Source: Lacibacter luteus (GTDB lineage: Bacteria > Bacteroidota > Bacteroidia > Chitinophagales > Chitinophagaceae). Taken from it: 64,000 nt of DNA. This document shows positions 1-64,000 of the stretch, piece after piece. Where the stretch lies: contig NZ_SDHW01000002.1 in assembly GCF_004118265.1 (NCBI RefSeq), positions 248,001 through 312,000 of the forward strand, in the 5' to 3' direction. The position numbers were made by a program, and so were the translations under genes. The notes under the pieces are model-generated. The model had not been told where the DNA came from. It saw only the letters and a list, made by a program, of their open reading frames with translations, and searched no databases. Each line of letters starts with the position of its first letter. The first letter of the stretch is position 1.

Positions 1-222
1 GCCAATTAATTTTTCGAAACGAAGTAAGCGGTTGAACAGCTCGGTAAAAATATTGCTTACAAGTACCAGTGTAAGATCGCTGGCCGATACGCCAACCACA
101 AACGACAGCCCGCCTCTGTGTCCGTTGTTGATACTTTGTTTGATGATGGAAAAAATAACCGGGCCCATGCTGATGGACAGCAATAATCCTAGTGCTAAGC
201 CTTTAATGATTGCTTCGGTCAT
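1..222 (-). CDS. LysE-family translocator, N-terminal part, cut by window edge
   Basis: The minus strand reads from an ATG at 222 without a stop to base 1, giving 74 residues. The product starts MTEAIIKGLALGLLLSISMG and continues GPVIFSIIKQSINNGHRGG, then a second hydrophobic stretch with SFVVGVSASDLTLVLVSN. A first membrane helix with a small-residue G-P motif, then GxxxG and a D in the second helix, is typical of LysE/RhtB exporters of amino acids and related metabolites in the inner membrane. About two thirds of the protein lies beyond the edge, so substrate cannot be guessed. A plus-strand frame over the same bases is a shadow. The gene follows the GH3 gene in the same direction, but a terminator at 312-337 separates them. 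Confidence 0.72.
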   Translation of the reverse strand, partial: MTEAIIKGLALGLLLSISMGPVIFSIIKQSINNGHRGGLSFVVGVSASDLTLVLVSNIFTELFNRLLRFEKLIG

Positions 223-311
223 TTTTAAAAAATCGCATTAATTGAAAAGTGTGTGAATGTACTTTGATTTTTTTAGAGTATGGTTATTGCTACGCAAAAT
301 TGAAACACAAA

Positions 312-337
312 AAACGCAGAGGGTTTGCTCTGCGTTT
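312..337 (-). terminator. Rho-independent terminator after the GH3 gene
   Basis: Perfect 10-bp stem AAACGCAGAG / CTCTGCGTTT with a 6-base loop. Read on the minus strand it runs into a T-rich tail (TTTTTTGTG). It lies 32 bases past the GH3 stop and upstream of the LysE-type gene. Confidence 0.8.
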
Positions 338-368
338 AAATTATTTAATCTTTTCCTGTTGTTGAAAA

Positions 369-1895
369 TTACAATGTACCTGTTGTTAAAAACTGTTGCC
401 AGTCGTTGAGCATTTTGCCCTTCAGTACACGGGGAAATTTATGTTGCCCCCCAACTTTACCTTTCAGCTTCATAAATTCCATAAAGGTTGATTCGGGTAA
501 AATATCAAGAAAAACTTCTTTCAATGCACTGCCACGTTCCACCGCATAATCATCGTTAATTTCTTTCAGTGCTTCATCAATACGTATACGCAACTCCTCT
601 GCGTTTGCATGATCGTCGCAGGCTACATACCAATGGTGCGCAAAGAAATTGCCGTGCGGCACACCTACAACGGTATATTCAGGAATAGACACATTCAACT
701 CTTCGCTTACCACCTGCACCGCTTTGTTCATGTTATCTACACTCAGATGTTCGCCCACAAGCGACAGAAAATGTTTAGTGCGACCGGTAATAATAATTTC
801 GCATTGCTCTTTATTGGTAAAGCGAACTGTATCGCCAATAAGATAACGCCATGTGCCGGCGCTTGTGCTTATAAGCAATGCATAGTCTTTTCCTTCTTCC
901 ACTTCGTGAATCATCAATGTTTCTGCATCGGGTTTAATATTACCGTCGGCATCAAAATTTTTATCCTCGAAAGGAACAAACTCATGAAAGATGTGTTCGT
1001 TTGTAACCAGTTTCATGCCTTCTGCATCCTGTCTGTTCTGATAGGCAATAAACCCTTCGCTTGCGAGATAGGTTTCAATATAAATAAGCGGCTTGCTGAT
1101 GAGTTTTTCAAAACCATGTTTATATGGCTCAAACGATACACCACCATGTACAAAAAATGCAAGGTTTGGCCAGATGTCGTGAATTGATTTGAGCTGGTAA
1201 CGCTCAATGATCATTTCCATACACATCTGTATCCACGCCGGTACACCTACTACAAAACCAATATCCCAGTTAGGCGCCTGCTCAACAATAAAATCAAGTT
1301 TCTTATTCCAGTCTTTTGTTTTGGCAATTTCTTTACCCGGTTTGTAAAAAGGTGTAAACCAGAACGGCATTTTCTTAGCTGTAATACCACTGAGATCGCC
1401 TGCGTAATAGCCCGGGCCTTTTTGCAAATCGGTACTGCCGCCCAACATCAGCCAACCTTTACTTACACTGCGTACCGGCAAGTTTTCGTAAGTACGCAGG
1501 GAGAGCAACTGTTTGATCATTGCAATACGGTTGCCACTCATAAGATCGTTAGTGATGGGAATATATTTGCTGGCTGCTTCACTTGTACCGGAACTGAGTG
1601 CATAAAATTTGATTTTGCCTGGCCAGCAAACATCTGTTGCGCCCTGCAGAGTTTTATACCACCAGTTATTATAAATTTTATTGTAATCGTGTACAGGTAC
1701 CAACTCCTGGAAACGTTTTCCAAGATGGCGACTGTTCAGAATTTCATCGAAATGATATTGCTGACCGAATTCGGTATGCTTCGCCTTCTTCAACAGCTTT
1801 TTCAGCACTTTTATTTGCTGACGCTTGGGTGAATTAACAGGCAGATTGAGCGCCTTGCTCAACGACTTCGGAAGTTTAATTTCAATTAATGACAT
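369..1895 (-). CDS. GH3 auxin-responsive promoter family protein (acyl-adenylating)
   Basis: 508 residues from an ATG, the normal length for bacterial GH3 proteins. The phosphate-binding motif YALSSGTSEAASKYIPIT lies near residue 100, and the C-terminal half has the GRTKHFLSLVGEHLS region typical of the family. GH3 enzymes belong to the ANL adenylate-forming superfamily; plant members conjugate amino acids to acyl acids such as jasmonate or auxin. The bacterial substrate is unknown, so no reaction is assigned beyond ATP-dependent acyl activation. It is cytosolic, with no signal peptide. It ends 38 bases from the glycosyltransferase upstream, so the two may be co-transcribed from that side. 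Confidence 0.88.
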   Translation of the reverse strand: MSLIEIKLPKSLSKALNLPVNSPKRQQIKVLKKLLKKAKHTEFGQQYHFDEILNSRHLGKRFQELVPVHDYNKIYNNWWYKTLQGATDVCWPGKIKFYALSSGTSEAASKYIPITNDLMSGNRIAMIKQLLSLRTYENLPVRSVSKGWLMLGGSTDLQKGPGYYAGDLSGITAKKMPFWFTPFYKPGKEIAKTKDWNKKLDFIVEQAPNWDIGFVVGVPAWIQMCMEMIIERYQLKSIHDIWPNLAFFVHGGVSFEPYKHGFEKLISKPLIYIETYLASEGFIAYQNRQDAEGMKLVTNEHIFHEFVPFEDKNFDADGNIKPDAETLMIHEVEEGKDYALLISTSAGTWRYLIGDTVRFTNKEQCEIIITGRTKHFLSLVGEHLSVDNMNKAVQVVSEELNVSIPEYTVVGVPHGNFFAHHWYVACDDHANAEELRIRIDEALKEINDDYAVERGSALKEVFLDILPESTFMEFMKLKGKVGGQHKFPRVLKGKMLNDWQQFLTTGTL

Positions 1896-1933
1896 GCTTA
1901 CCGTTCAGTAACGACAAATGTAGCAACTCAACG

Positions 1934-3871
1934 CTACTTATTGCCTAATTTTTGATAATTTGTAAAGATGGTTGCAAGGTCGTATTGCGGCTCATATTCC
2001 TTTGCATACCATTCGTCGGCCATGAGCAAACCTTCTTCTTTCAACTTAGATAAACCATGTGGTATACCCGCCGGACCTACAACCGAAGCCGGCAGCTGTG
2101 GTAACTGTTTACGCATAGCCGAATAACCCACCCATGTTTTTTTACCTGCCAATACTGCTGCACTTTGTTTTAATAAACCCAGCGGATGTCTGTTTATAAT
2201 AAAATGAACCGGAAATGTTAGCAGGAAAAACAAAGATGTGCTGATGTCGATCAACCGTTTAAGCCGCAGATTAATTTCCGTTGCCAGTTGGTATTGCTCG
2301 TTGTGCAGCACTTCGCCTGCTTCGTTTTTCGAATCGCTGCCGATAATGCTTTCACTTCCGTTGGCGTGTAAACGCAGTTTTACTTTTTTGCCGGCCGGCT
2401 CGTACAAACCAATAATTTCTGCAAACGAAAGATGAGTGCTTTCACACATCAGTAACTCATTGGCCGGCGTGTTTTGTAAAAGCTGTGGCAGTTCTGTTAC
2501 GGGCCCCAACGCATGTTCTTCTGCAATCGGACTTATAAAGCCCTGTACTGTTTTTCTTCTTCCGTTTTGTTGCAGCAGCTGATTTACTTTTTGCAGATCG
2601 GCCTGTGTACCGGCAATGATGGAAAAATAATCTTCTTCATCTATTGCTTTTTCAAGCACAGCTGTTTTTAATAGCAGCTGTCGCCATGCATACAGAAACA
2701 AATAGCTGAATACCGAACCGAGTAACACCATGCCTCTTGAAAAACGATATTCTTCAGGCATCAGCGAATACACGGCAAGTATAATGAGCATCGAAATAAG
2801 ATTCGATTGAAAAAGATTTTTATACCTAAACTGTTTATCGTACAAACCGGTGTAATAACTCACCAGTAAAAACAAACCCGAAAAGCCTACAAACGAAAGC
2901 CAGAGTAATTTGTTTTGATAAACAATTTCGGGACGTATAAAATGTGTCCATACATATTTTGCCAAAAGAAACGATGCAATAATTAATACCGCATCGAGCA
3001 ACGGCAAGCCAACACGTTGTATAAAGCGTTTGATCAAACTTAAAAAAGCACGCATCCAGATTGCTGCGCTTATGAGCGTGGCAAACAAACCTGCGCTTGA
3101 TGATGAGTAGTGCTTTTTTACAAACCGGCTCATGGCATCGTAAAACATCCGTACATAGTTTACCGATGTTTTTTTTGTGCTTTCGCCTTTAAAATGTAAG
3201 ATGGAGCGTTCGCTGTAATAGTAATTTTTATACCCTGCTTCCTGTATGCGGTAGCTGAGATCCACATCTTCGCCATACATAAAAAAACTTTCATCAAAAC
3301 CGCCGGTTTTTTCCAGTACAGCCTTGGGTATAAACATAAACGCACCGGCCAACACATCTACTGCATGATTTTTATGTTCGTCGAGATAACCTAAGTGATA
3401 ACGCCCAAAGGTTTTCGATTTTGGAAACAAAGCTGCAAGTCCGCTGAGTTTGTAAAACGATGTAAGCGGCGCCGGAAATGAACGTTTGCTTTCGGGTAAA
3501 AAACGACCGGCACCATCAAGCATGCGAATACCTAATGCACCGGCATCGGGTGTTTGTTTAAAAAAGCTGATGCAGGCAGTAAAGCAATCTTCCGGCACAA
3601 TCGTATCGGGGTTTAAAAAGAGAATGTACTCACCCTTTGCCTGTGCAAGCGCCTGGTTACAGGCCCGTCCAAAGCCAATATTCTCACTGTTCCAGCAAAA
3701 TTTCACCTGGGGAAACTTCGGTTCAAGGTAGGCTCTGCTACCATCGGTTGATGCATTGTCTACCACCCAAAGCTCGGCATCCATCTGCTGTATAGCCTTT
3801 TGTACCGAAAGCAAACACTGCTCAAGGAAAAACTTCACATTATAATTAACAATGATTACCGAAAGCTGCAT
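1934..3871 (-). CDS. GT2 glycosyltransferase fused to a membrane domain resembling WbaP/WcaJ-type sugar transferases
   Basis: 645 residues from the ATG at 3871 (MQLSVIIVNYNVKFF). A longer frame starts at TTG 3889 and is less likely. Residues 1 to about 240 are a family 2 glycosyltransferase, with FLNPDT as the nucleotide-sugar/metal region and GEDVDLSYR as the acceptor region. Then follow about four hydrophobic segments (roughly residues 300-400), a soluble middle part, and a C-terminal tail with RLIDISTSLFFLL, KTWVGY and a final WYxxxxxPQYDLATIF. This layout resembles polyprenyl-phosphate sugar-1-P transferases, but the tail lacks their usual basic/acidic catalytic core. The likely role is surface polysaccharide or glycolipid synthesis at the inner membrane, with GT2 as the active part. 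Confidence 0.85.
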   Translation of the reverse strand: MQLSVIIVNYNVKFFLEQCLLSVQKAIQQMDAELWVVDNASTDGSRAYLEPKFPQVKFCWNSENIGFGRACNQALAQAKGEYILFLNPDTIVPEDCFTACISFFKQTPDAGALGIRMLDGAGRFLPESKRSFPAPLTSFYKLSGLAALFPKSKTFGRYHLGYLDEHKNHAVDVLAGAFMFIPKAVLEKTGGFDESFFMYGEDVDLSYRIQEAGYKNYYYSERSILHFKGESTKKTSVNYVRMFYDAMSRFVKKHYSSSSAGLFATLISAAIWMRAFLSLIKRFIQRVGLPLLDAVLIIASFLLAKYVWTHFIRPEIVYQNKLLWLSFVGFSGLFLLVSYYTGLYDKQFRYKNLFQSNLISMLIILAVYSLMPEEYRFSRGMVLLGSVFSYLFLYAWRQLLLKTAVLEKAIDEEDYFSIIAGTQADLQKVNQLLQQNGRRKTVQGFISPIAEEHALGPVTELPQLLQNTPANELLMCESTHLSFAEIIGLYEPAGKKVKLRLHANGSESIIGSDSKNEAGEVLHNEQYQLATEINLRLKRLIDISTSLFFLLTFPVHFIINRHPLGLLKQSAAVLAGKKTWVGYSAMRKQLPQLPASVVGPAGIPHGLSKLKEEGLLMADEWYAKEYEPQYDLATIFTNYQKLGNK

Positions 3872-3973
3872 ACAGGTTAAAAAATTCAAATCTAAAATCC
3901 ACGACCGATCAAAGCAAATATATTACTATAAAAGTCGGGCTGTTAAATTCTGTAATCACAAATCTATCGGGGT

Positions 3974-3981
3974 TATCTTTG
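3974..3981 (+). promoter_or_regulatory. -7 promoter element TAnnTTTG, 3 bases before the ATG
   Basis: TATCTTTG matches the Bacteroidota -7 consensus TAnnTTTG exactly. It ends 3 bases before the ATG at 3985, so transcription should begin at or beside the start codon. No clear -33 TTG is seen at the usual distance. Confidence 0.6.
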
Positions 3982-3984
3982 CGC

Positions 3985-4764
3985 ATGCTTAAACAAACAC
4001 TGATCAATGCTACAAAAGCGGGTGCAGAACAGCTTACCCATTTTTTTCATCGTGATTATGCCGTACACAACAAAGAAGGTGTAAACAATCTTGTAACCGA
4101 AGCCGATCATGCAGCGGAGAAAGCCATCTTCGAAGTAATTAAACAGGATTTCCCCGATCATTATATCCTCAGCGAAGAATCGGGCGAATTGCCGCAGGAT
4201 TCCAATTACAAATGGATCATCGACCCGATCGATGGCACAGTAAACTTCGCCAACGGTATTCCTATCTGTTGCGTAAGTATTGCTGTTGAAAAAGATGGCA
4301 AGATGGTGCTTGGTGCCGTGTACAACCCGTTTATGAACGAATTCTTTTTTGCAGAACGTGGAGAGGGTGCCTACCTCAACGATAAACGCATTTATGTTAG
4401 TGAACAGAGCGAACTGATAAAAGCCTGCATGGTTACTGGTTTTCCTTATACCTATTTGGATATGCCCAATGGACCATTACAGGTGTTTGAACGTTTTATC
4501 CGCAAAGGTGTTCCTGTTCGTCGCTTGGGTAGTGCAGCTATTGATCTTTGCTGGGTAGCCGCCGGACGCTTTGATGGATTTTACGAACACAAGCTCAATG
4601 CATGGGATAGTGCTGCAGGTTTTCTGCTTGTAGAAGAAGCCGGCGGTAAAGTAACCGACTTTGAAGGCAATCATTACTCACCTTACCAACCGCATCTTGT
4701 TGCTACCAACGGTAAAATACACGATGAGCTGGTGGAAGTGATCAATGACAGGAAGAAACTCTGA
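3985..4764 (+). CDS. Inositol monophosphatase family protein
   Basis: 259 residues from the ATG at 3985; the frame can be opened at TTG 3979 but the -7 element overlaps that codon. Metal-site motifs of the family are present: SEESGE near residue 64, IIDPIDGTVNFANG near 79-91, and WDSAAGFLLVEEAGG near the C-terminus. Members are Mg2+-dependent, Li+-sensitive phosphatases acting on inositol-1-phosphate, PAP/3'-phosphoadenylates or other small phosphates; the sequence does not separate these. Cytosolic. It runs divergently from the glycosyltransferase gene. Its TGA stop is only 5 bases before the left arm of the S23 cassette. Confidence 0.9.
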   Translation: MLKQTLINATKAGAEQLTHFFHRDYAVHNKEGVNNLVTEADHAAEKAIFEVIKQDFPDHYILSEESGELPQDSNYKWIIDPIDGTVNFANGIPICCVSIAVEKDGKMVLGAVYNPFMNEFFFAERGEGAYLNDKRIYVSEQSELIKACMVTGFPYTYLDMPNGPLQVFERFIRKGVPVRRLGSAAIDLCWVAAGRFDGFYEHKLNAWDSAAGFLLVEEAGGKVTDFEGNHYSPYQPHLVATNGKIHDELVEVINDRKKL

Positions 4765-4769
4765 GAAAG

Positions 4770-4804
4770 TACGAGGTACGAAGTTAGAAGTACGCAAGTG
4801 TAAC
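4770..4804 (+). repeat. Left arm of a 35-bp inverted repeat flanking the S23-type gene
   Basis: This 35-base segment is the reverse complement of 5285-5319 at 29 of 35 positions, counted by hand. It contains GTACGAAG and GAAGTACGCA units. Several mismatches would be G-U pairs in RNA, so the transcript could fold into one long stem with the gene in the loop. Confidence 0.85.
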
Positions 4805-4877
4805 GTGCTGCTTTTGGGGTAAACTTGAAGTTCTTGTTTTTTAAGTTGTTGATTATACATAACCTTAACTATAATCT

Positions 4878-5234
4878 ATGCAAGACATGAAACAACGTAC
4901 ATTTCAATTTTCCGTTGAGGTTGGAATGTTGATTTCCGCCTTACCTTTTAGCATGGTAAACAAAGCGTATGGAATGCAGCTGGTCAGGAGTTCGTCATCG
5001 GTTGGTGCAAATTACAGAGCGGCCAGAAGAGCAAAGTCGGATGCAGATTTTTTAAACAAGTTGAAGATCTGTGAAGAAGAAGCGGATGAAAGCATTTACT
5101 TTCTTGAGTTGCTCAAAGTATTCAATGCAGCTGTTGCAGAAAACATCGACAGGTTGATAAAAGAAGCAAACGAATTATTAAAAATTCTTGTAACGTCTAT
5201 TATTACTACAAGAGAAAAATTAAATAAACAGTAA
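4878..5234 (+). CDS. Four-helix-bundle protein, S23 / 23S rRNA intervening-sequence protein family
   Basis: 118 residues from ATG 4878, or 115 from the ATG at 4887. The family pattern is clear: VRSSSSVGANYRAARRAKSD in the middle, then DFLNKLKICEEEADESIYFL and an amphipathic C-terminal helix with ELLKILVTSI. The family includes proteins encoded inside intervening sequences of 23S rRNA genes and the Avd protein of diversity-generating retroelements. Most free-standing members have no known function. Here the gene sits between two unrelated housekeeping genes and is enclosed by a 35-bp inverted repeat, so gene and repeats look like one inserted unit. No reverse transcriptase or rRNA gene is nearby. 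Confidence 0.85.
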   Translation: MQDMKQRTFQFSVEVGMLISALPFSMVNKAYGMQLVRSSSSVGANYRAARRAKSDADFLNKLKICEEEADESIYFLELLKVFNAAVAENIDRLIKEANELLKILVTSIITTREKLNKQ

Positions 5235-5284
5235 CAAACAAGTTATACGGGTAACGTATCGGGAATGCAACAAATAATTGTACT

Positions 5285-5319
5285 GTTGCACCTGCGTACT
5301 TCGTACTTCGTATTTCGTA
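5285..5319 (+). repeat. Right arm of the inverted repeat flanking the S23-type gene
   Basis: Partner of 4770-4804. It contains the repeated unit TACTTCG / TACTTCG / TATTTCG. It ends 11 bases before the thiL start codon, so the insertion lies immediately upstream of thiL. Confidence 0.85.
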
Positions 5320-5330
5320 AATGGTTTTTT

Positions 5331-6365
5331 ATGAGTGAAGAACGTACAGAAATATCCTCTCTTGGTGAGTTTGGTTTAATTGATCATCTCACGAAAAATA
5401 TTGAGCATCAGAATGCATCAACCATACTTGGTGTGGGTGATGATGCTGCGGTAATTGATCATTTCGGCAAGCAAACGGTTATCACTACCGATTTGTTGAT
5501 TGAAGGTGTGCATTTCGATTTAATGTATACACCGCTGAAACATCTCGGTTATAAAAGTGTGGTGGTGAATGTGAGCGATATCTATGCCATGAACGCTACA
5601 CCAACACAAATTACCTTAAGCCTTGCTGTAAGTAACCGTTTCAGTCTTGAAGCATTGGAAGAGTTTTACGATGGCGTGTATGTAGCTTGCGAAGAATATG
5701 GTGTTGATCTGATCGGTGGCGATACCACTTCCTCCAGTAAAGGATTTGTGATCAGCGTAACGGCTATTGGCGAAGTAGCACCCGATCAATATGTAAAACG
5801 CAGCACAGCCAAACCAAACGATTTAATTTGTGTAAGCGGTTACCTTGGTGGTGCTTACCTCGGCTTGTTGTTATTGGAAAGAGAGAAGAAAATTTTTCTT
5901 GAAACAAAAGGTGTGCAACCCGATCTTGAAAACAGGGATTACATTGTAGGCCGTTTATTAAAACCTGAAGCCCGCAGAGATATTATTGAATTTTTTGAAA
6001 AAGAAAAGATCGTTCCAACTGCAATGATGGACATCAGCGATGGCCTCAGCAGCGAAGTGCTCCACATATGCAAACAAAGTGAAGTTGGTGCAGTGCTGTA
6101 CGAAGACAAAATTCCTGTACATCCCGATGCAAAAGATTTTGCTTACAAGCTGGAAATAGATCCTACTGCCTGCGCATTAAGTGGTGGTGAAGATTACGAA
6201 CTCGTGTTTACACTTTCGCAAAGCGATTACGATAAAATTAAAGATGTAAACGGTATTCGTGTTGTAGGTTATGTAACCGAAGCAGCAGAAGGGGCACATA
6301 TTATTACAAGAGGCGGCAATAAGCACGAGCTTACAGCACAGGGCTGGAACGCCTTCAGCAAATAA
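5331..6365 (+). CDS. thiL: Thiamine-phosphate kinase
   Basis: 344 residues from ATG 5331 (MSEERTEISSLGEFGLIDHL). The open frame extends upstream to 5265, but that extension is translated inverted repeat. ThiL phosphorylates thiamine monophosphate to the active cofactor thiamine diphosphate with ATP. Typical motifs: LGVGDDAAVI near the start for ATP/Mg binding, TTDLLIEGVHFD, YKSVVVNVSDIYAMNA, DLIGGDTTSS, MMDISDGLSS and a C-terminal SGGEDYELVF. Length is normal for the family. It is cytosolic. The native promoter region has been displaced or replaced by the S23 cassette. Confidence 0.95.
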   Translation: MSEERTEISSLGEFGLIDHLTKNIEHQNASTILGVGDDAAVIDHFGKQTVITTDLLIEGVHFDLMYTPLKHLGYKSVVVNVSDIYAMNATPTQITLSLAVSNRFSLEALEEFYDGVYVACEEYGVDLIGGDTTSSSKGFVISVTAIGEVAPDQYVKRSTAKPNDLICVSGYLGGAYLGLLLLEREKKIFLETKGVQPDLENRDYIVGRLLKPEARRDIIEFFEKEKIVPTAMMDISDGLSSEVLHICKQSEVGAVLYEDKIPVHPDAKDFAYKLEIDPTACALSGGEDYELVFTLSQSDYDKIKDVNGIRVVGYVTEAAEGAHIITRGGNKHELTAQGWNAFSK

Positions 6366-6371
6366 TAATAC

Positions 6372-7886
6372 ATGAAAAACATCGGCTTTATTGGTTGGGC
6401 ATTGTTGAGCTATGCACTTACTTCCTGTTCGGCAACAGGAAGTATTGGCTATAGTCCTGAACGTAAATTCAGTGCAGATAAACTGAAAGAAGATGTGCAG
6501 ATGATGGAGCAAACACTCAAACAAAATCACCCTTCTTTATATTGGTATACATCAAAAGAAGAAGTAGAGGCATCGTTTCAACGGGCTTATGCAAGACTAA
6601 CCGATTCGCTGAACGAAGTACAGTTTCGTGCAGTTATTGCCGAAACAATTTTCCCCATCCGATGTGGGCACACCAGTGTACGTTTTTCCCGTAGCTATTA
6701 CCGCTATACCGATGGGTTGCGTTTGAAAACTTTTCCGCTTATTGCAAAAGTGATCGACGATTCTTCCCTGGTTGTTACAACCAACATCAACCGCAGAGAT
6801 TCATTTATACGTACCGGAACTTCATTACGCAGCATCAACGGAATGAATGCGAGAAGTATTATTGATACGTTGCTACCGCTTGTTTCTATTGATGGCAATG
6901 CGAAAAATTTCAGCTACCAGAACCTCAGCAACAACTTCAGTACCTATTACAATATGCGGTTTGGCTTAAAAGACAAGTATAATATTGTTTTTTTAAACGA
7001 TAAGGGAGTTGAGCAGCAGCGAACCATCGATGTATATGATCCGACAAAAGACAGTATTCGTCGCAGACCTGTAAATTTTACAACAGCTCCGCCACCGCCA
7101 CAACAACAGCCGGCACGTGAACAGGAGTTGAGCGACAGGCAACGCAGACTGCAACGCACCCGTAGTTTTAGTATCGATTCTACTGGCACCTATGCAACAC
7201 TCCGCATCAGCAGTTTCAGTACAGCACTCAGCAAACATTTTTTAAAATCAAGTTTTCGTACGCTAAAGAAAAAGAACATCAAACACCTTGTAATTGATGT
7301 GCGCAACAATGGCGGTGGTTTAATTAAATCATCGTTGTATTTAACAAGGCTGGTTTGCAACGAACCCTTTTCGTTTACCGATTCCATTTATTCGGTTACA
7401 CATAAGGTTCATTCCGAAGCAAAAATCAGCCGTCGGTTTATTTTTAACCTGGGTTTGTTTTTTCTTAACCGTAAGAAAAACGACAGCATGTATGATTTCC
7501 GTTTCTTCCACCACAAACAATATCAACCGCTGCCGCAACATTTTTCGGGCAAAGTATATATTGTAACAGGAGGCTATTCTTTTTCTGCCACTACACTTTT
7601 TGCAGCCGTTGTAAAAGGAAAAGAAAATGTAACCATTGTTGGCGAAGAAACCGGTGGCGGTTATTATGGCAACAATGGCGTGTTTATTCCCGAAATGGTT
7701 TTACCCAATAGTAAACTTCGTGTACGGTTACCCCTATACCGTATTGTAAACAACAAAAACTATCCGAAAGACGGGCACGGTGTATTACCCGATATTGAAA
7801 TAAAAGCCAGCGCCGAAAGCATACGGCAAAATCGTGATCCTAAAATGGAAAAAGTAATCAGTCTTATTATGCAACGGAAAGGATAG
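6372..7886 (+). CDS. S41-family peptidase, predicted lipoprotein
   Basis: 504 residues starting 6 bases after thiL. The N-terminus is a lipoprotein signal (LLSYALTSC, Cys near residue 19), so the protein is probably anchored in the periplasm or outer membrane. The C-terminal half is an S41 (tail-specific protease / C-terminal processing) domain. VIDVRNNGGG is the usual strand before the active site, and GGYSFSATTLFAA carries the probable nucleophile Ser405, followed by GEETGGG. A Pro/Gln-rich linker lies around residues 237-250. The short gap suggests co-transcription with thiL. The substrate is unknown. Confidence 0.88.
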   Translation: MKNIGFIGWALLSYALTSCSATGSIGYSPERKFSADKLKEDVQMMEQTLKQNHPSLYWYTSKEEVEASFQRAYARLTDSLNEVQFRAVIAETIFPIRCGHTSVRFSRSYYRYTDGLRLKTFPLIAKVIDDSSLVVTTNINRRDSFIRTGTSLRSINGMNARSIIDTLLPLVSIDGNAKNFSYQNLSNNFSTYYNMRFGLKDKYNIVFLNDKGVEQQRTIDVYDPTKDSIRRRPVNFTTAPPPPQQQPAREQELSDRQRRLQRTRSFSIDSTGTYATLRISSFSTALSKHFLKSSFRTLKKKNIKHLVIDVRNNGGGLIKSSLYLTRLVCNEPFSFTDSIYSVTHKVHSEAKISRRFIFNLGLFFLNRKKNDSMYDFRFFHHKQYQPLPQHFSGKVYIVTGGYSFSATTLFAAVVKGKENVTIVGEETGGGYYGNNGVFIPEMVLPNSKLRVRLPLYRIVNNKNYPKDGHGVLPDIEIKASAESIRQNRDPKMEKVISLIMQRKG

Positions 7887-7904
7887 TGAAGCTGTCAACC
7901 TTTT

Positions 7905-8204
7905 ATGAAACATCTTTTGCTTTTAACGTTTACGCTTACTTTGTTTTCTTCCTGTACAAAAGAGGCAACATGTACCGATGGCATGATTCGTTGGGGCGGC
8001 GAACCCGCTGTTGACGGATTGGGTTGGTATTTTATCTCTGCCGATCTTGGTAACAAACCGGTAAAACTAAAGAACCTGTCTGGCAATTACCAGGTAGACA
8101 GTTTACAGGTAAATGCATGTTTAACCCTTCTTACAGAAAAGTACCAGTGCTTCTGTGCAGTGCCGTTAGATATGTACAAGGTTGAAAAGATCAGGCGTCG
8201 TTAA
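7905..8204 (+). CDS. Small predicted lipoprotein, function unknown
   Basis: 99 residues. A short hydrophobic leader ends in LFSSC, so Cys at about residue 17 should be lipidated. The mature part has several cysteines (ATCTDG, NACLT, QCFC), which would suit disulfide bonds outside the cytosol. No family is recognised. It lies 18 bases after the S41 peptidase in the same direction and is followed by a terminator, so it is probably the last gene of the thiL transcript. Confidence 0.7.
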   Translation: MKHLLLLTFTLTLFSSCTKEATCTDGMIRWGGEPAVDGLGWYFISADLGNKPVKLKNLSGNYQVDSLQVNACLTLLTEKYQCFCAVPLDMYKVEKIRRR

Positions 8205-8231
8205 ATAGTGGTTAAAACAATTTCTTCTTTC

Positions 8232-8259
8232 AGGCAGTTTTAAACAAAACTGCCTTTTT
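8232..8259 (+). terminator. Rho-independent terminator
   Basis: Perfect 10-bp stem AGGCAGTTTT / AAAACTGCCT, 4-base loop, then TTTTG. It closes the thiL-peptidase-lipoprotein unit. Confidence 0.85.
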
Positions 8260-8331
8260 GTTGTATCCAGCTTTGTTAATAATCGGGGATGTTGTTCTTC
8301 TCTAATCCGGTTTTAATGTGTTTTGCTTACC

Positions 8332-8355
8332 GGCAAGGTACTTTTGCGGCTTGCC
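8332..8355 (+). promoter_or_regulatory. Promoter of the two-component operon with inverted repeat over the -7 element
   Basis: TACTTTTG at 8339-8346 is an exact TAnnTTTG match. It is enclosed by a 6-bp inverted repeat GGCAAG (8332-8337) and CTTGCC (8350-8355). The symmetry could be an operator for the response regulator encoded next, but this is inference. Confidence 0.5.
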
Positions 8356-8390
8356 ATACAAAAAGTAGTTTTACATAAAGGGAAAGAAGC

Positions 8391-9089
8391 ATGAAAAAGA
8401 TTTTGCTGGTTGAAGATGAGATGCACGTTGTTTCATTTATTAAAAAAGGACTTACCGAAGAAGGATTTGATGTAACAGTAGCGTTCGACGGTAATACCGG
8501 CCTGCATCTTTTTTACGAAAACAGTTTCGATTTTATTATTCTGGATATTATGTTGCCCGACAAAAACGGGTTGGAAGTTTGTAAAGAAATCAGGAAATCT
8601 AACACAACTATTCCACTGTTGTTCTTAACGGCATTAGGCACAGCAGAAAACATTGTGCTCGGGCTTGAAACAGGGGCAGATGATTACCTGGTAAAACCTT
8701 TTAAGTTTATTGAATTGCTTGCACGCATCCGCACATTGCTGCGGCGTATAGAAGGCGGGGCTCTTGTTGCTGAAACGCAGGAAGAACATATTTACCGCTT
8801 TGCCGATCTTGAAGTAAACGATTATACAAAAGAAGTTGTTCGTGACGACAAACCAATTTCACTTACAACAACCGAGTATAAACTGTTGCTGTATTTTATG
8901 AAGAACAAAAATAAAGTGCTTTCCCGTATTGATATTTTAGAAGAAGTATGGGGAGTGAATTTTGATATCGGCACAAACGTAGTAGATGTATACGTAAACT
9001 ATCTGCGTAAAAAAATTGATGCACATGCCGATCAGAAACTCATACACACTGTAATAGGTATGGGTTATGTGTTAAAAGATAACGGATAA
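8391..9089 (+). CDS. OmpR-family response regulator
   Basis: 232 residues. The receiver domain (1 to about 120) has the acidic pair ED at 9-10, the phosphorylation site Asp52 in LDIMLPDKNG, TAL near 80 and the switch Lys in YLVKPF. The C-terminal half is a winged helix (LTTTEYKLLLYFMKNKNKVL, then DVYVNYLRKKID), which binds DNA. It is the first gene of a two-gene operon, with the sensor kinase 30 bases downstream. Target genes are not visible from sequence. The transcript leader is about 40 bases. Confidence 0.93.
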   Translation: MKKILLVEDEMHVVSFIKKGLTEEGFDVTVAFDGNTGLHLFYENSFDFIILDIMLPDKNGLEVCKEIRKSNTTIPLLFLTALGTAENIVLGLETGADDYLVKPFKFIELLARIRTLLRRIEGGALVAETQEEHIYRFADLEVNDYTKEVVRDDKPISLTTTEYKLLLYFMKNKNKVLSRIDILEEVWGVNFDIGTNVVDVYVNYLRKKIDAHADQKLIHTVIGMGYVLKDNG

Positions 9090-9119
9090 ACTATTTTATT
9101 ACAGCCACAGTACAGCAGT

Positions 9120-10499
9120 ATGAAAATGAGAATACAGATAAAGACCACGCTTATTTTGCTTACAGCTTTTTTAAGCATCATCCTCATGTTCAGTGGTTTT
9201 GTGTACCTGTCTGTATCCAACTATTCCTACGAGGATTTTTATAAACTGCTGGAGATACGGGCTGTTACTACTGCTAAAGTAGAACTCGACCAGGAAGGTG
9301 GTTCGCAGGAAATGATTGCGTTACGCAACGAGTTTTTTGAAAAGCTTCCACAGGAAAAAGACCGTTATTATCGAATTTCTCCCGGCGAATCGTTTAAAAA
9401 TGAAGCCGAAGAATTAGGTGTGCCGATTTCTTTTTTTAACGAGATCGTTAAAGAAGGAAAATCGGAGTATACAAAAAACAGCATGTTTTATAAAGGTATC
9501 CGTTATAAAAGTAAACAGGGCGAATATGTAGTAATTGCTTCGGCACAAAACTATTTCGAACTGCATCACTCGGCTTACTTAAGACGTACGCTGGTATTTG
9601 CTATTATTGCTGCCTTTGCTTTTTCTGCATTGATCGCTCTTTATTTTTCGAGATATGTCTTTCGCCCTCTACGTAAAATAACAGATAGGGTAAAAGAGAT
9701 CAGCTCCGAAAACCTGCATCTTCGTCTTGATAATAACAGCAACAACGATGAAATGTCTGATCTGATCGGCACATTTAACAATATGCTCGACCGTATTGAA
9801 ACATCGTTCGAAACACAAAACAACTTTGTAAGCAATGCATCGCACGAACTTCGTACGCCGTTAACAGCCATTATTGGCGAAGCAGATGTTACGCTCTCAA
9901 AGATTCGTACAACCGACGAATACATTGAAACCATTAAAGTAATTTTAGATGAAGCAGAAACGCTTGACCGTAAAACAAAAGCGTTACTCTTTCTGGCACA
10001 AACAGGCTTTAATGGTAAAACACAAAAGTTCGATAAGCTCCGTATTGATCAGTTGCTCTGGGATGTAAAAGAAACCATTGAAAAAATCAATACCAACAGC
10101 CGCATTCATATCGACATGAGTCTGCTGCCCGAAAATCCGGTGAAGCTGAAAATAAAAGGCAACGAACAGTTGCTGCATCTTGCATTAAGCAATATCATCA
10201 GCAACGCCTGCAAGTACAGTAACAACAATGTGGTGAATGTATCGATCGGCGCATCCGATCAAAATGTTTTCATCATTGTAAAAGATCATGGCATTGGTAT
10301 TCCTGAAAAAGAGTTGAAATATATTTATGATCCTTTCTTCCGTGCATCCAACACACTCAAGTATGAAGGTTATGGTATTGGCTTGCCGCTTACACGCAAC
10401 ATCATTCGTATACATAACGGCGAAATACTTGTATCGTCAATTGTAAGCCAGGGCACAACTGTGCAAATTAATTTACCCGTTGGCAAGTTTGAAGAATAA
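9120..10499 (+). CDS. HAMP-domain sensor histidine kinase
   Basis: 459 residues. There is a transmembrane helix near the N-terminus (about 8-30), an extracytoplasmic region to about 155, a second helix near 158-180, and HAMP to about 235. The HisKA phospho-acceptor His242 lies in NASHELRTPL. The HATPase domain has NIISNACKYS (N box), DHGIGIP (G1), FRAS, and GYGIGLPL (G2). It should sense an envelope signal and phosphorylate the response regulator encoded just upstream. The periplasmic domain has no recognised ligand fold. A weak hairpin without a T tract follows at 10500-10521. Confidence 0.93.
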   Translation: MKMRIQIKTTLILLTAFLSIILMFSGFVYLSVSNYSYEDFYKLLEIRAVTTAKVELDQEGGSQEMIALRNEFFEKLPQEKDRYYRISPGESFKNEAEELGVPISFFNEIVKEGKSEYTKNSMFYKGIRYKSKQGEYVVIASAQNYFELHHSAYLRRTLVFAIIAAFAFSALIALYFSRYVFRPLRKITDRVKEISSENLHLRLDNNSNNDEMSDLIGTFNNMLDRIETSFETQNNFVSNASHELRTPLTAIIGEADVTLSKIRTTDEYIETIKVILDEAETLDRKTKALLFLAQTGFNGKTQKFDKLRIDQLLWDVKETIEKINTNSRIHIDMSLLPENPVKLKIKGNEQLLHLALSNIISNACKYSNNNVVNVSIGASDQNVFIIVKDHGIGIPEKELKYIYDPFFRASNTLKYEGYGIGLPLTRNIIRIHNGEILVSSIVSQGTTVQINLPVGKFEE

Positions 10500-10701
10500 G
10501 TTGCTTTAACAAAAAAGCAACATCTGTTATACACAGCATTTGCTTATTGCAGTTTGTATTAAACAGAATTATGTCTGTTTATTATTTTCTAATCTCATTT
10601 TAATATGCGTCTGCATATTCTAACAACATTCTAATTACAGCTTAAAGTTGTTTTAATACCTCCAGTGCAGTTTTGCAAACTAATTGTAAAACAAAACAGC
10701 T

Positions 10702-11202
10702 ATGGAAAAAACAGTAGTAATACCAACCGATTTCAGCATTGCATCATTGAACATTGTGAAAAGCTATGTAAGTATGCAGCCCGCCAACGCACGCCTGAAT
10801 ATTATTCTGTTGCATGGTTTGCATCAGAGCGATTCTATCAGGAGTTTGCTTTTTTATTCGAAGCACCGCATGATGGAAGAATTATGCAGCAAAGAATTTA
10901 AAGAAGCCTGTTATGTTTTGAAAAACAAATTCGCCTCACAAATAAAAACGATGAAGAGCGATTTGTTTTCGGGCTTTACACAATCTGCATTTAACCAGTA
11001 TACAGAAGCAAACAATATTGCAGAAGTATGTTTACCTGTTCTTTACAATCCTAAGTTTAAAAACAAAAACAGCTTCGATTTGCTGCCTTACATTAAAGCA
11101 AGCAAGTTGCCTGTTGAAATGGTAGGCTCAGAAGTGGATGTACCAATGCCTGAAAAAGGAAAAGTAGCCGAGTTGTTTTTTAACCGTGTATCGGTTAGCT
11201 GA
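10702..11202 (+). CDS. UspA-like protein
   Basis: 166 residues, starting METKVV-like (MEKTVVIPTDFS), which matches the first strand and DFS turn of universal stress protein domains. The usual C-terminal ATP loop GSxGxxG is not seen, so nucleotide binding is doubtful. It is cytosolic, with no signal. About 200 bases of AT-rich DNA separate it from the kinase gene. It heads a short run with the lipocalin-like and DUF1275 genes (18-base gap and 20-base overlap), suggesting one transcript. Function is unknown beyond a possible stress role. Confidence 0.6.
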   Translation: MEKTVVIPTDFSIASLNIVKSYVSMQPANARLNIILLHGLHQSDSIRSLLFYSKHRMMEELCSKEFKEACYVLKNKFASQIKTMKSDLFSGFTQSAFNQYTEANNIAEVCLPVLYNPKFKNKNSFDLLPYIKASKLPVEMVGSEVDVPMPEKGKVAELFFNRVSVS

Positions 11203-11220
11203 ACAAAAAACAGAAAGCGT

Positions 11221-11694
11221 ATGAAACTCTGGATAACCTATAGTACCGTGTTTGTAATTGGCATTGTTGCCGTATTGCTGTTGTTTAATGCATCGGCTAA
11301 TCCGGAAAAAATGATCCTTGGCAAATGGAAAGAAACAGACTGGAAGTTTGAAAAAGGAATTGCCTTTGCGGCAGATATAGCTGCAGCAAGTAAAACAAAA
11401 ACAACACAGCCGGAATTTTCATTTCATAAAGCAGAAGACTGGGAGTTTTTACCAGGTGGCCTGTTGCGTTTGAACATTGCAGGTAAAGAAGAACATTTAA
11501 CCTGGCGTTTAAAAGGCAGAGGCCATGTATTACAGATTGAATATGGTAATAACCGGACTGAAAATTACCAGCTTACCGTTTTAGATAACAACAGAATGGT
11601 GTTAAACGCAGAATCGGATATGCAGGCACGTGGCATTGCACAGTTAATTTTTGAACGGACAAAAACGGATTCCTATGCTCAGAAAATACAGTAA
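11221..11694 (+). CDS. Membrane-anchored lipocalin-like protein, function unknown
   Basis: 157 residues. One N-terminal hydrophobic helix (residues 5-24) is followed by a beta-rich part opening with ILGKWKETDWKFEKG. Then come WEFLPGGLLRL, LTWRLKGRGHVLQIEYG and NNRMVLNAES, an order seen in bacterial lipocalin-like domains. It is probably attached to the inner membrane and faces the periplasm. Its last 20 bases overlap the start of the DUF1275 gene, so the two are likely translationally coupled. Confidence 0.6.
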   Translation: MKLWITYSTVFVIGIVAVLLLFNASANPEKMILGKWKETDWKFEKGIAFAADIAAASKTKTTQPEFSFHKAEDWEFLPGGLLRLNIAGKEEHLTWRLKGRGHVLQIEYGNNRTENYQLTVLDNNRMVLNAESDMQARGIAQLIFERTKTDSYAQKIQ

Positions 11695-12496
11695 CAGCAG
11701 AACCTTAGGTGATAATGTAAGGCTTGGTGTGCTCACCGCCTTTTCGGCGGGCATGATCAACATTGCATCTCTTTTATTGTTCTTCTCATTCAGTTCAAAT
11801 GTAACAGGACATTATGCCATACTTGCAGCAGAACTGGTGAAAGGAAATTTATACCAGGCAGCTGTTGTACTTGGCTGGATCTTCCTGTTCTTTTTTGGTG
11901 GCTTTGTGTCGAACATGTTTGTGATACACATGAACAAGAAGAACACGTATGTAGCACATGCTATACCATTGGTACTCGAAATTATTTGTCTTGTGGCAGT
12001 TGGTACGTACGGACAGTTTTTTTATAAAGAAACACTGGCCGAAACAGAAGTAATGCTTGCCCTGATGTTGTTTGCAATGGGTTTACAAAATGGACTCACA
12101 GCCAGCATTTCAAACTTTGCAGTTAAAACAACACATCTTACCGGTGTTACAACCGACTTGGGTATTTTGTTTTCGATGTTTACCCGCAAAGAATACCGTA
12201 AGAACGTTGAGTTAAAAGGAAAAGCAATTTTATTATTATCCATTGCATCGGCTTACCTCGCTGGCGCTATTGTATCAGGCATTACGTACATGCATATGGG
12301 CTTTCGCCTGTTTTATGTAGTGAGTTTGTTTTTGGTGGTAGTACTGTTTTACGATTTCTATAAACTGAAGCTGTTTCGTTTTTTAACCAACAGACGAAAA
12401 AAGAATGCAGCAAAACAGGTTCAGATAAACAATCACCCGGCCTTCCCTAAAATGCAATTGAAAAAAGAAGCAGAGAAAGAAGCAGTAGTCTATTGA
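11675..12496 (+). CDS. YoaK / DUF1275 family membrane protein
   Basis: 273 residues from ATG 11675 (a longer frame opens at TTG 11651). Six or so hydrophobic segments cover residues 15-230. The family hallmark is the N-terminal stretch with AFSAGMINIASLLLFFSFSSN-type sequence, followed by VTGHYA and later LQNGLTASISNFAVKTTHLTG. DUF1275 proteins are inner-membrane proteins of unknown function. The C-terminal tail is basic and cytosolic. A hairpin shared with the convergent nagA gene ends the unit. Confidence 0.85.
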   Translation: MLRKYSNSRTLGDNVRLGVLTAFSAGMINIASLLLFFSFSSNVTGHYAILAAELVKGNLYQAAVVLGWIFLFFFGGFVSNMFVIHMNKKNTYVAHAIPLVLEIICLVAVGTYGQFFYKETLAETEVMLALMLFAMGLQNGLTASISNFAVKTTHLTGVTTDLGILFSMFTRKEYRKNVELKGKAILLLSIASAYLAGAIVSGITYMHMGFRLFYVVSLFLVVVLFYDFYKLKLFRFLTNRRKKNAAKQVQINNHPAFPKMQLKKEAEKEAVVY

Positions 12497-12537
12497 TCTA
12501 TGAAACGCAGGACAGTTAGATTGTTTAGTTAAAATGA

Positions 12538-12559
12538 GATGCGGCCTTTTGGCCGCATC
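12538..12559. terminator. Bidirectional terminator between convergent genes
   Basis: Perfect 9-bp stem GATGCGGCC / GGCCGCATC with a TTTT loop. AT-rich tails lie on both sides (AATTATTTT rightward; TCATTTT leftward). It sits between the DUF1275 stop and the nagA stop. Confidence 0.75.
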
Positions 12560-12561
12560 AA

Positions 12562-13680
12562 TTATTTTGTAAGCAACCGTCCCGAACGAAATGCTGCTGT
12601 TACCTGTTTGCTTTTGGACAGCACTGCAAAATCTGCAACAAAGCCTTCTTCAATTTTGCCGTATTGCAACAAGTTGGCTACACGTGCAGGATAAAGCGAT
12701 GCCATACGCAATGCTTCATCAAACTCAATACCTGCATGCTGCACGCAATTGTTTACTGCACGCATCATGGTTAGTGCAGAACCCGATAATGTACCATCGG
12801 GCAACACATAACGATCATCTTTCAGGAGATGCTGATATGCACCCTCTGTTGTTTCTGTAACCGCATCAGTAATTAAGAACAGTCGTTCCTGCATCATTTT
12901 TTTGCTGATGCGTACTGCCTCGAACGAAGTATGAAAGCCATCGCATACAATACTGCTGTACACGCCGGAATGATCATAAATGGCTCCCACCATTCCCAAC
13001 TCCCTACCCTGCAAAGGCGACATGGCATTGAACAAATGTGTGGCGGCGGTAATACCTTTATTAAAACCATCCGTCGCCTGTTTGTATGTAGCATTGCTGT
13101 GTCCCGCAGATACAATTACATTGTGATCGATGAGAAGTTGTAACACTTCATCGCTGCATTGCTCCGGTGCAAGCGTCATCATCTTTACAATTCCTTCTGC
13201 TTTATCAAGTAACAGTTTTACTTCATCAACGGTTGGTTGTTTGATGTGTTCCAATAAATGTGCACCCCGTTTTACAGGGTTAATGTAAGGCCCTTCCAAA
13301 TGCAGACCCAACAAACCTGTTTGCTGATTTTTTTGCAGAAAACTTTTCACCACATCAATGCCTTGCAAAAAAACAGCAATACTGTTTGTAGCCATCGTTA
13401 ATAAAAACCCTGTGCAGCCACCGTTAACACAATACGCATCTGTTGCAAGTATCGCTTCTTCGTTCAACGCTTGCGAAAAAAGCAAACCATTACCACCGTA
13501 CAATTGCAGATCGATAAACGCAGGAACTAAGAAGCTTCCCTGCAGATCGTACCGGTTCATATCCTGTGGAATATCTGCAACAGGAATTATTGCTTCAACA
13601 ATACCGTTGTTGACGATCACTGCTCTGTCGTTTATAAAACGATCGCCTGTAAAAACTGTTCCATTATAAAATACCTGCAT
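12562..13680 (-). CDS. nagA: N-acetylglucosamine-6-phosphate deacetylase
   Basis: 372 residues from ATG 13680 (MQVFYNGTVFTG). An alternative ATG at 13710 would overlap the upstream gene by 23 bases and add ten unusual residues. NagA removes acetate from GlcNAc-6-P on the way to fructose-6-P or cell-wall recycling. Features: FIDLQLYGGNG (the E. coli-like Q-L-N type metal loop), LHLEGPYINPVKRGAH with the metal-binding Glu, AGHSNA and ATHLFNAMSP with metal His residues, and LITDAV with the catalytic Asp. It is cytosolic. It is the last gene of a minus-strand run beginning at recX, 7 bases after the nitrilase gene. Confidence 0.93.
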   Translation of the reverse strand: MQVFYNGTVFTGDRFINDRAVIVNNGIVEAIIPVADIPQDMNRYDLQGSFLVPAFIDLQLYGGNGLLFSQALNEEAILATDAYCVNGGCTGFLLTMATNSIAVFLQGIDVVKSFLQKNQQTGLLGLHLEGPYINPVKRGAHLLEHIKQPTVDEVKLLLDKAEGIVKMMTLAPEQCSDEVLQLLIDHNVIVSAGHSNATYKQATDGFNKGITAATHLFNAMSPLQGRELGMVGAIYDHSGVYSSIVCDGFHTSFEAVRISKKMMQERLFLITDAVTETTEGAYQHLLKDDRYVLPDGTLSGSALTMMRAVNNCVQHAGIEFDEALRMASLYPARVANLLQYGKIEEGFVADFAVLSKSKQVTAAFRSGRLLTK

Positions 13681-13687
13681 GTTATTG

Positions 13688-14506
13688 TTATGGGAGAATG
13701 CTGAACGCATCTCCGTCTTTTAAGAAGGGAAGTTTATGACGTATCTCTTCCAGTTTTTCTTTTGAAAGCGTAATGGTGAACACATCTTCTTCGTGTTCTT
13801 TTTGGTACAGTACTTCGCCCATCGCATCTATTACCATGCTGCTACCGCTGTAATAAATATCATTACCATCATTACCTGTTCTGTTTACGCCAATAACATA
13901 ACATTGATTTTCGATGGCTCTTGCAGTAAGTAATGTTTTCCACGCATGTACCCTTCGCTCCGGCCAATTGGCAACATAAATGAGTATATCATATTCGGCC
14001 TCTCCCCCCGCCCTCTCCGAAGGAGAGGGAGTTTGCCTTGCCCAAACAGGAAACCGCAGATCGTAACAAACCTGCAGATTAATTTTAAATCCATTTACGG
14101 ATGCGATCAAACGTTTTGTACCTGCTGTATAATGTTTGTCTTCATCTGCATAAGCAAACAAGTGTCGTTTATCATAAACGCCGCATTGTCCGTTAGGCAA
14201 CATCCAGATAAGTCGGTTAAAATAATGCACTTCCTCAGCTTCTTTCACTTTCATCATAAGGCTGCCCGTAACAATCATCCGTTTTGCAGCTGCAATTTTT
14301 TTCATCCATTCAACAGTCGGGCCATCCATCTCTTCTGCAAATGCTTCCGGCTTCATACTAAAACCCGTATTGAACATTTCGGGCAATACAATAATCTGCG
14401 TTGAATGTTGCAATGCATTGATCTTTTCTTCCAGCATCTGCAGGTTGGCAGCTTTATCTTCCCAATGCAGATTGGTTTGAATAAGTGTGAATGTGAGATG
14501 GCTCAT
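13688..14506 (-). CDS. Carbon-nitrogen hydrolase, omega-amidase (YafV/Nit2) type, with in-frame palindromic insertion
   Basis: 272 residues. The nitrilase triad is present: Glu43 in VLPEMFNTGFS, Lys113 in VYDKRHLF and Cys147 in QVCYDLRFPVW. The pattern YDLRFPVWAR followed by YVANWPERR fits omega-amidases, which hydrolyse alpha-ketoglutaramate or ketosuccinamate to keto acid and ammonia in metabolite repair. Between residues about 158 and 170 there is an extra segment QTPSPSERAGGEA encoded by a perfect hairpin sequence, in the loop just after the catalytic Cys strand. The enzyme may tolerate it. It is co-directional with the LpxR-like gene (9 bases away) and nagA. Confidence 0.88.
   Translation of the reverse strand: MSHLTFTLIQTNLHWEDKAANLQMLEEKINALQHSTQIIVLPEMFNTGFSMKPEAFAEEMDGPTVEWMKKIAAAKRMIVTGSLMMKVKEAEEVHYFNRLIWMLPNGQCGVYDKRHLFAYADEDKHYTAGTKRLIASVNGFKINLQVCYDLRFPVWARQTPSPSERAGGEAEYDILIYVANWPERRVHAWKTLLTARAIENQCYVIGVNRTGNDGNDIYYSGSSMVIDAMGEVLYQKEHEEDVFTITLSKEKLEEIRHKLPFLKDGDAFSILP
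14011..14029. repeat. Perfect 8-bp hairpin inside the nitrilase gene
   Basis: CCCTCTCC, 3-base loop GAA, GGAGAGGG. It is G/C-rich, unlike the surrounding sequence, and flanked by a run of C on the left (14003-14009). It encodes the PSPSERAGG segment and looks like a dispersed palindromic element inserted in frame. Confidence 0.8.
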
Positions 14507-14515
14507 GCAGCGAAG

Positions 14516-15475
14516 TTAGCGAAAGCGGAAGCTTAGTGCAAAAGCTCCGTACACTTCAAGAGGATCGATCATCGATTTTGCTTCACGTTGCTTTATATGA
14601 TAATACGCAGAAAAAGAAACTGCCGGACCCGCAACAACAAATCCCGTTTTTACAACATAAATAAACGGATTCAGTTCCGAAACATAGTTGCCTTTGTTTT
14701 CACGAAACATCGGGCCCTGTACGGTTGCGTTATATGCCTGTGCCTGCAGCATCGGTTCAAGAAAAAAAACAAACTCGGCATGGTGCCTGCGGTCTTTTGG
14801 AGCAGAACCAAGTCTTCCTGTAAAGAAAGAAGTGGAGGATTCTTTTTCCATCTTTCCGGTTTTTAATAAAACACCAACCGATGCATTGGTAAATGTATTG
14901 CCCAGCATTGCTTTACCTGTTGCATGCATTGTAAAACCGTTGCTTATTGAAAGCGGATGATAATAACGTACTGACGCATTTACGCCAAACTCGTTCTGCA
15001 CCTGGTTTTCCCAGCCGTATATTTTGTACAACCCGATAAACTGGTGATACTTTGTTTGCACTTCTTCGCCTTTGGAAGCAGGACCAACAACACCTGCTAT
15101 TGCATCCCATTGCACAACACGATCGTTGCTGTAAACACTTGTTTCGCCATAGCTGCCATACAACCAGCCTGCATACGGACGATCCTGTTGCTCCAGCACC
15201 TGGCTGAGCGAACGCCTGTTGAGATGCGGATTAAAGATCATCTGTCCCGCTTCAACCCTGCGTAATTTGATCGCTGCTTTTTTATTTTGATTGGCGAGCC
15301 ATTGATATTTAACAAAGAAACCATTTGAATAATACCGATCGGCTTTTGTAAAATTGTAATTATCATTTTCGGTAGTAATGGTAAGCTCTTTACGATAAAC
15401 CGTATTTCCGTTCTGCGAAAAAACGAACTTTGATACAAGCAGAAAAAAAAGGAAGCTGATGGTTGGCTTATGCAT
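14516..15475 (-). CDS. LpxR-like lipid A deacylase family outer-membrane protein
   Basis: 319 residues from ATG 15475 (a TTG lies at 15484). A signal peptide covers residues 1-20 (SFLFFLLVSKFVFS, then QNG). The mature part starts with TTENDNYNF and DRYYSNGF, and then DRPYAGWLYGS, the signature order of the LpxR/DUF2219 family. LpxR is an outer-membrane beta-barrel that removes the 3'-acyloxyacyl chain of lipid A. N37/D38 would be the family's Asn-Asp active-site pair. The C-terminus ends with Phe-Arg-Phe-Arg, near the aromatic ending of a barrel. Activity on lipid A is inferred by family only. Confidence 0.8.
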   Translation of the reverse strand: MHKPTISFLFFLLVSKFVFSQNGNTVYRKELTITTENDNYNFTKADRYYSNGFFVKYQWLANQNKKAAIKLRRVEAGQMIFNPHLNRRSLSQVLEQQDRPYAGWLYGSYGETSVYSNDRVVQWDAIAGVVGPASKGEEVQTKYHQFIGLYKIYGWENQVQNEFGVNASVRYYHPLSISNGFTMHATGKAMLGNTFTNASVGVLLKTGKMEKESSTSFFTGRLGSAPKDRRHHAEFVFFLEPMLQAQAYNATVQGPMFRENKGNYVSELNPFIYVVKTGFVVAGPAVSFSAYYHIKQREAKSMIDPLEVYGAFALSFRFR

Positions 15476-15516
15476 GCGGTACAAGATTAAGAAAAAACAA
15501 TTGCAATTGAACAGCG

Positions 15517-15978
15517 TCAGTTTAAGAGTTCGTTAATGATATTGTGCTCATATCCTTTTTGCAACAGGTAATCGCTCAACTTCTTTTTGCGGACGAACAT
15601 ATTTGTTTCGCCTTTCAGCTGTTGCAGCTTTTGATCGTAGAGTTTTTGTGCGGTGGACCAATAGTCTTTTTCATCGATCGTCTTCATTGCTTTCTTGATC
15701 ACATATTCACTCACCTGTTTTTGCTTGAGCTCGTATTTGATCTTTACCCTGCCCCATTGCTTCATGCGGAAACGACCACCTGTAAACTGCACAGCGAACC
15801 GTTCTTCGTTCAGGTAATCTTCCTCGATCAGTTTACTCAACAACTCTTCCACATCTACCTTACGCAAACCAAAGCCGTAGAGTTTTTCCTTTACCTCGCT
15901 GTGGCAACGCTCCTGGTAAGCACAGTAGTGCTTTGCTTTTTGATGCGCCTGTTCTTTGGTAAGTTGCTGTTTGTACAT
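15517..15978 (-). CDS. recX: Regulatory protein RecX
   Basis: 153 residues, with the all-helical RecX pattern: an N-terminal CAYQERCHSEVKEKLYGFG repeat, then LIEEDYLNEERFAVQFTGGRFRMKQWG, the most conserved part of the family, and a third repeat to the C-terminus. RecX binds RecA filaments and modulates recombination and the SOS response. No recA is present in this window. It is the first gene of the minus-strand run recX, LpxR-like, nitrilase, nagA. It is divergent from the giant glycoside hydrolase gene. Confidence 0.88.
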   Translation of the reverse strand: MYKQQLTKEQAHQKAKHYCAYQERCHSEVKEKLYGFGLRKVDVEELLSKLIEEDYLNEERFAVQFTGGRFRMKQWGRVKIKYELKQKQVSEYVIKKAMKTIDEKDYWSTAQKLYDQKLQQLKGETNMFVRKKKLSDYLLQKGYEHNIINELLN

Positions 15979-16073
15979 GAGAGGAGCAAAAATAAGAAGG
16001 CTCTTATTTAATATGGCAGTTGAAAAATGTTGTCATCTTCCGCATAATGCTGAAAAAAGAATAAGTTTTACCA

Positions 16074-16133
16074 AAATACCCCTCTTTTATAAGAAATACC
16101 CCCTCTGTATTTCTTCGCTGCAGGAATAATTTG
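16074..16133 (+). promoter_or_regulatory. Candidate activator site and promoter of the GH128-type gene
   Basis: Two direct copies of AAATACCCC start at 16074 and 16094, 20 bp apart. The second is inside a perfect 9-bp inverted repeat AAGAAATAC-N7-GTATTTCTT (16091-16115). A -7-like TAATTTG follows at 16127-16133 and no good -33 TTG is seen. The arrangement would suit an activator bound next to a weak promoter; this is inference. The leader to the ATG is about 140 bases, with two small hairpins around 16190-16225. Confidence 0.45.
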
Positions 16134-16277
16134 CCCCTCTTAAACGATTCGTCACTACTAACTGCAGCCATATGGTTTTTAAAAACTTCCCGCTCCCCAG
16201 GAGCTACGAGGAGGAATATCCTCTCCATTCTTTTTGTAAGAATCTGTTATACCCCTTTACAAACACATAAACAACAC

Positions 16278-19200
16278 ATGATGAAACGATTGTTATGCAT
16301 TGTACTAACGATGCTTTCTTTGTATGCATTTAAAGCAGCAGCACAGGCGCCAGCTTTACCCACAAAAGGGTTACTTACCGAAACCATTCTAACAAACAAA
16401 AGCTTTACCAACGGAACGCAGACCGATACTGTTTTAAAACAATATCCGCTATCGGCAGCGTACACCCTGGAAGTAATAGCCAAAGTAAATGCTGCTACAG
16501 GCAGAGGGCTCGATCTTGAAGCACGTAACAGTTCGCTTAATGGTTTTCGTCTTTCGCTGGATGGTTCTAATTTAAAATGGACCGCTCCGCTTACTTCAGC
16601 AAACGCCTTAACATTATCACCTGCAGCACAGGATTACACTATTCGTATTGCGGTGAAAAATGATTCGGCACATATTTATCAGAACGGAGCCTATATTCAA
16701 TCGCAACCGCTTACGGCAATAAAAGATATTGCGAATGGCGTGGAAACCGATGGTCTTTCAGGCACCGTTGCCGGCCCAACGCTTGTACCAACATGGGCAG
16801 GCACAACGGGTAATTACACAGGCAAACCCAGCGACTATGGTTGGGGTTACACAGGAACCAGCAACACAACACTGTTTGCAACAGCAAATTCCACCACAGC
16901 AGGTTCATCACGTTATTTAGATGTAACAGCAAGTTCCAATGCACATACTTATGCAGGACTTGCTTACACCGGCCGTGTATTGTATGTACGTTGGGATGCG
17001 CCTGCTATTGAGAGCACGGTGTATTATTATCCGGTAACACTCGAAGCAAATACCACTTACGATTTTTCGATGCTCCATGCTTATGTAAACAATGCAACAG
17101 GCGCAAGAACAATCACTGCAGGTATTGGCAAAACAACCGATGTGGCAGGCAGGTACGCAACACATGTGTTCAACACAAGCGGAACAGCGGATCTTAAAAG
17201 AGAAAGCTTTGTGTTTACTTCACAGGAAGCAGGAACGTATTATTTAACCTTTACCGGCGATTATGGTTTGTATTCAATAGCTGAATTATCGCTCAACAAA
17301 AATCTCCCTTCATCGTTTATTCCCAACTGGGCAGGTATTGCACCCAACACAGCAGGCAGACCAAGCGATTACAGCTGGCGATACCATGGCACAACGAACA
17401 CAACTTTGTTTTCTACAGCAAACTCTACCACTGCGGGCACTTCCCGTTATATGGATGTAAATGCATCTTCGGGTGGTAACCTGCATACACTTAACGGTGC
17501 AACGTACACAGGTCGTTTGTTGTTTGTGCGTTGGGATGGAAGTTCTATTCAAAACACCGTGTATCGTTATCCTGTTTTGCTGGAAGCAAATACAACGTAT
17601 AATTTTTCAATGTTGCATGCATACATCACAAATGCTACGGGTGCAAGAACAATGACAATGGGAATTGGAAAAGATACCAGTGTTGCCGGTCGTTTTGCAA
17701 CAAAAGTATTTACAACAACTGGCACAAGGGCACTAAAAAAAGAAGACTTTGCCTTTACATCGCAGGAAGCAGGTGTTTACTGGCTTACATTAACAGGTAA
17801 CTGGGGATTGTTTTCCATTGGAGAATTGGCAATAAATAAGATTGATGTAAAACCACGTTTTATTTTTGGTAAGAACTATAACAACGGTGCTGTAGATATG
17901 CAAATCAGCTCCGTTACGTATGAAGATGGCGCTTATGCTCCTGAAACAATTGTAACAGGTACTGTACAAACAACAAATGTAACAGGTACTACTGCATGGT
18001 ACTTACCAAACTTCAATACCAACTTTGTTGTTGCAGGTAAAACTGAATTACACTTAACAGGCGATTATTCACCATTGGTTAATTCAACAGTTGCATTAAA
18101 CTCAAACGACGCCTGGTTATTCTTTGATAACATCAAACCATCAACCGTAAAAGCTAACTGGCTTGATAAAGTAACGATCAACGGTGTATCTGCAAACAAC
18201 AACCCCGGTGTGCGTGTTGCCATTTATAAAAACGGAACAGTTGTAATACCAAACGGTGCACTTACTTCGCAAGCTGCACTGGAAGTATTTAAAGAACAGA
18301 ATCTTGAAGGCGATACAAGAACATTTGAAATTGAAACTTATCACAACAATCTTGGTGAGTATAACAACAGCATCCGTTCGTTTAAACTGCATCGTGGTTA
18401 CATGGCAACGTTTGCCAACAATGCAGATGGATCGGGTTACAGCCGGGTATTTATTGCCAACGACAGCGATCTTGTTGTAAATGCAATGCCTGCCGGTTTG
18501 GATACAACAGTTTCTTTTATTCGTGTATTCCGTTGGGACTGGATCAGTAAAAAAGGAAAAGCAGGTTGGTCGCCTGCAAAAGTTGGCGCTACCTGGTATT
18601 ACGATTGGAATATCGGCGGCGGCGCATCAAGCGATTATGATTATGCCATCATTCGTCAAAACGGTGGATGGCCTTCGTTCACCGATATCAACAACAAGAA
18701 AAACGTTAATCATCTATTGGGCTTTAACGAACCCGATCGTCCCGATCAGGCAAACATGACCGTTCAGCAAACTGTTGCACAATGGCCGGAATTAATGAAA
18801 TCGGGTTTGCGTGTTGGTTCGCCTGCACCTGCAAATCCTGAGAGCAGTTGGATAACCGATTTCCTTGCTAAAACAGACTCACTCAACTATCGTGTGGATT
18901 ATGTTGCCATCCATTGTTACTGGGGCGGACAAACACCTGCACAATGGTATTCCCGTTTAAGAAATATTTACAACAGGGTAAAGCGTCCGTTGTGGATTAC
19001 CGAGTGGAACAATGGTGCCAACTGGACCACCGAAACATGGCCTGCAGAAACCGATGCACAATTGCAAAAACAACTAAGCGATATTAAAGGCATTTTGCAG
19101 GTACTCGATACTGCATCGTTTATTGAACGTTATGCGATTTACGATTGGGTGGAAAATAAACGTGCAATGGTATTGGCCGATACGTTAACGCCTGCCGGTA

Positions 19201-21866
19201 AATATTACTATGCTAACAAATCCGACTTCGCCTTCAACCCGAAAACAGCATTTGTACACAACTTTAAAGTTGTTGCGCCGCCGTTAAGCAGCAGCATTAA
19301 CAGCGATGACTATTTTAAAGTAACACTCAGCTTTAAAGATCTTAATGCAGAATTGGGTTCGAAATATATACTTGAAAGAAAAGTTGATTTAGTTGATGCT
19401 GATTTTCTTCCCGTAAATGAATTCACCGGTTATGCAAACGCCAGCACATTAAGTTTTGTAGATGATGTGTACGATAAAGCAACTTATCGTGTAAAAGCAT
19501 TCGACTATAGCGGAACACAATTTGCTTACTCTGCATCGTTGGAAGTTAAGAGAGATGTTGCACCCGTTGCGCCAACAACCGTAACAGGCTTTGCACTTTC
19601 ATCTTCCATAGATTCTGTTAAATGGAATGCAGGCGCCAATGCACGTTCGTACAATGTAAAACGTTCGTTGAGTGCAAGTGGTCCTTTTGAAATTGTTGCT
19701 GCACGCACAACACAACTTTCGCTGGAAGATAAAAACCTGCAACCCTCTACTACGTATTACTATGTGATTACTTCCTTAAACTCTGCAGGTGAAAGCGAAA
19801 ATTCAGCTGTACTGGAAATCAGAACAAAAGATCTTGTGGCACCTGAATCAGTGTTAAATCCGCATATTGCCGGTGGTGATGGTAAGATCATACTCACATG
19901 GGATTTCCAATACGATGCGAAGTATAACATTACAAGAGCATCAACCGCAAATGGTTCTTATGAAACCATTGCTACAGATGTTGATTCAACACGCTTTGAA
20001 GATGAGCGTACAAACGGAACAACATGGTATTATAAAGTTATTGCACAAAATGCAGCAGGCAACAGTCCGGAAACTGCAGTGTTATCTGCTAAGCCAATGT
20101 TGGGTCGTCATGCATTCATCAGCTTTAACGAAAACACAGGAACATTTGCAGAAGATGTGTGGGGAGGCTATCAAGGTACTTTAGCTGAAACGGCAACCTG
20201 GACCACAGGAAAAACAAACAGTGCTGCACAGTTTACAGGCGCTGCTACTTCATACGCATCACTTGCCTATGCACCTGTGAATACGTTGAATGATTTCACC
20301 GTTGCCACATGGGTAAAAATGGATGCAGTTTCTACCTGGATGCGCATCTTCGATTTTGGAACAGGCACATCAAAATATATGTTCCTTACACCACAGTCGG
20401 GAGTAACAAGTGGCAAATCGAATCTGCGTTTTGCGATTAAGAACGGAAGCACAGAACAACAAGTTAACTATGCACATACCTGGCAACTGAATACATGGAC
20501 GCATATTGCTGTTACACTTGCAGGCACAACTGCTACCATGTATGTAGATGGTGTGGAAGTGGCAAGCAACACGAACTTCAGTATCAAACCGTCCGATCTT
20601 GGCATTACCAATAAAAACTATATCGGCAAATCGCAGTACAACGATCCGATGTTGAGAGGAGCGGTTGATGAATTTAAAATTTTCAACCATGCATTAACAG
20701 CGGCAAAAATTGCAGATGCAATGAAGGAAGAACAAGCCATCACGTTTGCAGCAATGCCTCCTATACAAATTGGCGCTGGCGATACTGATGCAGGTGCAAC
20801 TGCAACATCGGGGCTGCCGGTAAACTATCACAGTTCTAACAGCAACGTGGCAGTTATTGTAAATGGGTTGGTGCAGATTGTTGGTGCAGGTACAACTGTT
20901 ATTACTGCTTCGCAACCGGGTAATGAACAATATGCGGCTGCCATTTCTGTTGCGCAAACATTAACTGTAAACAAATTGTTTTATGTTGATGTAGATGGCG
21001 ATGGATTTGGTTCCAGTACAACTGCATGGTTTGCGGTAGCTACAGCACCAAATGGTTATGCTGACAATCGTCTCGATTGCGATGACAGCAAAATACTTTA
21101 TACCGATGCGGATGGCGATGGTTTAGGTGCAGGCAATCCTGCTGCATGTGGTGTTACTAATAACACTGATTGTGATGATACGAATCCAATTGCAGTTACT
21201 GCAAGTATACCTGATGTGTATGCAATGAACCCTGCAGTAGATGCGAAGAACACGATCTATATCGGCTATGGCCCAACTTCGCTTACCATTACTGTGCAAC
21301 CACAAGGCGGCACAGCACCTTACACTTATCGTTGGAACACAGGCGAAACAACACAAGCGAAAACAGTAAGCAGCGGCGGCACCTATACTGTAACTGTTAC
21401 CGATGTAAAAGGATGCACTGTTACCGTTTCAGCTGTTATCAGAACATTGAATGTAGAATGTGGCAATAACAGCGATAAGGTAATGATCTGCCACAACGGT
21501 TCTTCTATTTGTGTTGCAGCCTCGTCTGTAGACAGCCATTTAAAACACGGCGATAAGTTGGGTGCCTGTGATGCAGAACCTGTAACAGCAAGAAACATCA
21601 ATGAAGAACAGCAAGTACCTGCTGTTGCAAAACTTTCAGTTTACCCCAACCCGGTTAGCGATCAACTGCGGATTATCTTACCGGCACAGGTAACGTTTGC
21701 CGCATTGCGTTTGTATAATGCAAACGGTGCGTTGGTATTTACAGGATCACTTGTAAGCACTAACAATCTTGTTTCTGTAAAACAATTGCCAGCAGGCATG
21801 TACTACTATCATGTACAATCAGCCGATGGTAAATTGATTGGCACCGGCAAACTGGTGAAACAATAA
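16278..21866 (+). CDS. Giant secreted GH128-type glycoside hydrolase with T9SS sorting domain
   Basis: 1862 residues from ATG 16278; the frame upstream opens at a TTG and is ignored. Order: signal peptide (1-24); beta-sandwich-like part (about 58-145); two homologous domains of about 170 residues (170-341 and 348-520); a beta-rich linker; a glycosyl-hydrolase core (about 745-988) with GFNEPDRP (acid/base Glu818) and WITEWNNG (nucleophile Glu909); two FN3 domains (1096-1275); LamG/concanavalin-like (1275-1480); Ig-like; a Ca-binding MopE/TSP3-like DxDGDG part; a SprB-like PxGGTAPYTYRWNTGET repeat; and a C-terminal YPNPVSDQL sorting domain ending GTGKLVKQ. GH128 enzymes cut beta-1,3-glucans. 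The protein should be exported by Sec and then the type IX system. Confidence 0.85.
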   Translation: MMKRLLCIVLTMLSLYAFKAAAQAPALPTKGLLTETILTNKSFTNGTQTDTVLKQYPLSAAYTLEVIAKVNAATGRGLDLEARNSSLNGFRLSLDGSNLKWTAPLTSANALTLSPAAQDYTIRIAVKNDSAHIYQNGAYIQSQPLTAIKDIANGVETDGLSGTVAGPTLVPTWAGTTGNYTGKPSDYGWGYTGTSNTTLFATANSTTAGSSRYLDVTASSNAHTYAGLAYTGRVLYVRWDAPAIESTVYYYPVTLEANTTYDFSMLHAYVNNATGARTITAGIGKTTDVAGRYATHVFNTSGTADLKRESFVFTSQEAGTYYLTFTGDYGLYSIAELSLNKNLPSSFIPNWAGIAPNTAGRPSDYSWRYHGTTNTTLFSTANSTTAGTSRYMDVNASSGGNLHTLNGATYTGRLLFVRWDGSSIQNTVYRYPVLLEANTTYNFSMLHAYITNATGARTMTMGIGKDTSVAGRFATKVFTTTGTRALKKEDFAFTSQEAGVYWLTLTGNWGLFSIGELAINKIDVKPRFIFGKNYNNGAVDMQISSVTYEDGAYAPETIVTGTVQTTNVTGTTAWYLPNFNTNFVVAGKTELHLTGDYSPLVNSTVALNSNDAWLFFDNIKPSTVKANWLDKVTINGVSANNNPGVRVAIYKNGTVVIPNGALTSQAALEVFKEQNLEGDTRTFEIETYHNNLGEYNNSIRSFKLHRGYMATFANNADGSGYSRVFIANDSDLVVNAMPAGLDTTVSFIRVFRWDWISKKGKAGWSPAKVGATWYYDWNIGGGASSDYDYAIIRQNGGWPSFTDINNKKNVNHLLGFNEPDRPDQANMTVQQTVAQWPELMKSGLRVGSPAPANPESSWITDFLAKTDSLNYRVDYVAIHCYWGGQTPAQWYSRLRNIYNRVKRPLWITEWNNGANWTTETWPAETDAQLQKQLSDIKGILQVLDTASFIERYAIYDWVENKRAMVLADTLTPAGKYYYANKSDFAFNPKTAFVHNFKVVAPPLSSSINSDDYFKVTLSFKDLNAELGSKYILERKVDLVDADFLPVNEFTGYANASTLSFVDDVYDKATYRVKAFDYSGTQFAYSASLEVKRDVAPVAPTTVTGFALSSSIDSVKWNAGANARSYNVKRSLSASGPFEIVAARTTQLSLEDKNLQPSTTYYYVITSLNSAGESENSAVLEIRTKDLVAPESVLNPHIAGGDGKIILTWDFQYDAKYNITRASTANGSYETIATDVDSTRFEDERTNGTTWYYKVIAQNAAGNSPETAVLSAKPMLGRHAFISFNENTGTFAEDVWGGYQGTLAETATWTTGKTNSAAQFTGAATSYASLAYAPVNTLNDFTVATWVKMDAVSTWMRIFDFGTGTSKYMFLTPQSGVTSGKSNLRFAIKNGSTEQQVNYAHTWQLNTWTHIAVTLAGTTATMYVDGVEVASNTNFSIKPSDLGITNKNYIGKSQYNDPMLRGAVDEFKIFNHALTAAKIADAMKEEQAITFAAMPPIQIGAGDTDAGATATSGLPVNYHSSNSNVAVIVNGLVQIVGAGTTVITASQPGNEQYAAAISVAQTLTVNKLFYVDVDGDGFGSSTTAWFAVATAPNGYADNRLDCDDSKILYTDADGDGLGAGNPAACGVTNNTDCDDTNPIAVTASIPDVYAMNPAVDAKNTIYIGYGPTSLTITVQPQGGTAPYTYRWNTGETTQAKTVSSGGTYTVTVTDVKGCTVTVSAVIRTLNVECGNNSDKVMICHNGSSICVAASSVDSHLKHGDKLGACDAEPVTARNINEEQQVPAVAKLSVYPNPVSDQLRIILPAQVTFAALRLYNANGALVFTGSLVSTNNLVSVKQLPAGMYYYHVQSADGKLIGTGKLVKQ

Positions 21867-21889
21867 ACATTCATATAGCAATAATCATT

Positions 21890-21916
21890 GCCCCCTGTTT
21901 TTACAGGGGGCTTTTT
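21890..21916 (+). terminator. Rho-independent terminator after the glycoside hydrolase gene
   Basis: 8-bp stem GCCCCCTG / CAGGGGGC with a 6-base loop and a TTTTTG tail. The right arm overlaps the last codons of the convergent ABC-F gene. Confidence 0.85.
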
Positions 21917-23514
21917 GTTTTACATCCTTGCAATGTGATCGTTCGCTCAATGGCAATTTCTTTCAGAAAGTATTCATCATGTGATACAACTAACAACGTT
22001 CCTTTGTATTGATTCAACGCCATTGTAAGTATAGAAATACTTTGCAGATCGAGGTTATTGGTTGGTTCATCCAACACGATCAGGTCAGGTGATTGATATC
22101 TCACAGTAAGGCAGCACAACATCAGCCGCATGCGTTCACCACCACTGAGGCTGCTGCAACGCTTCTCCCAATCGTCCTTCGTAAACAGGAAGCGATTTAA
22201 ACGGCTTTTCAATTCATGTTCCTGCAAAGCGGAAGTATTATATTGCTGTAGTTGCTGATATACCGTAAGCTGATTGCTTATGAGTGAATAATCCTGGTCG
22301 ATATAAACAGCGTTGAATATCGATCTGTACACAGAACCACGAGTTGGTTCAAGTTTTTCCAATATTATTTTCAGCAAACTTGTTTTACCGGAACCATTCG
22401 ATCCACGCAAAGCAATTCGTTCGCCACTATTGATGAACACATCAAGATCGTTGGCCCAAAGGAATTGCTTTTCGTAGGTGTGATTAATAGTTGTTGCCGC
22501 AAACAACCGCTTTCCATTGTGCAAGCCGGAATCATCAAAACCAAAACGCATCTGCGAAAAGTCAGGCAATTCATTTCGCAAGTTTTGTAACTCGTCTTTT
22601 ATGTTGCCAATCTTTCCGTCATGTACGGCTTTCAGTTTGGACGTACTCTTCTCCGCATTGTTCCGCAACGTGTTCATGGCAATTGTTGGAATGCCTGCTT
22701 TTTCCTGTTTGCCTTTTCCTCGTGCATTTAATTTTTGTTGACGTTCGATTGATTCCTGTTCTTTCTCTTTTGCTTTGCGAAGTGCTTTCTCCTTGCTCTT
22801 CACATCATCAAGCAAAGCTTCCGTTTCCAGCGTCTTTTGTTCAAGATAAAAATCATAATTACCGCCGTACAAGCTGATACCTTTTCTGCTGAGTTCTGCA
22901 ACGGTATGAATACAGTTTAACAATGTGCGGTCGTGACTCACCAGCAAGATGGTTGCCTTTGATGAACGGATATAATGATATAATACTTCACGCCCTGCTG
23001 TATCAAGATGATTACTTGGTTCATCCAAAAGAATAAACGAAGGCTGATGAATATGAATGCCTGCAAGAAAGACTTTTGTTTTTTGTCCTCCACTTAAACT
23101 GCTCATCGGCAAATTGAGATCCAACTCTTGCAATTGCCAATAACGAAGCGCTTCTGCACAACGTTCTTCAATGGTCCAGTCGTCATTCAATAATTGCAAC
23201 TGTTGTTCCGATACGTCGCCTTTAAGAATAGCATGTAAAGCGTTCAGCTTAACATCAACCTGCAATGCTTCAGCAACACGAAGATGGTTATACTGTCCAA
23301 AGATCTGCGGAATAGAATAAGGTTTTTCAATTAACTGTATCAATCCATCAGTAACGGGAAGATCGCCTGCAATAAGTTTGAGCAACGTTGATTTACCACT
23401 TCCATTGGCGCCTATCAAAGCAATCTTGTCTCCGGCACTAATGCTGAGTTGCAGGTTTTGAAATAAAACTTCTTTATCGGGATGAGTATAACTAAGGTTC
23501 TTAAGAATCAACAT
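21901..23514 (-). CDS. ABC-F family ATPase
   Basis: 537 residues from ATG 23514 (a TTG start at 23541 is less likely). Two ABC domains in one chain and no membrane part, as in ABC-F proteins. First domain: Walker A IGANGSGKST and signature SLSGGQKTKV. Second: Walker A GSNGSGKTS, signature SLSGGERMRL, Walker B LIVLDEPTNNLDL. The domains are joined by a highly charged helical linker rich in Lys/Glu (roughly residues 230-300), the P-site interaction motif region. ABC-F proteins bind the ribosomal E site and aid translation or protect against antibiotics; which applies here is not decidable. It is monocistronic, convergent with the glycoside hydrolase. Confidence 0.92.
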   Translation of the reverse strand: MLILKNLSYTHPDKEVLFQNLQLSISAGDKIALIGANGSGKSTLLKLIAGDLPVTDGLIQLIEKPYSIPQIFGQYNHLRVAEALQVDVKLNALHAILKGDVSEQQLQLLNDDWTIEERCAEALRYWQLQELDLNLPMSSLSGGQKTKVFLAGIHIHQPSFILLDEPSNHLDTAGREVLYHYIRSSKATILLVSHDRTLLNCIHTVAELSRKGISLYGGNYDFYLEQKTLETEALLDDVKSKEKALRKAKEKEQESIERQQKLNARGKGKQEKAGIPTIAMNTLRNNAEKSTSKLKAVHDGKIGNIKDELQNLRNELPDFSQMRFGFDDSGLHNGKRLFAATTINHTYEKQFLWANDLDVFINSGERIALRGSNGSGKTSLLKIILEKLEPTRGSVYRSIFNAVYIDQDYSLISNQLTVYQQLQQYNTSALQEHELKSRLNRFLFTKDDWEKRCSSLSGGERMRLMLCCLTVRYQSPDLIVLDEPTNNLDLQSISILTMALNQYKGTLLVVSHDEYFLKEIAIERTITLQGCKTKSPL

Positions 23515-23667
23515 GTATTTCTTTTTGGATGATGAGAACAATGTGAACGATGGTCGTTCGCATTTATATCCGTTAAAAAGAAATTACAGTTTCATTGATT
23601 CGTTTTTCGTGAAGAAGAATGCAAAGATAGATTTTTTACAAAGTAAATCCATTCTTTATTTTGCAGC

Positions 23668-24252
23668 ATGGCATCAGCATTATCTGTTCAACATCAACTT
23701 CCGTTAAAAGATGCATTGTTTGTATTTGCACTTGAGTCGGAAGCGGCAGAAGAGTTTACTGATTGTAACACACTCATCACCGGTATTGGTAAAGTAAGTG
23801 CAGCGTATGCACTCACCAAAAACATTGCACAACATAAACCGGCCATGATCATTAATCTTGGTTCAGCAGGGAGTAATATATTCAGTAAGGGTGAAATTGT
23901 TTGCTGTACAACATTCATTCAACGTGATATGGATGTGCGTGGACTTGGTTTTCAACTCTACGAAACACCACTCAGCGGCATTGATCCGTTGTTGCAATAT
24001 GGCTTGCAGATAAATGGCTTACCGCAAGGCATTTGTGGTACGGGCGATAGTTTTGAAATGAATCATGCTGTTACCGATTATACCGTAGTGGAGATGGAAG
24101 CCTATCCGCTTGCACTCATCGCCCAAAAAGAAAACATTCCTTTTCTCTGCTTAAAATATATTTCGGATGGAGCCGATGGTTCGGCTGCCGACGACTGGAA
24201 CGAGCTGGTGCATAAAGCGGCTGTTGCTTTTCGGAAGTTGTTGTTTGCTTAG
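23668..24252 (+). CDS. Nucleoside phosphorylase / MTA-SAH nucleosidase-like protein
   Basis: 194 residues from ATG 23668, preceded by TATTTTG four bases earlier. Family features: TGIGKVSAAYALT near the start, INLGSAGS, VVEMEAYPLALIA with the ribose-binding Met-Glu, and KYISDGADGSAADDW with the purine-binding Asp. It is shorter than MtnN (about 230), missing part of the N-terminal strand. It could release adenine from methylthioadenosine or S-adenosylhomocysteine, or act on another nucleoside. Its TAG stop is the first three bases of a palindromic repeat (24250-24314), so the repeat supplies the end of the gene. Confidence 0.75.
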   Translation: MASALSVQHQLPLKDALFVFALESEAAEEFTDCNTLITGIGKVSAAYALTKNIAQHKPAMIINLGSAGSNIFSKGEIVCCTTFIQRDMDVRGLGFQLYETPLSGIDPLLQYGLQINGLPQGICGTGDSFEMNHAVTDYTVVEMEAYPLALIAQKENIPFLCLKYISDGADGSAADDWNELVHKAAVAFRKLLFA

Positions 24253-24314
24253 GTATGCCATACCTATGGCACACCGACAAATAGTATGCAACTTCTGCAG
24301 GTATGGCATACCTA
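24250..24314. repeat. Palindromic dispersed repeat, copy 1
   Basis: 65 bases: a hairpin GGTATGCCAT-ACCT-ATGGCACACC (one mismatch in the stem), then CGACAA, a variable middle, and a closing palindrome GGTATGGCATACC. The same plan is found at 40775-40840. No transposase is nearby, so it resembles a REP or miniature element. Confidence 0.8.
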
Positions 24315-24343
24315 ACAAAAAGCCCCTGTAAGAATACAAGGGC
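24315..24343 (-). terminator. Rho-independent terminator on the minus strand
   Basis: Read on the minus strand: GCCCTTGTA-TTCT-TACAGGGGC (9 bp with one U-G pair), then TTTTTGTT. It closes the possible structured RNA or 3' region of the 109-residue gene. Confidence 0.7.
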
Positions 24344-24464
24344 GTGGTTCCAAAAACTATATACTAGGATGCTTTTTTAGTGCCGGGCAAGGTTGTTCGT
24401 CGCAGGTTTCCTGTTTTATACAGCAACGCTACGCCCCAATGAACAAGGGCCCGGACTTAGTCTA
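24318..24464 (-). ncRNA. Possible structured RNA, unassigned
   Basis: About 147 bases between the stop of a small minus-strand gene and a minus-strand terminator. On that strand CCGGGC and TTGTTC near 24440-24454 can pair with GAACAA and GCCCGG near 24382-24400. An inner hairpin ACAGG-AAA-CCTG lies between. GGGGCGTAG could also pair with CCACGCCC next to the terminator. Length and long-rod shape would fit a 6S-type RNA, but I cannot confirm any family. No exact TAnnTTTG promoter was seen upstream, so it may be only a structured 3' UTR. Confidence 0.35.
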
Positions 24465-24794
24465 TTATTGCTGAAACAGTGCAAGCATAGACAGTGCCTG
24501 TTCTTCTGTATCAGCTTCATCAAGTAATTCTGTAAATCGTTTGATCTCTTTTCGGGAGAAGAGAAAATTTGTTCCTGCAGCAGGCGTTTGCACCACTACA
24601 CATTTGCAGTGATCGTTTGTGAGATGAAGACTGTCTTCATAATGCTGGTGAATCATCCGCTTAAACGAACGGAACTCCTGTTCTTCAAGCGTAATCATAA
24701 TGCATAAATAAGCCAGTTGGTAATGTCCGCATTCTTTACAACGTACAACATACCCGTCTTCACCAATGTATAATGTTTGAAAGTGGCAACTCAT
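24465..24794 (-). CDS. Small conserved-looking protein with Cys pairs, function unknown
   Basis: 109 residues. It begins MSCHFQTLYIGEDGYVVRC with a following CKECGHYQLAYLC, so residues 3-30 hold CxH and CxxC sets that could bind one metal ion. The middle has CKC, and the C-terminal part is a helical acidic tail (LLDEADTEEQALSML). The Cys pattern resembles a small zinc-ribbon protein seen across Bacteroidota (family memory only, possibly DUF6686). It ends with tandem stops TAA TAG, followed by the structured region 24318-24464. Confidence 0.65.
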   Translation of the reverse strand: MSCHFQTLYIGEDGYVVRCKECGHYQLAYLCIMITLEEQEFRSFKRMIHQHYEDSLHLTNDHCKCVVVQTPAAGTNFLFSRKEIKRFTELLDEADTEEQALSMLALFQQ

Positions 24795-24885
24795 AGTTGT
24801 ACAAACTTCGGTCGCATCGTTTTGCTTTGTTTACATGATTGGGAAAACGATTTACGCAAAAAGGAAACTGACGTTTCTTTAACAA

Positions 24886-24916
24886 AACAAAGGGTGAGCA
24901 ATGCTCACCCTTTGTT
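24886..24916. terminator. Long perfect hairpin terminator
   Basis: 14-bp perfect stem AACAAAGGGTGAGC / GCTCACCCTTTGTT with a 3-base loop AAT. It lies 15 bases past the stop of the 99-residue minus-strand gene. On the minus strand it is followed by TTTGTT, so it serves that gene. Confidence 0.75.
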
Positions 24917-24931
24917 GTTCGTACTCTTTAC

Positions 24932-25231
24932 TCATGCATAAGCATGTTCTGTTTCGCCAATGTACACATAGTGCGCAGGGTAAACGACCGGCCTTTCGTT
25001 CGTAAAGCCATTCTTTTCAAGCAATGGCACCAATGTTTTTGAAAATTCATCAAACGCTTCCTGCGATTCCCATACATCCACTACGCACCAGGCTCCTGGT
25101 TTTTCAAAACCAACATGCGAAATAATTCCCCTGGGATGTTCATGTCCTGCGGCTTTCAGGTCATCCCAAATCTGGTTGTATTGCCTTTCAGTACCTCCGG
25201 CAACATTGAACTCCACAACAATCTGTTTCAT
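24932..25231 (-). CDS. Small protein, probable dimeric alpha/beta-barrel (ABM-like)
   Basis: 99 residues. The pattern of a first strand (KQIVVEFNVAG), a helix (YNQIWDDLKAAG), strands with GIISHVGFEKPGAWCVVDVW, a second helix (SQEAFDEFSKTLVPLLEKNG) and a final strand (YPAHYVYIG) is that of dimeric ferredoxin-like proteins such as antibiotic-biosynthesis monooxygenases. Many of these have no demonstrated enzyme activity. It is monocistronic, with a strong terminator after it. Its upstream region (25232-25431) is shared with the divergent chromate-transporter gene. Confidence 0.65.
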   Translation of the reverse strand: MKQIVVEFNVAGGTERQYNQIWDDLKAAGHEHPRGIISHVGFEKPGAWCVVDVWESQEAFDEFSKTLVPLLEKNGFTNERPVVYPAHYVYIGETEHAYA

Positions 25232-25431
25232 GTTACTTGTTTTAAAAGGTGAAATGGTTGGGCCGGATCGTCAACATACCACGGAAAGGGTGTTCAGGGG
25301 GAGGAAATGCAAAGTTAGCATAGTACAGAAGTCATTTGCAAGTGAAAGTTATGCACCGCAACAATAAATCTACTTATCTTGTGGACTAATTAAACTGCAA
25401 ACATCTCCAACCAAAACAGTTGCAGCAGAAT

Positions 25432-26754
25432 ATGGCTCAAAAACCAACGTTTAAAGAAGCGCTTCGCTTTTGGATAAAGCTTGGCTTTATCAGCTTTGGC
25501 GGCCCTGCCGGCCAAGTTGCTATTATGCACGAATTTCTAGTAGAAAAAAAGAAATGGATCAGCGACAGTAAGTTTTTGCATGCGCTGAATTACTGTATGG
25601 TATTGCCTGGCCCTGAAGCACAGCAGCTGGCTACCTATATCGGCTGGATGTTGCACGGTACATTGGGCGGACTTGTTGCAGGAATATTTTTTGTACTTCC
25701 TTCTATGTTTATTCTGCTTGGGTTAAGTACTGTGTATGTATCGTTCGGGAATATGCCATTGGTGTATGCCATGTTTGCCGGGTTGAAACCAGCGGTGATT
25801 GCCATTGTGTTGCTGGCACTGATCAAGATCGGAAAGAAATCATTACTCAGTCCTTTTCACTATGTAGTTGCTGCAGCAGCATTCATCTGTATTTTCTTTT
25901 TTAATATTCCGTTTCCGCTGATCATTGTTGCAGCAATTTTAATAGCTACTGTTGCCCGAAATTTTTTTCCTTCTTTATTTGAAACAGGTAATAACAAATC
26001 AGCAGCAAAAGAAACAGATGAAAGTGCGTATTACATTAACAAGCATACACGTGTTGAAGGTATCGGGTTTAATCCACTACGTTTCTGGAAGCAAATAACA
26101 ACAGGTGTGTTGCTTTGGGGAAGTTCGCTGGCGCTGTTATATTTCTTTACCAGCGATTTTGCTTTCTGGAAACAACTGGCTTTGTTTTTTACAAAGGCTG
26201 CATTGGTAACATTTGGTGGTGCTTATGCTGTGTTGCCTTATGTGGCACAGGTGAGTGTAGAAAAATTTCACTGGCTCTCCAATCTGCAAATGATCGATGG
26301 TCTTGCATTGGGCGAAACAACACCCGGCCCATTGATCATGATCCTGGTGTTTGTTGGTTTTATGGCCGGTTATAATCGTTTCGATCATTCCATTGCCATG
26401 GGCTCGTTAGGACTTGTAGCAACAACGGTTTATACATTTCTTCCCTGCTTCCTGTTTATTTTTATTGGTGCACCACTTATTGAACGTACACAGGAAAACA
26501 AAACGATTAAACAGGTATTGTCGATTGTTACTGCTGCTGTGGTAGGCGTGGTACTTAACCTCAGTATTTATCTTGGCAAAGCAGTGTTGTTTCCGAAAGA
26601 ATTTTCGTTAGCAGGTCTCGATCTTATTTCACTTACCTGGGTATTGCTTTCGTTTGTAGCCATGTACCGTTTTAAAATTGGCATGATCACCTGGATCATT
26701 GTAAGTGCTGTGTTTGGTGTGCTGCGTTATTTAATAGAGACAGGCTTGCAATGA
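25432..26754 (+). CDS. chrA: Chromate transporter (CHR family), long two-domain form
   Basis: 440 residues from ATG 25432 (the frame opens at TTG 25420). There are two homologous CHR domains. The first has LGFISFGGPAGQVAIMHE, WISDSKFLHAL and LPGPEAQQLATYIG. The second has AALVTFGGAYAVLPYVAQ, WLSNLQMIDGLALGETTPGP and ILVFVGFMAGY. About ten membrane helices are predicted. ChrA-type proteins export chromate across the inner membrane, and some are used for other anions. No chrB-type regulator is adjacent, so the substrate in this organism is inferred from family only. Confidence 0.88.
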   Translation: MAQKPTFKEALRFWIKLGFISFGGPAGQVAIMHEFLVEKKKWISDSKFLHALNYCMVLPGPEAQQLATYIGWMLHGTLGGLVAGIFFVLPSMFILLGLSTVYVSFGNMPLVYAMFAGLKPAVIAIVLLALIKIGKKSLLSPFHYVVAAAAFICIFFFNIPFPLIIVAAILIATVARNFFPSLFETGNNKSAAKETDESAYYINKHTRVEGIGFNPLRFWKQITTGVLLWGSSLALLYFFTSDFAFWKQLALFFTKAALVTFGGAYAVLPYVAQVSVEKFHWLSNLQMIDGLALGETTPGPLIMILVFVGFMAGYNRFDHSIAMGSLGLVATTVYTFLPCFLFIFIGAPLIERTQENKTIKQVLSIVTAAVVGVVLNLSIYLGKAVLFPKEFSLAGLDLISLTWVLLSFVAMYRFKIGMITWIIVSAVFGVLRYLIETGLQ

Positions 26755-26858
26755 GATCGTAATTCCACTCTTCCCTGTTTTGGCTACAACAATCTTAGAT
26801 TCGGCTACGTAGGTGCGCCTGTTGCTTATGAATTTTGCTTCATCAAATTATAAACAAC

Positions 26859-27620
26859 ATGGAAGCAACAAAAACAGTATTGGTAACAGGGGGCAGCAGA
26901 GGCTTGGGAAAAAACATGGTGCTGCAACTGGCACAAAAAGGATTCAACATTATTCTTACTTACAACAGTCGTAAAGACGAAGCCGACCAGGTAGTAGCAG
27001 CTATTGAAGCAACGGGAGTTAAAGCGGCAGCCTTGCAATTAGATGTGGCGCATGCAAACAGTTTTGATGCTTTTGTTCTTTCGCTGCAAAAAGTTCTTAC
27101 AACTAAATTTAACAGCACTGAACTTTGGGCGGTGGTGAACAACGCAGGTATGGGAGCCTACAGCAGAATTGTTGATGCAGGTGAAACAACACTCGACCTG
27201 ATGTATAACATTCATGTGAAAGCGCCATTCCTGCTTTCGCAAAAATTGTATCCGCTGTTAAGCGAACATGCAGCGGTGTTAAACATTTCATCAGGACTTA
27301 CCCGTTTTTCATTGGACGGTTATGCGCCGTATGCCATTATGAAAGGAGCGGTTGATACTCTCACCAAATACCAGGCAAAAGAATTTGCAGCAAAAAAAAT
27401 AAGAGTGAATGTGTTGGCGCCTGGTGCTATTGAAACCGATTTTGGTGGTGGTGCTGTGCGTGATAACAAAGATTTGAATTCGTTTATTGCTTCACAAACT
27501 GCATTAGGTCGTGTAGGTGTGCCCGACGATATTGGCAGTGTAGCCGCTTTCCTTTGCAGCAGCGAATCAAGATGGATCAATGCACAGCGTATCGAAGTAT
27601 CGGGTGGCATTCATATTTGA
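26859..27620 (+). CDS. Short-chain dehydrogenase/reductase
   Basis: 253 residues from ATG 26859 (MEATKTVLVTGGSRGLGKN); the open frame upstream begins at a TTG. A classical SDR: TGGSRGLG at residues 9-16 binds NAD(P), NNAG follows, and the catalytic set is Ser in NISSG, Tyr and Lys in YAPYAIMKG, where Tyr-x-x-x-Lys is read as YAIMK. VNVLAPGAIETDF and the C-terminal SGG end are also typical. The substrate is unknown. It lies 50 bases before an AraC-type regulator in the same direction, which may control it. Confidence 0.9.
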   Translation: MEATKTVLVTGGSRGLGKNMVLQLAQKGFNIILTYNSRKDEADQVVAAIEATGVKAAALQLDVAHANSFDAFVLSLQKVLTTKFNSTELWAVVNNAGMGAYSRIVDAGETTLDLMYNIHVKAPFLLSQKLYPLLSEHAAVLNISSGLTRFSLDGYAPYAIMKGAVDTLTKYQAKEFAAKKIRVNVLAPGAIETDFGGGAVRDNKDLNSFIASQTALGRVGVPDDIGSVAAFLCSSESRWINAQRIEVSGGIHI

Positions 27621-27670
27621 TCTGCACCTGCGTAACTAAAAACAACAAAAACGCAACTTAACTTTACAGG

Positions 27671-28576
27671 ATGGATGTGCAACATGTAAAAAGCATTACG
27701 GAGTATCACCGGCTTCTGCAATTGCCGGGACCTGTTCACCCATTGATCAGTGTAATTGATTATTCGCAGGTGAAACATGAAAAAGGAGCAGCAAGTATTG
27801 TAATGGATTATTATACCATTGCACTGAAACGAAACCTGCCGGTAAAACTTCGCTACGGACAGCAGGAATATGATTTTGATGAAGGGCTGATGTCGTTCAT
27901 TGCACCCGGTCAGGTGTTGCGTGTTGAGCCTTTACCTGTTACCACATTGCAGCCGCAGGGTTACCTGTTGCTCATTCATCCTGATTTTTTATGGAAATCG
28001 CCACTGGCAAAAACCATCCGGCAATATGGTTTCTTTGATTATGCTGTGAACGAAGCGTTGTTTCTTTCCGATAAAGAAGAAGCAACTATTACGCAGATAC
28101 TGGAAAACATTAAACAGGAGTATCATTCCAATATCGATCAGTTTACGCAGGATCTCATTATTGCACAGGTGGAACTATTGTTGAAATATGCCGACAGGTT
28201 TTACAATCGCCAGTTTCTTACACGCAAGATCACGAATCATCAAACGCTCTCAAAAGTAGAAGCATTTCTTTCTAGATATTTCAGTAATGAAAATCTTGCA
28301 GACACAGGATTACCTACTGTACAACAGGTAGCGGAGTATCTGCACATGTCACCCAATTATTTAAGCAGTTTGTTGAAAGTGCTTACCGGACAAAACACGC
28401 AACAGCATATTCACAATAAACTCATCGAAAAAGCAAAAGAGAAACTTTCCACTACCAACAGCAGTATCAGTGAAATAGCTTACGAACTTGGATTTGAACA
28501 TCCGCAATCGTTCAGTAAATTGTTTAAGAGCAAAACAGAAATGTCGCCGCTGGAGTTTAGGGCTTCGTTTAATTGA
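27671..28576 (+). CDS. AraC-family transcriptional regulator
   Basis: 301 residues. An N-terminal cupin-like sensing domain (about 1-180) is followed by two helix-turn-helix motifs: VQQVAEYLHMSPNYLSSLLK and then SISEIAYELGFEHPQSFSKL, ending with FKSKTEMSPLEFR. It is clearly related to the second AraC regulator at 29197-30111; both share the HPD...NEAL-LS-KE block and a DRFY-RQF-TR segment. TAACTTTA lies four bases before the ATG, suggesting a very short or absent leader. It probably controls the SDR gene upstream or itself. Confidence 0.9.
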   Translation: MDVQHVKSITEYHRLLQLPGPVHPLISVIDYSQVKHEKGAASIVMDYYTIALKRNLPVKLRYGQQEYDFDEGLMSFIAPGQVLRVEPLPVTTLQPQGYLLLIHPDFLWKSPLAKTIRQYGFFDYAVNEALFLSDKEEATITQILENIKQEYHSNIDQFTQDLIIAQVELLLKYADRFYNRQFLTRKITNHQTLSKVEAFLSRYFSNENLADTGLPTVQQVAEYLHMSPNYLSSLLKVLTGQNTQQHIHNKLIEKAKEKLSTTNSSISEIAYELGFEHPQSFSKLFKSKTEMSPLEFRASFN

Positions 28577-28666
28577 ACTGTTTAGCCGCAGATGAAGAGA
28601 TTGCAACAAGTGAGTTACTTAAATTAAGATTGCAATTACAAGCTGGAAGAATTAATTTCAGGCTCA

Positions 28667-29194
28667 ATGAAAATTATAAGCGCCATATTTCTCGTTCTGC
28701 TTGCAGCTTGTTCACATCCTTACAAAAAAATCAGATCGCTTGAACCGAATGCAAATGCAACTGAACGATTAAAGCAACCATTCGGAACGATATTGAAAAT
28801 GGATGTTGAAATTTTTGATGGTGACTCTTTGTACCTAAAAGCAACCATGTCTACTTTCTTGCTAAAGATCATTCGTATTGAAGACAGTGTGATCAACGAT
28901 ACGCTCATTCTTCCGTTTAAAGATGAAACGGATGAGCTTCCTTCCGATGATTTTGAATTGTATGAATTGTTACACAATAAACCTACGGGTTCTTTATCAT
29001 CAGATGTGATTGATTCGATGAAGCGCAATTATGTTGGTAAACGGTTTCGCATTGCTGCTTACGAAACAGGTGAGTTTGCAGGATTACCTGATGGATATGA
29101 AGAATACCAGGATACCAAAGCAGGTCAAGATTTCCACTTCAGAAATTACCTTACAGTAATCGGCATTATTAAAAAAAATAATGCCAGCGATTAA
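28667..29194 (+). CDS. Predicted lipoprotein, function unknown
   Basis: 175 residues. A lipoprotein signal MKIISAIFLVLLAAC ends in Cys at residue 15. The mature part is mostly beta-strand with short charged stretches (DVEIFDGDSLYL, DETDELPSDDFELYEL), with no family recognised. It is probably anchored in the envelope. It starts 90 bases after the AraC gene and converges on the second AraC gene, whose stop is 2 bases away. Confidence 0.7.
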   Translation: MKIISAIFLVLLAACSHPYKKIRSLEPNANATERLKQPFGTILKMDVEIFDGDSLYLKATMSTFLLKIIRIEDSVINDTLILPFKDETDELPSDDFELYELLHNKPTGSLSSDVIDSMKRNYVGKRFRIAAYETGEFAGLPDGYEEYQDTKAGQDFHFRNYLTVIGIIKKNNASD

Positions 29195-29196
29195 CG

Positions 29197-31831
<2,635 letters not shown>

Positions 31832-31865
31832 TTTGATTATTGTTTTAAACTAAACAAACAGAGAT

Positions 31866-32261
31866 ATGTTCAGATCAATTGCTTTTCTTATTGCATTTAC
31901 AATTACTTCTTCAGCATTTGCACAAAAGAAAGAAATGAAGATCCGCATTGCCGAAATAGAAATTCATCCACAGTTTGTAACCGAATACATCGCTATTCTT
32001 AAAGAAGAGTCAAGAGCTTCGGTATTACTGGAGCCGGGTGTGATCTCTATTTTCCCGATGTTTCAAAACAACGACAGTACACAAATACGCATTCTTGAAA
32101 TATATGCCAATGAAGAAGCTTATAAAAACCATTTAACAACAGCACATTTTCAGAAATACAAAACCACTACGTTGAAAATGGTAAAGTCGCTGAAGTTGAT
32201 CGATATGCAGGCCATTGATAAAGAAACCCTTTCAGAAATTTTTAAAAAACAGAAGAACTAA
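31866..32261 (+). CDS. Exported ABM-like (putative quinol monooxygenase) protein
   Basis: 131 residues. An N-terminal signal sequence (IAFLIAFTITSSAFAQK) precedes an ABM-type ferredoxin-like domain: KIRIAEIEIHPQFVTEYIAIL, SVLLEPGVISIFPMFQN, RILEIYANEEAYKNHLTTAHFQKYK. The His in the TAHF stretch is conserved in YgiN/ABM proteins. The signal peptide is unusual for a family that is mostly cytosolic, and it would place this member in the periplasm. It is the last gene of the aldo/keto reductase run. Confidence 0.72.
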   Translation: MFRSIAFLIAFTITSSAFAQKKEMKIRIAEIEIHPQFVTEYIAILKEESRASVLLEPGVISIFPMFQNNDSTQIRILEIYANEEAYKNHLTTAHFQKYKTTTLKMVKSLKLIDMQAIDKETLSEIFKKQKN

Positions 32262-32339
32262 AAACAACATAAAAGGTAAGATCATCAATATACAGGATGT
32301 AAACAAAGCTTTTGTATATTGATTACACAAACCTTGCAG

Positions 32340-33917
32340 ATGATCGAATATTTCCCTTTGTTTCTTGCGTTGATACTGGCCATTGTAGTGTTGATCATGC
32401 TGGCCAACCGTTTAAAAATTGCTTATCCCGTTTTACTGGTAGTGGCCGGTTTGCTGGCAAGTTTTATTCCGGGTATGCCTGTGCTGCGTATCGATCCTGA
32501 ACTCATCTTTATTATTTTCTTACCACCTCTTTTGTACGAAGCAGCATGGACTATTTCCTGGAAAGAGCTGTGGCGCTGGCGACGTATCATCAGCAGCTTT
32601 GCATTTGTGGTTGTGTTTTTAACGGCAATGTCGGTTGCAATTGTTGCCAACAAATTTATTCCCGGGTTTTCGCTGGCGCTTGGTTTTTTGCTGGGAGGAA
32701 TTGTATCGCCACCTGATGCAGTAAGTGCCGGTGCAATTTTAAAATTTGTATCAGTTCCAAAACGTATGTCGTCTATTCTGGAAGGAGAAAGTTTGTTGAA
32801 TGATGCATCTTCACTCATTATTTTCCGCTTTGCGTTAATTGCTGTTGCAACGGGTCAGTTTATTTGGTACCAGGCTGCTTTTTCATTTGGCTGGATGGTA
32901 TTGGGTGGCGTAGCTGTAGGTTTATTGATCGGATTTATTTTTATGAAAGTGCATAAATACCTGCCTACCGATGTTAACATGGATATCATTCTCACCATTG
33001 TTACTCCGTACATCATGTACATCGTTGCAGAAGAAATACACAGCTCCGGTGTGTTAGCTGTTGTAAGCGGAGGTTTGTTACTCTCAAATAAGCAACATCA
33101 TTTTTTAAGCAGCAGTGCAAGGCTTCGTGGTTACAATGTTTGGGAAAGCCTTGTGTTTGTATTAAACGGTTTGGTGTTTTTAATGATTGGTCTTGATTTG
33201 CCCGAAATCACCGAAGGTTTAAAACAGGAAGGCGTTTCATTCACTTCGGCTATTGGTTATGGCTTGCTTGTTACATTGGTGTTGATTGTGGTGCGGTTCT
33301 TATCTGCTTTTGGTGCTGTTGTTACTACACTCATTATGCGTAACTACATTAATGTAGCCGATCCAAGCCCGGGCATTAAAGGACCCATTTTGTTAGGATG
33401 GACAGGTATGCGGGGAGTTGTTTCGCTTGCTGCTGCTTTATCTATTCCTGTGCAATTGAGTGATGGCACTGCTTTTCCCCATCGTAACCTTATTCTCTTC
33501 ATTACATTTATTGTCATCTTAACTACGCTGTTACTTCAAGGGCTTACACTTCCCGCACTTATCCGTAAACTGAAACTTGGTGGTAAAGATCATTATCTTT
33601 CCGAAGAAGAAACAGATCTGCTTATCCGTAGAGAAATGGCAGCACATGCATTAGAGCATCTTACAAATACATACAGTTCGCAAATAGATGAGCATCCGCT
33701 GTTGCAACAATTGGTAAGCAAGTGGGAAGGAAAAACAAAAGACGAAAGTGACTTGAAGCTGCCAACTGCAAGTAAAACGATCTATAAAGAACTGCTCAAC
33801 AAACAACGGCAATGGCTGTTGAAGAAAAACAAGGAAGAAAAGCTGTTGGATGAAGATATTATCCGCCGACATCTGCACATTCTCGATATTGAAGAGGAGA
33901 AGCTGCGGCATTTGTAG
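32340..33917 (+). CDS. Na+/H+ antiporter, CPA1 (NhaP-like) family
   Basis: 525 residues from ATG 32340 (TTG at 32319 opens the frame). About twelve membrane helices over residues 1-405, then a charged cytosolic tail. Transport-site motifs: IFLPPLLYEAAW, GGIVSPPDAVSAGAIL with the conserved Asp, and LEGESLLNDASSLIIF. TGMRGVVSLAAALSIP is the usual re-entrant region. It exchanges Na+ (or K+) for protons for pH and salt balance. It is monocistronic and convergent with the UDG-like gene; no hairpin is seen in the 38-base gap. Confidence 0.92.
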   Translation: MIEYFPLFLALILAIVVLIMLANRLKIAYPVLLVVAGLLASFIPGMPVLRIDPELIFIIFLPPLLYEAAWTISWKELWRWRRIISSFAFVVVFLTAMSVAIVANKFIPGFSLALGFLLGGIVSPPDAVSAGAILKFVSVPKRMSSILEGESLLNDASSLIIFRFALIAVATGQFIWYQAAFSFGWMVLGGVAVGLLIGFIFMKVHKYLPTDVNMDIILTIVTPYIMYIVAEEIHSSGVLAVVSGGLLLSNKQHHFLSSSARLRGYNVWESLVFVLNGLVFLMIGLDLPEITEGLKQEGVSFTSAIGYGLLVTLVLIVVRFLSAFGAVVTTLIMRNYINVADPSPGIKGPILLGWTGMRGVVSLAAALSIPVQLSDGTAFPHRNLILFITFIVILTTLLLQGLTLPALIRKLKLGGKDHYLSEEETDLLIRREMAAHALEHLTNTYSSQIDEHPLLQQLVSKWEGKTKDESDLKLPTASKTIYKELLNKQRQWLLKKNKEEKLLDEDIIRRHLHILDIEEEKLRHL

Positions 33918-33955
33918 AAATTGTAGAGGTTTACACTTTCAAGATACTGTCGCTT

Positions 33956-34528
33956 TTACTGTAAGGCATGCTGTACTTCTTCTTTCAACACCGGTAGTAA
34001 TTCTTTTTCAAACCACGCATTTTTTTTCAGCCAGATATTATTGCGTGGAGAAGGATGAGGCAATACTATTGTGTGTGGTAAATATTCAGCAAAGGCTTTT
34101 ACAGTTTCAGTAAGTGTGGCTTTTTGTTTATCGCCGAGATAATAGTCCTGTGCATATTTACCGATGAGTAATTTCAGTTGTACTTGCTTTGCGTTCTTGA
34201 GTAAAAGTTCATGCCATTGTGGTGCACATTCGGGTCGTGGTGGATTATCGCCACTGCTTCCTTTGCCCGGGTAACAAAACCCTATAGGCATCAAAGCAAA
34301 TTGTTTATCGTCATAAAAAGCAGCAGCATCTACTCCCAGCCAATTACGTAAACGTTCGCCACTTGCATCGTTCCATGGTATGCCGCTGTTATGTGCTTTA
34401 ATTCCGGGAGCTTGTCCGATAATGATGATCCTGCTTTTTGCTGAGAACTGCAGAATGGGTTTTGCAGCAAAGGGTAAATGTTTTTTGCAAACAGTACAGT
34501 TGTGAATATTTCGAAGGAGTTGTATCAC
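33956..34528 (-). CDS. Uracil-DNA glycosylase family protein (family 4-like), GTG start
   Basis: 190 residues from a GTG at 34526-34528; no ATG lies nearby upstream. CTVCKKHLPF near residue 11 could hold part of an iron-sulfur or zinc site. The catalytic-pocket strand is IIIIGQAPGIKAHNSGIPW, followed by DASGERLRNWLG, and the C-terminal motif is LPHPSPRNNIW. These match the three UDG motifs. Family members excise uracil or process related lesions; this subtype is poorly characterised. It is downstream of the Crp/Fnr gene in the same direction. Confidence 0.82.
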   Translation of the reverse strand: MIQLLRNIHNCTVCKKHLPFAAKPILQFSAKSRIIIIGQAPGIKAHNSGIPWNDASGERLRNWLGVDAAAFYDDKQFALMPIGFCYPGKGSSGDNPPRPECAPQWHELLLKNAKQVQLKLLIGKYAQDYYLGDKQKATLTETVKAFAEYLPHTIVLPHPSPRNNIWLKKNAWFEKELLPVLKEEVQHALQ

Positions 34529-34589
34529 TGGTTTACAGTATAAAATTCCTGTTTATAAAAGATCGGATGAGTTGCGGGCATCTGTTCTT

Positions 34590-35294
34590 TCAACTGTTAG
34601 CAATCAACAACAGCTTCTCCACTTCAAGGATGGTGATCTTACTGCCGGTTGTTTCTAAAATACCTGCCTGCTTTAATTCAGTCAGCAGACGTACAACATT
34701 TTCTCTTGCAGTGCCAACAAGGTTGGCAAGATCTTTCCTGCTCATATTTATCTCCACATGCATGCCAGGTTTAAAATCAACCTTATATTTTTCTCTAAGG
34801 ATGATGAGCTGTATGGCCAATCGTTCCTTTACGGATTTTTGAGTGAATAAAGAAAGGCTGTTAGCCAGTACAGAAAACTCATGACTGAGTGTTTTCAACA
34901 ATCGTTTACTTAATACCTCCGACAGCTTCATTGCTTCCATAAAGTCTTCTTTCGGAATAAAAATGATAATGCTGTTTTCTAATGCAGCAGCAGAATCGGG
35001 GTAGTGATCCTGGGCAAGTATAGCATGGTAGCCGATCAACTCGCCGGTGTTAGCTACATAAATGATTTGCTCACGGCCGTCTTTATCGGCTTTATATTTT
35101 TTTACTTTCCCTTCTTTAATGAAGAAGATGCCGGTTGGAAAACCACCTTCCCTGAATATGATTTCACCTTTTCCATACAAATGCTCTGTTTGATGCATCG
35201 TAAGAAGCGCATAATCTTCCTCCGGAAGACCTGCCATAATGGATTCACTTTTAAAATCCCATTTTTCAAAAGGGAAAAGGCTGCGTATGCTCAT
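34590..35294 (-). CDS. Crp/Fnr-family transcriptional regulator
   Basis: 234 residues from ATG 35294 (MSIRSLFPFEKWDF); the frame extends to 35366 but overlaps the operator-like palindrome. The N-terminal cyclic-nucleotide-binding-like barrel (about 20-130) has FREGGFPTGIFFIKEGKVK and GELIGYHAILAQDHYPDSA. A long helix follows, then a winged helix with MSRKDLANLVGTARENVVRL. There are no N-terminal Cys residues of an FNR iron-sulfur cluster. It is divergent from the GcvH-like gene across a 101-base region with a perfect palindrome, which is a likely site for this regulator. Confidence 0.9.
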   Translation of the reverse strand: MSIRSLFPFEKWDFKSESIMAGLPEEDYALLTMHQTEHLYGKGEIIFREGGFPTGIFFIKEGKVKKYKADKDGREQIIYVANTGELIGYHAILAQDHYPDSAAALENSIIIFIPKEDFMEAMKLSEVLSKRLLKTLSHEFSVLANSLSLFTQKSVKERLAIQLIILREKYKVDFKPGMHVEINMSRKDLANLVGTARENVVRLLTELKQAGILETTGSKITILEVEKLLLIANS

Positions 35295-35332
35295 TGTAGA
35301 ATAATCAAATTTACTTGAATATAAATTGATTT

Positions 35333-35354
35333 TTATCACATTAACCGGTGATAA
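35333..35354. promoter_or_regulatory. Candidate Crp/Fnr operator between divergent genes
   Basis: Perfect inverted repeat TTATCAC-N8-GTGATAA, 22 bp. It is joined by a second symmetric set, TTAACC (35341-35346) and GGTTAA (35355-35360). It lies 39 bases before the Crp/Fnr start and 30 bases before the -7 element of the GcvH-like gene. Confidence 0.6.
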
Positions 35355-35383
35355 GGTTAACCGCATTGGAAATTACCTGCGTG

Positions 35384-35391
35384 TAGCTTTG
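35384..35391 (+). promoter_or_regulatory. -7 promoter element TAnnTTTG before the GcvH-like gene
   Basis: TAGCTTTG is an exact match, with TTG at 35366-35368 as a possible -33 element (15-base spacer, slightly short). The ATG is only 4 bases downstream, predicting a leaderless mRNA. Confidence 0.65.
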
Positions 35392-35395
35392 CCTG

Positions 35396-35806
35396 ATGCA
35401 AGTGAATAACCGATTCAAGAAAAACCTGTACTTCACACAAGATCATGAATGGATCGATTTTCAGGGTTCCGTTGCTTATACCGGTATCTGCAGATTTAAA
35501 TTAACAGGTTTCAAGTCTGTAGAAGAAATAAAGTTTTATGATGCAGCAGGTATAAAAATGAAAGGGGAGATAATTGCATCTATCCACTATAAAGAGTATC
35601 AGATTGAAGCACATATGCCGGTGGATGGAAAGATCATACAGATCAATGATCATTTTCTAGAAGGCAAATACGAATTATTGCTTAGCGAACCGGAGAGTAT
35701 TGGCTGGGTAGCCTTGATTATTCCGTTTCAACCATATGAGCGCAATGGATTGCTGCTGCCAAAAGAATACAGCTTGAATACCAAAAGTAAGTACGCTAAG
35801 AGTTAA
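35396..35806 (+). CDS. GcvH-like (lipoyl-domain fold) protein, lipoyl lysine doubtful
   Basis: 136 residues. The start LYFTQDHEWIDFQGSVAYTGI is the glycine-cleavage H-protein opening. The later block ASIHYKEYQIEAHMPVDGKI aligns with the lipoyl-lysine hairpin of GcvH (ESVKAASDVYAPVSGEV type). Counting back from the Pro-Val-x-Gly turn, the modified Lys position is occupied by Glu, with a Lys one residue earlier. The C-terminal part ESIGWVALI matches the family's GW end. It may be a non-lipoylated relative. It is co-directional with the methyltransferase (18 bases) and divergent from the Crp/Fnr gene. Confidence 0.72.
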   Translation: MQVNNRFKKNLYFTQDHEWIDFQGSVAYTGICRFKLTGFKSVEEIKFYDAAGIKMKGEIIASIHYKEYQIEAHMPVDGKIIQINDHFLEGKYELLLSEPESIGWVALIIPFQPYERNGLLLPKEYSLNTKSKYAKS

Positions 35807-35824
35807 ACATTCTTATTACAGGAT

Positions 35825-36430
35825 ATGCACTTTCTTGAGCAAAATAAATACAGCGACAAATGGTTTCGTTCCGATAAAGAGTTCAACGACCTCTATCCCT
35901 ACTATATAAAAGCAATGGCATTTAAACATTGGACAGCATTGCCTATAGCAAGAAAAGCGGCTGATTTTCTTGCAGCCGAACCCGGCGGCTCTATTCTTGA
36001 TATTGGCTGCGGCGTAGGAAAATTTTGCCTGGCTGCTGCAAAGCACAAACCCGGTTCGTTTTATTATGGTGTGGAACAACGCAAATGGCTGCTTCATTAT
36101 GCTGAGCAGGCGAAAACAGAACTTGAACTGGAGAACGTGCATTTTATTGAAGGCAATTTCACACAGCTGGATTTTGATCACTATGATCATTTTTACTCTT
36201 ACAATCCGTTTTATGAAAACCTGGCCGGTACCGATAAAATAGATGACAGTATTGATTACTCGGTTGAGTTGTATAACTACTACAATCGTTTTTTGTACAG
36301 AAAGCTGCAGCAAAAGCCACCGGGCACCCGGCTGGCAACCTTTCATAGTCTTGAAGAGGAAATACCATCTGATTATCATTTGGTAGGTAGCGCAGCAAAT
36401 GAACTTTTAAAATTCTGGATCAAAGAATAA
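35825..36430 (+). CDS. Class I SAM-dependent methyltransferase
   Basis: 201 residues. The SAM-binding motif I SILDIGCGVGKFCLAA lies near residues 55-70, followed by YYGVEQRKWLLHYAEQ (motif II acidic end) and NVHFIEGNFTQLDFD (motif III). YSYNPFYEN takes the place of the catalytic NPPY-like loop, hinting at an N-methyltransferase, but this is weak. The N-terminus is helical and may bind substrate. It is the second gene after the GcvH-like protein, probably in one transcript under the Crp/Fnr-linked promoter. Target unknown. Confidence 0.85.
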   Translation: MHFLEQNKYSDKWFRSDKEFNDLYPYYIKAMAFKHWTALPIARKAADFLAAEPGGSILDIGCGVGKFCLAAAKHKPGSFYYGVEQRKWLLHYAEQAKTELELENVHFIEGNFTQLDFDHYDHFYSYNPFYENLAGTDKIDDSIDYSVELYNYYNRFLYRKLQQKPPGTRLATFHSLEEEIPSDYHLVGSAANELLKFWIKE

Positions 36431-36558
36431 ACCAGCGTGTTAACTTATGCTTGATGCATTTGAATTGTATTGTTGATCATTGATAAGCCGCTGAAACTAT
36501 TTTGTTATTGTTCTGAAAAGAATTTAACCGTCACAGCAGGAACCTGACAACAGCCCAA

Positions 36559-36588
36559 GGATGCTGCACCCAACAGCATCCTCTTTTT
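36559..36588 (+). terminator. Rho-independent terminator upstream of the SulP gene
   Basis: Perfect 8-bp stem GGATGCTG / CAGCATCC, 7-base loop, tail TCTTTTTAG. It lies 129 bases past the methyltransferase stop and 100 bases before the SulP ATG. The bases 36431-36558 before it hold no gene I can see; they could be a long 3' UTR or a short RNA. Confidence 0.8.
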
Positions 36589-36687
36589 AGTTGTTTAACC
36601 TTGCTTATGATGACGATGAAAAAATGATCGCTTTATGGTTAATCGATTGCAAAAACGCCAGCAACCACTAAACGTCACTTTGTAATC

Positions 36688-38349
36688 ATGTTTCGTCCCA
36701 AACTTTTTGATACCCTTAAAAATTACAACCGTCAACAGTTTAGTAAAGATTTAATGGCGGGGCTTATTGTAGGTATTGTGGCACTGCCACTCGCCATTGC
36801 TTTTGCTATTGCAAGTGGCGTTTCTCCGGAAAAAGGATTGTATACGGCTGTTGTTGCCGGGTTTCTTATATCAGCTTTGGGAGGCAGCCGTGTGCAGATT
36901 GGCGGACCAACAGGCGCATTTATTGTAATCGTGTATGGTATTGTACAAACACATGGAGTAAATGGATTGATCATTGCCACTTTCATGGCAGGTGTTTTAT
37001 TGATCATCATGGGGTTGGCAAGACTTGGTTCTGTGATCAGGTTTATTCCTCACCCGCTAATTGTTGGATTTACCAGTGGTATAGCCATTATTATTTTTTC
37101 ATCGCAAATGAAAGATTTTTTTGGGTTGAAGATGGGGACTGTGCCTGCCGAGTTTACCGATAAATGGGGCGCCTATATTGCGCACTTCAACAGCATAAAT
37201 TTACATGCCACTGCTGTTGCTGTTGTTACTGTGCTCATTGTATTACTATGGGGGAAAGTGACACACAAAATACCCGGAACGCTGATTGCAATTTTAGTTA
37301 CTACTGGAGCTGTTTCAATTTTTCAACTGCCTGTTGAAACCATCGGCAGCAGGTTTGGCAGTATCCCTTCATCCATCCCAACAATATCATTTCCACATAT
37401 AGATTTTGAAACCATCAGAAGCTTGGTACAACCTGCCTTTACTATCGCTTTACTTGGTGCAATTGAATCGTTATTGTCTGCAGTTGTAGCAGATGGTATG
37501 ACAGGCGGTAATCATAAATCGAACGTGGAATTGACAGCACAGGGCATCGCTAATATTTTTTCATCGCTGTTTGGCGGAATACCGGCAACAGGTGCTATTG
37601 CACGCACTGCTACCAATGTGAAGAATGGCGGACGTACGCCTGTGGCAGGAATGGTACATGCAGTTACACTGTTATTGATTATGCTGTTTGTTGGAAAATG
37701 GGCTGCCTTGATACCGATGGCAACCCTGGCAGGTATATTGGTAATGATTGCTTATAATATGAGCGAATGGGAAAACTTCCGTTCTGTATTAAAAGGGCCG
37801 AAAAGCGATATGGCTGTTTTATTAACTACATTTTTCTTAACCGTATTTATTGATCTCACAGTTGCGATTGAAATAGGAATGATACTGGCGGCTTTTTTAT
37901 TCATGCGGAAAATGATCCAGTTCAGCGATGTGCGTTTGCTTTCGGGAGAAACGGGAGAGAATGCTGATGAGCAGGATAAAGAAGCAATCAGTAATTATCA
38001 TGTTCCGGATGGCGTTGATGTGTTTGAAATCTCCGGCCCGTTATTTTTTGGAGCAGCATATAAATTTAAAGATGCAATGAAGCTGATAGAAAAAACACCC
38101 AGGGTTCTGATTATACGTATGCGACACGTACCCATTATTGATGCAACCGGTATTAAAACTATTGAAGAAGTGTATAAAGAATCAAAGCGAAGAGGAACGA
38201 AATTGATTTTGTCGGAAGTGCACAGCAACCAGGTTTTGAAAGAACTGAGAGTTGCGAGATTGTTGTTTGCCATTGGTAAGTCAAATGTAACAACAGGTTT
38301 CAAAGAAGCATTGGAAAGAAGCAGGCTGGTGATTCATCAAAATGCATGA
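36688..38349 (+). CDS. SulP-family inorganic anion transporter
   Basis: 553 residues. A transmembrane part with about eleven helices (residues 20-410) is followed by a cytosolic STAS domain (about 440-545). Family motifs: [36 protein letters not shown], and a C-terminal [20 protein letters not shown] in STAS. SulP proteins carry sulfate, bicarbonate or related anions, often with Na+ or H+. No neighbour fixes the substrate. TCACTTTG, one mismatch from TAnnTTTG, ends 5 bases before the ATG, so a leaderless transcript is possible. Confidence 0.92.
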
Positions 38350-38378
38350 CAGCTATCAGTAATAATAGCTGCCATGCA
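38343..38378. terminator. Hairpin between convergent SulP and SRPBCC genes
   Basis: Arms TGCATG-a-CAGCTAT and ATAGCTG-c-CATGCA, with one unpaired position. It includes the SulP stop codon and lacks a T tract. It is probably a 3'-end barrier for both genes. Confidence 0.5.
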
Positions 38379-38383
38379 CGCTA

Positions 38384-38884
38384 TTATGATGCAGTTTTCA
38401 AATATTCTTCCAGCTGATTAAGCGTACCGGCAAAACCAGCATTCATACTTGCAAACATTGAATAGTACGTATTCTCTTCTTCTTCACTTGCATTGATGGG
38501 ATAGCCAGTTAAATGCAAAGTAGTAACAGCATTCTCTTCTGTGAGTGTAAGAATGTTCATTACTTCTTTCGGAAACACCAAACCCGGAAATGGCGCCTGT
38601 ATAATTTCACCCGCTTCGTTGGCAAAGGAATTGATCCATTGAATTTTGTTTGGCTCTTCAATGGCTACATAATGGAAGATGCCATAGCGTACAACATCAG
38701 CCATCTTCATACTGTAATGAAAAATTCCTTGTGGACGAAAGTCAAGCTTTAATACATCAACGCCCATATTTGCCGGTCCCCACCATTGTGCCAGTGCTTC
38801 AGCATTTGTAAATGCATCAAATACCAATTGCTTTGGTGCGTTGAATGTTCTTGTAATCGAAAATTGTTCTTTAACTGTTGACAT
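38384..38884 (-). CDS. SRPBCC / AHSA1-family protein 4 of the ArsR operon
   Basis: 166 residues. An AHSA1-like START-fold domain: FSITRTFNAPKQLVFDAFTNAEALAQWWGP, then LDFRPQGIFHYSM, a VAIEEPNKIQWINSF strand and a long C-terminal helix FAGTLNQLEEYL. The fold has a hydrophobic cavity, but members of this subfamily in ArsR operons have no firmly known ligand. It is the last gene of the minus-strand operon, 12 bases after the previous one. It is the most divergent of the four copies. Confidence 0.85.
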   Translation of the reverse strand: MSTVKEQFSITRTFNAPKQLVFDAFTNAEALAQWWGPANMGVDVLKLDFRPQGIFHYSMKMADVVRYGIFHYVAIEEPNKIQWINSFANEAGEIIQAPFPGLVFPKEVMNILTLTEENAVTTLHLTGYPINASEEEENTYYSMFASMNAGFAGTLNQLEEYLKTAS

Positions 38885-38896
38885 GATGATGAAGTT

Positions 38897-39337
38897 TTAT
38901 TGTTTGTTGAGATATTGTTCAAGACTGTTTAAGATTAGTTCGTTCCAACCCATTACAAAGTTGCCACGTACCAACTCTGGTTCGTTTGCATCGAATGGTT
39001 CGGCAAATTCAAAACGGAAGTTGAGTTTGGTGGTAGCGGCATCCACTTCACTCAGTTCCCAATAGGCAATGGCTTTGCCACTGTAACCGGGATAAGTCCA
39101 GCTGTGCACTAATTTTTTATTGGGAACGATCTCCAGCATTTCGCCACGATGCAGCCATTGTTTCCCTTTAGGATCACCGCCATACCATTCGAAGTGTGTG
39201 CCAACGGTTAATTGAAAACTGTTCTGAAAATCGAAATACCAGTTGCGCATGTGTTCTTCTTCTGTGATCGCTTTCCAAACCAAAGGAATAGGTGCTTTGT
39301 AAATTTTTTCGAGAATAATATCGTTTGCTGTTTGCAT
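38897..39337 (-). CDS. SRPBCC / AHSA1-family protein 3 of the ArsR operon
   Basis: 146 residues. The START-like fold is seen in ILEKIYKAPIPLVWKAITEEEHMRNWYFD, GTHFEWYGGDPKGKQWLHRGEML, LVHSWTYPGYSGKAIAYWEL and a C-terminal GWNELILNSLEQYL helix. The W-Y-F-D replacement of the usual WWGP segment marks it as a separate subgroup from copies 1 and 2. It is 17 bases after the copy-2 gene. Cytosolic; ligand unknown. Confidence 0.85.
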   Translation of the reverse strand: MQTANDIILEKIYKAPIPLVWKAITEEEHMRNWYFDFQNSFQLTVGTHFEWYGGDPKGKQWLHRGEMLEIVPNKKLVHSWTYPGYSGKAIAYWELSEVDAATTKLNFRFEFAEPFDANEPELVRGNFVMGWNELILNSLEQYLNKQ

Positions 39338-39354
39338 GATGATGTGTTTAATGG

Positions 39355-39828
39355 TTATTGTTGATTGTTTAATTGCAACTGTTGATGAAGGTATACTTCC
39401 AGCTTTTCAATATTTTGTTTCAATCCTTCATCGGCTTTAAATGTTTTCACCACCTGTATAAACTGTTCCCTGCTTTCAAATAGCATATGCCAGTTGATCT
39501 GTGTTTGATTGCCTTTTTCTTCAAATTCAATCGTGGTTAAAAATTTTGGTCCGCTTACATGTTCGTACACAAATTTCTTATGCTTCACCACTTCTTTAAA
39601 CACGCTTTTGTTTTTGTAATCGGTACCATCAGGGCCATGCATTACGAGTTCCCATTCACCACCCGGTTCTATCTCCATTTTTGTAATGGTATTGGTGAAG
39701 CCGTTTGGTCCCCACCAATGTTTGATGTGTTCGGGATTTGTAAACACTTCCCACACCAGTTCAACAGGTGCATTCAGCAATCGTGTTAAACGAAGTTCTC
39801 TATCGGCTGTGCTTTTTATTGCAGACAT
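39355..39828 (-). CDS. SRPBCC / AHSA1-family protein 2 of the ArsR operon
   Basis: 157 residues. Nearly the same plan as copy 1, with long identical runs: NPEHIKHWWGP, GFTNTI, PGGEW, LVMHGPDGTDY, NKSVF and EVV. This points to a fairly recent tandem duplication. The C-terminal helix is GLKQNIEKLEVYL. The AHSA1-like domain probably binds a hydrophobic ligand or partner in the cytosol. It is 17 bases after copy 1, inside the ArsR operon. Confidence 0.88.
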   Translation of the reverse strand: MSAIKSTADRELRLTRLLNAPVELVWEVFTNPEHIKHWWGPNGFTNTITKMEIEPGGEWELVMHGPDGTDYKNKSVFKEVVKHKKFVYEHVSGPKFLTTIEFEEKGNQTQINWHMLFESREQFIQVVKTFKADEGLKQNIEKLEVYLHQQLQLNNQQ

Positions 39829-39845
39829 GTTTTTCGTTTTTATTA

Positions 39846-40301
39846 TCAGAATGTTTGTTCAATGTAGTTCGCCAGGCGTTCAATATTCTGTTGCAGACTT
39901 TCACCTACTTTGTATTCCACAACAAACTGGTGATATTCTTCCTTTGTTTCAAACAGCATTTCCCAATGCATCACAGTTGTATCATCATTCGCTTCAAAAT
40001 CTATGCTGGCAATAAAGAAATGACCACTTATATGTTCGTAAGCGATCTTTTTGTTTTCAACAACTTCAGTAAATACACTTTTGTTATCATAATCCGTACC
40101 ATCAGGGCCATGCATCACCAATAACCATTCGCCACCGGGCTGCAAATCCATTTTGTTAATTGTATTGGTAAAACCATCCGGTCCCCACCAATGTTTGATG
40201 TGCTCCGGGTTGCTCCATGCTTCCCAAACTTTTTCAACAGGGGCATTGAGTGTTTTTGTTAAGCGGATAAATCGTCCTTCTTTATTTTTTTCTGCGGGCA
40301 T
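39846..40301 (-). CDS. SRPBCC / AHSA1-family protein 1 of the ArsR operon
   Basis: 151 residues from ATG 40301 (MPAEKNKEGRFIRLTKTLNA). The open frame continues to 40475, but that part is an out-of-frame reading of the arsR gene. The START-like pattern is NAPVEKVWEAWSNPEHIKHWWGPDGFTNTI, split here as shared blocks with copy 2, then PGGEWLLVMHGPDG and a C-terminal SLQQNIERLANYI. Its start overlaps the end of the ArsR gene by 20 bases, so translation is probably coupled. Confidence 0.87.
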   Translation of the reverse strand: MPAEKNKEGRFIRLTKTLNAPVEKVWEAWSNPEHIKHWWGPDGFTNTINKMDLQPGGEWLLVMHGPDGTDYDNKSVFTEVVENKKIAYEHISGHFFIASIDFEANDDTTVMHWEMLFETKEEYHQFVVEYKVGESLQQNIERLANYIEQTF

Positions 40302-40641
40302 TCTTTGTTGGTTTTTGTTGCTGCTGAATTTTTGTGAGGTAGCTTTCAAGTGCATCCAGTTTCTGTTCCCAGAATTGTTTGTATTGTTCGATCCATGCTG
40401 ATACTTCGTTGAGCTGATCCAGCTTTGCTTCGCAATAACGTTCCCGGCCTTTTTGTTTGATGATGATAAGGCCACACTCCGTTAATATTTTCACATGCTG
40501 CGAAATTGCCGGCCGGCTCATATTAAAATTTCCAGCCAGCGCATTGAGGTTCTGCGGTTCTTTCACCACCAGTCCAATGATCTCTCTCCGTGTAGGATCG
40601 GCAATGGCCTGGAACACATCCCGTCTTGCTTCGTATGCCAT
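40282..40641 (-). CDS. ArsR/SmtB-family transcriptional regulator
   Basis: 119 residues. A single winged helix: DVFQAIADPTRREIIGLV, then LNALAGNFNMSRPAISQHVKIL as the recognition helices, and IIIKQKGRERYCEAKLDQL as the wing. No Cys-based metal site (such as CxC in the DNA helix) is seen, so it is not the metal-sensing type. ArsR proteins of this kind commonly precede AHSA1 genes. Two matching palindromes upstream (40645-40690) bracket the likely promoter, so it should repress its own operon. Confidence 0.92.
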   Translation of the reverse strand: MAYEARRDVFQAIADPTRREIIGLVVKEPQNLNALAGNFNMSRPAISQHVKILTECGLIIIKQKGRERYCEAKLDQLNEVSAWIEQYKQFWEQKLDALESYLTKIQQQQKPTKNARRKK

Positions 40642-40644
40642 ATA

Positions 40645-40690
40645 TGTAAGCGTTTACTTACACGAAAGTATGTGTAAGTATTTACTTACG
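40645..40690 (-). promoter_or_regulatory. Double operator and promoter of the ArsR-SRPBCC operon
   Basis: Two copies of an 18-bp palindrome: TGTAAG-N6-CTTACA at 40645-40662 and TGTAAG-N6-CTTACG at 40673-40690, both with TTTA in the centre, 28 bp apart. On the minus strand TACTTTCG (40670 to 40663), one mismatch from TAnnTTTG, falls exactly between them. Repressor on either site would block the polymerase. Confidence 0.8.
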
Positions 40691-40713
40691 CAAGTTTTTG
40701 GGGAGATTTTTTT

Positions 40714-40750
40714 GGTGAGTCACCCGCCTCTGCATTTGGGGTGGCTCACC
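40714..40750. repeat. Imperfect inverted repeat in the ArsR / radical SAM gap
   Basis: GGTGAGTCACCC (40714-40725) and GGGTGGCTCACC (40739-40750) pair at 11 of 12 positions across a 13-base loop. Placed between divergent genes, just left of the dispersed repeat at 40775. Confidence 0.65.
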
Positions 40751-40774
40751 CGCTGATATTATGATAGGATTTAT

Positions 40775-40840
40775 TAGGTATGCCATACCTATGGCATACC
40801 GACAAGTAGTTACAGTTGGCAATAGGTATGCCATACCTAT
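40775..40840. repeat. Palindromic dispersed repeat, copy 2
   Basis: 66 bases with the same plan as 24250-24314: a perfect hairpin GGTATGCCAT-ACCT-ATGGCATACC, then GACAAGTAGT, a variable middle, and a closing GGTATGCCATACC. Its last T is the first base of the -33 TTG (40840-40842) of the radical SAM promoter. Confidence 0.82.
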
Positions 40841-40869
40841 TGACGACCCACCCAGATGAACTATTTTTG
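40840..40869 (+). promoter_or_regulatory. Promoter of the radical SAM gene
   Basis: -33 TTG at 40840-40842, 19-base spacer, and an exact -7 TATTTTTG at 40862-40869. The ATG at 40874 follows after 4 bases. The element lies inside the longer frame starting at ATG 40856, which argues for the later start. Confidence 0.72.
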
Positions 40870-40873
40870 CCGG

Positions 40874-42544
40874 ATGCGTTTATTACTCACCACCCTTAAT
40901 GCCAAATACATTCATCTCAATCTTGCGATCCGCATTTTGTATGAGCTGAACAAACATCACGATGGCTTGGCGTGGAAAGAATTTACGATCAGGCAAAAGC
41001 CGGAGGATATTGCGCAAGAATGTGCTGATGATGAGGTGGTGGCCTTTAGTTGTTATATCTGGAATATCACCCAAACGCTGAAAGTGGCAAAAGCGATCAA
41101 GGCCATTAATCCCAACTGTAAAATTTTATTGGGCGGACCGGAAGTGAGTTACGAATGGGAGGAGATCATTGCAGAGGATTGCATTGATTATATCATTATC
41201 GGCGAAGGTGAAATTCCATTCCATGAATTTTTAACGCATTATCCAAATGTGGAAGCTGTTCCCAATCTTGTTTATAAAGTGGATGGTGAAGTTCGCTACG
41301 AAGAAAAAGGTGTGACTTATGATGTAAGCAATTTTATTGGCGTGAATCCTTACATCAATGATCCAGTTGAAGATCTGTACAACAAGGTTTGTTACATTGA
41401 AACAAGTCGTGGTTGCCCGTACAAATGTGGTTTTTGTTTAGCGAGTCTCGATAACAATGTGCGTTATCTGCCCATGGCTGATATTAAAAGCAACCTGCTT
41501 TATTTAATGACGCATGGCCGTGTGATCAAATTCCTCGACCGTACGTTTAACATGAAGCGTGATTTTACACTGGATGTTTTTCAGTTCATTCTCGACAATC
41601 ATAAGCCGGGTAATGTATTCCAGTTTGAAATTACAGCTGATATTCTGCATCCTGATATTATCAAGTTTCTCAACGAGAAAGTACCGAAAGGTTTGTTCCG
41701 GTTTGAAATTGGTATTCAAACGGTGAATCAAAAAGCAAACCTTGAAGTAAGCCGCAAACAAAATTTCGAAAAAACAAAAGGCATCATCAAACAGGTGCAG
41801 GATGTGGTTGATCTGCATCTCGACCTCATCGTTGGTTTACCGTTGGATTATTTCGAAGATATTAAATACAGTTTCGAAGAAGTGTTTAAACTGTTTGCTC
41901 CTGAATTGCAGTTAGGCTTCTTAAAATTTTTAAAAGGAACTCCTGTACGTAAAACTGCAGCAGCACATGGTTATGTGTATGATCCGGTTGCACCTTACCA
42001 GATCATTGAAAGCAATTATCTCAGCAAAGAAGAATTGCGCCAGGTTACATTAGCAGAGGAAGCATTGGAAATTTACTGGAACAAACCACGTGCTATCAAC
42101 ACACTCAAATATGTAACGGCTTATTACAGTGTGTTCGATTTTCTGCAAGGCTTAGGCAATTACTTTGAAACGCATTGCGATCTGCACAAACACGATCTGA
42201 AAGATGTGTACACGCATTTGTTTGCGTATGCTAAACAAGCATATCCTGAAGATGCGGTATTGCAGCAACTCATCAGCATCGATTATTATTTGCAACATAA
42301 AATAAAACCGGTGTCGCTGTTATTGCCTGAGCTTGATGCCTCTATTAAACAACAACTCATCGAGCAACATAAACTCAATCATCACAAACTGCGTTTTGCG
42401 ATGTTGCCTGTATCATTCAACTGGGCAGAGTTTGTACAGCACAATCATATTCTTGAAGCCGATGCTGTTCTTGCTATTTCGTTCGACGGAAAACAAAAAC
42501 CGGAAGTGCTGGAGAATATTGCTGTGAACCGTTGGCGTTGGTAA
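40874..42544 (+). CDS. B12-binding-domain radical SAM protein
   Basis: 556 residues from ATG 40874 (MRLLLTTLNAKYIHLNLAIR); an ATG at 40856 lies upstream of the -7 element. The N-terminal B12-binding-like domain (1 to about 125) includes LLGGPEVSYEWEEI and IIIGEGEIPF. The radical SAM domain has the 4Fe-4S cysteines Cys181, Cys185 and Cys188 in SRGCPYKCGFC. The C-terminus is a DUF4080-like helical part. Such proteins do methyl transfers or rearrangements; the substrate is unknown. The gene stands alone. The lack of a His in the usual DxHxxG of the B12 domain would fit base-off binding, but I did not confirm this. Confidence 0.87.
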   Translation: MRLLLTTLNAKYIHLNLAIRILYELNKHHDGLAWKEFTIRQKPEDIAQECADDEVVAFSCYIWNITQTLKVAKAIKAINPNCKILLGGPEVSYEWEEIIAEDCIDYIIIGEGEIPFHEFLTHYPNVEAVPNLVYKVDGEVRYEEKGVTYDVSNFIGVNPYINDPVEDLYNKVCYIETSRGCPYKCGFCLASLDNNVRYLPMADIKSNLLYLMTHGRVIKFLDRTFNMKRDFTLDVFQFILDNHKPGNVFQFEITADILHPDIIKFLNEKVPKGLFRFEIGIQTVNQKANLEVSRKQNFEKTKGIIKQVQDVVDLHLDLIVGLPLDYFEDIKYSFEEVFKLFAPELQLGFLKFLKGTPVRKTAAAHGYVYDPVAPYQIIESNYLSKEELRQVTLAEEALEIYWNKPRAINTLKYVTAYYSVFDFLQGLGNYFETHCDLHKHDLKDVYTHLFAYAKQAYPEDAVLQQLISIDYYLQHKIKPVSLLLPELDASIKQQLIEQHKLNHHKLRFAMLPVSFNWAEFVQHNHILEADAVLAISFDGKQKPEVLENIAVNRWRW

Positions 42545-42646
42545 GCAGGTTGCAGCTGCCAGGCAATTGGTTAATTTTACAGTTGGTTTCCCTGTCAAGG
42601 ATTTAACTTCAAAAAGTCTTCAAAAAGGCAGGCAAAATTTGTAGTT

Positions 42647-43333
42647 ATGAAAGTGTTGCTGGTAGAAGATAATAAGGAGCTGGCCGAAAGTATCAGCGAT
42701 TATCTGCGTGGTGAGGGTTATCTCATTGAAAAGGCGCATACTGTTTATGATGCCGAAGACAAGCTCATTGCTTTCAGTTACGACTGTATCTTACTCGACC
42801 TGATGCTGCCCGATGGCAACGGCATTGATCTGCTTCGTTCGATCAAACAGGATAAGATCAACAGCGGCGTACTCATTATTTCTGCAAAAGATGCGTTGGA
42901 CGATAAAGTGGCCGGGCTGGAAGATGGCGCTGATGATTACATTACCAAGCCCTTTCATCTTTCAGAATTACATGCAAGATTAAAAGCCATCTATCGCCGT
43001 AAAAAACTGGATGGAAGTAATGCCGTTGTGTTCAACGATATTTCGCTTGATACAAACCGGATGGAAGTAATGGTGAATGATGCCTTGCTCGATGTGACAA
43101 GAAAAGAATACGATCTGCTCTTGTATTTCATTATTAACAAAGACAGAGTTTTATCTCGACAGGCAATTGCCACACATCTTTGGGGCGACCAGGCCGATGA
43201 TCTTGCCAATTTTGATTTTGTTTACCAGCACGTAAAAAATCTGCGTAAAAAAATAAGTGCCGCCAAAGGCAACGATTATATTGAAACGGTGTATGGTGTC
43301 GGTTATAAATTCAATTCATTGAAACAGGCATAG
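42647..43333 (+). CDS. OmpR-family response regulator (efflux-linked)
   Basis: 228 residues. Receiver: acidic pair at 8-9, phospho-acceptor Asp51 in LLDLMLPDGNG, Lys in YITKPFHLSE. The DNA-binding winged helix has VTRKEYDLLLYFIINKDRVLS and FVYQHVKNLRKKIS. It pairs with the kinase 17 bases downstream. The TolC-RND-adaptor genes follow, so the pair probably controls them. AAAATTTG, one mismatch from TAnnTTTG, lies 5 bases before the ATG. Confidence 0.93.
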   Translation: MKVLLVEDNKELAESISDYLRGEGYLIEKAHTVYDAEDKLIAFSYDCILLDLMLPDGNGIDLLRSIKQDKINSGVLIISAKDALDDKVAGLEDGADDYITKPFHLSELHARLKAIYRRKKLDGSNAVVFNDISLDTNRMEVMVNDALLDVTRKEYDLLLYFIINKDRVLSRQAIATHLWGDQADDLANFDFVYQHVKNLRKKISAAKGNDYIETVYGVGYKFNSLKQA

Positions 43334-43349
43334 CCTTTAAACAAATGTT

Positions 43350-44666
43350 ATGAAGCTGCTCACAAAAATTACGATCTGGTATATTGCGATTGTTGCCATC
43401 ATCATGGTAGTAACAATGCTGATTGCACGTCACAATCTTGAACTGGAAAATAAACAGGCAGAGATTGAACGCCTTACCGATAGAAACAACGGCATTGCTG
43501 AGCAAATTAAAACCGGTGGATTGTCATCGGTGCATCTTGAAGGAGAAGCACTGACAATCACGAAATGGGCTGGACCAATTCCATCATCCAAGACTACCGT
43601 AGAAGAAAACACTGTCTTCAACAAACATATCGGCAGAGATGAACATAAAATAACCGTCAACTCTTTTTATCAATCGGGGAGTGATGTGTACAAGATCTCT
43701 TCACACAACTACATTACATTAATATGGAGCAGCATTTTGCAAAGTCTTGCAATGAAACTGCTGCCGATCATTTTGTGTATTGTTATTGCGGCATCATTGA
43801 TATCTCGTTACATGCTTTCACCATTCAGGAAAACATTGGAAGCATTACGTTCATTCAACATCACCGAACGGAAACAACTGGAACTTGCGCCAACTACAAC
43901 GAAAGAATTTAAAGAGCTGAACCTGTTTGTAAAAGACATGACGGATAAAGCCATTGCAGAATATGCAACCATTAAAGAGTTCAGCGAAAATGCATCGCAT
44001 GAGTTACAAACACCTTTGGCTGTTGTGCAAAGCAAACTGGAACTATTAACCGGAACAAATATTGATGAAACACAGGCGGCACTCATGGCCGATATGCAGA
44101 ATGCCATTGAAAAACTTTCACGCATCAACCGTTCACTAACCTTGCTCACCAAGCTGGAGAATCATGAGTTTGTACCAAGCGATATTAAGTTCTGCAGAAT
44201 TGTAAAAGATCAACTGGCGTTATACGAAGACAGGTTATCATTAAAGCAGATAACTATTCAGCAACAGCTCGATAAAAATATTCATACGCACATGCATCCG
44301 GCATTGGCCGAAATTCTTGTCGGCAATTTATTGAGCAATGCTATACGGCATAATATTGAAGGCGGTGCTATTGTAGTTACACTCACACAACAGCAACTCC
44401 GCATCAGCAATACCGGTTTGCCTCCTGAATTACCAACGGATGAATTGTTTCAACGCTTTAAGAAAAGTAATCAATCGGCCGACAGTACAGGACTTGGTCT
44501 TGCTATTGTAAAACAGATCTGCATGGCCAGCAACTTTACTGCACGCTATGAATATGATGGTGGTTGGCATCATCTCATGATCTTCTTCGATAAAAATGTA
44601 AATCGTTCAGAAGTTGTAACAGCTGTAAAAGAACAAGTAGAAGAAACCGTTTTACAACGTTCATAA
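43350..44666 (+). CDS. Sensor histidine kinase (efflux-linked)
   Basis: 438 residues. Two membrane helices (about 7-27 and 128-150) enclose a small periplasmic domain. His217 in NASHELQTPL is the phospho-acceptor, though Gln replaces the usual Arg after His-Glu-Leu. The catalytic domain has LVGNLLSNAIRHN (N box), FKKSNQSADSTGLGLAI (F and G2 boxes). The G1 box is reduced to ISNTGLPPEL, as in the QseC-like subgroup. It should phosphorylate the partner regulator in response to an envelope or drug signal. Confidence 0.92.
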   Translation: MKLLTKITIWYIAIVAIIMVVTMLIARHNLELENKQAEIERLTDRNNGIAEQIKTGGLSSVHLEGEALTITKWAGPIPSSKTTVEENTVFNKHIGRDEHKITVNSFYQSGSDVYKISSHNYITLIWSSILQSLAMKLLPIILCIVIAASLISRYMLSPFRKTLEALRSFNITERKQLELAPTTTKEFKELNLFVKDMTDKAIAEYATIKEFSENASHELQTPLAVVQSKLELLTGTNIDETQAALMADMQNAIEKLSRINRSLTLLTKLENHEFVPSDIKFCRIVKDQLALYEDRLSLKQITIQQQLDKNIHTHMHPALAEILVGNLLSNAIRHNIEGGAIVVTLTQQQLRISNTGLPPELPTDELFQRFKKSNQSADSTGLGLAIVKQICMASNFTARYEYDGGWHHLMIFFDKNVNRSEVVTAVKEQVEETVLQRS

Positions 44667-44834
44667 TTTCATTTTACCGTTTATCACGCATGTAACTGTT
44701 TGTTGTTATACAAACAGTGCACTGCATTTGCATAAAGCAAACATTTGTTGAGTGAGCCTTCAAATTTGCTTCAAAATGCAGTTCTTTTTTTGTGTTGCCT
44801 GCCATCTATTTTGACCCGCTTTAAAATTTACAGG

Positions 44835-46220
44835 ATGTATAAAAAGAAACAACGAATGCTGTTGATCATCGGCATTCTTACCAGCTGCATTACACAGGCA
44901 CAGGAACTACTAACGCTGAAGGGTGCAGTTGACACAGCCGTTAAACAATACGGCACAATCAAAGCAAAGAACCATTACGCCAAAGCTTCTGCCGAATTAA
45001 TTGAACAGGCAAAGCGTGACTATCTGCCCAATCTTAATGTTGCAGCACAACAGGTGTATGGTACTATCAACGGACAAAACGGACCGCTTTATGGTTTTGG
45101 TCTTAGTGCTGCATCATCAGGTTTGCCATTGGCACATCAAAGCTGGAACGCTGCATTCGGCGCATTGTATCTCACCAATATCAACTGGGACTTTTATGCA
45201 TTTGGTCGTGCTGATCAAAAAATAAAAGTAGCACAGGCCAATACTGCAAGAGATGTAAAAGATTATGAGCAGGAAATATTTCAACACAAAATAAAAGTGG
45301 CAGCAGCTTATCTTAATTTATTGGCTGCTCACCAGCTTTCATATTCCTATCAAAAAAATCTTGACCGTGCAGATACACTTCGCAGGATCGTTATCACACG
45401 CACAAAGAATGGTTTGGTAGCCGGTGTTGATTCATCGCTTGCCAACGCCGATTATTCCAATGCAAAAATTTTATTGACAAGAGCTGTTGATGCAGAGCAA
45501 CAACAGAAAAACATTTTGCTGCAACTGCTCGGCGGCACCGTTAAAGATTTTGTGGTAGATACATCGTTGCTTACACGAGTGCCAACGCTTGTGCAAAGCA
45601 TTGTTGATACTGCAGCACATCCGTTGTTGCAGTTTTATAAAAGCAGGTTGCTGCAGAACGAAGCACAACTGAAGCTGACAAAAAAATCATTCTACCCTGC
45701 ATTTACATTGGTGGGGGTGTGGCAGGCAAGAGGTTCCGGTTTCGAAAGTGGTTATGTAACCGATCAGACATTGTTCACCCATAATTATTTCACCGGTGTA
45801 AAACCTGTTCGTCATAACTATTTAATTGGCGTGGGTGTTACCTGGAATCTTACACAACCTTATCGCTTAACAAAACAACTGCATGCACAACAACTTATCG
45901 GTAAAGGGTTGCAGGAAGAATACAATCTTGCAACGCAACAAATAGAACAGCAATCGCAATTAGCTGAAACAAAGATCAGCAATGCATTAATTGTTTATCG
46001 TGAAGCACCTATTCAAGTAAAAGCAGCAGCCGATGCTTATTTACAAAAATCAGTGTTGTACAGAAACGGATTAACCAATATGGTTGATGTGGCACAGGCA
46101 GCGTATGCATTGATACGTGCAGAAACAGACAGAGATATTGCTTACAACAATCTCTGGCAGGCATTATTGCTGAAAGCAGCAGCAACAGGCGATTACAGTT
46201 TGTTTGAAGCGCAATTATAA
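44835..46220 (+). CDS. TolC-family outer-membrane efflux protein
   Basis: 461 residues from ATG 44835 (MYKKKQRMLLIIG); the frame opens at TTG 44745. An N-terminal signal ending in SCITQAQ precedes the two OEP repeats. Typical features: LTLKGAVDTAVKQYG at the start, long alpha-helical stretches rich in Ala, Gln and Glu, NLDRADTLRRI and NGLVAGVDSSLANADYSNA. The C-terminal repeat has YRNGLTNMVDVAQAAYALIRAETDRDIAYNN. It forms the outer-membrane channel of a tripartite pump with the next two genes. The order here is channel, pump, adaptor. Confidence 0.9.
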   Translation: MYKKKQRMLLIIGILTSCITQAQELLTLKGAVDTAVKQYGTIKAKNHYAKASAELIEQAKRDYLPNLNVAAQQVYGTINGQNGPLYGFGLSAASSGLPLAHQSWNAAFGALYLTNINWDFYAFGRADQKIKVAQANTARDVKDYEQEIFQHKIKVAAAYLNLLAAHQLSYSYQKNLDRADTLRRIVITRTKNGLVAGVDSSLANADYSNAKILLTRAVDAEQQQKNILLQLLGGTVKDFVVDTSLLTRVPTLVQSIVDTAAHPLLQFYKSRLLQNEAQLKLTKKSFYPAFTLVGVWQARGSGFESGYVTDQTLFTHNYFTGVKPVRHNYLIGVGVTWNLTQPYRLTKQLHAQQLIGKGLQEEYNLATQQIEQQSQLAETKISNALIVYREAPIQVKAAADAYLQKSVLYRNGLTNMVDVAQAAYALIRAETDRDIAYNNLWQALLLKAAATGDYSLFEAQL

Positions 46221-46258
46221 TAAAGTAGACAATCACCAAACATTAGAGAAAAGAACGC

Positions 46259-49200
46259 ATGAAACTGATCAGATTTGCATTACGAAAACCAATCACCATA
46301 CTGGTACTTGTTGCGGGTCTTTTGTTCTTTGGAATAAAAGCTGTGAACAATGTAAAGGTCGACATCTTTCCCAAGCTCGACTTACCGGTTATTTATTTAT
46401 CACATCCCTTTGGCGGTTATACACCCGCACAAATGGAAACATTTTTTGCCAAGCAATACATCAACATCTTTTTGTTTGTAAACGGACTGAAGAGTATTGA
46501 AACAAAAAACATACAGGGTCTTACGTTGATGAAGCTGAGTTTTTATCCCGGCACCAACATGGCACAGGCAGCAGCAGAAGTAAGTGCATTTGCCAATCGT
46601 ATACAGGCCGTGTTTCCAACGGGATCGAATCCGCCGTTCCTGATACGCTTCGATGCATCAACATTACCGGTTGGACAATTAGTATTAAGCAGCGATAAAC
46701 GAAGCAACAATGAGTTGCTTGATCTGGCGAATGTGTATGTGCGTTCGTCGTTCACTTCTATTCCCGGTCTTGTTGCATCGCCACCTTTTGGTGGTAACGT
46801 ACGTTCTGTTGTGATCAAAGCTGATCCATCGTTGTTACGTCAACATAACATGACACCTGATCAATTGGTGGAAGCATTGCGGTTCAATAACCAGACGACA
46901 CCATCAGGCAATGTGCGTATAGGCGATAAGAATTACATCACACCAACAAACACTACAGTTAAAACCATAAAAGATTTTGAAAATATTCCGTTGTTTAAAG
47001 GCGGTGTACAGAATCTTTACCTGCGTGATGTAGCAACGATTGAAGATGGTGCAGATATTACTTCGGGTTATGCATTGGTGAATGGACGACGTTCTGTTTA
47101 CCTGAGTATAGCGAAGGGCGCAGATGCTTCTACATGGGAAGTGGTGCAGAATTTAAAGAAAGCTATTCCACGCATTCAATCGCAGTTGCCGGAAGATGTA
47201 ATAGTTACGTACGAGTTCGATCAATCAACGTATGTGATCAACTCGGTAAAAAGTTTAATGAGTGAAGGAATTATTGGCGCCATCCTCACCGGCTTAATGG
47301 TGTTTTTGTTTTTGGGTGATGTGCGTGGCGCATTGATCGTTATTCTTACCATACCTATCTCTATCATCAGTTCTGTTTTGTTCCTGAGTTTGTTTGGTCA
47401 AACCATCAACATTATGACCTTGAGTGGTCTTGCACTTGCTATCGGGATATTGGTAGATGAGAGTACGGTCACCATTGAAAATATACATCAGCATCTGGAT
47501 ATGGGTAAACCAAAAGCACTTGCTATCTGGGATGCATGTAAAGAAATCGCTTTTCCGAAATTGCTCATCCTGTTTTGTATCCTTGCTGTGTTTGCACCCG
47601 CATTTACGATGGGTGGTATTCCCGGCTCATTGTTCTTACCACTTGCATTAGCGATTGGTTTTAGTATGGTGGCTTCCTATTTCCTGGCGCAGACATTTGT
47701 ACCGGTGCTTGCAAACTGGTTAATGAAAGTAAAACATCACAAACATCCATCGGGCAGAGATATGACGGATGCGGAAGAAATGGAAGCAGCAGGCATCAGC
47801 GATACCGAACAGGATTCATGGAAATTGAAAGCTGCATTGGCCGAAGGAAAGAACATCGATCATAAAGAAAGTATGTTCGATAAGATGCGGAAGCGTTACC
47901 TCAGCTTTATCGAACGCATGATGCCTTATCGTAAAATAATTGTAACAGGTTATTTATTGATTGTATGTGCAGTGGCTGCATGGATGATCAGCAGTATTGG
48001 TCGTGATGTGTTACCGAAAGCAAACGGCAAACAATTCCAGGTACGTTTGCGTATGCCCGATGGTACACGTATTGAAAACACCGAACTGCAAACTGTGAAG
48101 ATGCTGGATGCCATCAATAAACTGGTAGGTAAAGAAAATGTATCCATCACATCGGCCTATGTTGGTAATCATCCGCAGTTGTTTTCTATCAGTCCGATTT
48201 ATTTATGGATGGCCGGTCCGCATGAAGCAGTTGTGCAGGTAGCATTGAAAGAAGATTATCATGTAAACCTTGATGAACTGAAAGATTCGCTTCGTGCAAA
48301 AGCAACAGTGTTGGATCCAACAATGAAACTTTCGTTTGAACCCATTGAACTCACCGATAAAATTTTAAGCCAGGGTTCACCAACACCTGTTGAAGTACGT
48401 TTCTCCGGTCGTAATAAAAAACTCAACGAAGAATATGCAAACAAGATGGTGGCGGAGATGAAAAAAATTCCCTACCTGCGTGATGTGCAGGTTGGTCAAT
48501 CAACACGTTATCCTGCTATCAACATTAACATTGATCGTACACGTGCTGCCCAGTTGGGTGTTGATGTGAGTGATGTGTCCCGTTCGCTGATCGCTTCCAC
48601 TTCTTCATCACGTTACACCGAAAAAAATATCTGGGTTGATGAAGCAGCGGGCTACAGTTATGGTGTGCAGGTGCAGATACCGGAAAATAAAATGAACAGT
48701 GAATATGAGCTGGCTGAAATTCCGTTGCTGCGCAATTCACCAAGACCTGTGTTGGGCGATGTGGCAACATTTACTCCCGGTTATACGTATGGCGAAACAG
48801 ATAACCTCGGCGCCATGCCGATGTTGACTGTAACAGCAAACATCAACAAAGAAGATCTTGCATTGGCCATTAAAGATGTAAACAAAGCAAAAGCAGCATT
48901 GGGTGAGTTGCCAAGAGGATTGAATGTTGATCTTATTGGTATGAGCAATACATTGACCGATACACTTGATAGTTTGCAAAGTGGTTTGGTGGTTGCAATC
49001 ATTGTGATCTTTTTGATGTTGGCAGCCAACTTCCAATCGTTTAAAGTTTCAGCGGTGGTGTTGGCAACAGTGCCTGCTGTAATACTCGGATCGTTGTTGT
49101 TGCTCATGATGTTTGGTTCTACACTCAACCTGCAATCGTATATGGGTATTATCATGTCGGTGGGTGTATCCATTTCCAATGCGGTATTACTTATTACCAA

Positions 49201-49534
49201 TGCAGAAGAATTGCGCAAGCATAACGGAAATGCAATGTTGGCAGCAAAAGAAGCAGCATCGCTTCGTTTACGCCCAATTGTGATGACGGCGATAGCGATG
49301 GTGGTGGGTATGATACCGATGGCCATTGGCATGGGCGAAGCAGGCGATCAGTCATCACCACTTGGCCGTGCGGTTGTTGGCGGTTTAATCGCATCAACAT
49401 TTGCAGCATTGTTTATTCTGCCGCTTGCATTTGCATGGGGTCAGCAAAAAGCAACCACCAAAAGTGTATCACTTGATCCGGAAGATGAAGAGAGTGTTCA
49501 CTACGCACATTCAACAAAACATCAGCACAACTAA
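46259..49534 (+). CDS. RND-family inner-membrane efflux permease
   Basis: 1091 residues, long for the HAE-type (about 1040). The first helix is near residues 9-27, and a large periplasmic loop with FPTGSNPPFL follows. The TM4 proton-relay motif is AIGILVDESTVTIENI, with Asp-Glu in place of the usual Asp-Asp. TM10 has VSISNAVLLITNAEEL: the Lys usual in AcrB is replaced by Ser. A cytosolic insert of about 40 charged residues (near 495-540) explains the extra length. Substrates cannot be told. The gene sits 38 bases after tolC and 12 bases before the adaptor. Confidence 0.92.
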   Translation: MKLIRFALRKPITILVLVAGLLFFGIKAVNNVKVDIFPKLDLPVIYLSHPFGGYTPAQMETFFAKQYINIFLFVNGLKSIETKNIQGLTLMKLSFYPGTNMAQAAAEVSAFANRIQAVFPTGSNPPFLIRFDASTLPVGQLVLSSDKRSNNELLDLANVYVRSSFTSIPGLVASPPFGGNVRSVVIKADPSLLRQHNMTPDQLVEALRFNNQTTPSGNVRIGDKNYITPTNTTVKTIKDFENIPLFKGGVQNLYLRDVATIEDGADITSGYALVNGRRSVYLSIAKGADASTWEVVQNLKKAIPRIQSQLPEDVIVTYEFDQSTYVINSVKSLMSEGIIGAILTGLMVFLFLGDVRGALIVILTIPISIISSVLFLSLFGQTINIMTLSGLALAIGILVDESTVTIENIHQHLDMGKPKALAIWDACKEIAFPKLLILFCILAVFAPAFTMGGIPGSLFLPLALAIGFSMVASYFLAQTFVPVLANWLMKVKHHKHPSGRDMTDAEEMEAAGISDTEQDSWKLKAALAEGKNIDHKESMFDKMRKRYLSFIERMMPYRKIIVTGYLLIVCAVAAWMISSIGRDVLPKANGKQFQVRLRMPDGTRIENTELQTVKMLDAINKLVGKENVSITSAYVGNHPQLFSISPIYLWMAGPHEAVVQVALKEDYHVNLDELKDSLRAKATVLDPTMKLSFEPIELTDKILSQGSPTPVEVRFSGRNKKLNEEYANKMVAEMKKIPYLRDVQVGQSTRYPAININIDRTRAAQLGVDVSDVSRSLIASTSSSRYTEKNIWVDEAAGYSYGVQVQIPENKMNSEYELAEIPLLRNSPRPVLGDVATFTPGYTYGETDNLGAMPMLTVTANINKEDLALAIKDVNKAKAALGELPRGLNVDLIGMSNTLTDTLDSLQSGLVVAIIVIFLMLAANFQSFKVSAVVLATVPAVILGSLLLLMMFGSTLNLQSYMGIIMSVGVSISNAVLLITNAEELRKHNGNAMLAAKEAASLRLRPIVMTAIAMVVGMIPMAIGMGEAGDQSSPLGRAVVGGLIASTFAALFILPLAFAWGQQKATTKSVSLDPEDEESVHYAHSTKHQHN

Positions 49535-49546
49535 ACTACTAAGAGA

Positions 49547-50659
49547 ATGAAACCAAGTATGATCATAAGAACATTATCCATTGCAGCAACCGCCTTATTG
49601 GTGTTGGCTGCATGTAAAGACAAACAGGAAAAAGAAACAAAGAAAACAGAAGCGGCAATTAGTCAGCCTGCAATAACAGTATTTACATTGCAGAAAGATT
49701 CCATGAATACAACAGTGCGTATACCCGGTGAGTTGATCGCTTTTCAACAAGTAGATCTGTATGCAAAAGTGAACAGCTTTGTAAAGAAGTTGATGGTTGA
49801 TGTGGGCAGCGAAGTATCAGCAGGACAATTACTGGCTACACTCGAAGCGCCGGAAATGAATTCACAATTATCAGCAGCAGCTTCAAGAGTAAAAATGCAG
49901 GAAGCAGTTTATGTTGCCAGTAAAGCAACATACAATCGCCTGTTTGAAACAAGTAAAACACCCGGTACTATTTCACCACAGGATCTGGAACTGGCTTATG
50001 CCAAACAACAATCCGATAAAGCATTGATGGATGCAGCAAAAGCACAGTACAGCGAAATTGCTGAAACAAGAAATTACCTGCAGTTGCGTGCACCGTTCAG
50101 CGGTGTTATTACTGCAAGGAATGTAAGCAGCGGTGCGTATGTGGGTCCTTCGGGCCGTGGTTCTGAAATGCCGGTGTTCACGTTGCAGGAACAAACAAAA
50201 CTCCGCTTGGTGGTAAGCATTCCTGAAGCACAGGCAACTTATCTTAACAACAAACACGAAGTGAAGTTTACAGTGCGTTCGCTCACCGATACATTCACGG
50301 CGAAGATTGCACGACAGTCGGGCGCATTGGATAACCGTTTACGTTCAGAGCGTATTGAAATGGATGTGCAGAACAAGAATAAAAAACTGCTGCCGGGTAT
50401 GGTTGCAGAAGTGATCATTCCGCTGAATGGAAATGAATCAACATTTGTAGTGCCATCGTCTGCAGTGTTGAACTCAACACTTGGCGTGTTTGTCATTAAA
50501 GTGGTTGATAAGAAAACGATCTGGGTACCGGTAACTGTTGGTCGTGTCAGCAATGGACGAACAGAAGTATTTGGCCCGCTTTCAGTAAACGATACATTGG
50601 TAACAACTGTAACAGAGGAAATAAGAAACGGAGCAGAAGCAGGAGTGATCAAGTTGTAG
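49547..50659 (+). CDS. RND efflux periplasmic adaptor subunit, lipoprotein
   Basis: 370 residues. The lipoprotein signal ends in LVLAAC (Cys near 22), so it is anchored on the outer face of the inner membrane. An HlyD-like order follows: a barrel-sandwich first half (VDLYAKVNSFVKKLMVDVGSEV), an alpha-hairpin (residues about 105-180), second half LRAPFSGVITARNVSSGAYV, and a beta-barrel and membrane-proximal domain to the end. It joins the RND pump to the TolC channel. It is the last gene of the efflux operon and is followed by a strong terminator. Confidence 0.92.
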   Translation: MKPSMIIRTLSIAATALLVLAACKDKQEKETKKTEAAISQPAITVFTLQKDSMNTTVRIPGELIAFQQVDLYAKVNSFVKKLMVDVGSEVSAGQLLATLEAPEMNSQLSAAASRVKMQEAVYVASKATYNRLFETSKTPGTISPQDLELAYAKQQSDKALMDAAKAQYSEIAETRNYLQLRAPFSGVITARNVSSGAYVGPSGRGSEMPVFTLQEQTKLRLVVSIPEAQATYLNNKHEVKFTVRSLTDTFTAKIARQSGALDNRLRSERIEMDVQNKNKKLLPGMVAEVIIPLNGNESTFVVPSSAVLNSTLGVFVIKVVDKKTIWVPVTVGRVSNGRTEVFGPLSVNDTLVTTVTEEIRNGAEAGVIKL

Positions 50660-50686
50660 TTATTGTTTTTCACTTTTTATTATTTG

Positions 50687-50719
50687 AATAAGCCGCAGTT
50701 ATCTGCGGCTTATTCTTTT
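50687..50719 (+). terminator. Rho-independent terminator of the efflux operon
   Basis: Perfect 12-bp stem AATAAGCCGCAG / CTGCGGCTTATT with a TTAT loop and a CTTTTT tail. Confidence 0.9.
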
Positions 50720-50744
50720 TACAGAATGAAGTACTTTAGTACAC

Positions 50745-51227
50745 ATGTTGCGCTTTCTGCAGAAATATAAACAGGTGTTCCTTTATGCAGCTTCGCTGGT
50801 TGCGTTGCTTTTATTGTTGCAGGTGTTGCAATACAAATTCCTGTTGCTGAGTCATTCCTTTGAAATTTATATTCTCTGTATTGCTATTCTGTTTACCTGT
50901 TTGGGCATCTGGCTGGCATTAAAACTGGTAAAGCCGAAGAAAGAAATTGAAACCATTGTTGTGGAGAAAACGGTCTATCAACAGGAACTGACCGAAGCGG
51001 ATAAAGAAGCGATGGAACGTGAACGACAAAAGCTTGGCTTAAGCAACCGTGAAACAGAAGTGTTGCAGCTGATGGCCGAAGGGCTGAGCAACCAGGAAAT
51101 TGCCGAACGTTTATTTCTTTCATTGGCTACCATAAAAACACATTCTTCTAATTTGTTTCTGAAGCTGGATGTTAAACGCAGAACACAGGCGGTGGAAAAG
51201 GCAAGGCAGTTGGGGTTGATTGCGTAG
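50745..51227 (+). CDS. Membrane-anchored LuxR-type DNA-binding protein
   Basis: 160 residues with no receiver domain. Two hydrophobic helices (about 13-30 and 41-60) come first, then a short charged linker and a LuxR/GerE helix-turn-helix: LSNRETEVLQLMAEGLSNQ, then AERLFLSLATIKTHSSNLFLKL. Such proteins would regulate transcription while attached to the inner membrane. It starts five bases after TACTTTAG. The same TACTTTAGTA lies upstream of the next gene, suggesting the protein acts at both. Co-directional with, but terminated from, the efflux operon. Confidence 0.87.
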   Translation: MLRFLQKYKQVFLYAASLVALLLLLQVLQYKFLLLSHSFEIYILCIAILFTCLGIWLALKLVKPKKEIETIVVEKTVYQQELTEADKEAMERERQKLGLSNRETEVLQLMAEGLSNQEIAERLFLSLATIKTHSSNLFLKLDVKRRTQAVEKARQLGLIA

Positions 51228-51244
51228 ATATTATTGAGATGCCC

Positions 51245-51322
51245 GACCTGACAGGTTGAGCTTTCATTTCAATCAGCATACCTGTTGTAAAGACAGCATT
51301 ATAGTTATTAACCTGTCAGGTC
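51245..51322. repeat. 13-bp perfect inverted repeat with 52-base spacer
   Basis: GACCTGACAGGTT at 51245-51257 and AACCTGTCAGGTC at 51310-51322. Each arm is itself nearly palindromic (CCTG-A-CAGG). No ORF lies inside, so it resembles a non-autonomous palindromic repeat. Confidence 0.82.
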
Positions 51323-51414
51323 TGTTCATGAGTTTGGTCTGATGGTTTGCAACCGTACCGACCAGCGTTTCCCTCAACCTTTTGAATGATTTTGCAACTC
51401 CACAGCCTATTTCA

Positions 51415-51424
51415 TACTTTAGTA
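51415..51424 (+). promoter_or_regulatory. Shared TACTTTAGTA motif upstream of the DUF4199 gene
   Basis: TACTTTAGTA also occurs at 50732-50741, before the LuxR-type gene. The TTTTG at 51390-51394 is at -33 distance (20-base spacer), so the motif's first eight bases probably act as the -7 element. Confidence 0.5.
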
Positions 51425-51477
51425 TGAGCACTCTCACCGATGGAAACAGCACCTTTACTTCATAAAAAAATTAAAGT

Positions 51478-52011
51478 ATGAAAAAGAATGTTCTTGTATT
51501 CGGTCTGATCGCCGGCCTCGTTGTTTCTCTTTTTATGGGTGTGAGCATGACGGTGATGTACAATAATCTCAATGCCGATCATGGGGTATCGTCGATGGTG
51601 ATCGGCTACCTGAGTATGCTGGTAGCGTTTTCGTTCATTTTTGTTGCCGTTAAAAACTACCGTGATAAACAGAACGGCGGTGTTATCAGTTTTGGAAAGG
51701 CATTTAAGATGGGTTTGCTCATTGCATTGATCGGTTCTACCATGTATGTTATTACCTGGGCTTTCCTGTATAATTTCTATATGCCCGATTTTATGGACAG
51801 GTATTGTGCACAAATGATCGAGAATTCAAAGGCAACTTCCACGCCTGCAGAAATTCAACAACTGACCGAGCAGTTGAATACACAAAAAGAGATGTATAAA
51901 AATCCCTTGTACTTTATTCTGTTTACCTATTTTGAAATTTTCCCGGTGGGGTTATTAGTATCGCTTATTACAGCATTTATTCTGAAAAGGAAGACAGCGA
52001 AAGTTGCATAG
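51478..52011 (+). CDS. DUF4199-family membrane protein
   Basis: 177 residues with four hydrophobic segments (about 5-27, 36-57, 75-100, 140-165). The pattern GLIAGLVVSLFMGVSMTV, then VIGYLSMLVAFSFIFVAVKNYRD and GGVISFGKAFKMGLLIALIGS is that of DUF4199, a small Bacteroidota membrane family of unknown function. The loop between helices 3 and 4 is hydrophilic (residues about 102-138). It probably belongs to the regulon of the membrane LuxR-type protein upstream. A strong two-way terminator follows. Confidence 0.85.
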   Translation: MKKNVLVFGLIAGLVVSLFMGVSMTVMYNNLNADHGVSSMVIGYLSMLVAFSFIFVAVKNYRDKQNGGVISFGKAFKMGLLIALIGSTMYVITWAFLYNFYMPDFMDRYCAQMIENSKATSTPAEIQQLTEQLNTQKEMYKNPLYFILFTYFEIFPVGLLVSLITAFILKRKTAKVA

Positions 52012-52021
52012 CTCATTAATG

Positions 52022-52056
52022 AAAGAGGGCTGCTTCATTTTGAAGCAGCCCTCTTT
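52022..52056. terminator. Bidirectional terminator, 15-bp perfect stem
   Basis: AAAGAGGGCTGCTTC / GAAGCAGCCCTCTTT with a 5-base loop. It serves the DUF4199 gene and the convergent BNR-propeller gene. Confidence 0.88.
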
Positions 52057-52085
52057 ATCTTATTCTTCTTTTTTAATCTCTTAGC

Positions 52086-55000
52086 TTAATCCTTAAACAA
52101 CTTCACCGGTGTGCTCTCTGCCAACTTTCTGTAAGCAGCCCATTTGCCACTGGTGAACTCGTTGATCCTGTTCACACTTTCAGTTACTGCTGTTTCAGCT
52201 TCAACCACCAAACGTTCTGTTTGTGCTGTTGGTGCTGCAATTTTTCCACCGATCTCCTGGCGGGCCGCACCTAAAATAGTTTGCGTTGTAATATCAGCAT
52301 AACGGGTAATACCTTGTCTGTCGCTGGCAGTGCGGCCAAAAATGCTTTCCCGGATTTTCTTGATCTCATCACGCATCTTTGTTGTTTCCTTACGCAGACT
52401 GTCAACATCTTTTCCTTCGGCACCACGCAACTGTCCTTCCATTTTTGTAAGTGTTTCTTCCGCATCAACGATCTTATCAACTGCAGCTGTTAATTTATCG
52501 GCACTCACTTGTAAGCGATCGAACATTTTTTTCTTTGCATCATACACTGCACGAGGTTGTGGCACACGTGGATCGTCTTTTACTGTAACCATTGTACTGT
52601 CGCTGAACTTACCAAGTGTTACAATCATTTTGTAAGTACCGGGATACACAGGCCAACCGCCACCTTGTTCATTTGCACCGGGTCTTGGTTTAGGACTGCC
52701 GGGAAAACGACTTCCTTTTGTATCATAGTTCCAGTAAAAACGGTTTAAACCACTATCTGCTTTTACCTTCAACATACGCAGTTGTTTGCCTCCATCATCA
52801 TAAAACTTAACAACTGCACTATCGGCTTTTGCTTTGCTTGTATCGGCTGCATGATTTACAAAAAACGAAAGCATCGCTCCTCTTCTTCTGTTCTCACCTT
52901 CAAACAAACCCCATGTGCTCCACTCGTAACCGGGTGCGTTGCGGAAGTTTGCCTGGTAAGCTGTTGGTGCTTCTATCACCTTCAGCTTTGTAGTTTGTGC
53001 AGCACCGTTTGCTTTTGCAGCTGCACGCAACGGACGAATATCATCCAACACCCATACTGCACGACCGAATGTTGCAATGATGAGGTCAGCTTCACGTTCC
53101 TGAATAGTTAAGTCGTAGGTTGATACACTTGGATAATCGTTTTTCCATTGCTGGAATGTTTTGGCATTATCCAAACTCACCCACAATCCATGTTCTGTTC
53201 CAACAAAGATCAGGTTTGGTTCTGTGGGGTCCTGTACCATACAAAGTGCATAACCTTTCAATCCTTTATTCGCCAAAATATTTTCCCATGTTTTACCAAA
53301 GTCTTTGGTGCGGAAAACAGTAATGGCAAAATCACCACGACGGTAATCGTTGCTCACAACAAATGCTTCTGCTTCGTTATACTTACTTGCCTGTACTTGT
53401 GTAATCCATGCACCCACATTCATACCCGGAATTTTACCACGGAAGTTGGTCCATGTTTTACCGCCATCTTTTGTTAACTGCACATTACCATCATCTGTAC
53501 CAACCCAAACAACTTCTTTGTTTTTTGGAGATGGTGCAATAGCCATAATGGTATTGAAATTTTCTGCACCTGTAATATCTAATGTTAAACCACCTGTTTC
53601 TTCTTTCTGTTGTTCGGGATTGTTGGTTGTAAGATCGGGAGAAATGATGCTCCAGGTTGTTCCTTTATCTGTACTCTTATGGAGGAACTGGCTTCCAAAG
53701 TAAACACTGTTATTATCAAACGGATCAAGTGCAATACCACTGTTCCAGTTGAAACGCATTTTCTTTCTTGCTTCCGGTGCAGGTGGACGAACAAATTCTG
53801 TTTGACCTGTAGCTACATTATATCGACCAACAGATCCACCCTGGCTCATGGCATATACCCATTTACTGTCGGTTGGGTCGGGTACCACATCAAAACCATC
53901 GCCACCCCAAAGGCTTTCCCAATAATAATTGCGGATGCCACCATCGATCCATGTGTAAGCAGGTCCACGCCAGCTGCCGTTATCCTGCAAACCACCCATT
54001 ACGTTGTATGGAATTTCATTATCTACATTGATATGATAAAACTGACCGAAAGGTAACTGCTCATCAAAGCGCCATGTTTTACCACGGTCTTTACTGATGC
54101 CGATACCACCGTCATTACCTTCAATGATTAAATTTTCGTTTGTAGGATGGATCCACCATGCATGATGATCGGGGTGAATACCATTGTAAGGGATCATGGT
54201 TTGAAAACTCTTTCCACCATCTTCACTATACGTTACTGTTGAGTGAATATCGTAAATGCGGTTTTCGTTTTTCGGATCAACATAAATTTCCTGGTAGTAA
54301 AAAGGACGATCGGTGATCTGTGCAGGATCGCTGTTTACCAGCTTCCATGTAAAGCCCCCATCTTCACTTTTATAAAAACCATTTTTGGTTGCTTCTACTT
54401 TTGCATATACAATGTTTGGATGCGAAGCTGCAAAGGCAATACCGCAACGTCCCATTGGTCCGGCAGGCATGCCATCTTCTTTACCTAATTTTTTCCAGTT
54501 CTTCCCACCATCAACGGTAATATATAAACCACTGCCGGGGCCACCGCTGTTAAAGTTCCATGCTTTACGTTGGTGTTGCCACATATTTGCAATGATCTTA
54601 TTGGGGTTCGATGGATCCATTACCAATTCTGCACAACCGCTGGTATCATTTGTATATAAAATACGCTCCCATGTTTCGCCACCATTAGTTGTTTTGTACA
54701 CACCACGTTCGCTGTGAATGCCGTACGGGTTACCAATAGCTGCTGCATATACGGTATTGGGGTTTGTTGGATCGATAAGGATGCGGTGGATGTTTCTTGT
54801 TTTTTCCAAACCCATACGCTTCCAAGTTTTACCGCCATCGAGTGTTTTGTAAATACCCTCACCAAGGTTGAGTGAGTTGCGGGGATTCCCTTCACCTGTA
54901 CCAACCCATATTACAGAAGGATTACTTTGCTGCACTTTTATTGAGCCGATATTAAGAATAGGCTGTTCATCAAAAAGAGCCGACCACGTAGCTCCGCCGT

Positions 55001-55220
55001 TTTCTGTTTTCCATACACCGGCGCTGGCGCCACCTACAAAGAAGATCTCGGGATTGCTGTGTATGGCATCAATGGCAGTAACACGGCCACTCATACCTGC
55101 AGGCCCTATGTTGCGTGCTTTCATGTTCTTGAACTCTTCCAGCTTAACCTGTGCTGTTGATTGCATGCCAAACGCAAGCAAGCCCATTACGGGCAGGCAC
55201 TTCAGAAAAATTTTTCTCAT
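52086..55220 (-). CDS. Secreted BNR / sortilin-like beta-propeller protein
   Basis: 1044 residues. A signal peptide (about 1-24, LLAFGMQSTAQ) is followed by many BNR/Asp-box repeats of the form SxDGGxTW, e.g. TENGGATW, TLDGGKTW, TTNGGETW, SEDGGFTW. They make up a large propeller or pair of propellers over residues 25-690. The C-terminal third (about 770-1044) has a beta part and then a helical, charged domain. These proteins are often annotated as glycosyl hydrolases or VPS10-like, but no glycosidase residues are clear, so enzyme activity is unproven. There is no T9SS sorting domain; Sec export to the periplasm or outer surface is likely. Confidence 0.88.
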   Translation of the reverse strand: MRKIFLKCLPVMGLLAFGMQSTAQVKLEEFKNMKARNIGPAGMSGRVTAIDAIHSNPEIFFVGGASAGVWKTENGGATWSALFDEQPILNIGSIKVQQSNPSVIWVGTGEGNPRNSLNLGEGIYKTLDGGKTWKRMGLEKTRNIHRILIDPTNPNTVYAAAIGNPYGIHSERGVYKTTNGGETWERILYTNDTSGCAELVMDPSNPNKIIANMWQHQRKAWNFNSGGPGSGLYITVDGGKNWKKLGKEDGMPAGPMGRCGIAFAASHPNIVYAKVEATKNGFYKSEDGGFTWKLVNSDPAQITDRPFYYQEIYVDPKNENRIYDIHSTVTYSEDGGKSFQTMIPYNGIHPDHHAWWIHPTNENLIIEGNDGGIGISKDRGKTWRFDEQLPFGQFYHINVDNEIPYNVMGGLQDNGSWRGPAYTWIDGGIRNYYWESLWGGDGFDVVPDPTDSKWVYAMSQGGSVGRYNVATGQTEFVRPPAPEARKKMRFNWNSGIALDPFDNNSVYFGSQFLHKSTDKGTTWSIISPDLTTNNPEQQKEETGGLTLDITGAENFNTIMAIAPSPKNKEVVWVGTDDGNVQLTKDGGKTWTNFRGKIPGMNVGAWITQVQASKYNEAEAFVVSNDYRRGDFAITVFRTKDFGKTWENILANKGLKGYALCMVQDPTEPNLIFVGTEHGLWVSLDNAKTFQQWKNDYPSVSTYDLTIQEREADLIIATFGRAVWVLDDIRPLRAAAKANGAAQTTKLKVIEAPTAYQANFRNAPGYEWSTWGLFEGENRRRGAMLSFFVNHAADTSKAKADSAVVKFYDDGGKQLRMLKVKADSGLNRFYWNYDTKGSRFPGSPKPRPGANEQGGGWPVYPGTYKMIVTLGKFSDSTMVTVKDDPRVPQPRAVYDAKKKMFDRLQVSADKLTAAVDKIVDAEETLTKMEGQLRGAEGKDVDSLRKETTKMRDEIKKIRESIFGRTASDRQGITRYADITTQTILGAARQEIGGKIAAPTAQTERLVVEAETAVTESVNRINEFTSGKWAAYRKLAESTPVKLFKD

Positions 55221-55297
55221 TACAGATTGGTTTTAAGAAAATGAAGTTGAGAAAAGAACGGCGAGAATCAAAATGTTTTTGATGAGAGGTAGGCACA

Positions 55298-55963
55298 TTA
55301 TCCACCGTAGAAATGTGTAAGACCTAAATAACTGAGTGTTAAAAAAACGGTATCGATGAGGCCATGCACAAGTACGTTGATCCAGCAGTTTTTCCAACGT
55401 ACATAAATAAACCCGAACGCAATACCAAAAACAAAGGTTGTTATTGCACCGGAAACTCCCTGGTAAATATGTGGTACTGCAAACAAAGCTGCACTGATGA
55501 CTATATGCAACACAGGCTTATTGCCAAGTATACGTTGCAGCTGTGCAATAATATAGGAGCGGAAAAACAATTCTTCGCCAAAAGCAGCACTCAGCCACAT
55601 TAAAAGCAGCCACTTTACATACAAACCTGTATTGCCTTTAAGCATTGTAAAGGCCGAATAATCTGCCGGTTCGTTAAAAAGTTTTGTTATTGCAGGCTGT
55701 ACAATAAAATCCATACTGCATTCAAGTACAATGTATGCAAGCAATGTTATCAGCAGATCTTTTGCTGTAAACTTCTTTAACTGTAATACACGGATGTTTC
55801 CATCCTGCAACCACGTAAATAAAAAAGCCAGTACACTTATGGTACAAAACGTGTACGGAAACTTAAACAGCGGAATATACATTACCGAAAAAGCTAGCAG
55901 CAGGAATAAAGCAGCTATCCATTTGCTTTGCTTTCCATTTGCCTGCATTACAAGGTCACGCAT
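55298..55963 (-). CDS. CPBP-family intramembrane glutamic protease
   Basis: 221 residues with about six hydrophobic helices. The CAAX-processing/bacteriocin-processing motifs are complete: FGEELFFRSYI with Glu130, Glu131 and Arg135; FAVPHIYQG with His165; and NVLVHGLIDT with His200. Such proteases cleave in the membrane; bacterial substrates are largely unknown. It lies 77 bases upstream of the BNR gene in the same direction and 27 bases downstream of a small Cys-rich gene, so the three may share a transcript. Confidence 0.9.
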   Translation of the reverse strand: MRDLVMQANGKQSKWIAALFLLLAFSVMYIPLFKFPYTFCTISVLAFLFTWLQDGNIRVLQLKKFTAKDLLITLLAYIVLECSMDFIVQPAITKLFNEPADYSAFTMLKGNTGLYVKWLLLMWLSAAFGEELFFRSYIIAQLQRILGNKPVLHIVISAALFAVPHIYQGVSGAITTFVFGIAFGFIYVRWKNCWINVLVHGLIDTVFLTLSYLGLTHFYGG

Positions 55964-55990
55964 GTGTACAGATTTTTTTTAAATAATTAC

Positions 55991-56191
55991 TCAGGCTGCA
56001 CGATGCTGCATTTCTTCTTCATCTGTATTGTTTTGCTGTTGCAGTAAAACAGCTGCTTCGTTTATGGCGGCAGCAATTAAAGGGTACGATTGATGAACAC
56101 AACCCCGGTATTGAAAACAGTTGGGGCATTTGTGCTCGTTGCAATCGTGTGTTGCAGGCGGCTGCCTGTCGGTAAAGTGTTTTTCGTTCAT
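55991..56191 (-). CDS. Small Cys-rich protein, function unknown
   Basis: 66 residues from ATG 56191. It has a compact cluster HDCNEHKCPNCFQYRGC (residues about 15-31) with four Cys and a His that could hold one zinc ion, then a helix rich in Ala and Gln. No family recognised. The gene is in line with the CPBP protease (27 bases) and its codon use is not unusual by eye. It could be a real regulator-like peptide or a short spurious frame. Confidence 0.5.
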   Translation of the reverse strand: MNEKHFTDRQPPATHDCNEHKCPNCFQYRGCVHQSYPLIAAAINEAAVLLQQQNNTDEEEMQHRAA

Positions 56192-56415
56192 TGATGTAAG
56201 GTTTGGTTAACAGTAACTATACGCAAACTTATTATGGCATGTTACTGCAGGCAACACAACAAGGCATGAGTTGTAAAAACAACTGCATGAATTGCAACTG
56301 GCCTTTTCTGCATAAAAACTTCAAACAGTTCATGCATTCACCGCAACAGTTCATACAGGAACAGGTTTTCTTTAAACCGTTATTCAACAAGTTTTGCAGC
56401 ATAAACCTTATTATC

Positions 56416-57360
56416 ATGAAACGCTTCCGCAAAATTTTAAAGTGGACGGGCATTATCCTGTTGTTCATTATTATTTCTGTAACTGCATTAACAGCTACAC
56501 GTCAAAATCAAAAATTTGAAGCACCTTATCCTGCTATTAAAGCCAGTACCGACAGTGCTGTTATTGCAAGAGGTAAACATCTGGTGTTTAGTATTGCACA
56601 CTGTGCCGATTGCCACAGCAGCCAGAATGTTGATTCGTTGTTGCAGCTGGGTATTGAACCTTCGTTAAGCGGTGGTTTTAAATTTGAATTACCTATTGGC
56701 AACATCTACGCAAGAAACATTACATCCGATAAAGAAACCGGCATTGGTAACCTTAGCGATGCAGAAATTGCAAGAACACTCTACTATGGTGTTGGCTCCG
56801 ATGGTCGTGCTATGTTCGACTTTATGCCTTTCCATAACGTAAGCGAAAGCGATATGCAGGCCATCATTTCTTACATACGCACACAAAAACCGGTAAAGCA
56901 TAAAGTACCGGAAAACGAGTTTAACGTAATGGGTAAAGTAGTGAAAGCGTTTATGTTGAAACCAACCGGGCCCAACGGTACGATTCCTAAAACCATTACT
57001 CCCGATTCGTCTGCCGCTTATGGCAGCTATCTTGTAAACTATGTTGGTAATTGTGCAGGTTGCCATACACAACGGGATGCGATGACGGGAGCTTATATTG
57101 GTCCGCACATGGCAGGTGGTAATGTGTTTGCAGAGCCGGGTAAAGACACATTGATTTCTCCCAACCTTACTCCCGATGAAAGCGGAAGACTGAACGGATG
57201 GAACTTTGAATTATTTAAAAACCGTTTCAGAAAAGGAAAGCTCATCAAACACACGCACATGCCATGGGATACCTATAAACACATGACAGATGATGAGCTG
57301 AAAGCAATCTACAATTATCTGCAAACGATCGAACCTGCAAAAATGCCTGCGGCGAAATAA
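56416..57360 (+). CDS. Di-heme c-type cytochrome
   Basis: 314 residues from ATG 56416 (MKRFRKILKWTGIILLF); the frame opens upstream from 56203 but that part overlaps a non-coding stretch. An N-terminal membrane anchor (about 10-27) keeps it on the periplasmic side. Two heme sites: CADCH at 63-67 and CAGCH at 213-217. NARNIT-type blocks after each heme (IYARNITSD; LISPNLTPD) match the cytochrome subunit of alcohol/sugar dehydrogenases and related electron carriers. It is followed at 20 bases by the split membrane gene and then by a second cytochrome. Confidence 0.9.
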   Translation: MKRFRKILKWTGIILLFIIISVTALTATRQNQKFEAPYPAIKASTDSAVIARGKHLVFSIAHCADCHSSQNVDSLLQLGIEPSLSGGFKFELPIGNIYARNITSDKETGIGNLSDAEIARTLYYGVGSDGRAMFDFMPFHNVSESDMQAIISYIRTQKPVKHKVPENEFNVMGKVVKAFMLKPTGPNGTIPKTITPDSSAAYGSYLVNYVGNCAGCHTQRDAMTGAYIGPHMAGGNVFAEPGKDTLISPNLTPDESGRLNGWNFELFKNRFRKGKLIKHTHMPWDTYKHMTDDELKAIYNYLQTIEPAKMPAAK

Positions 57361-57380
57361 TTATTCTTAAAAAAGAAACC

Positions 57381-57845
57381 ATGCTTCTTCAACTTATATT
57401 TTTCATCAACCTGTTGCTGTACAGTGTTATCGTCAGTCAATCATTTATGTAAATGATCGCTCTGCGTAATGTACAGGAACAGCTCGATGCTGCAACATAT
57501 ATCCGTTTACGTAAACTCATTGATCAGAATTTTCTGCGCAAGTTTAAACCGGTAATGTATGCAGCATTGGTAAGTGGTTTGGTGCTGATTGTTCTCTGCT
57601 TCATTGATGGTTCGGAGTTTCTGCGTATTGCTTCTGTAATCGCCTACCTGGCTTTGTTAGCCGATGTTGCATTAACCGTTAAAGGCGATCTGCCCATTAA
57701 TGCCATCATCAACAGCTGGAGCGAAGAAAATTATCCGGCAGACTGGAGCAGTTATCGTAACAAATGGCTGCAGTATTTCAGCGGCAGGCAGGCAGCAAAT
57801 ATTTCTGGCTTTCTTGTTTTATTGGCAACAGCTGTATTTGCTTAA
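57381..57845 (+). pseudogene. Small membrane protein split by an in-frame TAA codon
   Basis: An ATG at 57381 opens 23 codons encoding MLLQLIFFINLLLYSVIVSQ plus SFM, a single membrane helix, ending TAA at 57450-57452. The next codon is ATG (57453), and the same frame continues for 130 residues (MIALRNVQEQLDAATYIRLR...) with two or three further helices. The first piece is too short for most gene callers. The two parts read naturally as one about 154-residue four-helix protein. Either TAA arose from a sense codon (Tyr is one base away), or the pieces are made separately through TAA-ATG coupling. No function is known; it sits between two cytochromes. Confidence 0.72.
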
Positions 57846-57972
57846 TGCATGTTGATGACTGCGGAAAATGCTGCGTTACAATTCATGCAGGCTTTTTCTC
57901 AATTCATGCCGGCCGCTTTATAAATGCAGATTGCAGCAATCTATTTTGCGCATAATTAAAAACTTTATCATT

Positions 57973-58560
57973 ATGCGCAAATCTGTATTGTATACTGCAT
58001 TTACGGTATCTGCTATTACGCTTCTTGCAATAGCCTGTAATAATGGTGGCAAAGAAACTGCTGCGGAAACACCTAAAGCCGATTCTGCTTCACTTGTAAA
58101 ACGTGGCGAATATTTAGTAGCTGTTTCCGGCTGCGACGATTGTCATTCACCCAAAACAATGGGTCCCAACGGACCGGAGCTTGTACAGGAGTTACGTTTT
58201 TCGGGTTATCCTTCTACACGACCCATACAGGAAGTAGATAAAGAAAATTTAAAGAAAGGCTGGGCTTTGTTTGGTCCGGACTTAACCAATGCTGTTGGCC
58301 CCTGGGGTATGTCGTTTGCTGCAAATATTACCAGCGATGCTACCGGTATCGGCAACTGGACAGAAGCACAGTTTTTTACAGCCATCCGCAAAGGAAAATA
58401 CAAAGGCCTGGAAACAGGACGCCCCCTGTTACCACCAATGCCTTGGTTTAATCTTAAAAACATGAGCGATGAAGATCTGCGGTCTGTCTTCTATTATTTA
58501 AAAACAACAAAGCCTGTTGAAAATGTAGCTCCTGCACCAAAAGCACCAACTGAACTATAA
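57973..58560 (+). CDS. Mono-heme c-type cytochrome lipoprotein
   Basis: 195 residues from ATG 57973 (MRKSVLYTAF); the frame upstream is not coding. The lipobox LLAIAC puts the lipidated Cys at about residue 22. One heme site CDDCH at residues 54-58, and a likely Met ligand later in PPMPWFNLKNMSDEDL. It resembles the first heme domain of the cytochrome upstream (shared RGEYLV / RGKHLV, NITSDxTGIGN, and a final YYLKTxKP block). It is probably an electron shuttle in the periplasm. TATTTTG at 57942-57948 may be its own promoter, and a terminator follows. Confidence 0.88.
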   Translation: MRKSVLYTAFTVSAITLLAIACNNGGKETAAETPKADSASLVKRGEYLVAVSGCDDCHSPKTMGPNGPELVQELRFSGYPSTRPIQEVDKENLKKGWALFGPDLTNAVGPWGMSFAANITSDATGIGNWTEAQFFTAIRKGKYKGLETGRPLLPPMPWFNLKNMSDEDLRSVFYYLKTTKPVENVAPAPKAPTEL

Positions 58561-58603
58561 TTATTACAACTACAATTCAGGCAGCATTTAAACCAATTCA
58601 CAC

Positions 58604-58629
58604 AAAAGCCGCTTAGTAAGCGGCTTTTT
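58604..58629 (+). terminator. Rho-independent terminator of the cytochrome cluster
   Basis: Perfect 11-bp stem AAAAGCCGCTT / AAGCGGCTTTT, loop AGT, running into TTTTT. Confidence 0.88.
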
Positions 58630-58672
58630 CATTTTCAACTTTACAATCTTATCATCAAACAAACATGCACTT

Positions 58673-59941
58673 ATGAAATGGAGCACACTACTTCTTGCAC
58701 TGGCTTTAATGCCGGCATTAACCAACGCACAATTAAACGGTTTGGTCAATAAAGTAAAAAGCAAAGTAAACCAACGTGTAAATACCAAAACCGACCAGGC
58801 TATTGACGAGGCACTGGATGAAATTGAAGGCAAACCAAAAAAGCAAACATCAACAACAACTAATACAACAGCCGAAACTAAAAAGCAACCGGCCGTTGCT
58901 TCCTTTACCAAATACGATTTTATTGCAGGTGAAAAAATTCTGTATGCAGAAGATTTTGCTGCAGAAGCCGTTGGCGAATTACCGCTTGGCTGGAACACGA
59001 ACGGCAGCGGCGAAGTTGTAAGCATCCCTGATCAAAACGGTAAATGGTTGCGTTTACATAAATCATTCATTTATCTCAGCAATAACACAAAAGAGTTTGG
59101 CGATAACTATACCATTGAGTTTGACATGGTGCTGCAGTTAAAAAACAACGGTTGGGGTTTTCCCGAACTTTCGGTTGGTGTGCTTGCATCGGGTAGTTTA
59201 ACAACAACCGATAACAGTTTATTAAAAGAGTACGATCAAAATGCGTCGGTAATGGCGGTTATCCGCCCGGGTGCTGCATCGCCAAGCAGGCTCAACATAG
59301 AATCGAAACTTACTAACAAAGCTTATTTCAACAGCAACACAAAAGAGTACATCGAACTGGAAAAATATTACGGTGTGCCGGTGCATGTTGCTATACAGGT
59401 GCAGAAAGAACGTTTCCGTATGTGGATCAACGAAACAAAAGCATTTGATGTACCCAAGGCTGTACCACTCGAACAAAAAATGAATCAGCTGTTCTTTAAG
59501 ATCAGCCACACCAACTATGCCGAAGATGATTATGGTTTGTTTGTAAGCAATCTTAAAATTGCAACAGGCTTACCCGATACAAGACATAAGCTGATTGAAG
59601 AAGGTAAATTTTCAACAACAGGAATTTTGTTTGATGTAAACTCTGCAGTGATCAAACCCGAATCGTATGGCATTATTAAAGAGATCGGCACGGTGTTAAA
59701 AGAAAATCCAACCGTTAAGATCAGGATTATTGGCCATACCAGCAGCGATGGTGATGATGCAGCCAATCTTGAACTGTCGAAAAAACGTGCAGCAGCAGTA
59801 AAAGAATTACTCCTGAAAGAATATGGCATTGCCGATGCAGCAATTGAAACAGATGGGAAAGGCGAAACACAACCTGTTGCCGATAACAAAAGCAAAGAAG
59901 GCAAAGCGGCGAACCGCAGAGTGGAGTTTATTAAACTGTAA
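58673..59941 (+). CDS. OmpA-family outer-membrane or cell-wall anchoring protein
   Basis: 422 residues. A signal peptide (1-19, ending ALTNA) is followed by a charged low-complexity part (about 25-75), then a beta-rich domain with GWNTNGSGEVV and YLSNNTKEFGDNYTIEFD that resembles a concanavalin/laminin-type sandwich. The C-terminal OmpA domain is about 305-422, with TTGILFDVNSAVIKPESYG, KIRIIGHTSSDGDDAANLELSKKRAAAV and a final NRRVEFIKL. OmpA domains bind peptidoglycan non-covalently. It is 18 bases before the TPR protein in the same direction. Confidence 0.87.
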   Translation: MKWSTLLLALALMPALTNAQLNGLVNKVKSKVNQRVNTKTDQAIDEALDEIEGKPKKQTSTTTNTTAETKKQPAVASFTKYDFIAGEKILYAEDFAAEAVGELPLGWNTNGSGEVVSIPDQNGKWLRLHKSFIYLSNNTKEFGDNYTIEFDMVLQLKNNGWGFPELSVGVLASGSLTTTDNSLLKEYDQNASVMAVIRPGAASPSRLNIESKLTNKAYFNSNTKEYIELEKYYGVPVHVAIQVQKERFRMWINETKAFDVPKAVPLEQKMNQLFFKISHTNYAEDDYGLFVSNLKIATGLPDTRHKLIEEGKFSTTGILFDVNSAVIKPESYGIIKEIGTVLKENPTVKIRIIGHTSSDGDDAANLELSKKRAAAVKELLLKEYGIADAAIETDGKGETQPVADNKSKEGKAANRRVEFIKL

Positions 59942-59959
59942 CACATCAATTCAACTGTT

Positions 59960-61966
59960 ATGAAATCAATTCTTCTTACGGTGTTTCTTTTTGTGCAGGC
60001 AGTTTCGTTTGCCCAAACAATGCCCGATGTAAATAAGATGATGAAGATGAGCCCTGCTGAGCTGGAAGCGTATAAGAAAAAAATGATTCAGCAAAACACG
60101 GCCAAGGCACAGCAAATGGCGGAGCAATACAATCTCAATGTTAACACATCCATACTACCCAATGTAGAAATAAAACCACCGGTAAAAGATGTAAAACGTT
60201 TGGCACTTATACCCATAAAGCCTCCTACACGAACCGAGTTGGTAACAAGCTTACAGCAATCGGTTCAGCAGGTACAGAAAGGTATTCCTGCACCTGCAGT
60301 TAAAGAGGTAGAGCAGTTTGTTGCATCAAAAAATATTGCACAGCTACACGATGCAGCTGTTGTAAATTTTTACAACAACAATTCAACACAGGCCGTACTA
60401 ACCATGATGAAGCTGGTGGTTGCCCATCCCGATTCGTTGCAGATGATGAACAATCTTGCTGCGATGTACAACATGATTGGTGTGCAGCAAAAAGCAGTGC
60501 CGCTGTTGCAGTATTGTTTACAGCAATTGCCCAACAGCAGTATTGTATTAAATAATCTCGGCCAGAGTTATTATGGCTTGGGCGATCTGTTTACTGCTGC
60601 TGCTTTTTTGCGCAAATGCCTCGATGTTGATTCGCTTAACATCGAAGCCAACCACAGCATGGGCATGCTGCACTATTTCAAAAAAGAGTACGATGCAGCC
60701 ATGAAGTATTTCGAACGTGAAATGAGTGTAGCTTATCGTCGCAGTACAATGGCAATGGCTTATAAAATGGGCAAGAAGTTTAACCTGCGTGCATTGGCCC
60801 AACGTCGTAACCAACGCAGAGGCGTAAAGCAAAAAGATTTTTTTGAAGAGATCACGCTCAGCAAGTTTTCATTACCACAATTTCCTTCTTCATCAAAAGA
60901 TATTATTGCACGTAAAGGCGAGTTTGATGTGTTTGGCTTAAGTGTAAATGCAGAGATCCTGTTCTGGAATGAGAATGCAAGATCTGTTTTAGCCAACGCA
61001 CCTAAAGGCGATGTCTATCCCGGAGTGTATCACGATTTAGTAGAAGCAATGCTGGAGGAGTTGGGCGATGAGTTTACTCCTCAATACCTCATTCCTTATG
61101 GCGATAGTGAATCGGCCACTGCTCAGGAAATTTTGCAACGGGGCGCAAACGCTATTATTAAAGTAAAATGCCCGCAAGCTCCTGCAGGCACCAGTGTTGC
61201 TGTTCAACAGGAATTTGAAATTGCCTGTTGCGAAAATCAAAAACGACCATTGGCCGATGTGTTGGTGGGCGAACTGGGCAATCATGTTAAGCCTATCTTC
61301 GATCTTGGTGTGGTAAGATGGAAAGCTTACATCAATCAACTTGTAGCTATTGTACAGTTAGATCCCAGTCCATCTAACCAGGCATTGGTGTACAATGCGG
61401 TTTCAGGTTATTTTTCTTTCCTCAACACAGCAATGATCTTTTATACCGGTGGTGAAGTAAACAACCTGTTGGCCGGCTGCGTACCCAATTACAAACAGGT
61501 TAATCTTGATAGCCTTGTACAATCGGAACGTGATTGGAAAATGGCTTGTCCGTCGTGGTTGAATATTGAAGTAGATCTTGGTGGTGCTGCAGTAAAAGCT
61601 GATTGTAATAAATACGCCATTGAAGCAGGCGAAGGTATTATGGCTGGTTTTGAACATGAATTTAAAAGCGGCAAATCAACATTGCTGATGGGTGTTGGTG
61701 CAAAGGCCGAATTTTTAGGTGCTAAAACAGAAGTAAAAAGTCAATTCTATTTTACGTTCGATAAAAACAAACAGTTTAACGACTGGGGCATTAAAAACAC
61801 CGGCGAAATTGGTATATCGGGCACACCTCTTCCCATTGGAGGTATTAAGGTAGGTGGCAACCTTGCCGGTATTGAAATAAGTAATACCTACAGTTTAATG
61901 AGTGGTGCTTACGAAGAAAGCTTTGAAAAAAAAGGAATCATTGCGGCCATCTTCAATCCTAATTAA
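59960..61966 (+). CDS. Exported tetratricopeptide-repeat protein
   Basis: 668 residues. A signal peptide (1-19, ending AVSFAQ) precedes a Lys/Gln-rich part. TPR-like units cover about residues 120-260 (e.g. LQMMNNLAAMYNMIGVQQKAV, SSIVLNNLGQSYYGLGDLFTAA, IEANHSMGMLHYFKKEYDAA). The C-terminal half is beta-rich and unassigned. It is probably a periplasmic or surface scaffold linked with the OmpA-family protein encoded 18 bases upstream. Downstream is a strong terminator shared with the convergent glycosyltransferase. Confidence 0.82.
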   Translation: MKSILLTVFLFVQAVSFAQTMPDVNKMMKMSPAELEAYKKKMIQQNTAKAQQMAEQYNLNVNTSILPNVEIKPPVKDVKRLALIPIKPPTRTELVTSLQQSVQQVQKGIPAPAVKEVEQFVASKNIAQLHDAAVVNFYNNNSTQAVLTMMKLVVAHPDSLQMMNNLAAMYNMIGVQQKAVPLLQYCLQQLPNSSIVLNNLGQSYYGLGDLFTAAAFLRKCLDVDSLNIEANHSMGMLHYFKKEYDAAMKYFEREMSVAYRRSTMAMAYKMGKKFNLRALAQRRNQRRGVKQKDFFEEITLSKFSLPQFPSSSKDIIARKGEFDVFGLSVNAEILFWNENARSVLANAPKGDVYPGVYHDLVEAMLEELGDEFTPQYLIPYGDSESATAQEILQRGANAIIKVKCPQAPAGTSVAVQQEFEIACCENQKRPLADVLVGELGNHVKPIFDLGVVRWKAYINQLVAIVQLDPSPSNQALVYNAVSGYFSFLNTAMIFYTGGEVNNLLAGCVPNYKQVNLDSLVQSERDWKMACPSWLNIEVDLGGAAVKADCNKYAIEAGEGIMAGFEHEFKSGKSTLLMGVGAKAEFLGAKTEVKSQFYFTFDKNKQFNDWGIKNTGEIGISGTPLPIGGIKVGGNLAGIEISNTYSLMSGAYEESFEKKGIIAAIFNPN

Positions 61967-61986
61967 ACAAAACATTTTTCAAACAG

Positions 61987-62013
61987 AAAGCCCCGCAATT
62001 GCGGGGCTTTTTT
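61987..62013. terminator. Terminator after the TPR gene
   Basis: Palindrome AAAGCCCCGC-AATT-GCGGGGCTTT followed by TTT. It also lies just past the stop of the minus-strand glycosyltransferase, so it may serve both. Confidence 0.88.
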
Positions 62014-62034
62014 GTGAAGTCCGTTATTTAAATA

Positions 62035-63369
62035 CTAAGCTCTTACCTGTACCGATGTTATTGCTGCCCCAATTAACTCCTGCACATACTTTGCAGTAAG
62101 TTCGTTGGGATTGTATTGTGCAAACTCCTCGCCTAATTGTTCAATATTCTGTTTGTACTCAGCATTACGCAACACTTCGTTTACGGCTTTGCGTAGCTGT
62201 TCTGCTGTTGGTGTTTCTGTTTTTAAGTTTACACCGTATTTAAAATAACCGATGCGTGCACAAATTTCGTTCTTGCCTTCGTTTATTCCTGCAACTACCA
62301 TTGGCAGCCGATGTTCAATGCCAAGCATTACACCACCATAACCACCATTGGTTATGTAAGCATCGGCATAAGGCATTACATCATCAAACGAAATAAAATC
62401 TTCGATAATAATATTTTGTTGCGGGTATTGTTTACGCAGCTGTTCGGTTTGCGAACCACCTGTTGTACAAATCACCAACACATCGCTGTTTTTAAATGCT
62501 TCCAATGCAGGCACCAACAGTTTGTTTACATCACGTTCTACCGTGCCTTGTGTAAGCACAACAACTTTTTCGTACTTGCTCAACCGGGCATCGTACCACT
62601 GGCTGTTGTTAGCAGTGCTGCTTCTGTAAGGCAATAGCGAACCAATATAACGCACCCGCTCACTTAAATCGCTGCGCCTGTATTCGAAGCCCGGTGTACC
62701 GCTTTGCAACAGGTAATCCGATTTCACCGCCATAATATCGAAAATGAATTCGCCTTTTGTTTTTACAGCATACTGTTTAAAAAGCTTGTGTGCAAAGCTG
62801 TTTACTTTGCCAAACAAAATTTTATGCGCTGCAAAACGCAATGCAGCCTGTTTCACTTTTCCAAATAAAGTATAAGACGGCTCCATACCTAAGCCGCTTG
62901 GCGGAAGATCTTTTGATGTTTCGGTAAGCGGAAATACGCCAATTGAAATAACCGGCTTTTGCAAAAGATCTTTTACAAAGGGAATACCTGTAAATGCCAC
63001 ATCAGCAATCAACAGATCAAAGTCAAATTCTTTTTGAATGTTGCGGATGTCGGCATAATACTCTGGCCCACGACGAATGAAATAATGCTCCAGGTCGAAG
63101 TTGAGTTTTTTAATGGGGTTTTTGATCTTTGAACGTTCGGGAAACAGCTCATCAATTTTTTCTGCCGGAATATCTTTTGCCTGTACAAAATCGTAATGCG
63201 GTATCTGCATACGGTCGAGTTTCTTTTTGTACAGATTAGAAGTGTACCAGCGTACATCGTATCCGGTTTGCTGTAAATGTTTGGCCAATCCTGTTAAAGG
63301 ATTAAAGTGCCCGTCGCCCGGCACGCAGGCAAACAGAATTTTTTTTGCATGTGCTTGTTCGGTGTGCAT
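62035..63369 (-). CDS. UGT/MGT-type glycosyltransferase (GT1-like)
   Basis: 444 residues. The N-terminal domain starts KKILFACVPGDGHFNPLTGLA, the usual GH(F/V)NP loop of this fold. The C-terminal nucleotide-sugar domain has VVVLTQGTVERD, VICTTGG and a donor-binding block ending in YADAYITNGGYGGVMLGIEHRLP. This resembles macrolide and sterol/flavonoid glucosyltransferases (MGT family), with NGGYGG in place of the HGGxGT motif, as in many bacterial relatives. The acceptor is unknown. It stands alone on the minus strand. Confidence 0.87.
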   Translation of the reverse strand: MHTEQAHAKKILFACVPGDGHFNPLTGLAKHLQQTGYDVRWYTSNLYKKKLDRMQIPHYDFVQAKDIPAEKIDELFPERSKIKNPIKKLNFDLEHYFIRRGPEYYADIRNIQKEFDFDLLIADVAFTGIPFVKDLLQKPVISIGVFPLTETSKDLPPSGLGMEPSYTLFGKVKQAALRFAAHKILFGKVNSFAHKLFKQYAVKTKGEFIFDIMAVKSDYLLQSGTPGFEYRRSDLSERVRYIGSLLPYRSSTANNSQWYDARLSKYEKVVVLTQGTVERDVNKLLVPALEAFKNSDVLVICTTGGSQTEQLRKQYPQQNIIIEDFISFDDVMPYADAYITNGGYGGVMLGIEHRLPMVVAGINEGKNEICARIGYFKYGVNLKTETPTAEQLRKAVNEVLRNAEYKQNIEQLGEEFAQYNPNELTAKYVQELIGAAITSVQVRA

Positions 63370-63569
63370 ATAAATAAGGTTTAATGATTACACAAGAATA
63401 ACCTTACTCCATTGCACGAACAGCAGTAAAGCACATGAGTTGCTCTTTTTGTTGTATGATCTGTTGTAACAGCGCTTTTGCTAGCTGTAAGCATCTTCTT
63501 TTACCAGCCCTGTTTAACATCAACTGCAGAAAACAGGGAATGAACTGTGTAAGATGCTGTATGAACGGG

Positions 63570-63600
63570 TTGACCTTAACGCAGCAATCAGTTATTTTTG
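63570..63600 (+). promoter_or_regulatory. Promoter of the propeller sensor gene
   Basis: -33 TTG at 63570-63572, 20-base spacer, exact -7 TATTTTTG at 63593-63600. The first codon of a fitting signal peptide (TTG, 63622) lies 21 bases further on. The bases 63370-63569 show no gene. Confidence 0.68.
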
Positions 63601-63621
63601 ATAGAACCTAATTCAACGCTG

Positions 63622-64000
63622 TTGCTCAAGTATTTTTTACCGTCGCTTTTACTTTTTATAACAACAGAGGCTTTTGCACAAAAGCCGCTGCAGTTTTCGT
63701 TTACACACTATACAACAGAAACCGGTTTGCTATCGAACCAGGTAAACACTGTTGTGCAGGACGAGCAGGGCTATTTATGGATCGGTACAATTGATGGGCT
63801 GCAACGTTACGATGGTGTGCGGTACAAAGTGTTCAAGCATATTGAAGGCGACAGCAGCAGCATACCTGTAAGCCATGTGCAGCAACTCGTTATCGATTCT
63901 AAAAAAAGAATCTGGCTGTTGGCTGGCGATGGATCGGTTGGTATTTGGGATCATAAAAAACTAAAATTCAAACAAGCCGCCGTTCGCTACAAGCATCCAA
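63622..64000 (+). CDS. Two-component regulator propeller-domain sensor, N-terminal part, probable TTG start
   Basis: 126 codons to the window edge. There is no ATG in frame after the promoter. A TTG at 63622 opens a good signal peptide (LKYFLPSLLLFITTEAFA, then QKPLQF). After it come the Reg_prop motifs TGLLSNQVNTVVQDEQGYLWIGTIDGLQRYDG, listed here in two parts, and IDSKKRIWLLAGDGSVGIWD. Such periplasmic propellers usually sit in front of a histidine kinase or LytTR domain, and here those would lie beyond 64000. The TTG start is unusual, but the exact promoter fits it. Confidence 0.75.
   Translation, partial: MLKYFLPSLLLFITTEAFAQKPLQFSFTHYTTETGLLSNQVNTVVQDEQGYLWIGTIDGLQRYDGVRYKVFKHIEGDSSSIPVSHVQQLVIDSKKRIWLLAGDGSVGIWDHKKLKFKQAAVRYKHP

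Follow-up and report, generated by a model that had tools for sequence, protein, structure and literature searches.

The window analysed here is a 64,000-nucleotide (64-kb) stretch of the 5.07-Mb Lacibacter luteus genome (G000). In the gap between an inositol-monophosphatase-family gene (imp) and thiL it holds an S23/IVP gene (PF05635/TIGR02436) enclosed by a 35-nt inverted repeat (Table 1). In profile searches the S23 reading frame passed the curated cut-offs of PF05635 (5.9e-15; 55.8 bits against 33.8) and TIGR02436 (1.3e-21; 76.8 bits against 24), and in the search that gave PF05635 the protein matched that family only at E <= 0.001. It also matches PDB 2rld at 1.7e-14. Five chains are present in each of the crystal structures of the S23 homologues 2gsc and 2rld, and XCC0516 of Xanthomonas campestris is a solved S23 pentamer (PMC4990558, here and below in the accessible parts of its text). 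A preliminary description had placed an S23/IVS-type gene within such a repeat between two housekeeping genes, and the family matches of all three genes bear this out. Its coordinates were reproduced: the two 35-nt arms pair at 29 of 35 positions (83% complementary), the left arm begins 5 bases after the imp stop codon (4762-4764), and 11 bases separate the right arm from the thiL ATG. Upstream, the thiL frame stays open across the right arm, with an ATG at 5265 (window positions 5265-5330), and automatic annotation may therefore place the thiL start within the cassette.

Table 1. Features of the imp-thiL locus, with window positions, strand and remarks.
Upstream host gene (imp), inositol-monophosphatase family	3979..4764	+	PF00459 (Inositol_P) 1.3e-70
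Entire intercistronic gap	4765..5330	+	In congeners: 8-24 nt in three, S23 cassette in eight
Left arm	4770..4804	+	G-rich strand = sense; TACGAGG 4770-4776, TACGAAG 4777-4783, TTAGAAG 4784-4790, then TACGCAAGTGTAAC
S23/IVP four-helix-bundle gene, 118 aa	4878..5234	+	ATG 4878; second in-frame ATG 4887
Right arm, mirrors left	5285..5319	+	TACTTCG 5297-5303, TACTTCG 5304-5310, TATTTCG 5311-5317
Downstream host gene thiL	5331..6365	+	TIGR01379 1.6e-96

Folding of the transcript, a check proposed in the preliminary description, gave -156.8 kcal/mol for 4750-5340 (z -3.60), and none of 100 shuffles was equally good; together with the flank statistics of 89 site clusters given below, this rules out a chance inverted repeat. 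No Rfam match was found in 3900-6500 at E <= 0.1, ruling out a known Rfam element at the locus. Between the arms, only the S23 frame matched any family in the list of reading frames and the profile searches, leaving the unit without a transposase, and reading of the frames neighbouring S23 revealed no reverse transcriptase. The genome's single RVT_1 match (L358, G000:C24:174699-175295) is DRT2-like and lies on another contig than the window, which rules out a partner of the diversity-generating retroelement type for S23.

The arms are built of 7-mer units. The left arm reads TACGAGG TACGAAG TTAGAAG TACGCAAG..., and the right arm, as its reverse complement, TACGAAA TACGAAG TACGAAG TACGCAGG...; a lag-7 scan of the 64-kb window found a single strong array, 5295-5319, which is the right arm. 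These heptamer arrays are the main point of the locus and are absent from the preliminary description, whose observation was right but understated. A profile search of the genome found six intact PF05635 genes; a further one is broken. Inverted repeats flank 6/6 of the intact genes, with arm sequences that differ from locus to locus and that, on reading, consist of heptamers. The broken gene (L006/L008, G000:C25:308603-308913) consists of two overlapping frames with one stop within the match, and has no good flanking inverted-repeat pair.

To define the arms across the family, we collapsed 190 S23 loci from several phyla by shared flanks into 89 site clusters, each represented by its first locus by name; 89 is a low count, since chained flank matches may have joined unrelated sites. 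An inverted-repeat score of at least 18 was reached by 62/89 clusters versus 17/890 mispaired flanks and 1/80 ordinary genes of the genome, and a score of at least 14 by 78/89, 99/890 and 7/80, respectively, with 11/89 clusters scoring under 14. The flanks showed a lag-7 excess (89 clusters; t = 9.0 upstream and 8.1 downstream), their autocorrelation peaking at lag 7 and also at 14 (89 clusters) and 21 (76- and 80-locus sets); in the 76- and 80-locus sets the lag-7 excess was absent a few hundred bp off the S23 genes. Among 76 intact loci from the genome, its congeners and further relatives, the median inverted-repeat score was 19 versus 11 for 912 mispaired flanks and 10 for a direct-orientation control; within a locus, the two arms are built from one heptamer particular to that locus and face each other in inverted orientation. 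When flanks were ranked, the true partner came strictly first for 27/76 loci and among the first three for 47/76; it is often outranked because related loci share heptamers. Comparable medians were obtained for the best 80 of at least 586 confirmed S23 loci in the genome collection (20 versus 11 for 960 mispaired flanks) and for 16 further loci, from outside Bacteroidota or from Nostoc plasmids (22.5 versus 10; four of the 16 score 9-14). Scores of 18-35 were found for S23 loci in 11 of the 22 plasmid records found, and on the Nostoc plasmid pC052_D all eight GGGAACA matches (8/8) are arms of one S23 cassette. One S23 query against phage records gave no match at E 1e-5.

Many loci in these sets are orthologues of one another. 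Left out of the family counts were L006, L006_1, L008 and L008_1 (broken gene), L040_1 (cut duplicate) and L054 (internal stop); L175, whose protein is the same as that of L056, was kept out of the covariation and 89-cluster sets and retained in the 80-locus and 175-locus neighbour sets, and the 16-locus set excludes L307, which is too short, and 13 loci already present in earlier sets. An ungapped arm score of 14 was passed by 162/190 loci, in which the median gap from the S23 stop to the start of the right arm is 7 nt. The median arm holds 4.4 heptamers, and the idea of five heptamers per arm, one per pentamer subunit, was thus not borne out. Across the 89 clusters, cytosine is scarce in left arms (C 9.6%, G 28.1%), and right arms show the mirror-image composition. 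Some arms, including those in Gemmatirosa, have a period of 8 or a mixed period of 8-9 instead of 7 (L173, L308, L212, L226 and L252), and in Pseudanabaena the gene-adjacent arrays are in direct orientation with the inverted partner further out. Ordered matching of variable heptamers between arms was weak (39/49 positive, 10/49 above 95% of permutations).

The imp-thiL site itself could be read in 11 of 13 congeners, G007 (which ends at a contig edge) and G001 (two short matches) being left out. Eight congeners carry cassettes of three arm types and three are empty. TACGAAG arms are found in G002, G012, G003 and G008, with S23 proteins 63-87% identical to that of the window, AGATTT arms in G009, G013 and G011, and TACGATG arms in G006; the empty sites, with gaps of 8-24 nt, are those of G010, G005 and G004. 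In the flank tree the sister pairs G000/G009 (support 1.0), G002/G006 (1.0) and G011/G012 (.999) each carry two arm types. The S23 tree instead groups the three AGATTT proteins (.996) and places G000, G002, G003 and G012 together, with G008 between; the two trees are in conflict. The closest relative, G009, has a thiL protein 97% identical to the window's, an S23 protein only 53% identical and AGATTT arms, and it retains a left TACGAGG TACGAAG TTAGAAG arm outside its AGATTT cassette. This is a cassette replacement that left one arm behind. A further swap was found at L042/L083, with flanks 86/89% identical and S23 42%, while most S23 loci at shared sites are plain orthologues. By eye, no target-site duplication was noticed at the congener imp-thiL sites or at three G009/G000 replacement sites. 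The search for other copies and empty sites that the preliminary description had called for thus found both, in the six intact loci and the three empty sites, and the pattern it had associated with a purely local structure, no other copies and identical arms in all relatives, is not what is seen: copies exist and the arms differ. The closeness of the right arm to the thiL ATG and the good fold of the stretch would fit a local RNA structure regulating thiL, but the three congeners whose imp-thiL site is empty contradict this. As the arms beside thiL change, the same layout recurs across 89 clusters, Rfam gives no match and there is no G-U bias (see below), we regard local thiL regulation as highly improbable.

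Using simple open-frame gene calls for neighbour orientation, we found S23 to be co-directional with both neighbours at 151/175 loci and in 59/75 clusters, versus 39/80 ordinary genes; per neighbour, ordinary genes of the genome are on the same strand in 57/78 and 50/80 cases. Such co-direction with the operon suggests that read-through is important for S23 expression. CRISPR operons on cyanobacterial plasmids contain S23 cassettes, as cas6-S23-cas4 twice and as cas10-S23-cmr3 (L165, L170, L171), and paired S23 genes some 0.5-1.1 kb apart were seen at L048 (G033:C17) and L312/L314 (G064:C447).

The link between protein and arms was evaluated in locus pairs without shared flanks. The mean heptamer distance fell from.44 below 30% S23 identity to.37 at 50-60%,.32 at 60-70% and.16 above 70% (13 pairs). 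The heptamer-protein correlation was reached by 0/300 permutations overall, by 3/300 for pairs under 50% identity and by 67/300 for pairs under 40%: related proteins show the link clearly, and distant pairs no longer do. Each S23 lineage appears to have its own heptamer, with protein and heptamers changing together, and from this covariation we infer that S23 may bind its own heptamers. Heptameric repeats have been attributed in print, as a suggestion, to slippage (PMC4692102, PMC4679880, in their accessible parts), and orthologous arms do show single changes and shifted units relative to one another. Arrays arising by slippage independently of S23, which would then sit where repeats are tolerated, are nevertheless an unlikely explanation: strong inverted repeats flank 62/89 S23 clusters versus 1/80 control genes, the locus-specific heptamer is inverted in both arms with a low direct-orientation control, and the heptamer follows the protein.

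Two tests of RNA-stem conservation gave it no support. On the sense strand, arm mismatches at 73 loci comprised 74 G-U versus 90 A-C (p =.24), and in seven orthologue groups there were 141 one-sided changes, with 26 of the double changes compensated and 27 uncompensated. RNA pairing is not visibly kept, and from these sequence comparisons recognition of each array seems more likely. The preliminary description had suggested a self-contained mobile or RNA-level cassette outside rRNA; the cassette part stands, given six intact arm-flanked copies in the genome, empty and swapped imp-thiL sites, and arms and proteins that change together, but an RNA stem as the thing maintained does not.

Arrays of the same kind occur apart from S23 genes. 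TACTTCG arrays give 42 matches in the genome (at most 2 mismatches in 18) versus 0 for the reversed control, and GTTCATA arrays 51 versus 1; our locus records cover 30/42 and 30/51 of these matches, respectively. Apart from the window, 20 TACTTCG sites were read; most are single arrays, and L011, L013 and L017 are gene-less hairpins. At L013 and L036 an inverted partner lies at 700 and 544 bp with no S23 match between, and these spaced pairs are candidates for other cargo or decayed cassettes. Hand grouping reduced the GTTCATA matches to 19 sites, of which one is the L001 S23 cassette, 9 are gene-less hairpins and 9 are of other kinds; 10/10 pairs are convergent. At least five S23 sites of G009 have no S23 in G000. 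Three were tested, picked before G000 was viewed, and each corresponds to a gene-less hairpin in G000, with gaps of 56-89 nt and flanks 82-89% identical; by eye, two are GTTCATA arrays, the type of the resident S23 cassette L001, and the third has GCAAAG units spaced 8-9 nt, which are not clean heptamers. A fourth site, L068/L143 (flanks 72%), holds a short GATGAGT array by eye, and at the composite gene-less sites L020, L032, L329, L332 and L342 the left and right arms are of different type. A scan of 400 kb of the genome found 13 lag-7 arrays versus 0-3 at other lags. Scans of 200 kb each found none in an S23-free relative and one in G017, which has 14 S23 matches; the number of arrays is no simple function of the number of S23 genes. 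G009 has 38 TACTTCG matches, yet no TACGAAG arms at its S23 loci read. An array locus matching on both flanks was found in G009 for 11/20 TACTTCG sites of G000, and the array was kept in place in 7/7 aligned G000/G009 sites; gene-less arrays are thus mostly stable between species, which counts against ready mobility. Hairpins lie between co-directional frames in 10/11 cases and single arrays in 17/24; single arrays show no co-direction bias, given the ordinary per-neighbour rate, and eleven hairpins are too few to show one.

These observations bear on whether S23 is instead a nucleic-acid-binding regulator, the arms autoregulating its own message, the scattered arrays being its targets, no element moving of its own accord and the swaps reflecting homologous recombination between strains. 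The stability of arrays between G000 and G009, the covariation of protein and heptamer and the co-direction of S23 genes with their neighbours are all consistent with such a role, and translational regulation has been proposed for TAACTGA repeats (PMC4679880, in its accessible part). However, arm types replace each other at imp-thiL with the host genes unchanged, S23-free sites hold hairpins of other types, clean empty sites exist, and single arrays lack the orientation bias of a regulon. We therefore find this explanation doubtful.

Several known systems share parts of this architecture. In the Coxiella 23S rRNA IVS, two to three GACAGAT heptamers, depending on the strain, lie upstream of S23p, and RNase III cuts at the first (PMC4990558). 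As at the imp-thiL locus, an S23-family frame lies in the terminal inverted repeat of a transcribed unit (PMC4990558), but the window S23 is located between protein genes rather than in an rRNA gene. The accessible text of that paper does not describe locus-specific two-sided heptamers as a family rule, gene-less forms or same-site swaps (PMC4990558). The REPIN-RAYT system likewise pairs one gene with its own end repeats, the repeat type being tied to the gene type, and has extragenic gene-less hairpins formed from inverted doublets (PMC3116915, accessible part); here too, gene-less inverted doublets carry the ends of a gene-bearing copy (GTTCATA: 9 hairpins and the L001 cassette). In contrast, S23 matches PF05635 only and not the tyrosine transposase (RAYT), and the repeats there are REP palindromes whereas S23 ends are tandem heptamers (PMC3116915). 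The window unit differs from DNA transposons and insertion sequences in having no transposase and from diversity-generating retroelements in having no reverse transcriptase, although Avd of the latter has a related four-helix pentamer fold (PMC10053308, accessible part). Heptamer repeats themselves are known as GGGAATC of Xanthomonas and GGGGA(C/T)T of Nostoc, with 70 convergent pairs in one genome (PMC4692102). Like S23 arms, these have period 7, prefer about four units and lie between aligned ORFs, with the G-rich strand following the stop codon or lying antisense ahead of the next ORF (PMC4692102). They were described without S23, the terms S23 and four-helix having 0 occurrences in PMC4692102. 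In the accessible parts of these papers, Rehm et al. called the role of the Xanthomonas and Nostoc repeats open and their surroundings stable (PMC4692102), and no transfer mechanism was evident for the TAACTGA repeats (PMC4679880). In the open full-text literature, which does not extend to subscription papers and preprints, we found no paper joining S23 genes generally to heptamer arms.

Taken together, the data favour, at a probability of roughly 0.55, a minimal intercistronic element with gene-bearing and gene-less forms, organised like REPIN-RAYT with S23 replacing the transposase, and of which the rRNA IVS would be one branch. Such an element would carry a single S23 gene framed by two inverted arrays, each with about four heptamers in tandem, and, placed between co-directional operon genes, would be read from the host transcript. 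Gene-less hairpins with such arms would be its second, non-autonomous form, and one element would take the place of another at a given intercistronic site, in some cases leaving one old arm. S23, probably a pentamer like its homologues, may recognise the heptamer arrays as end sequences and may promote exchange or spread of the sequence between them, the part that RAYT is thought to play for REPINs, but without a transposase fold. By analogy with the rRNA IVS, the hairpin may allow the insert to be trimmed from the host transcript. More tentatively, S23 cassettes could be multi-phylum minimal mobile elements in which a pentameric four-helix bundle reads heptamer ends and mobilises gene-less hairpins in trans, with the rRNA IVS as one branch; they would then be the source of the cyanobacterial, xanthomonad and Bacteroidetes heptanucleotide repeats, a possibility against which we would still weigh the odds.

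S23/IVP proteins have solved structures and no known function, the IVS is unexplained and the origin of heptamer repeats is open. The arms provide a concrete candidate ligand for S23, with a sequence that is predictable for each locus, and a single binding experiment would make S23 function, the IVS and the origin of heptamer repeats testable together. The S23 cassettes would represent an overlooked kind of exchangeable element, and may also help to explain puzzling seven-letter repeats in bacterial genomes.
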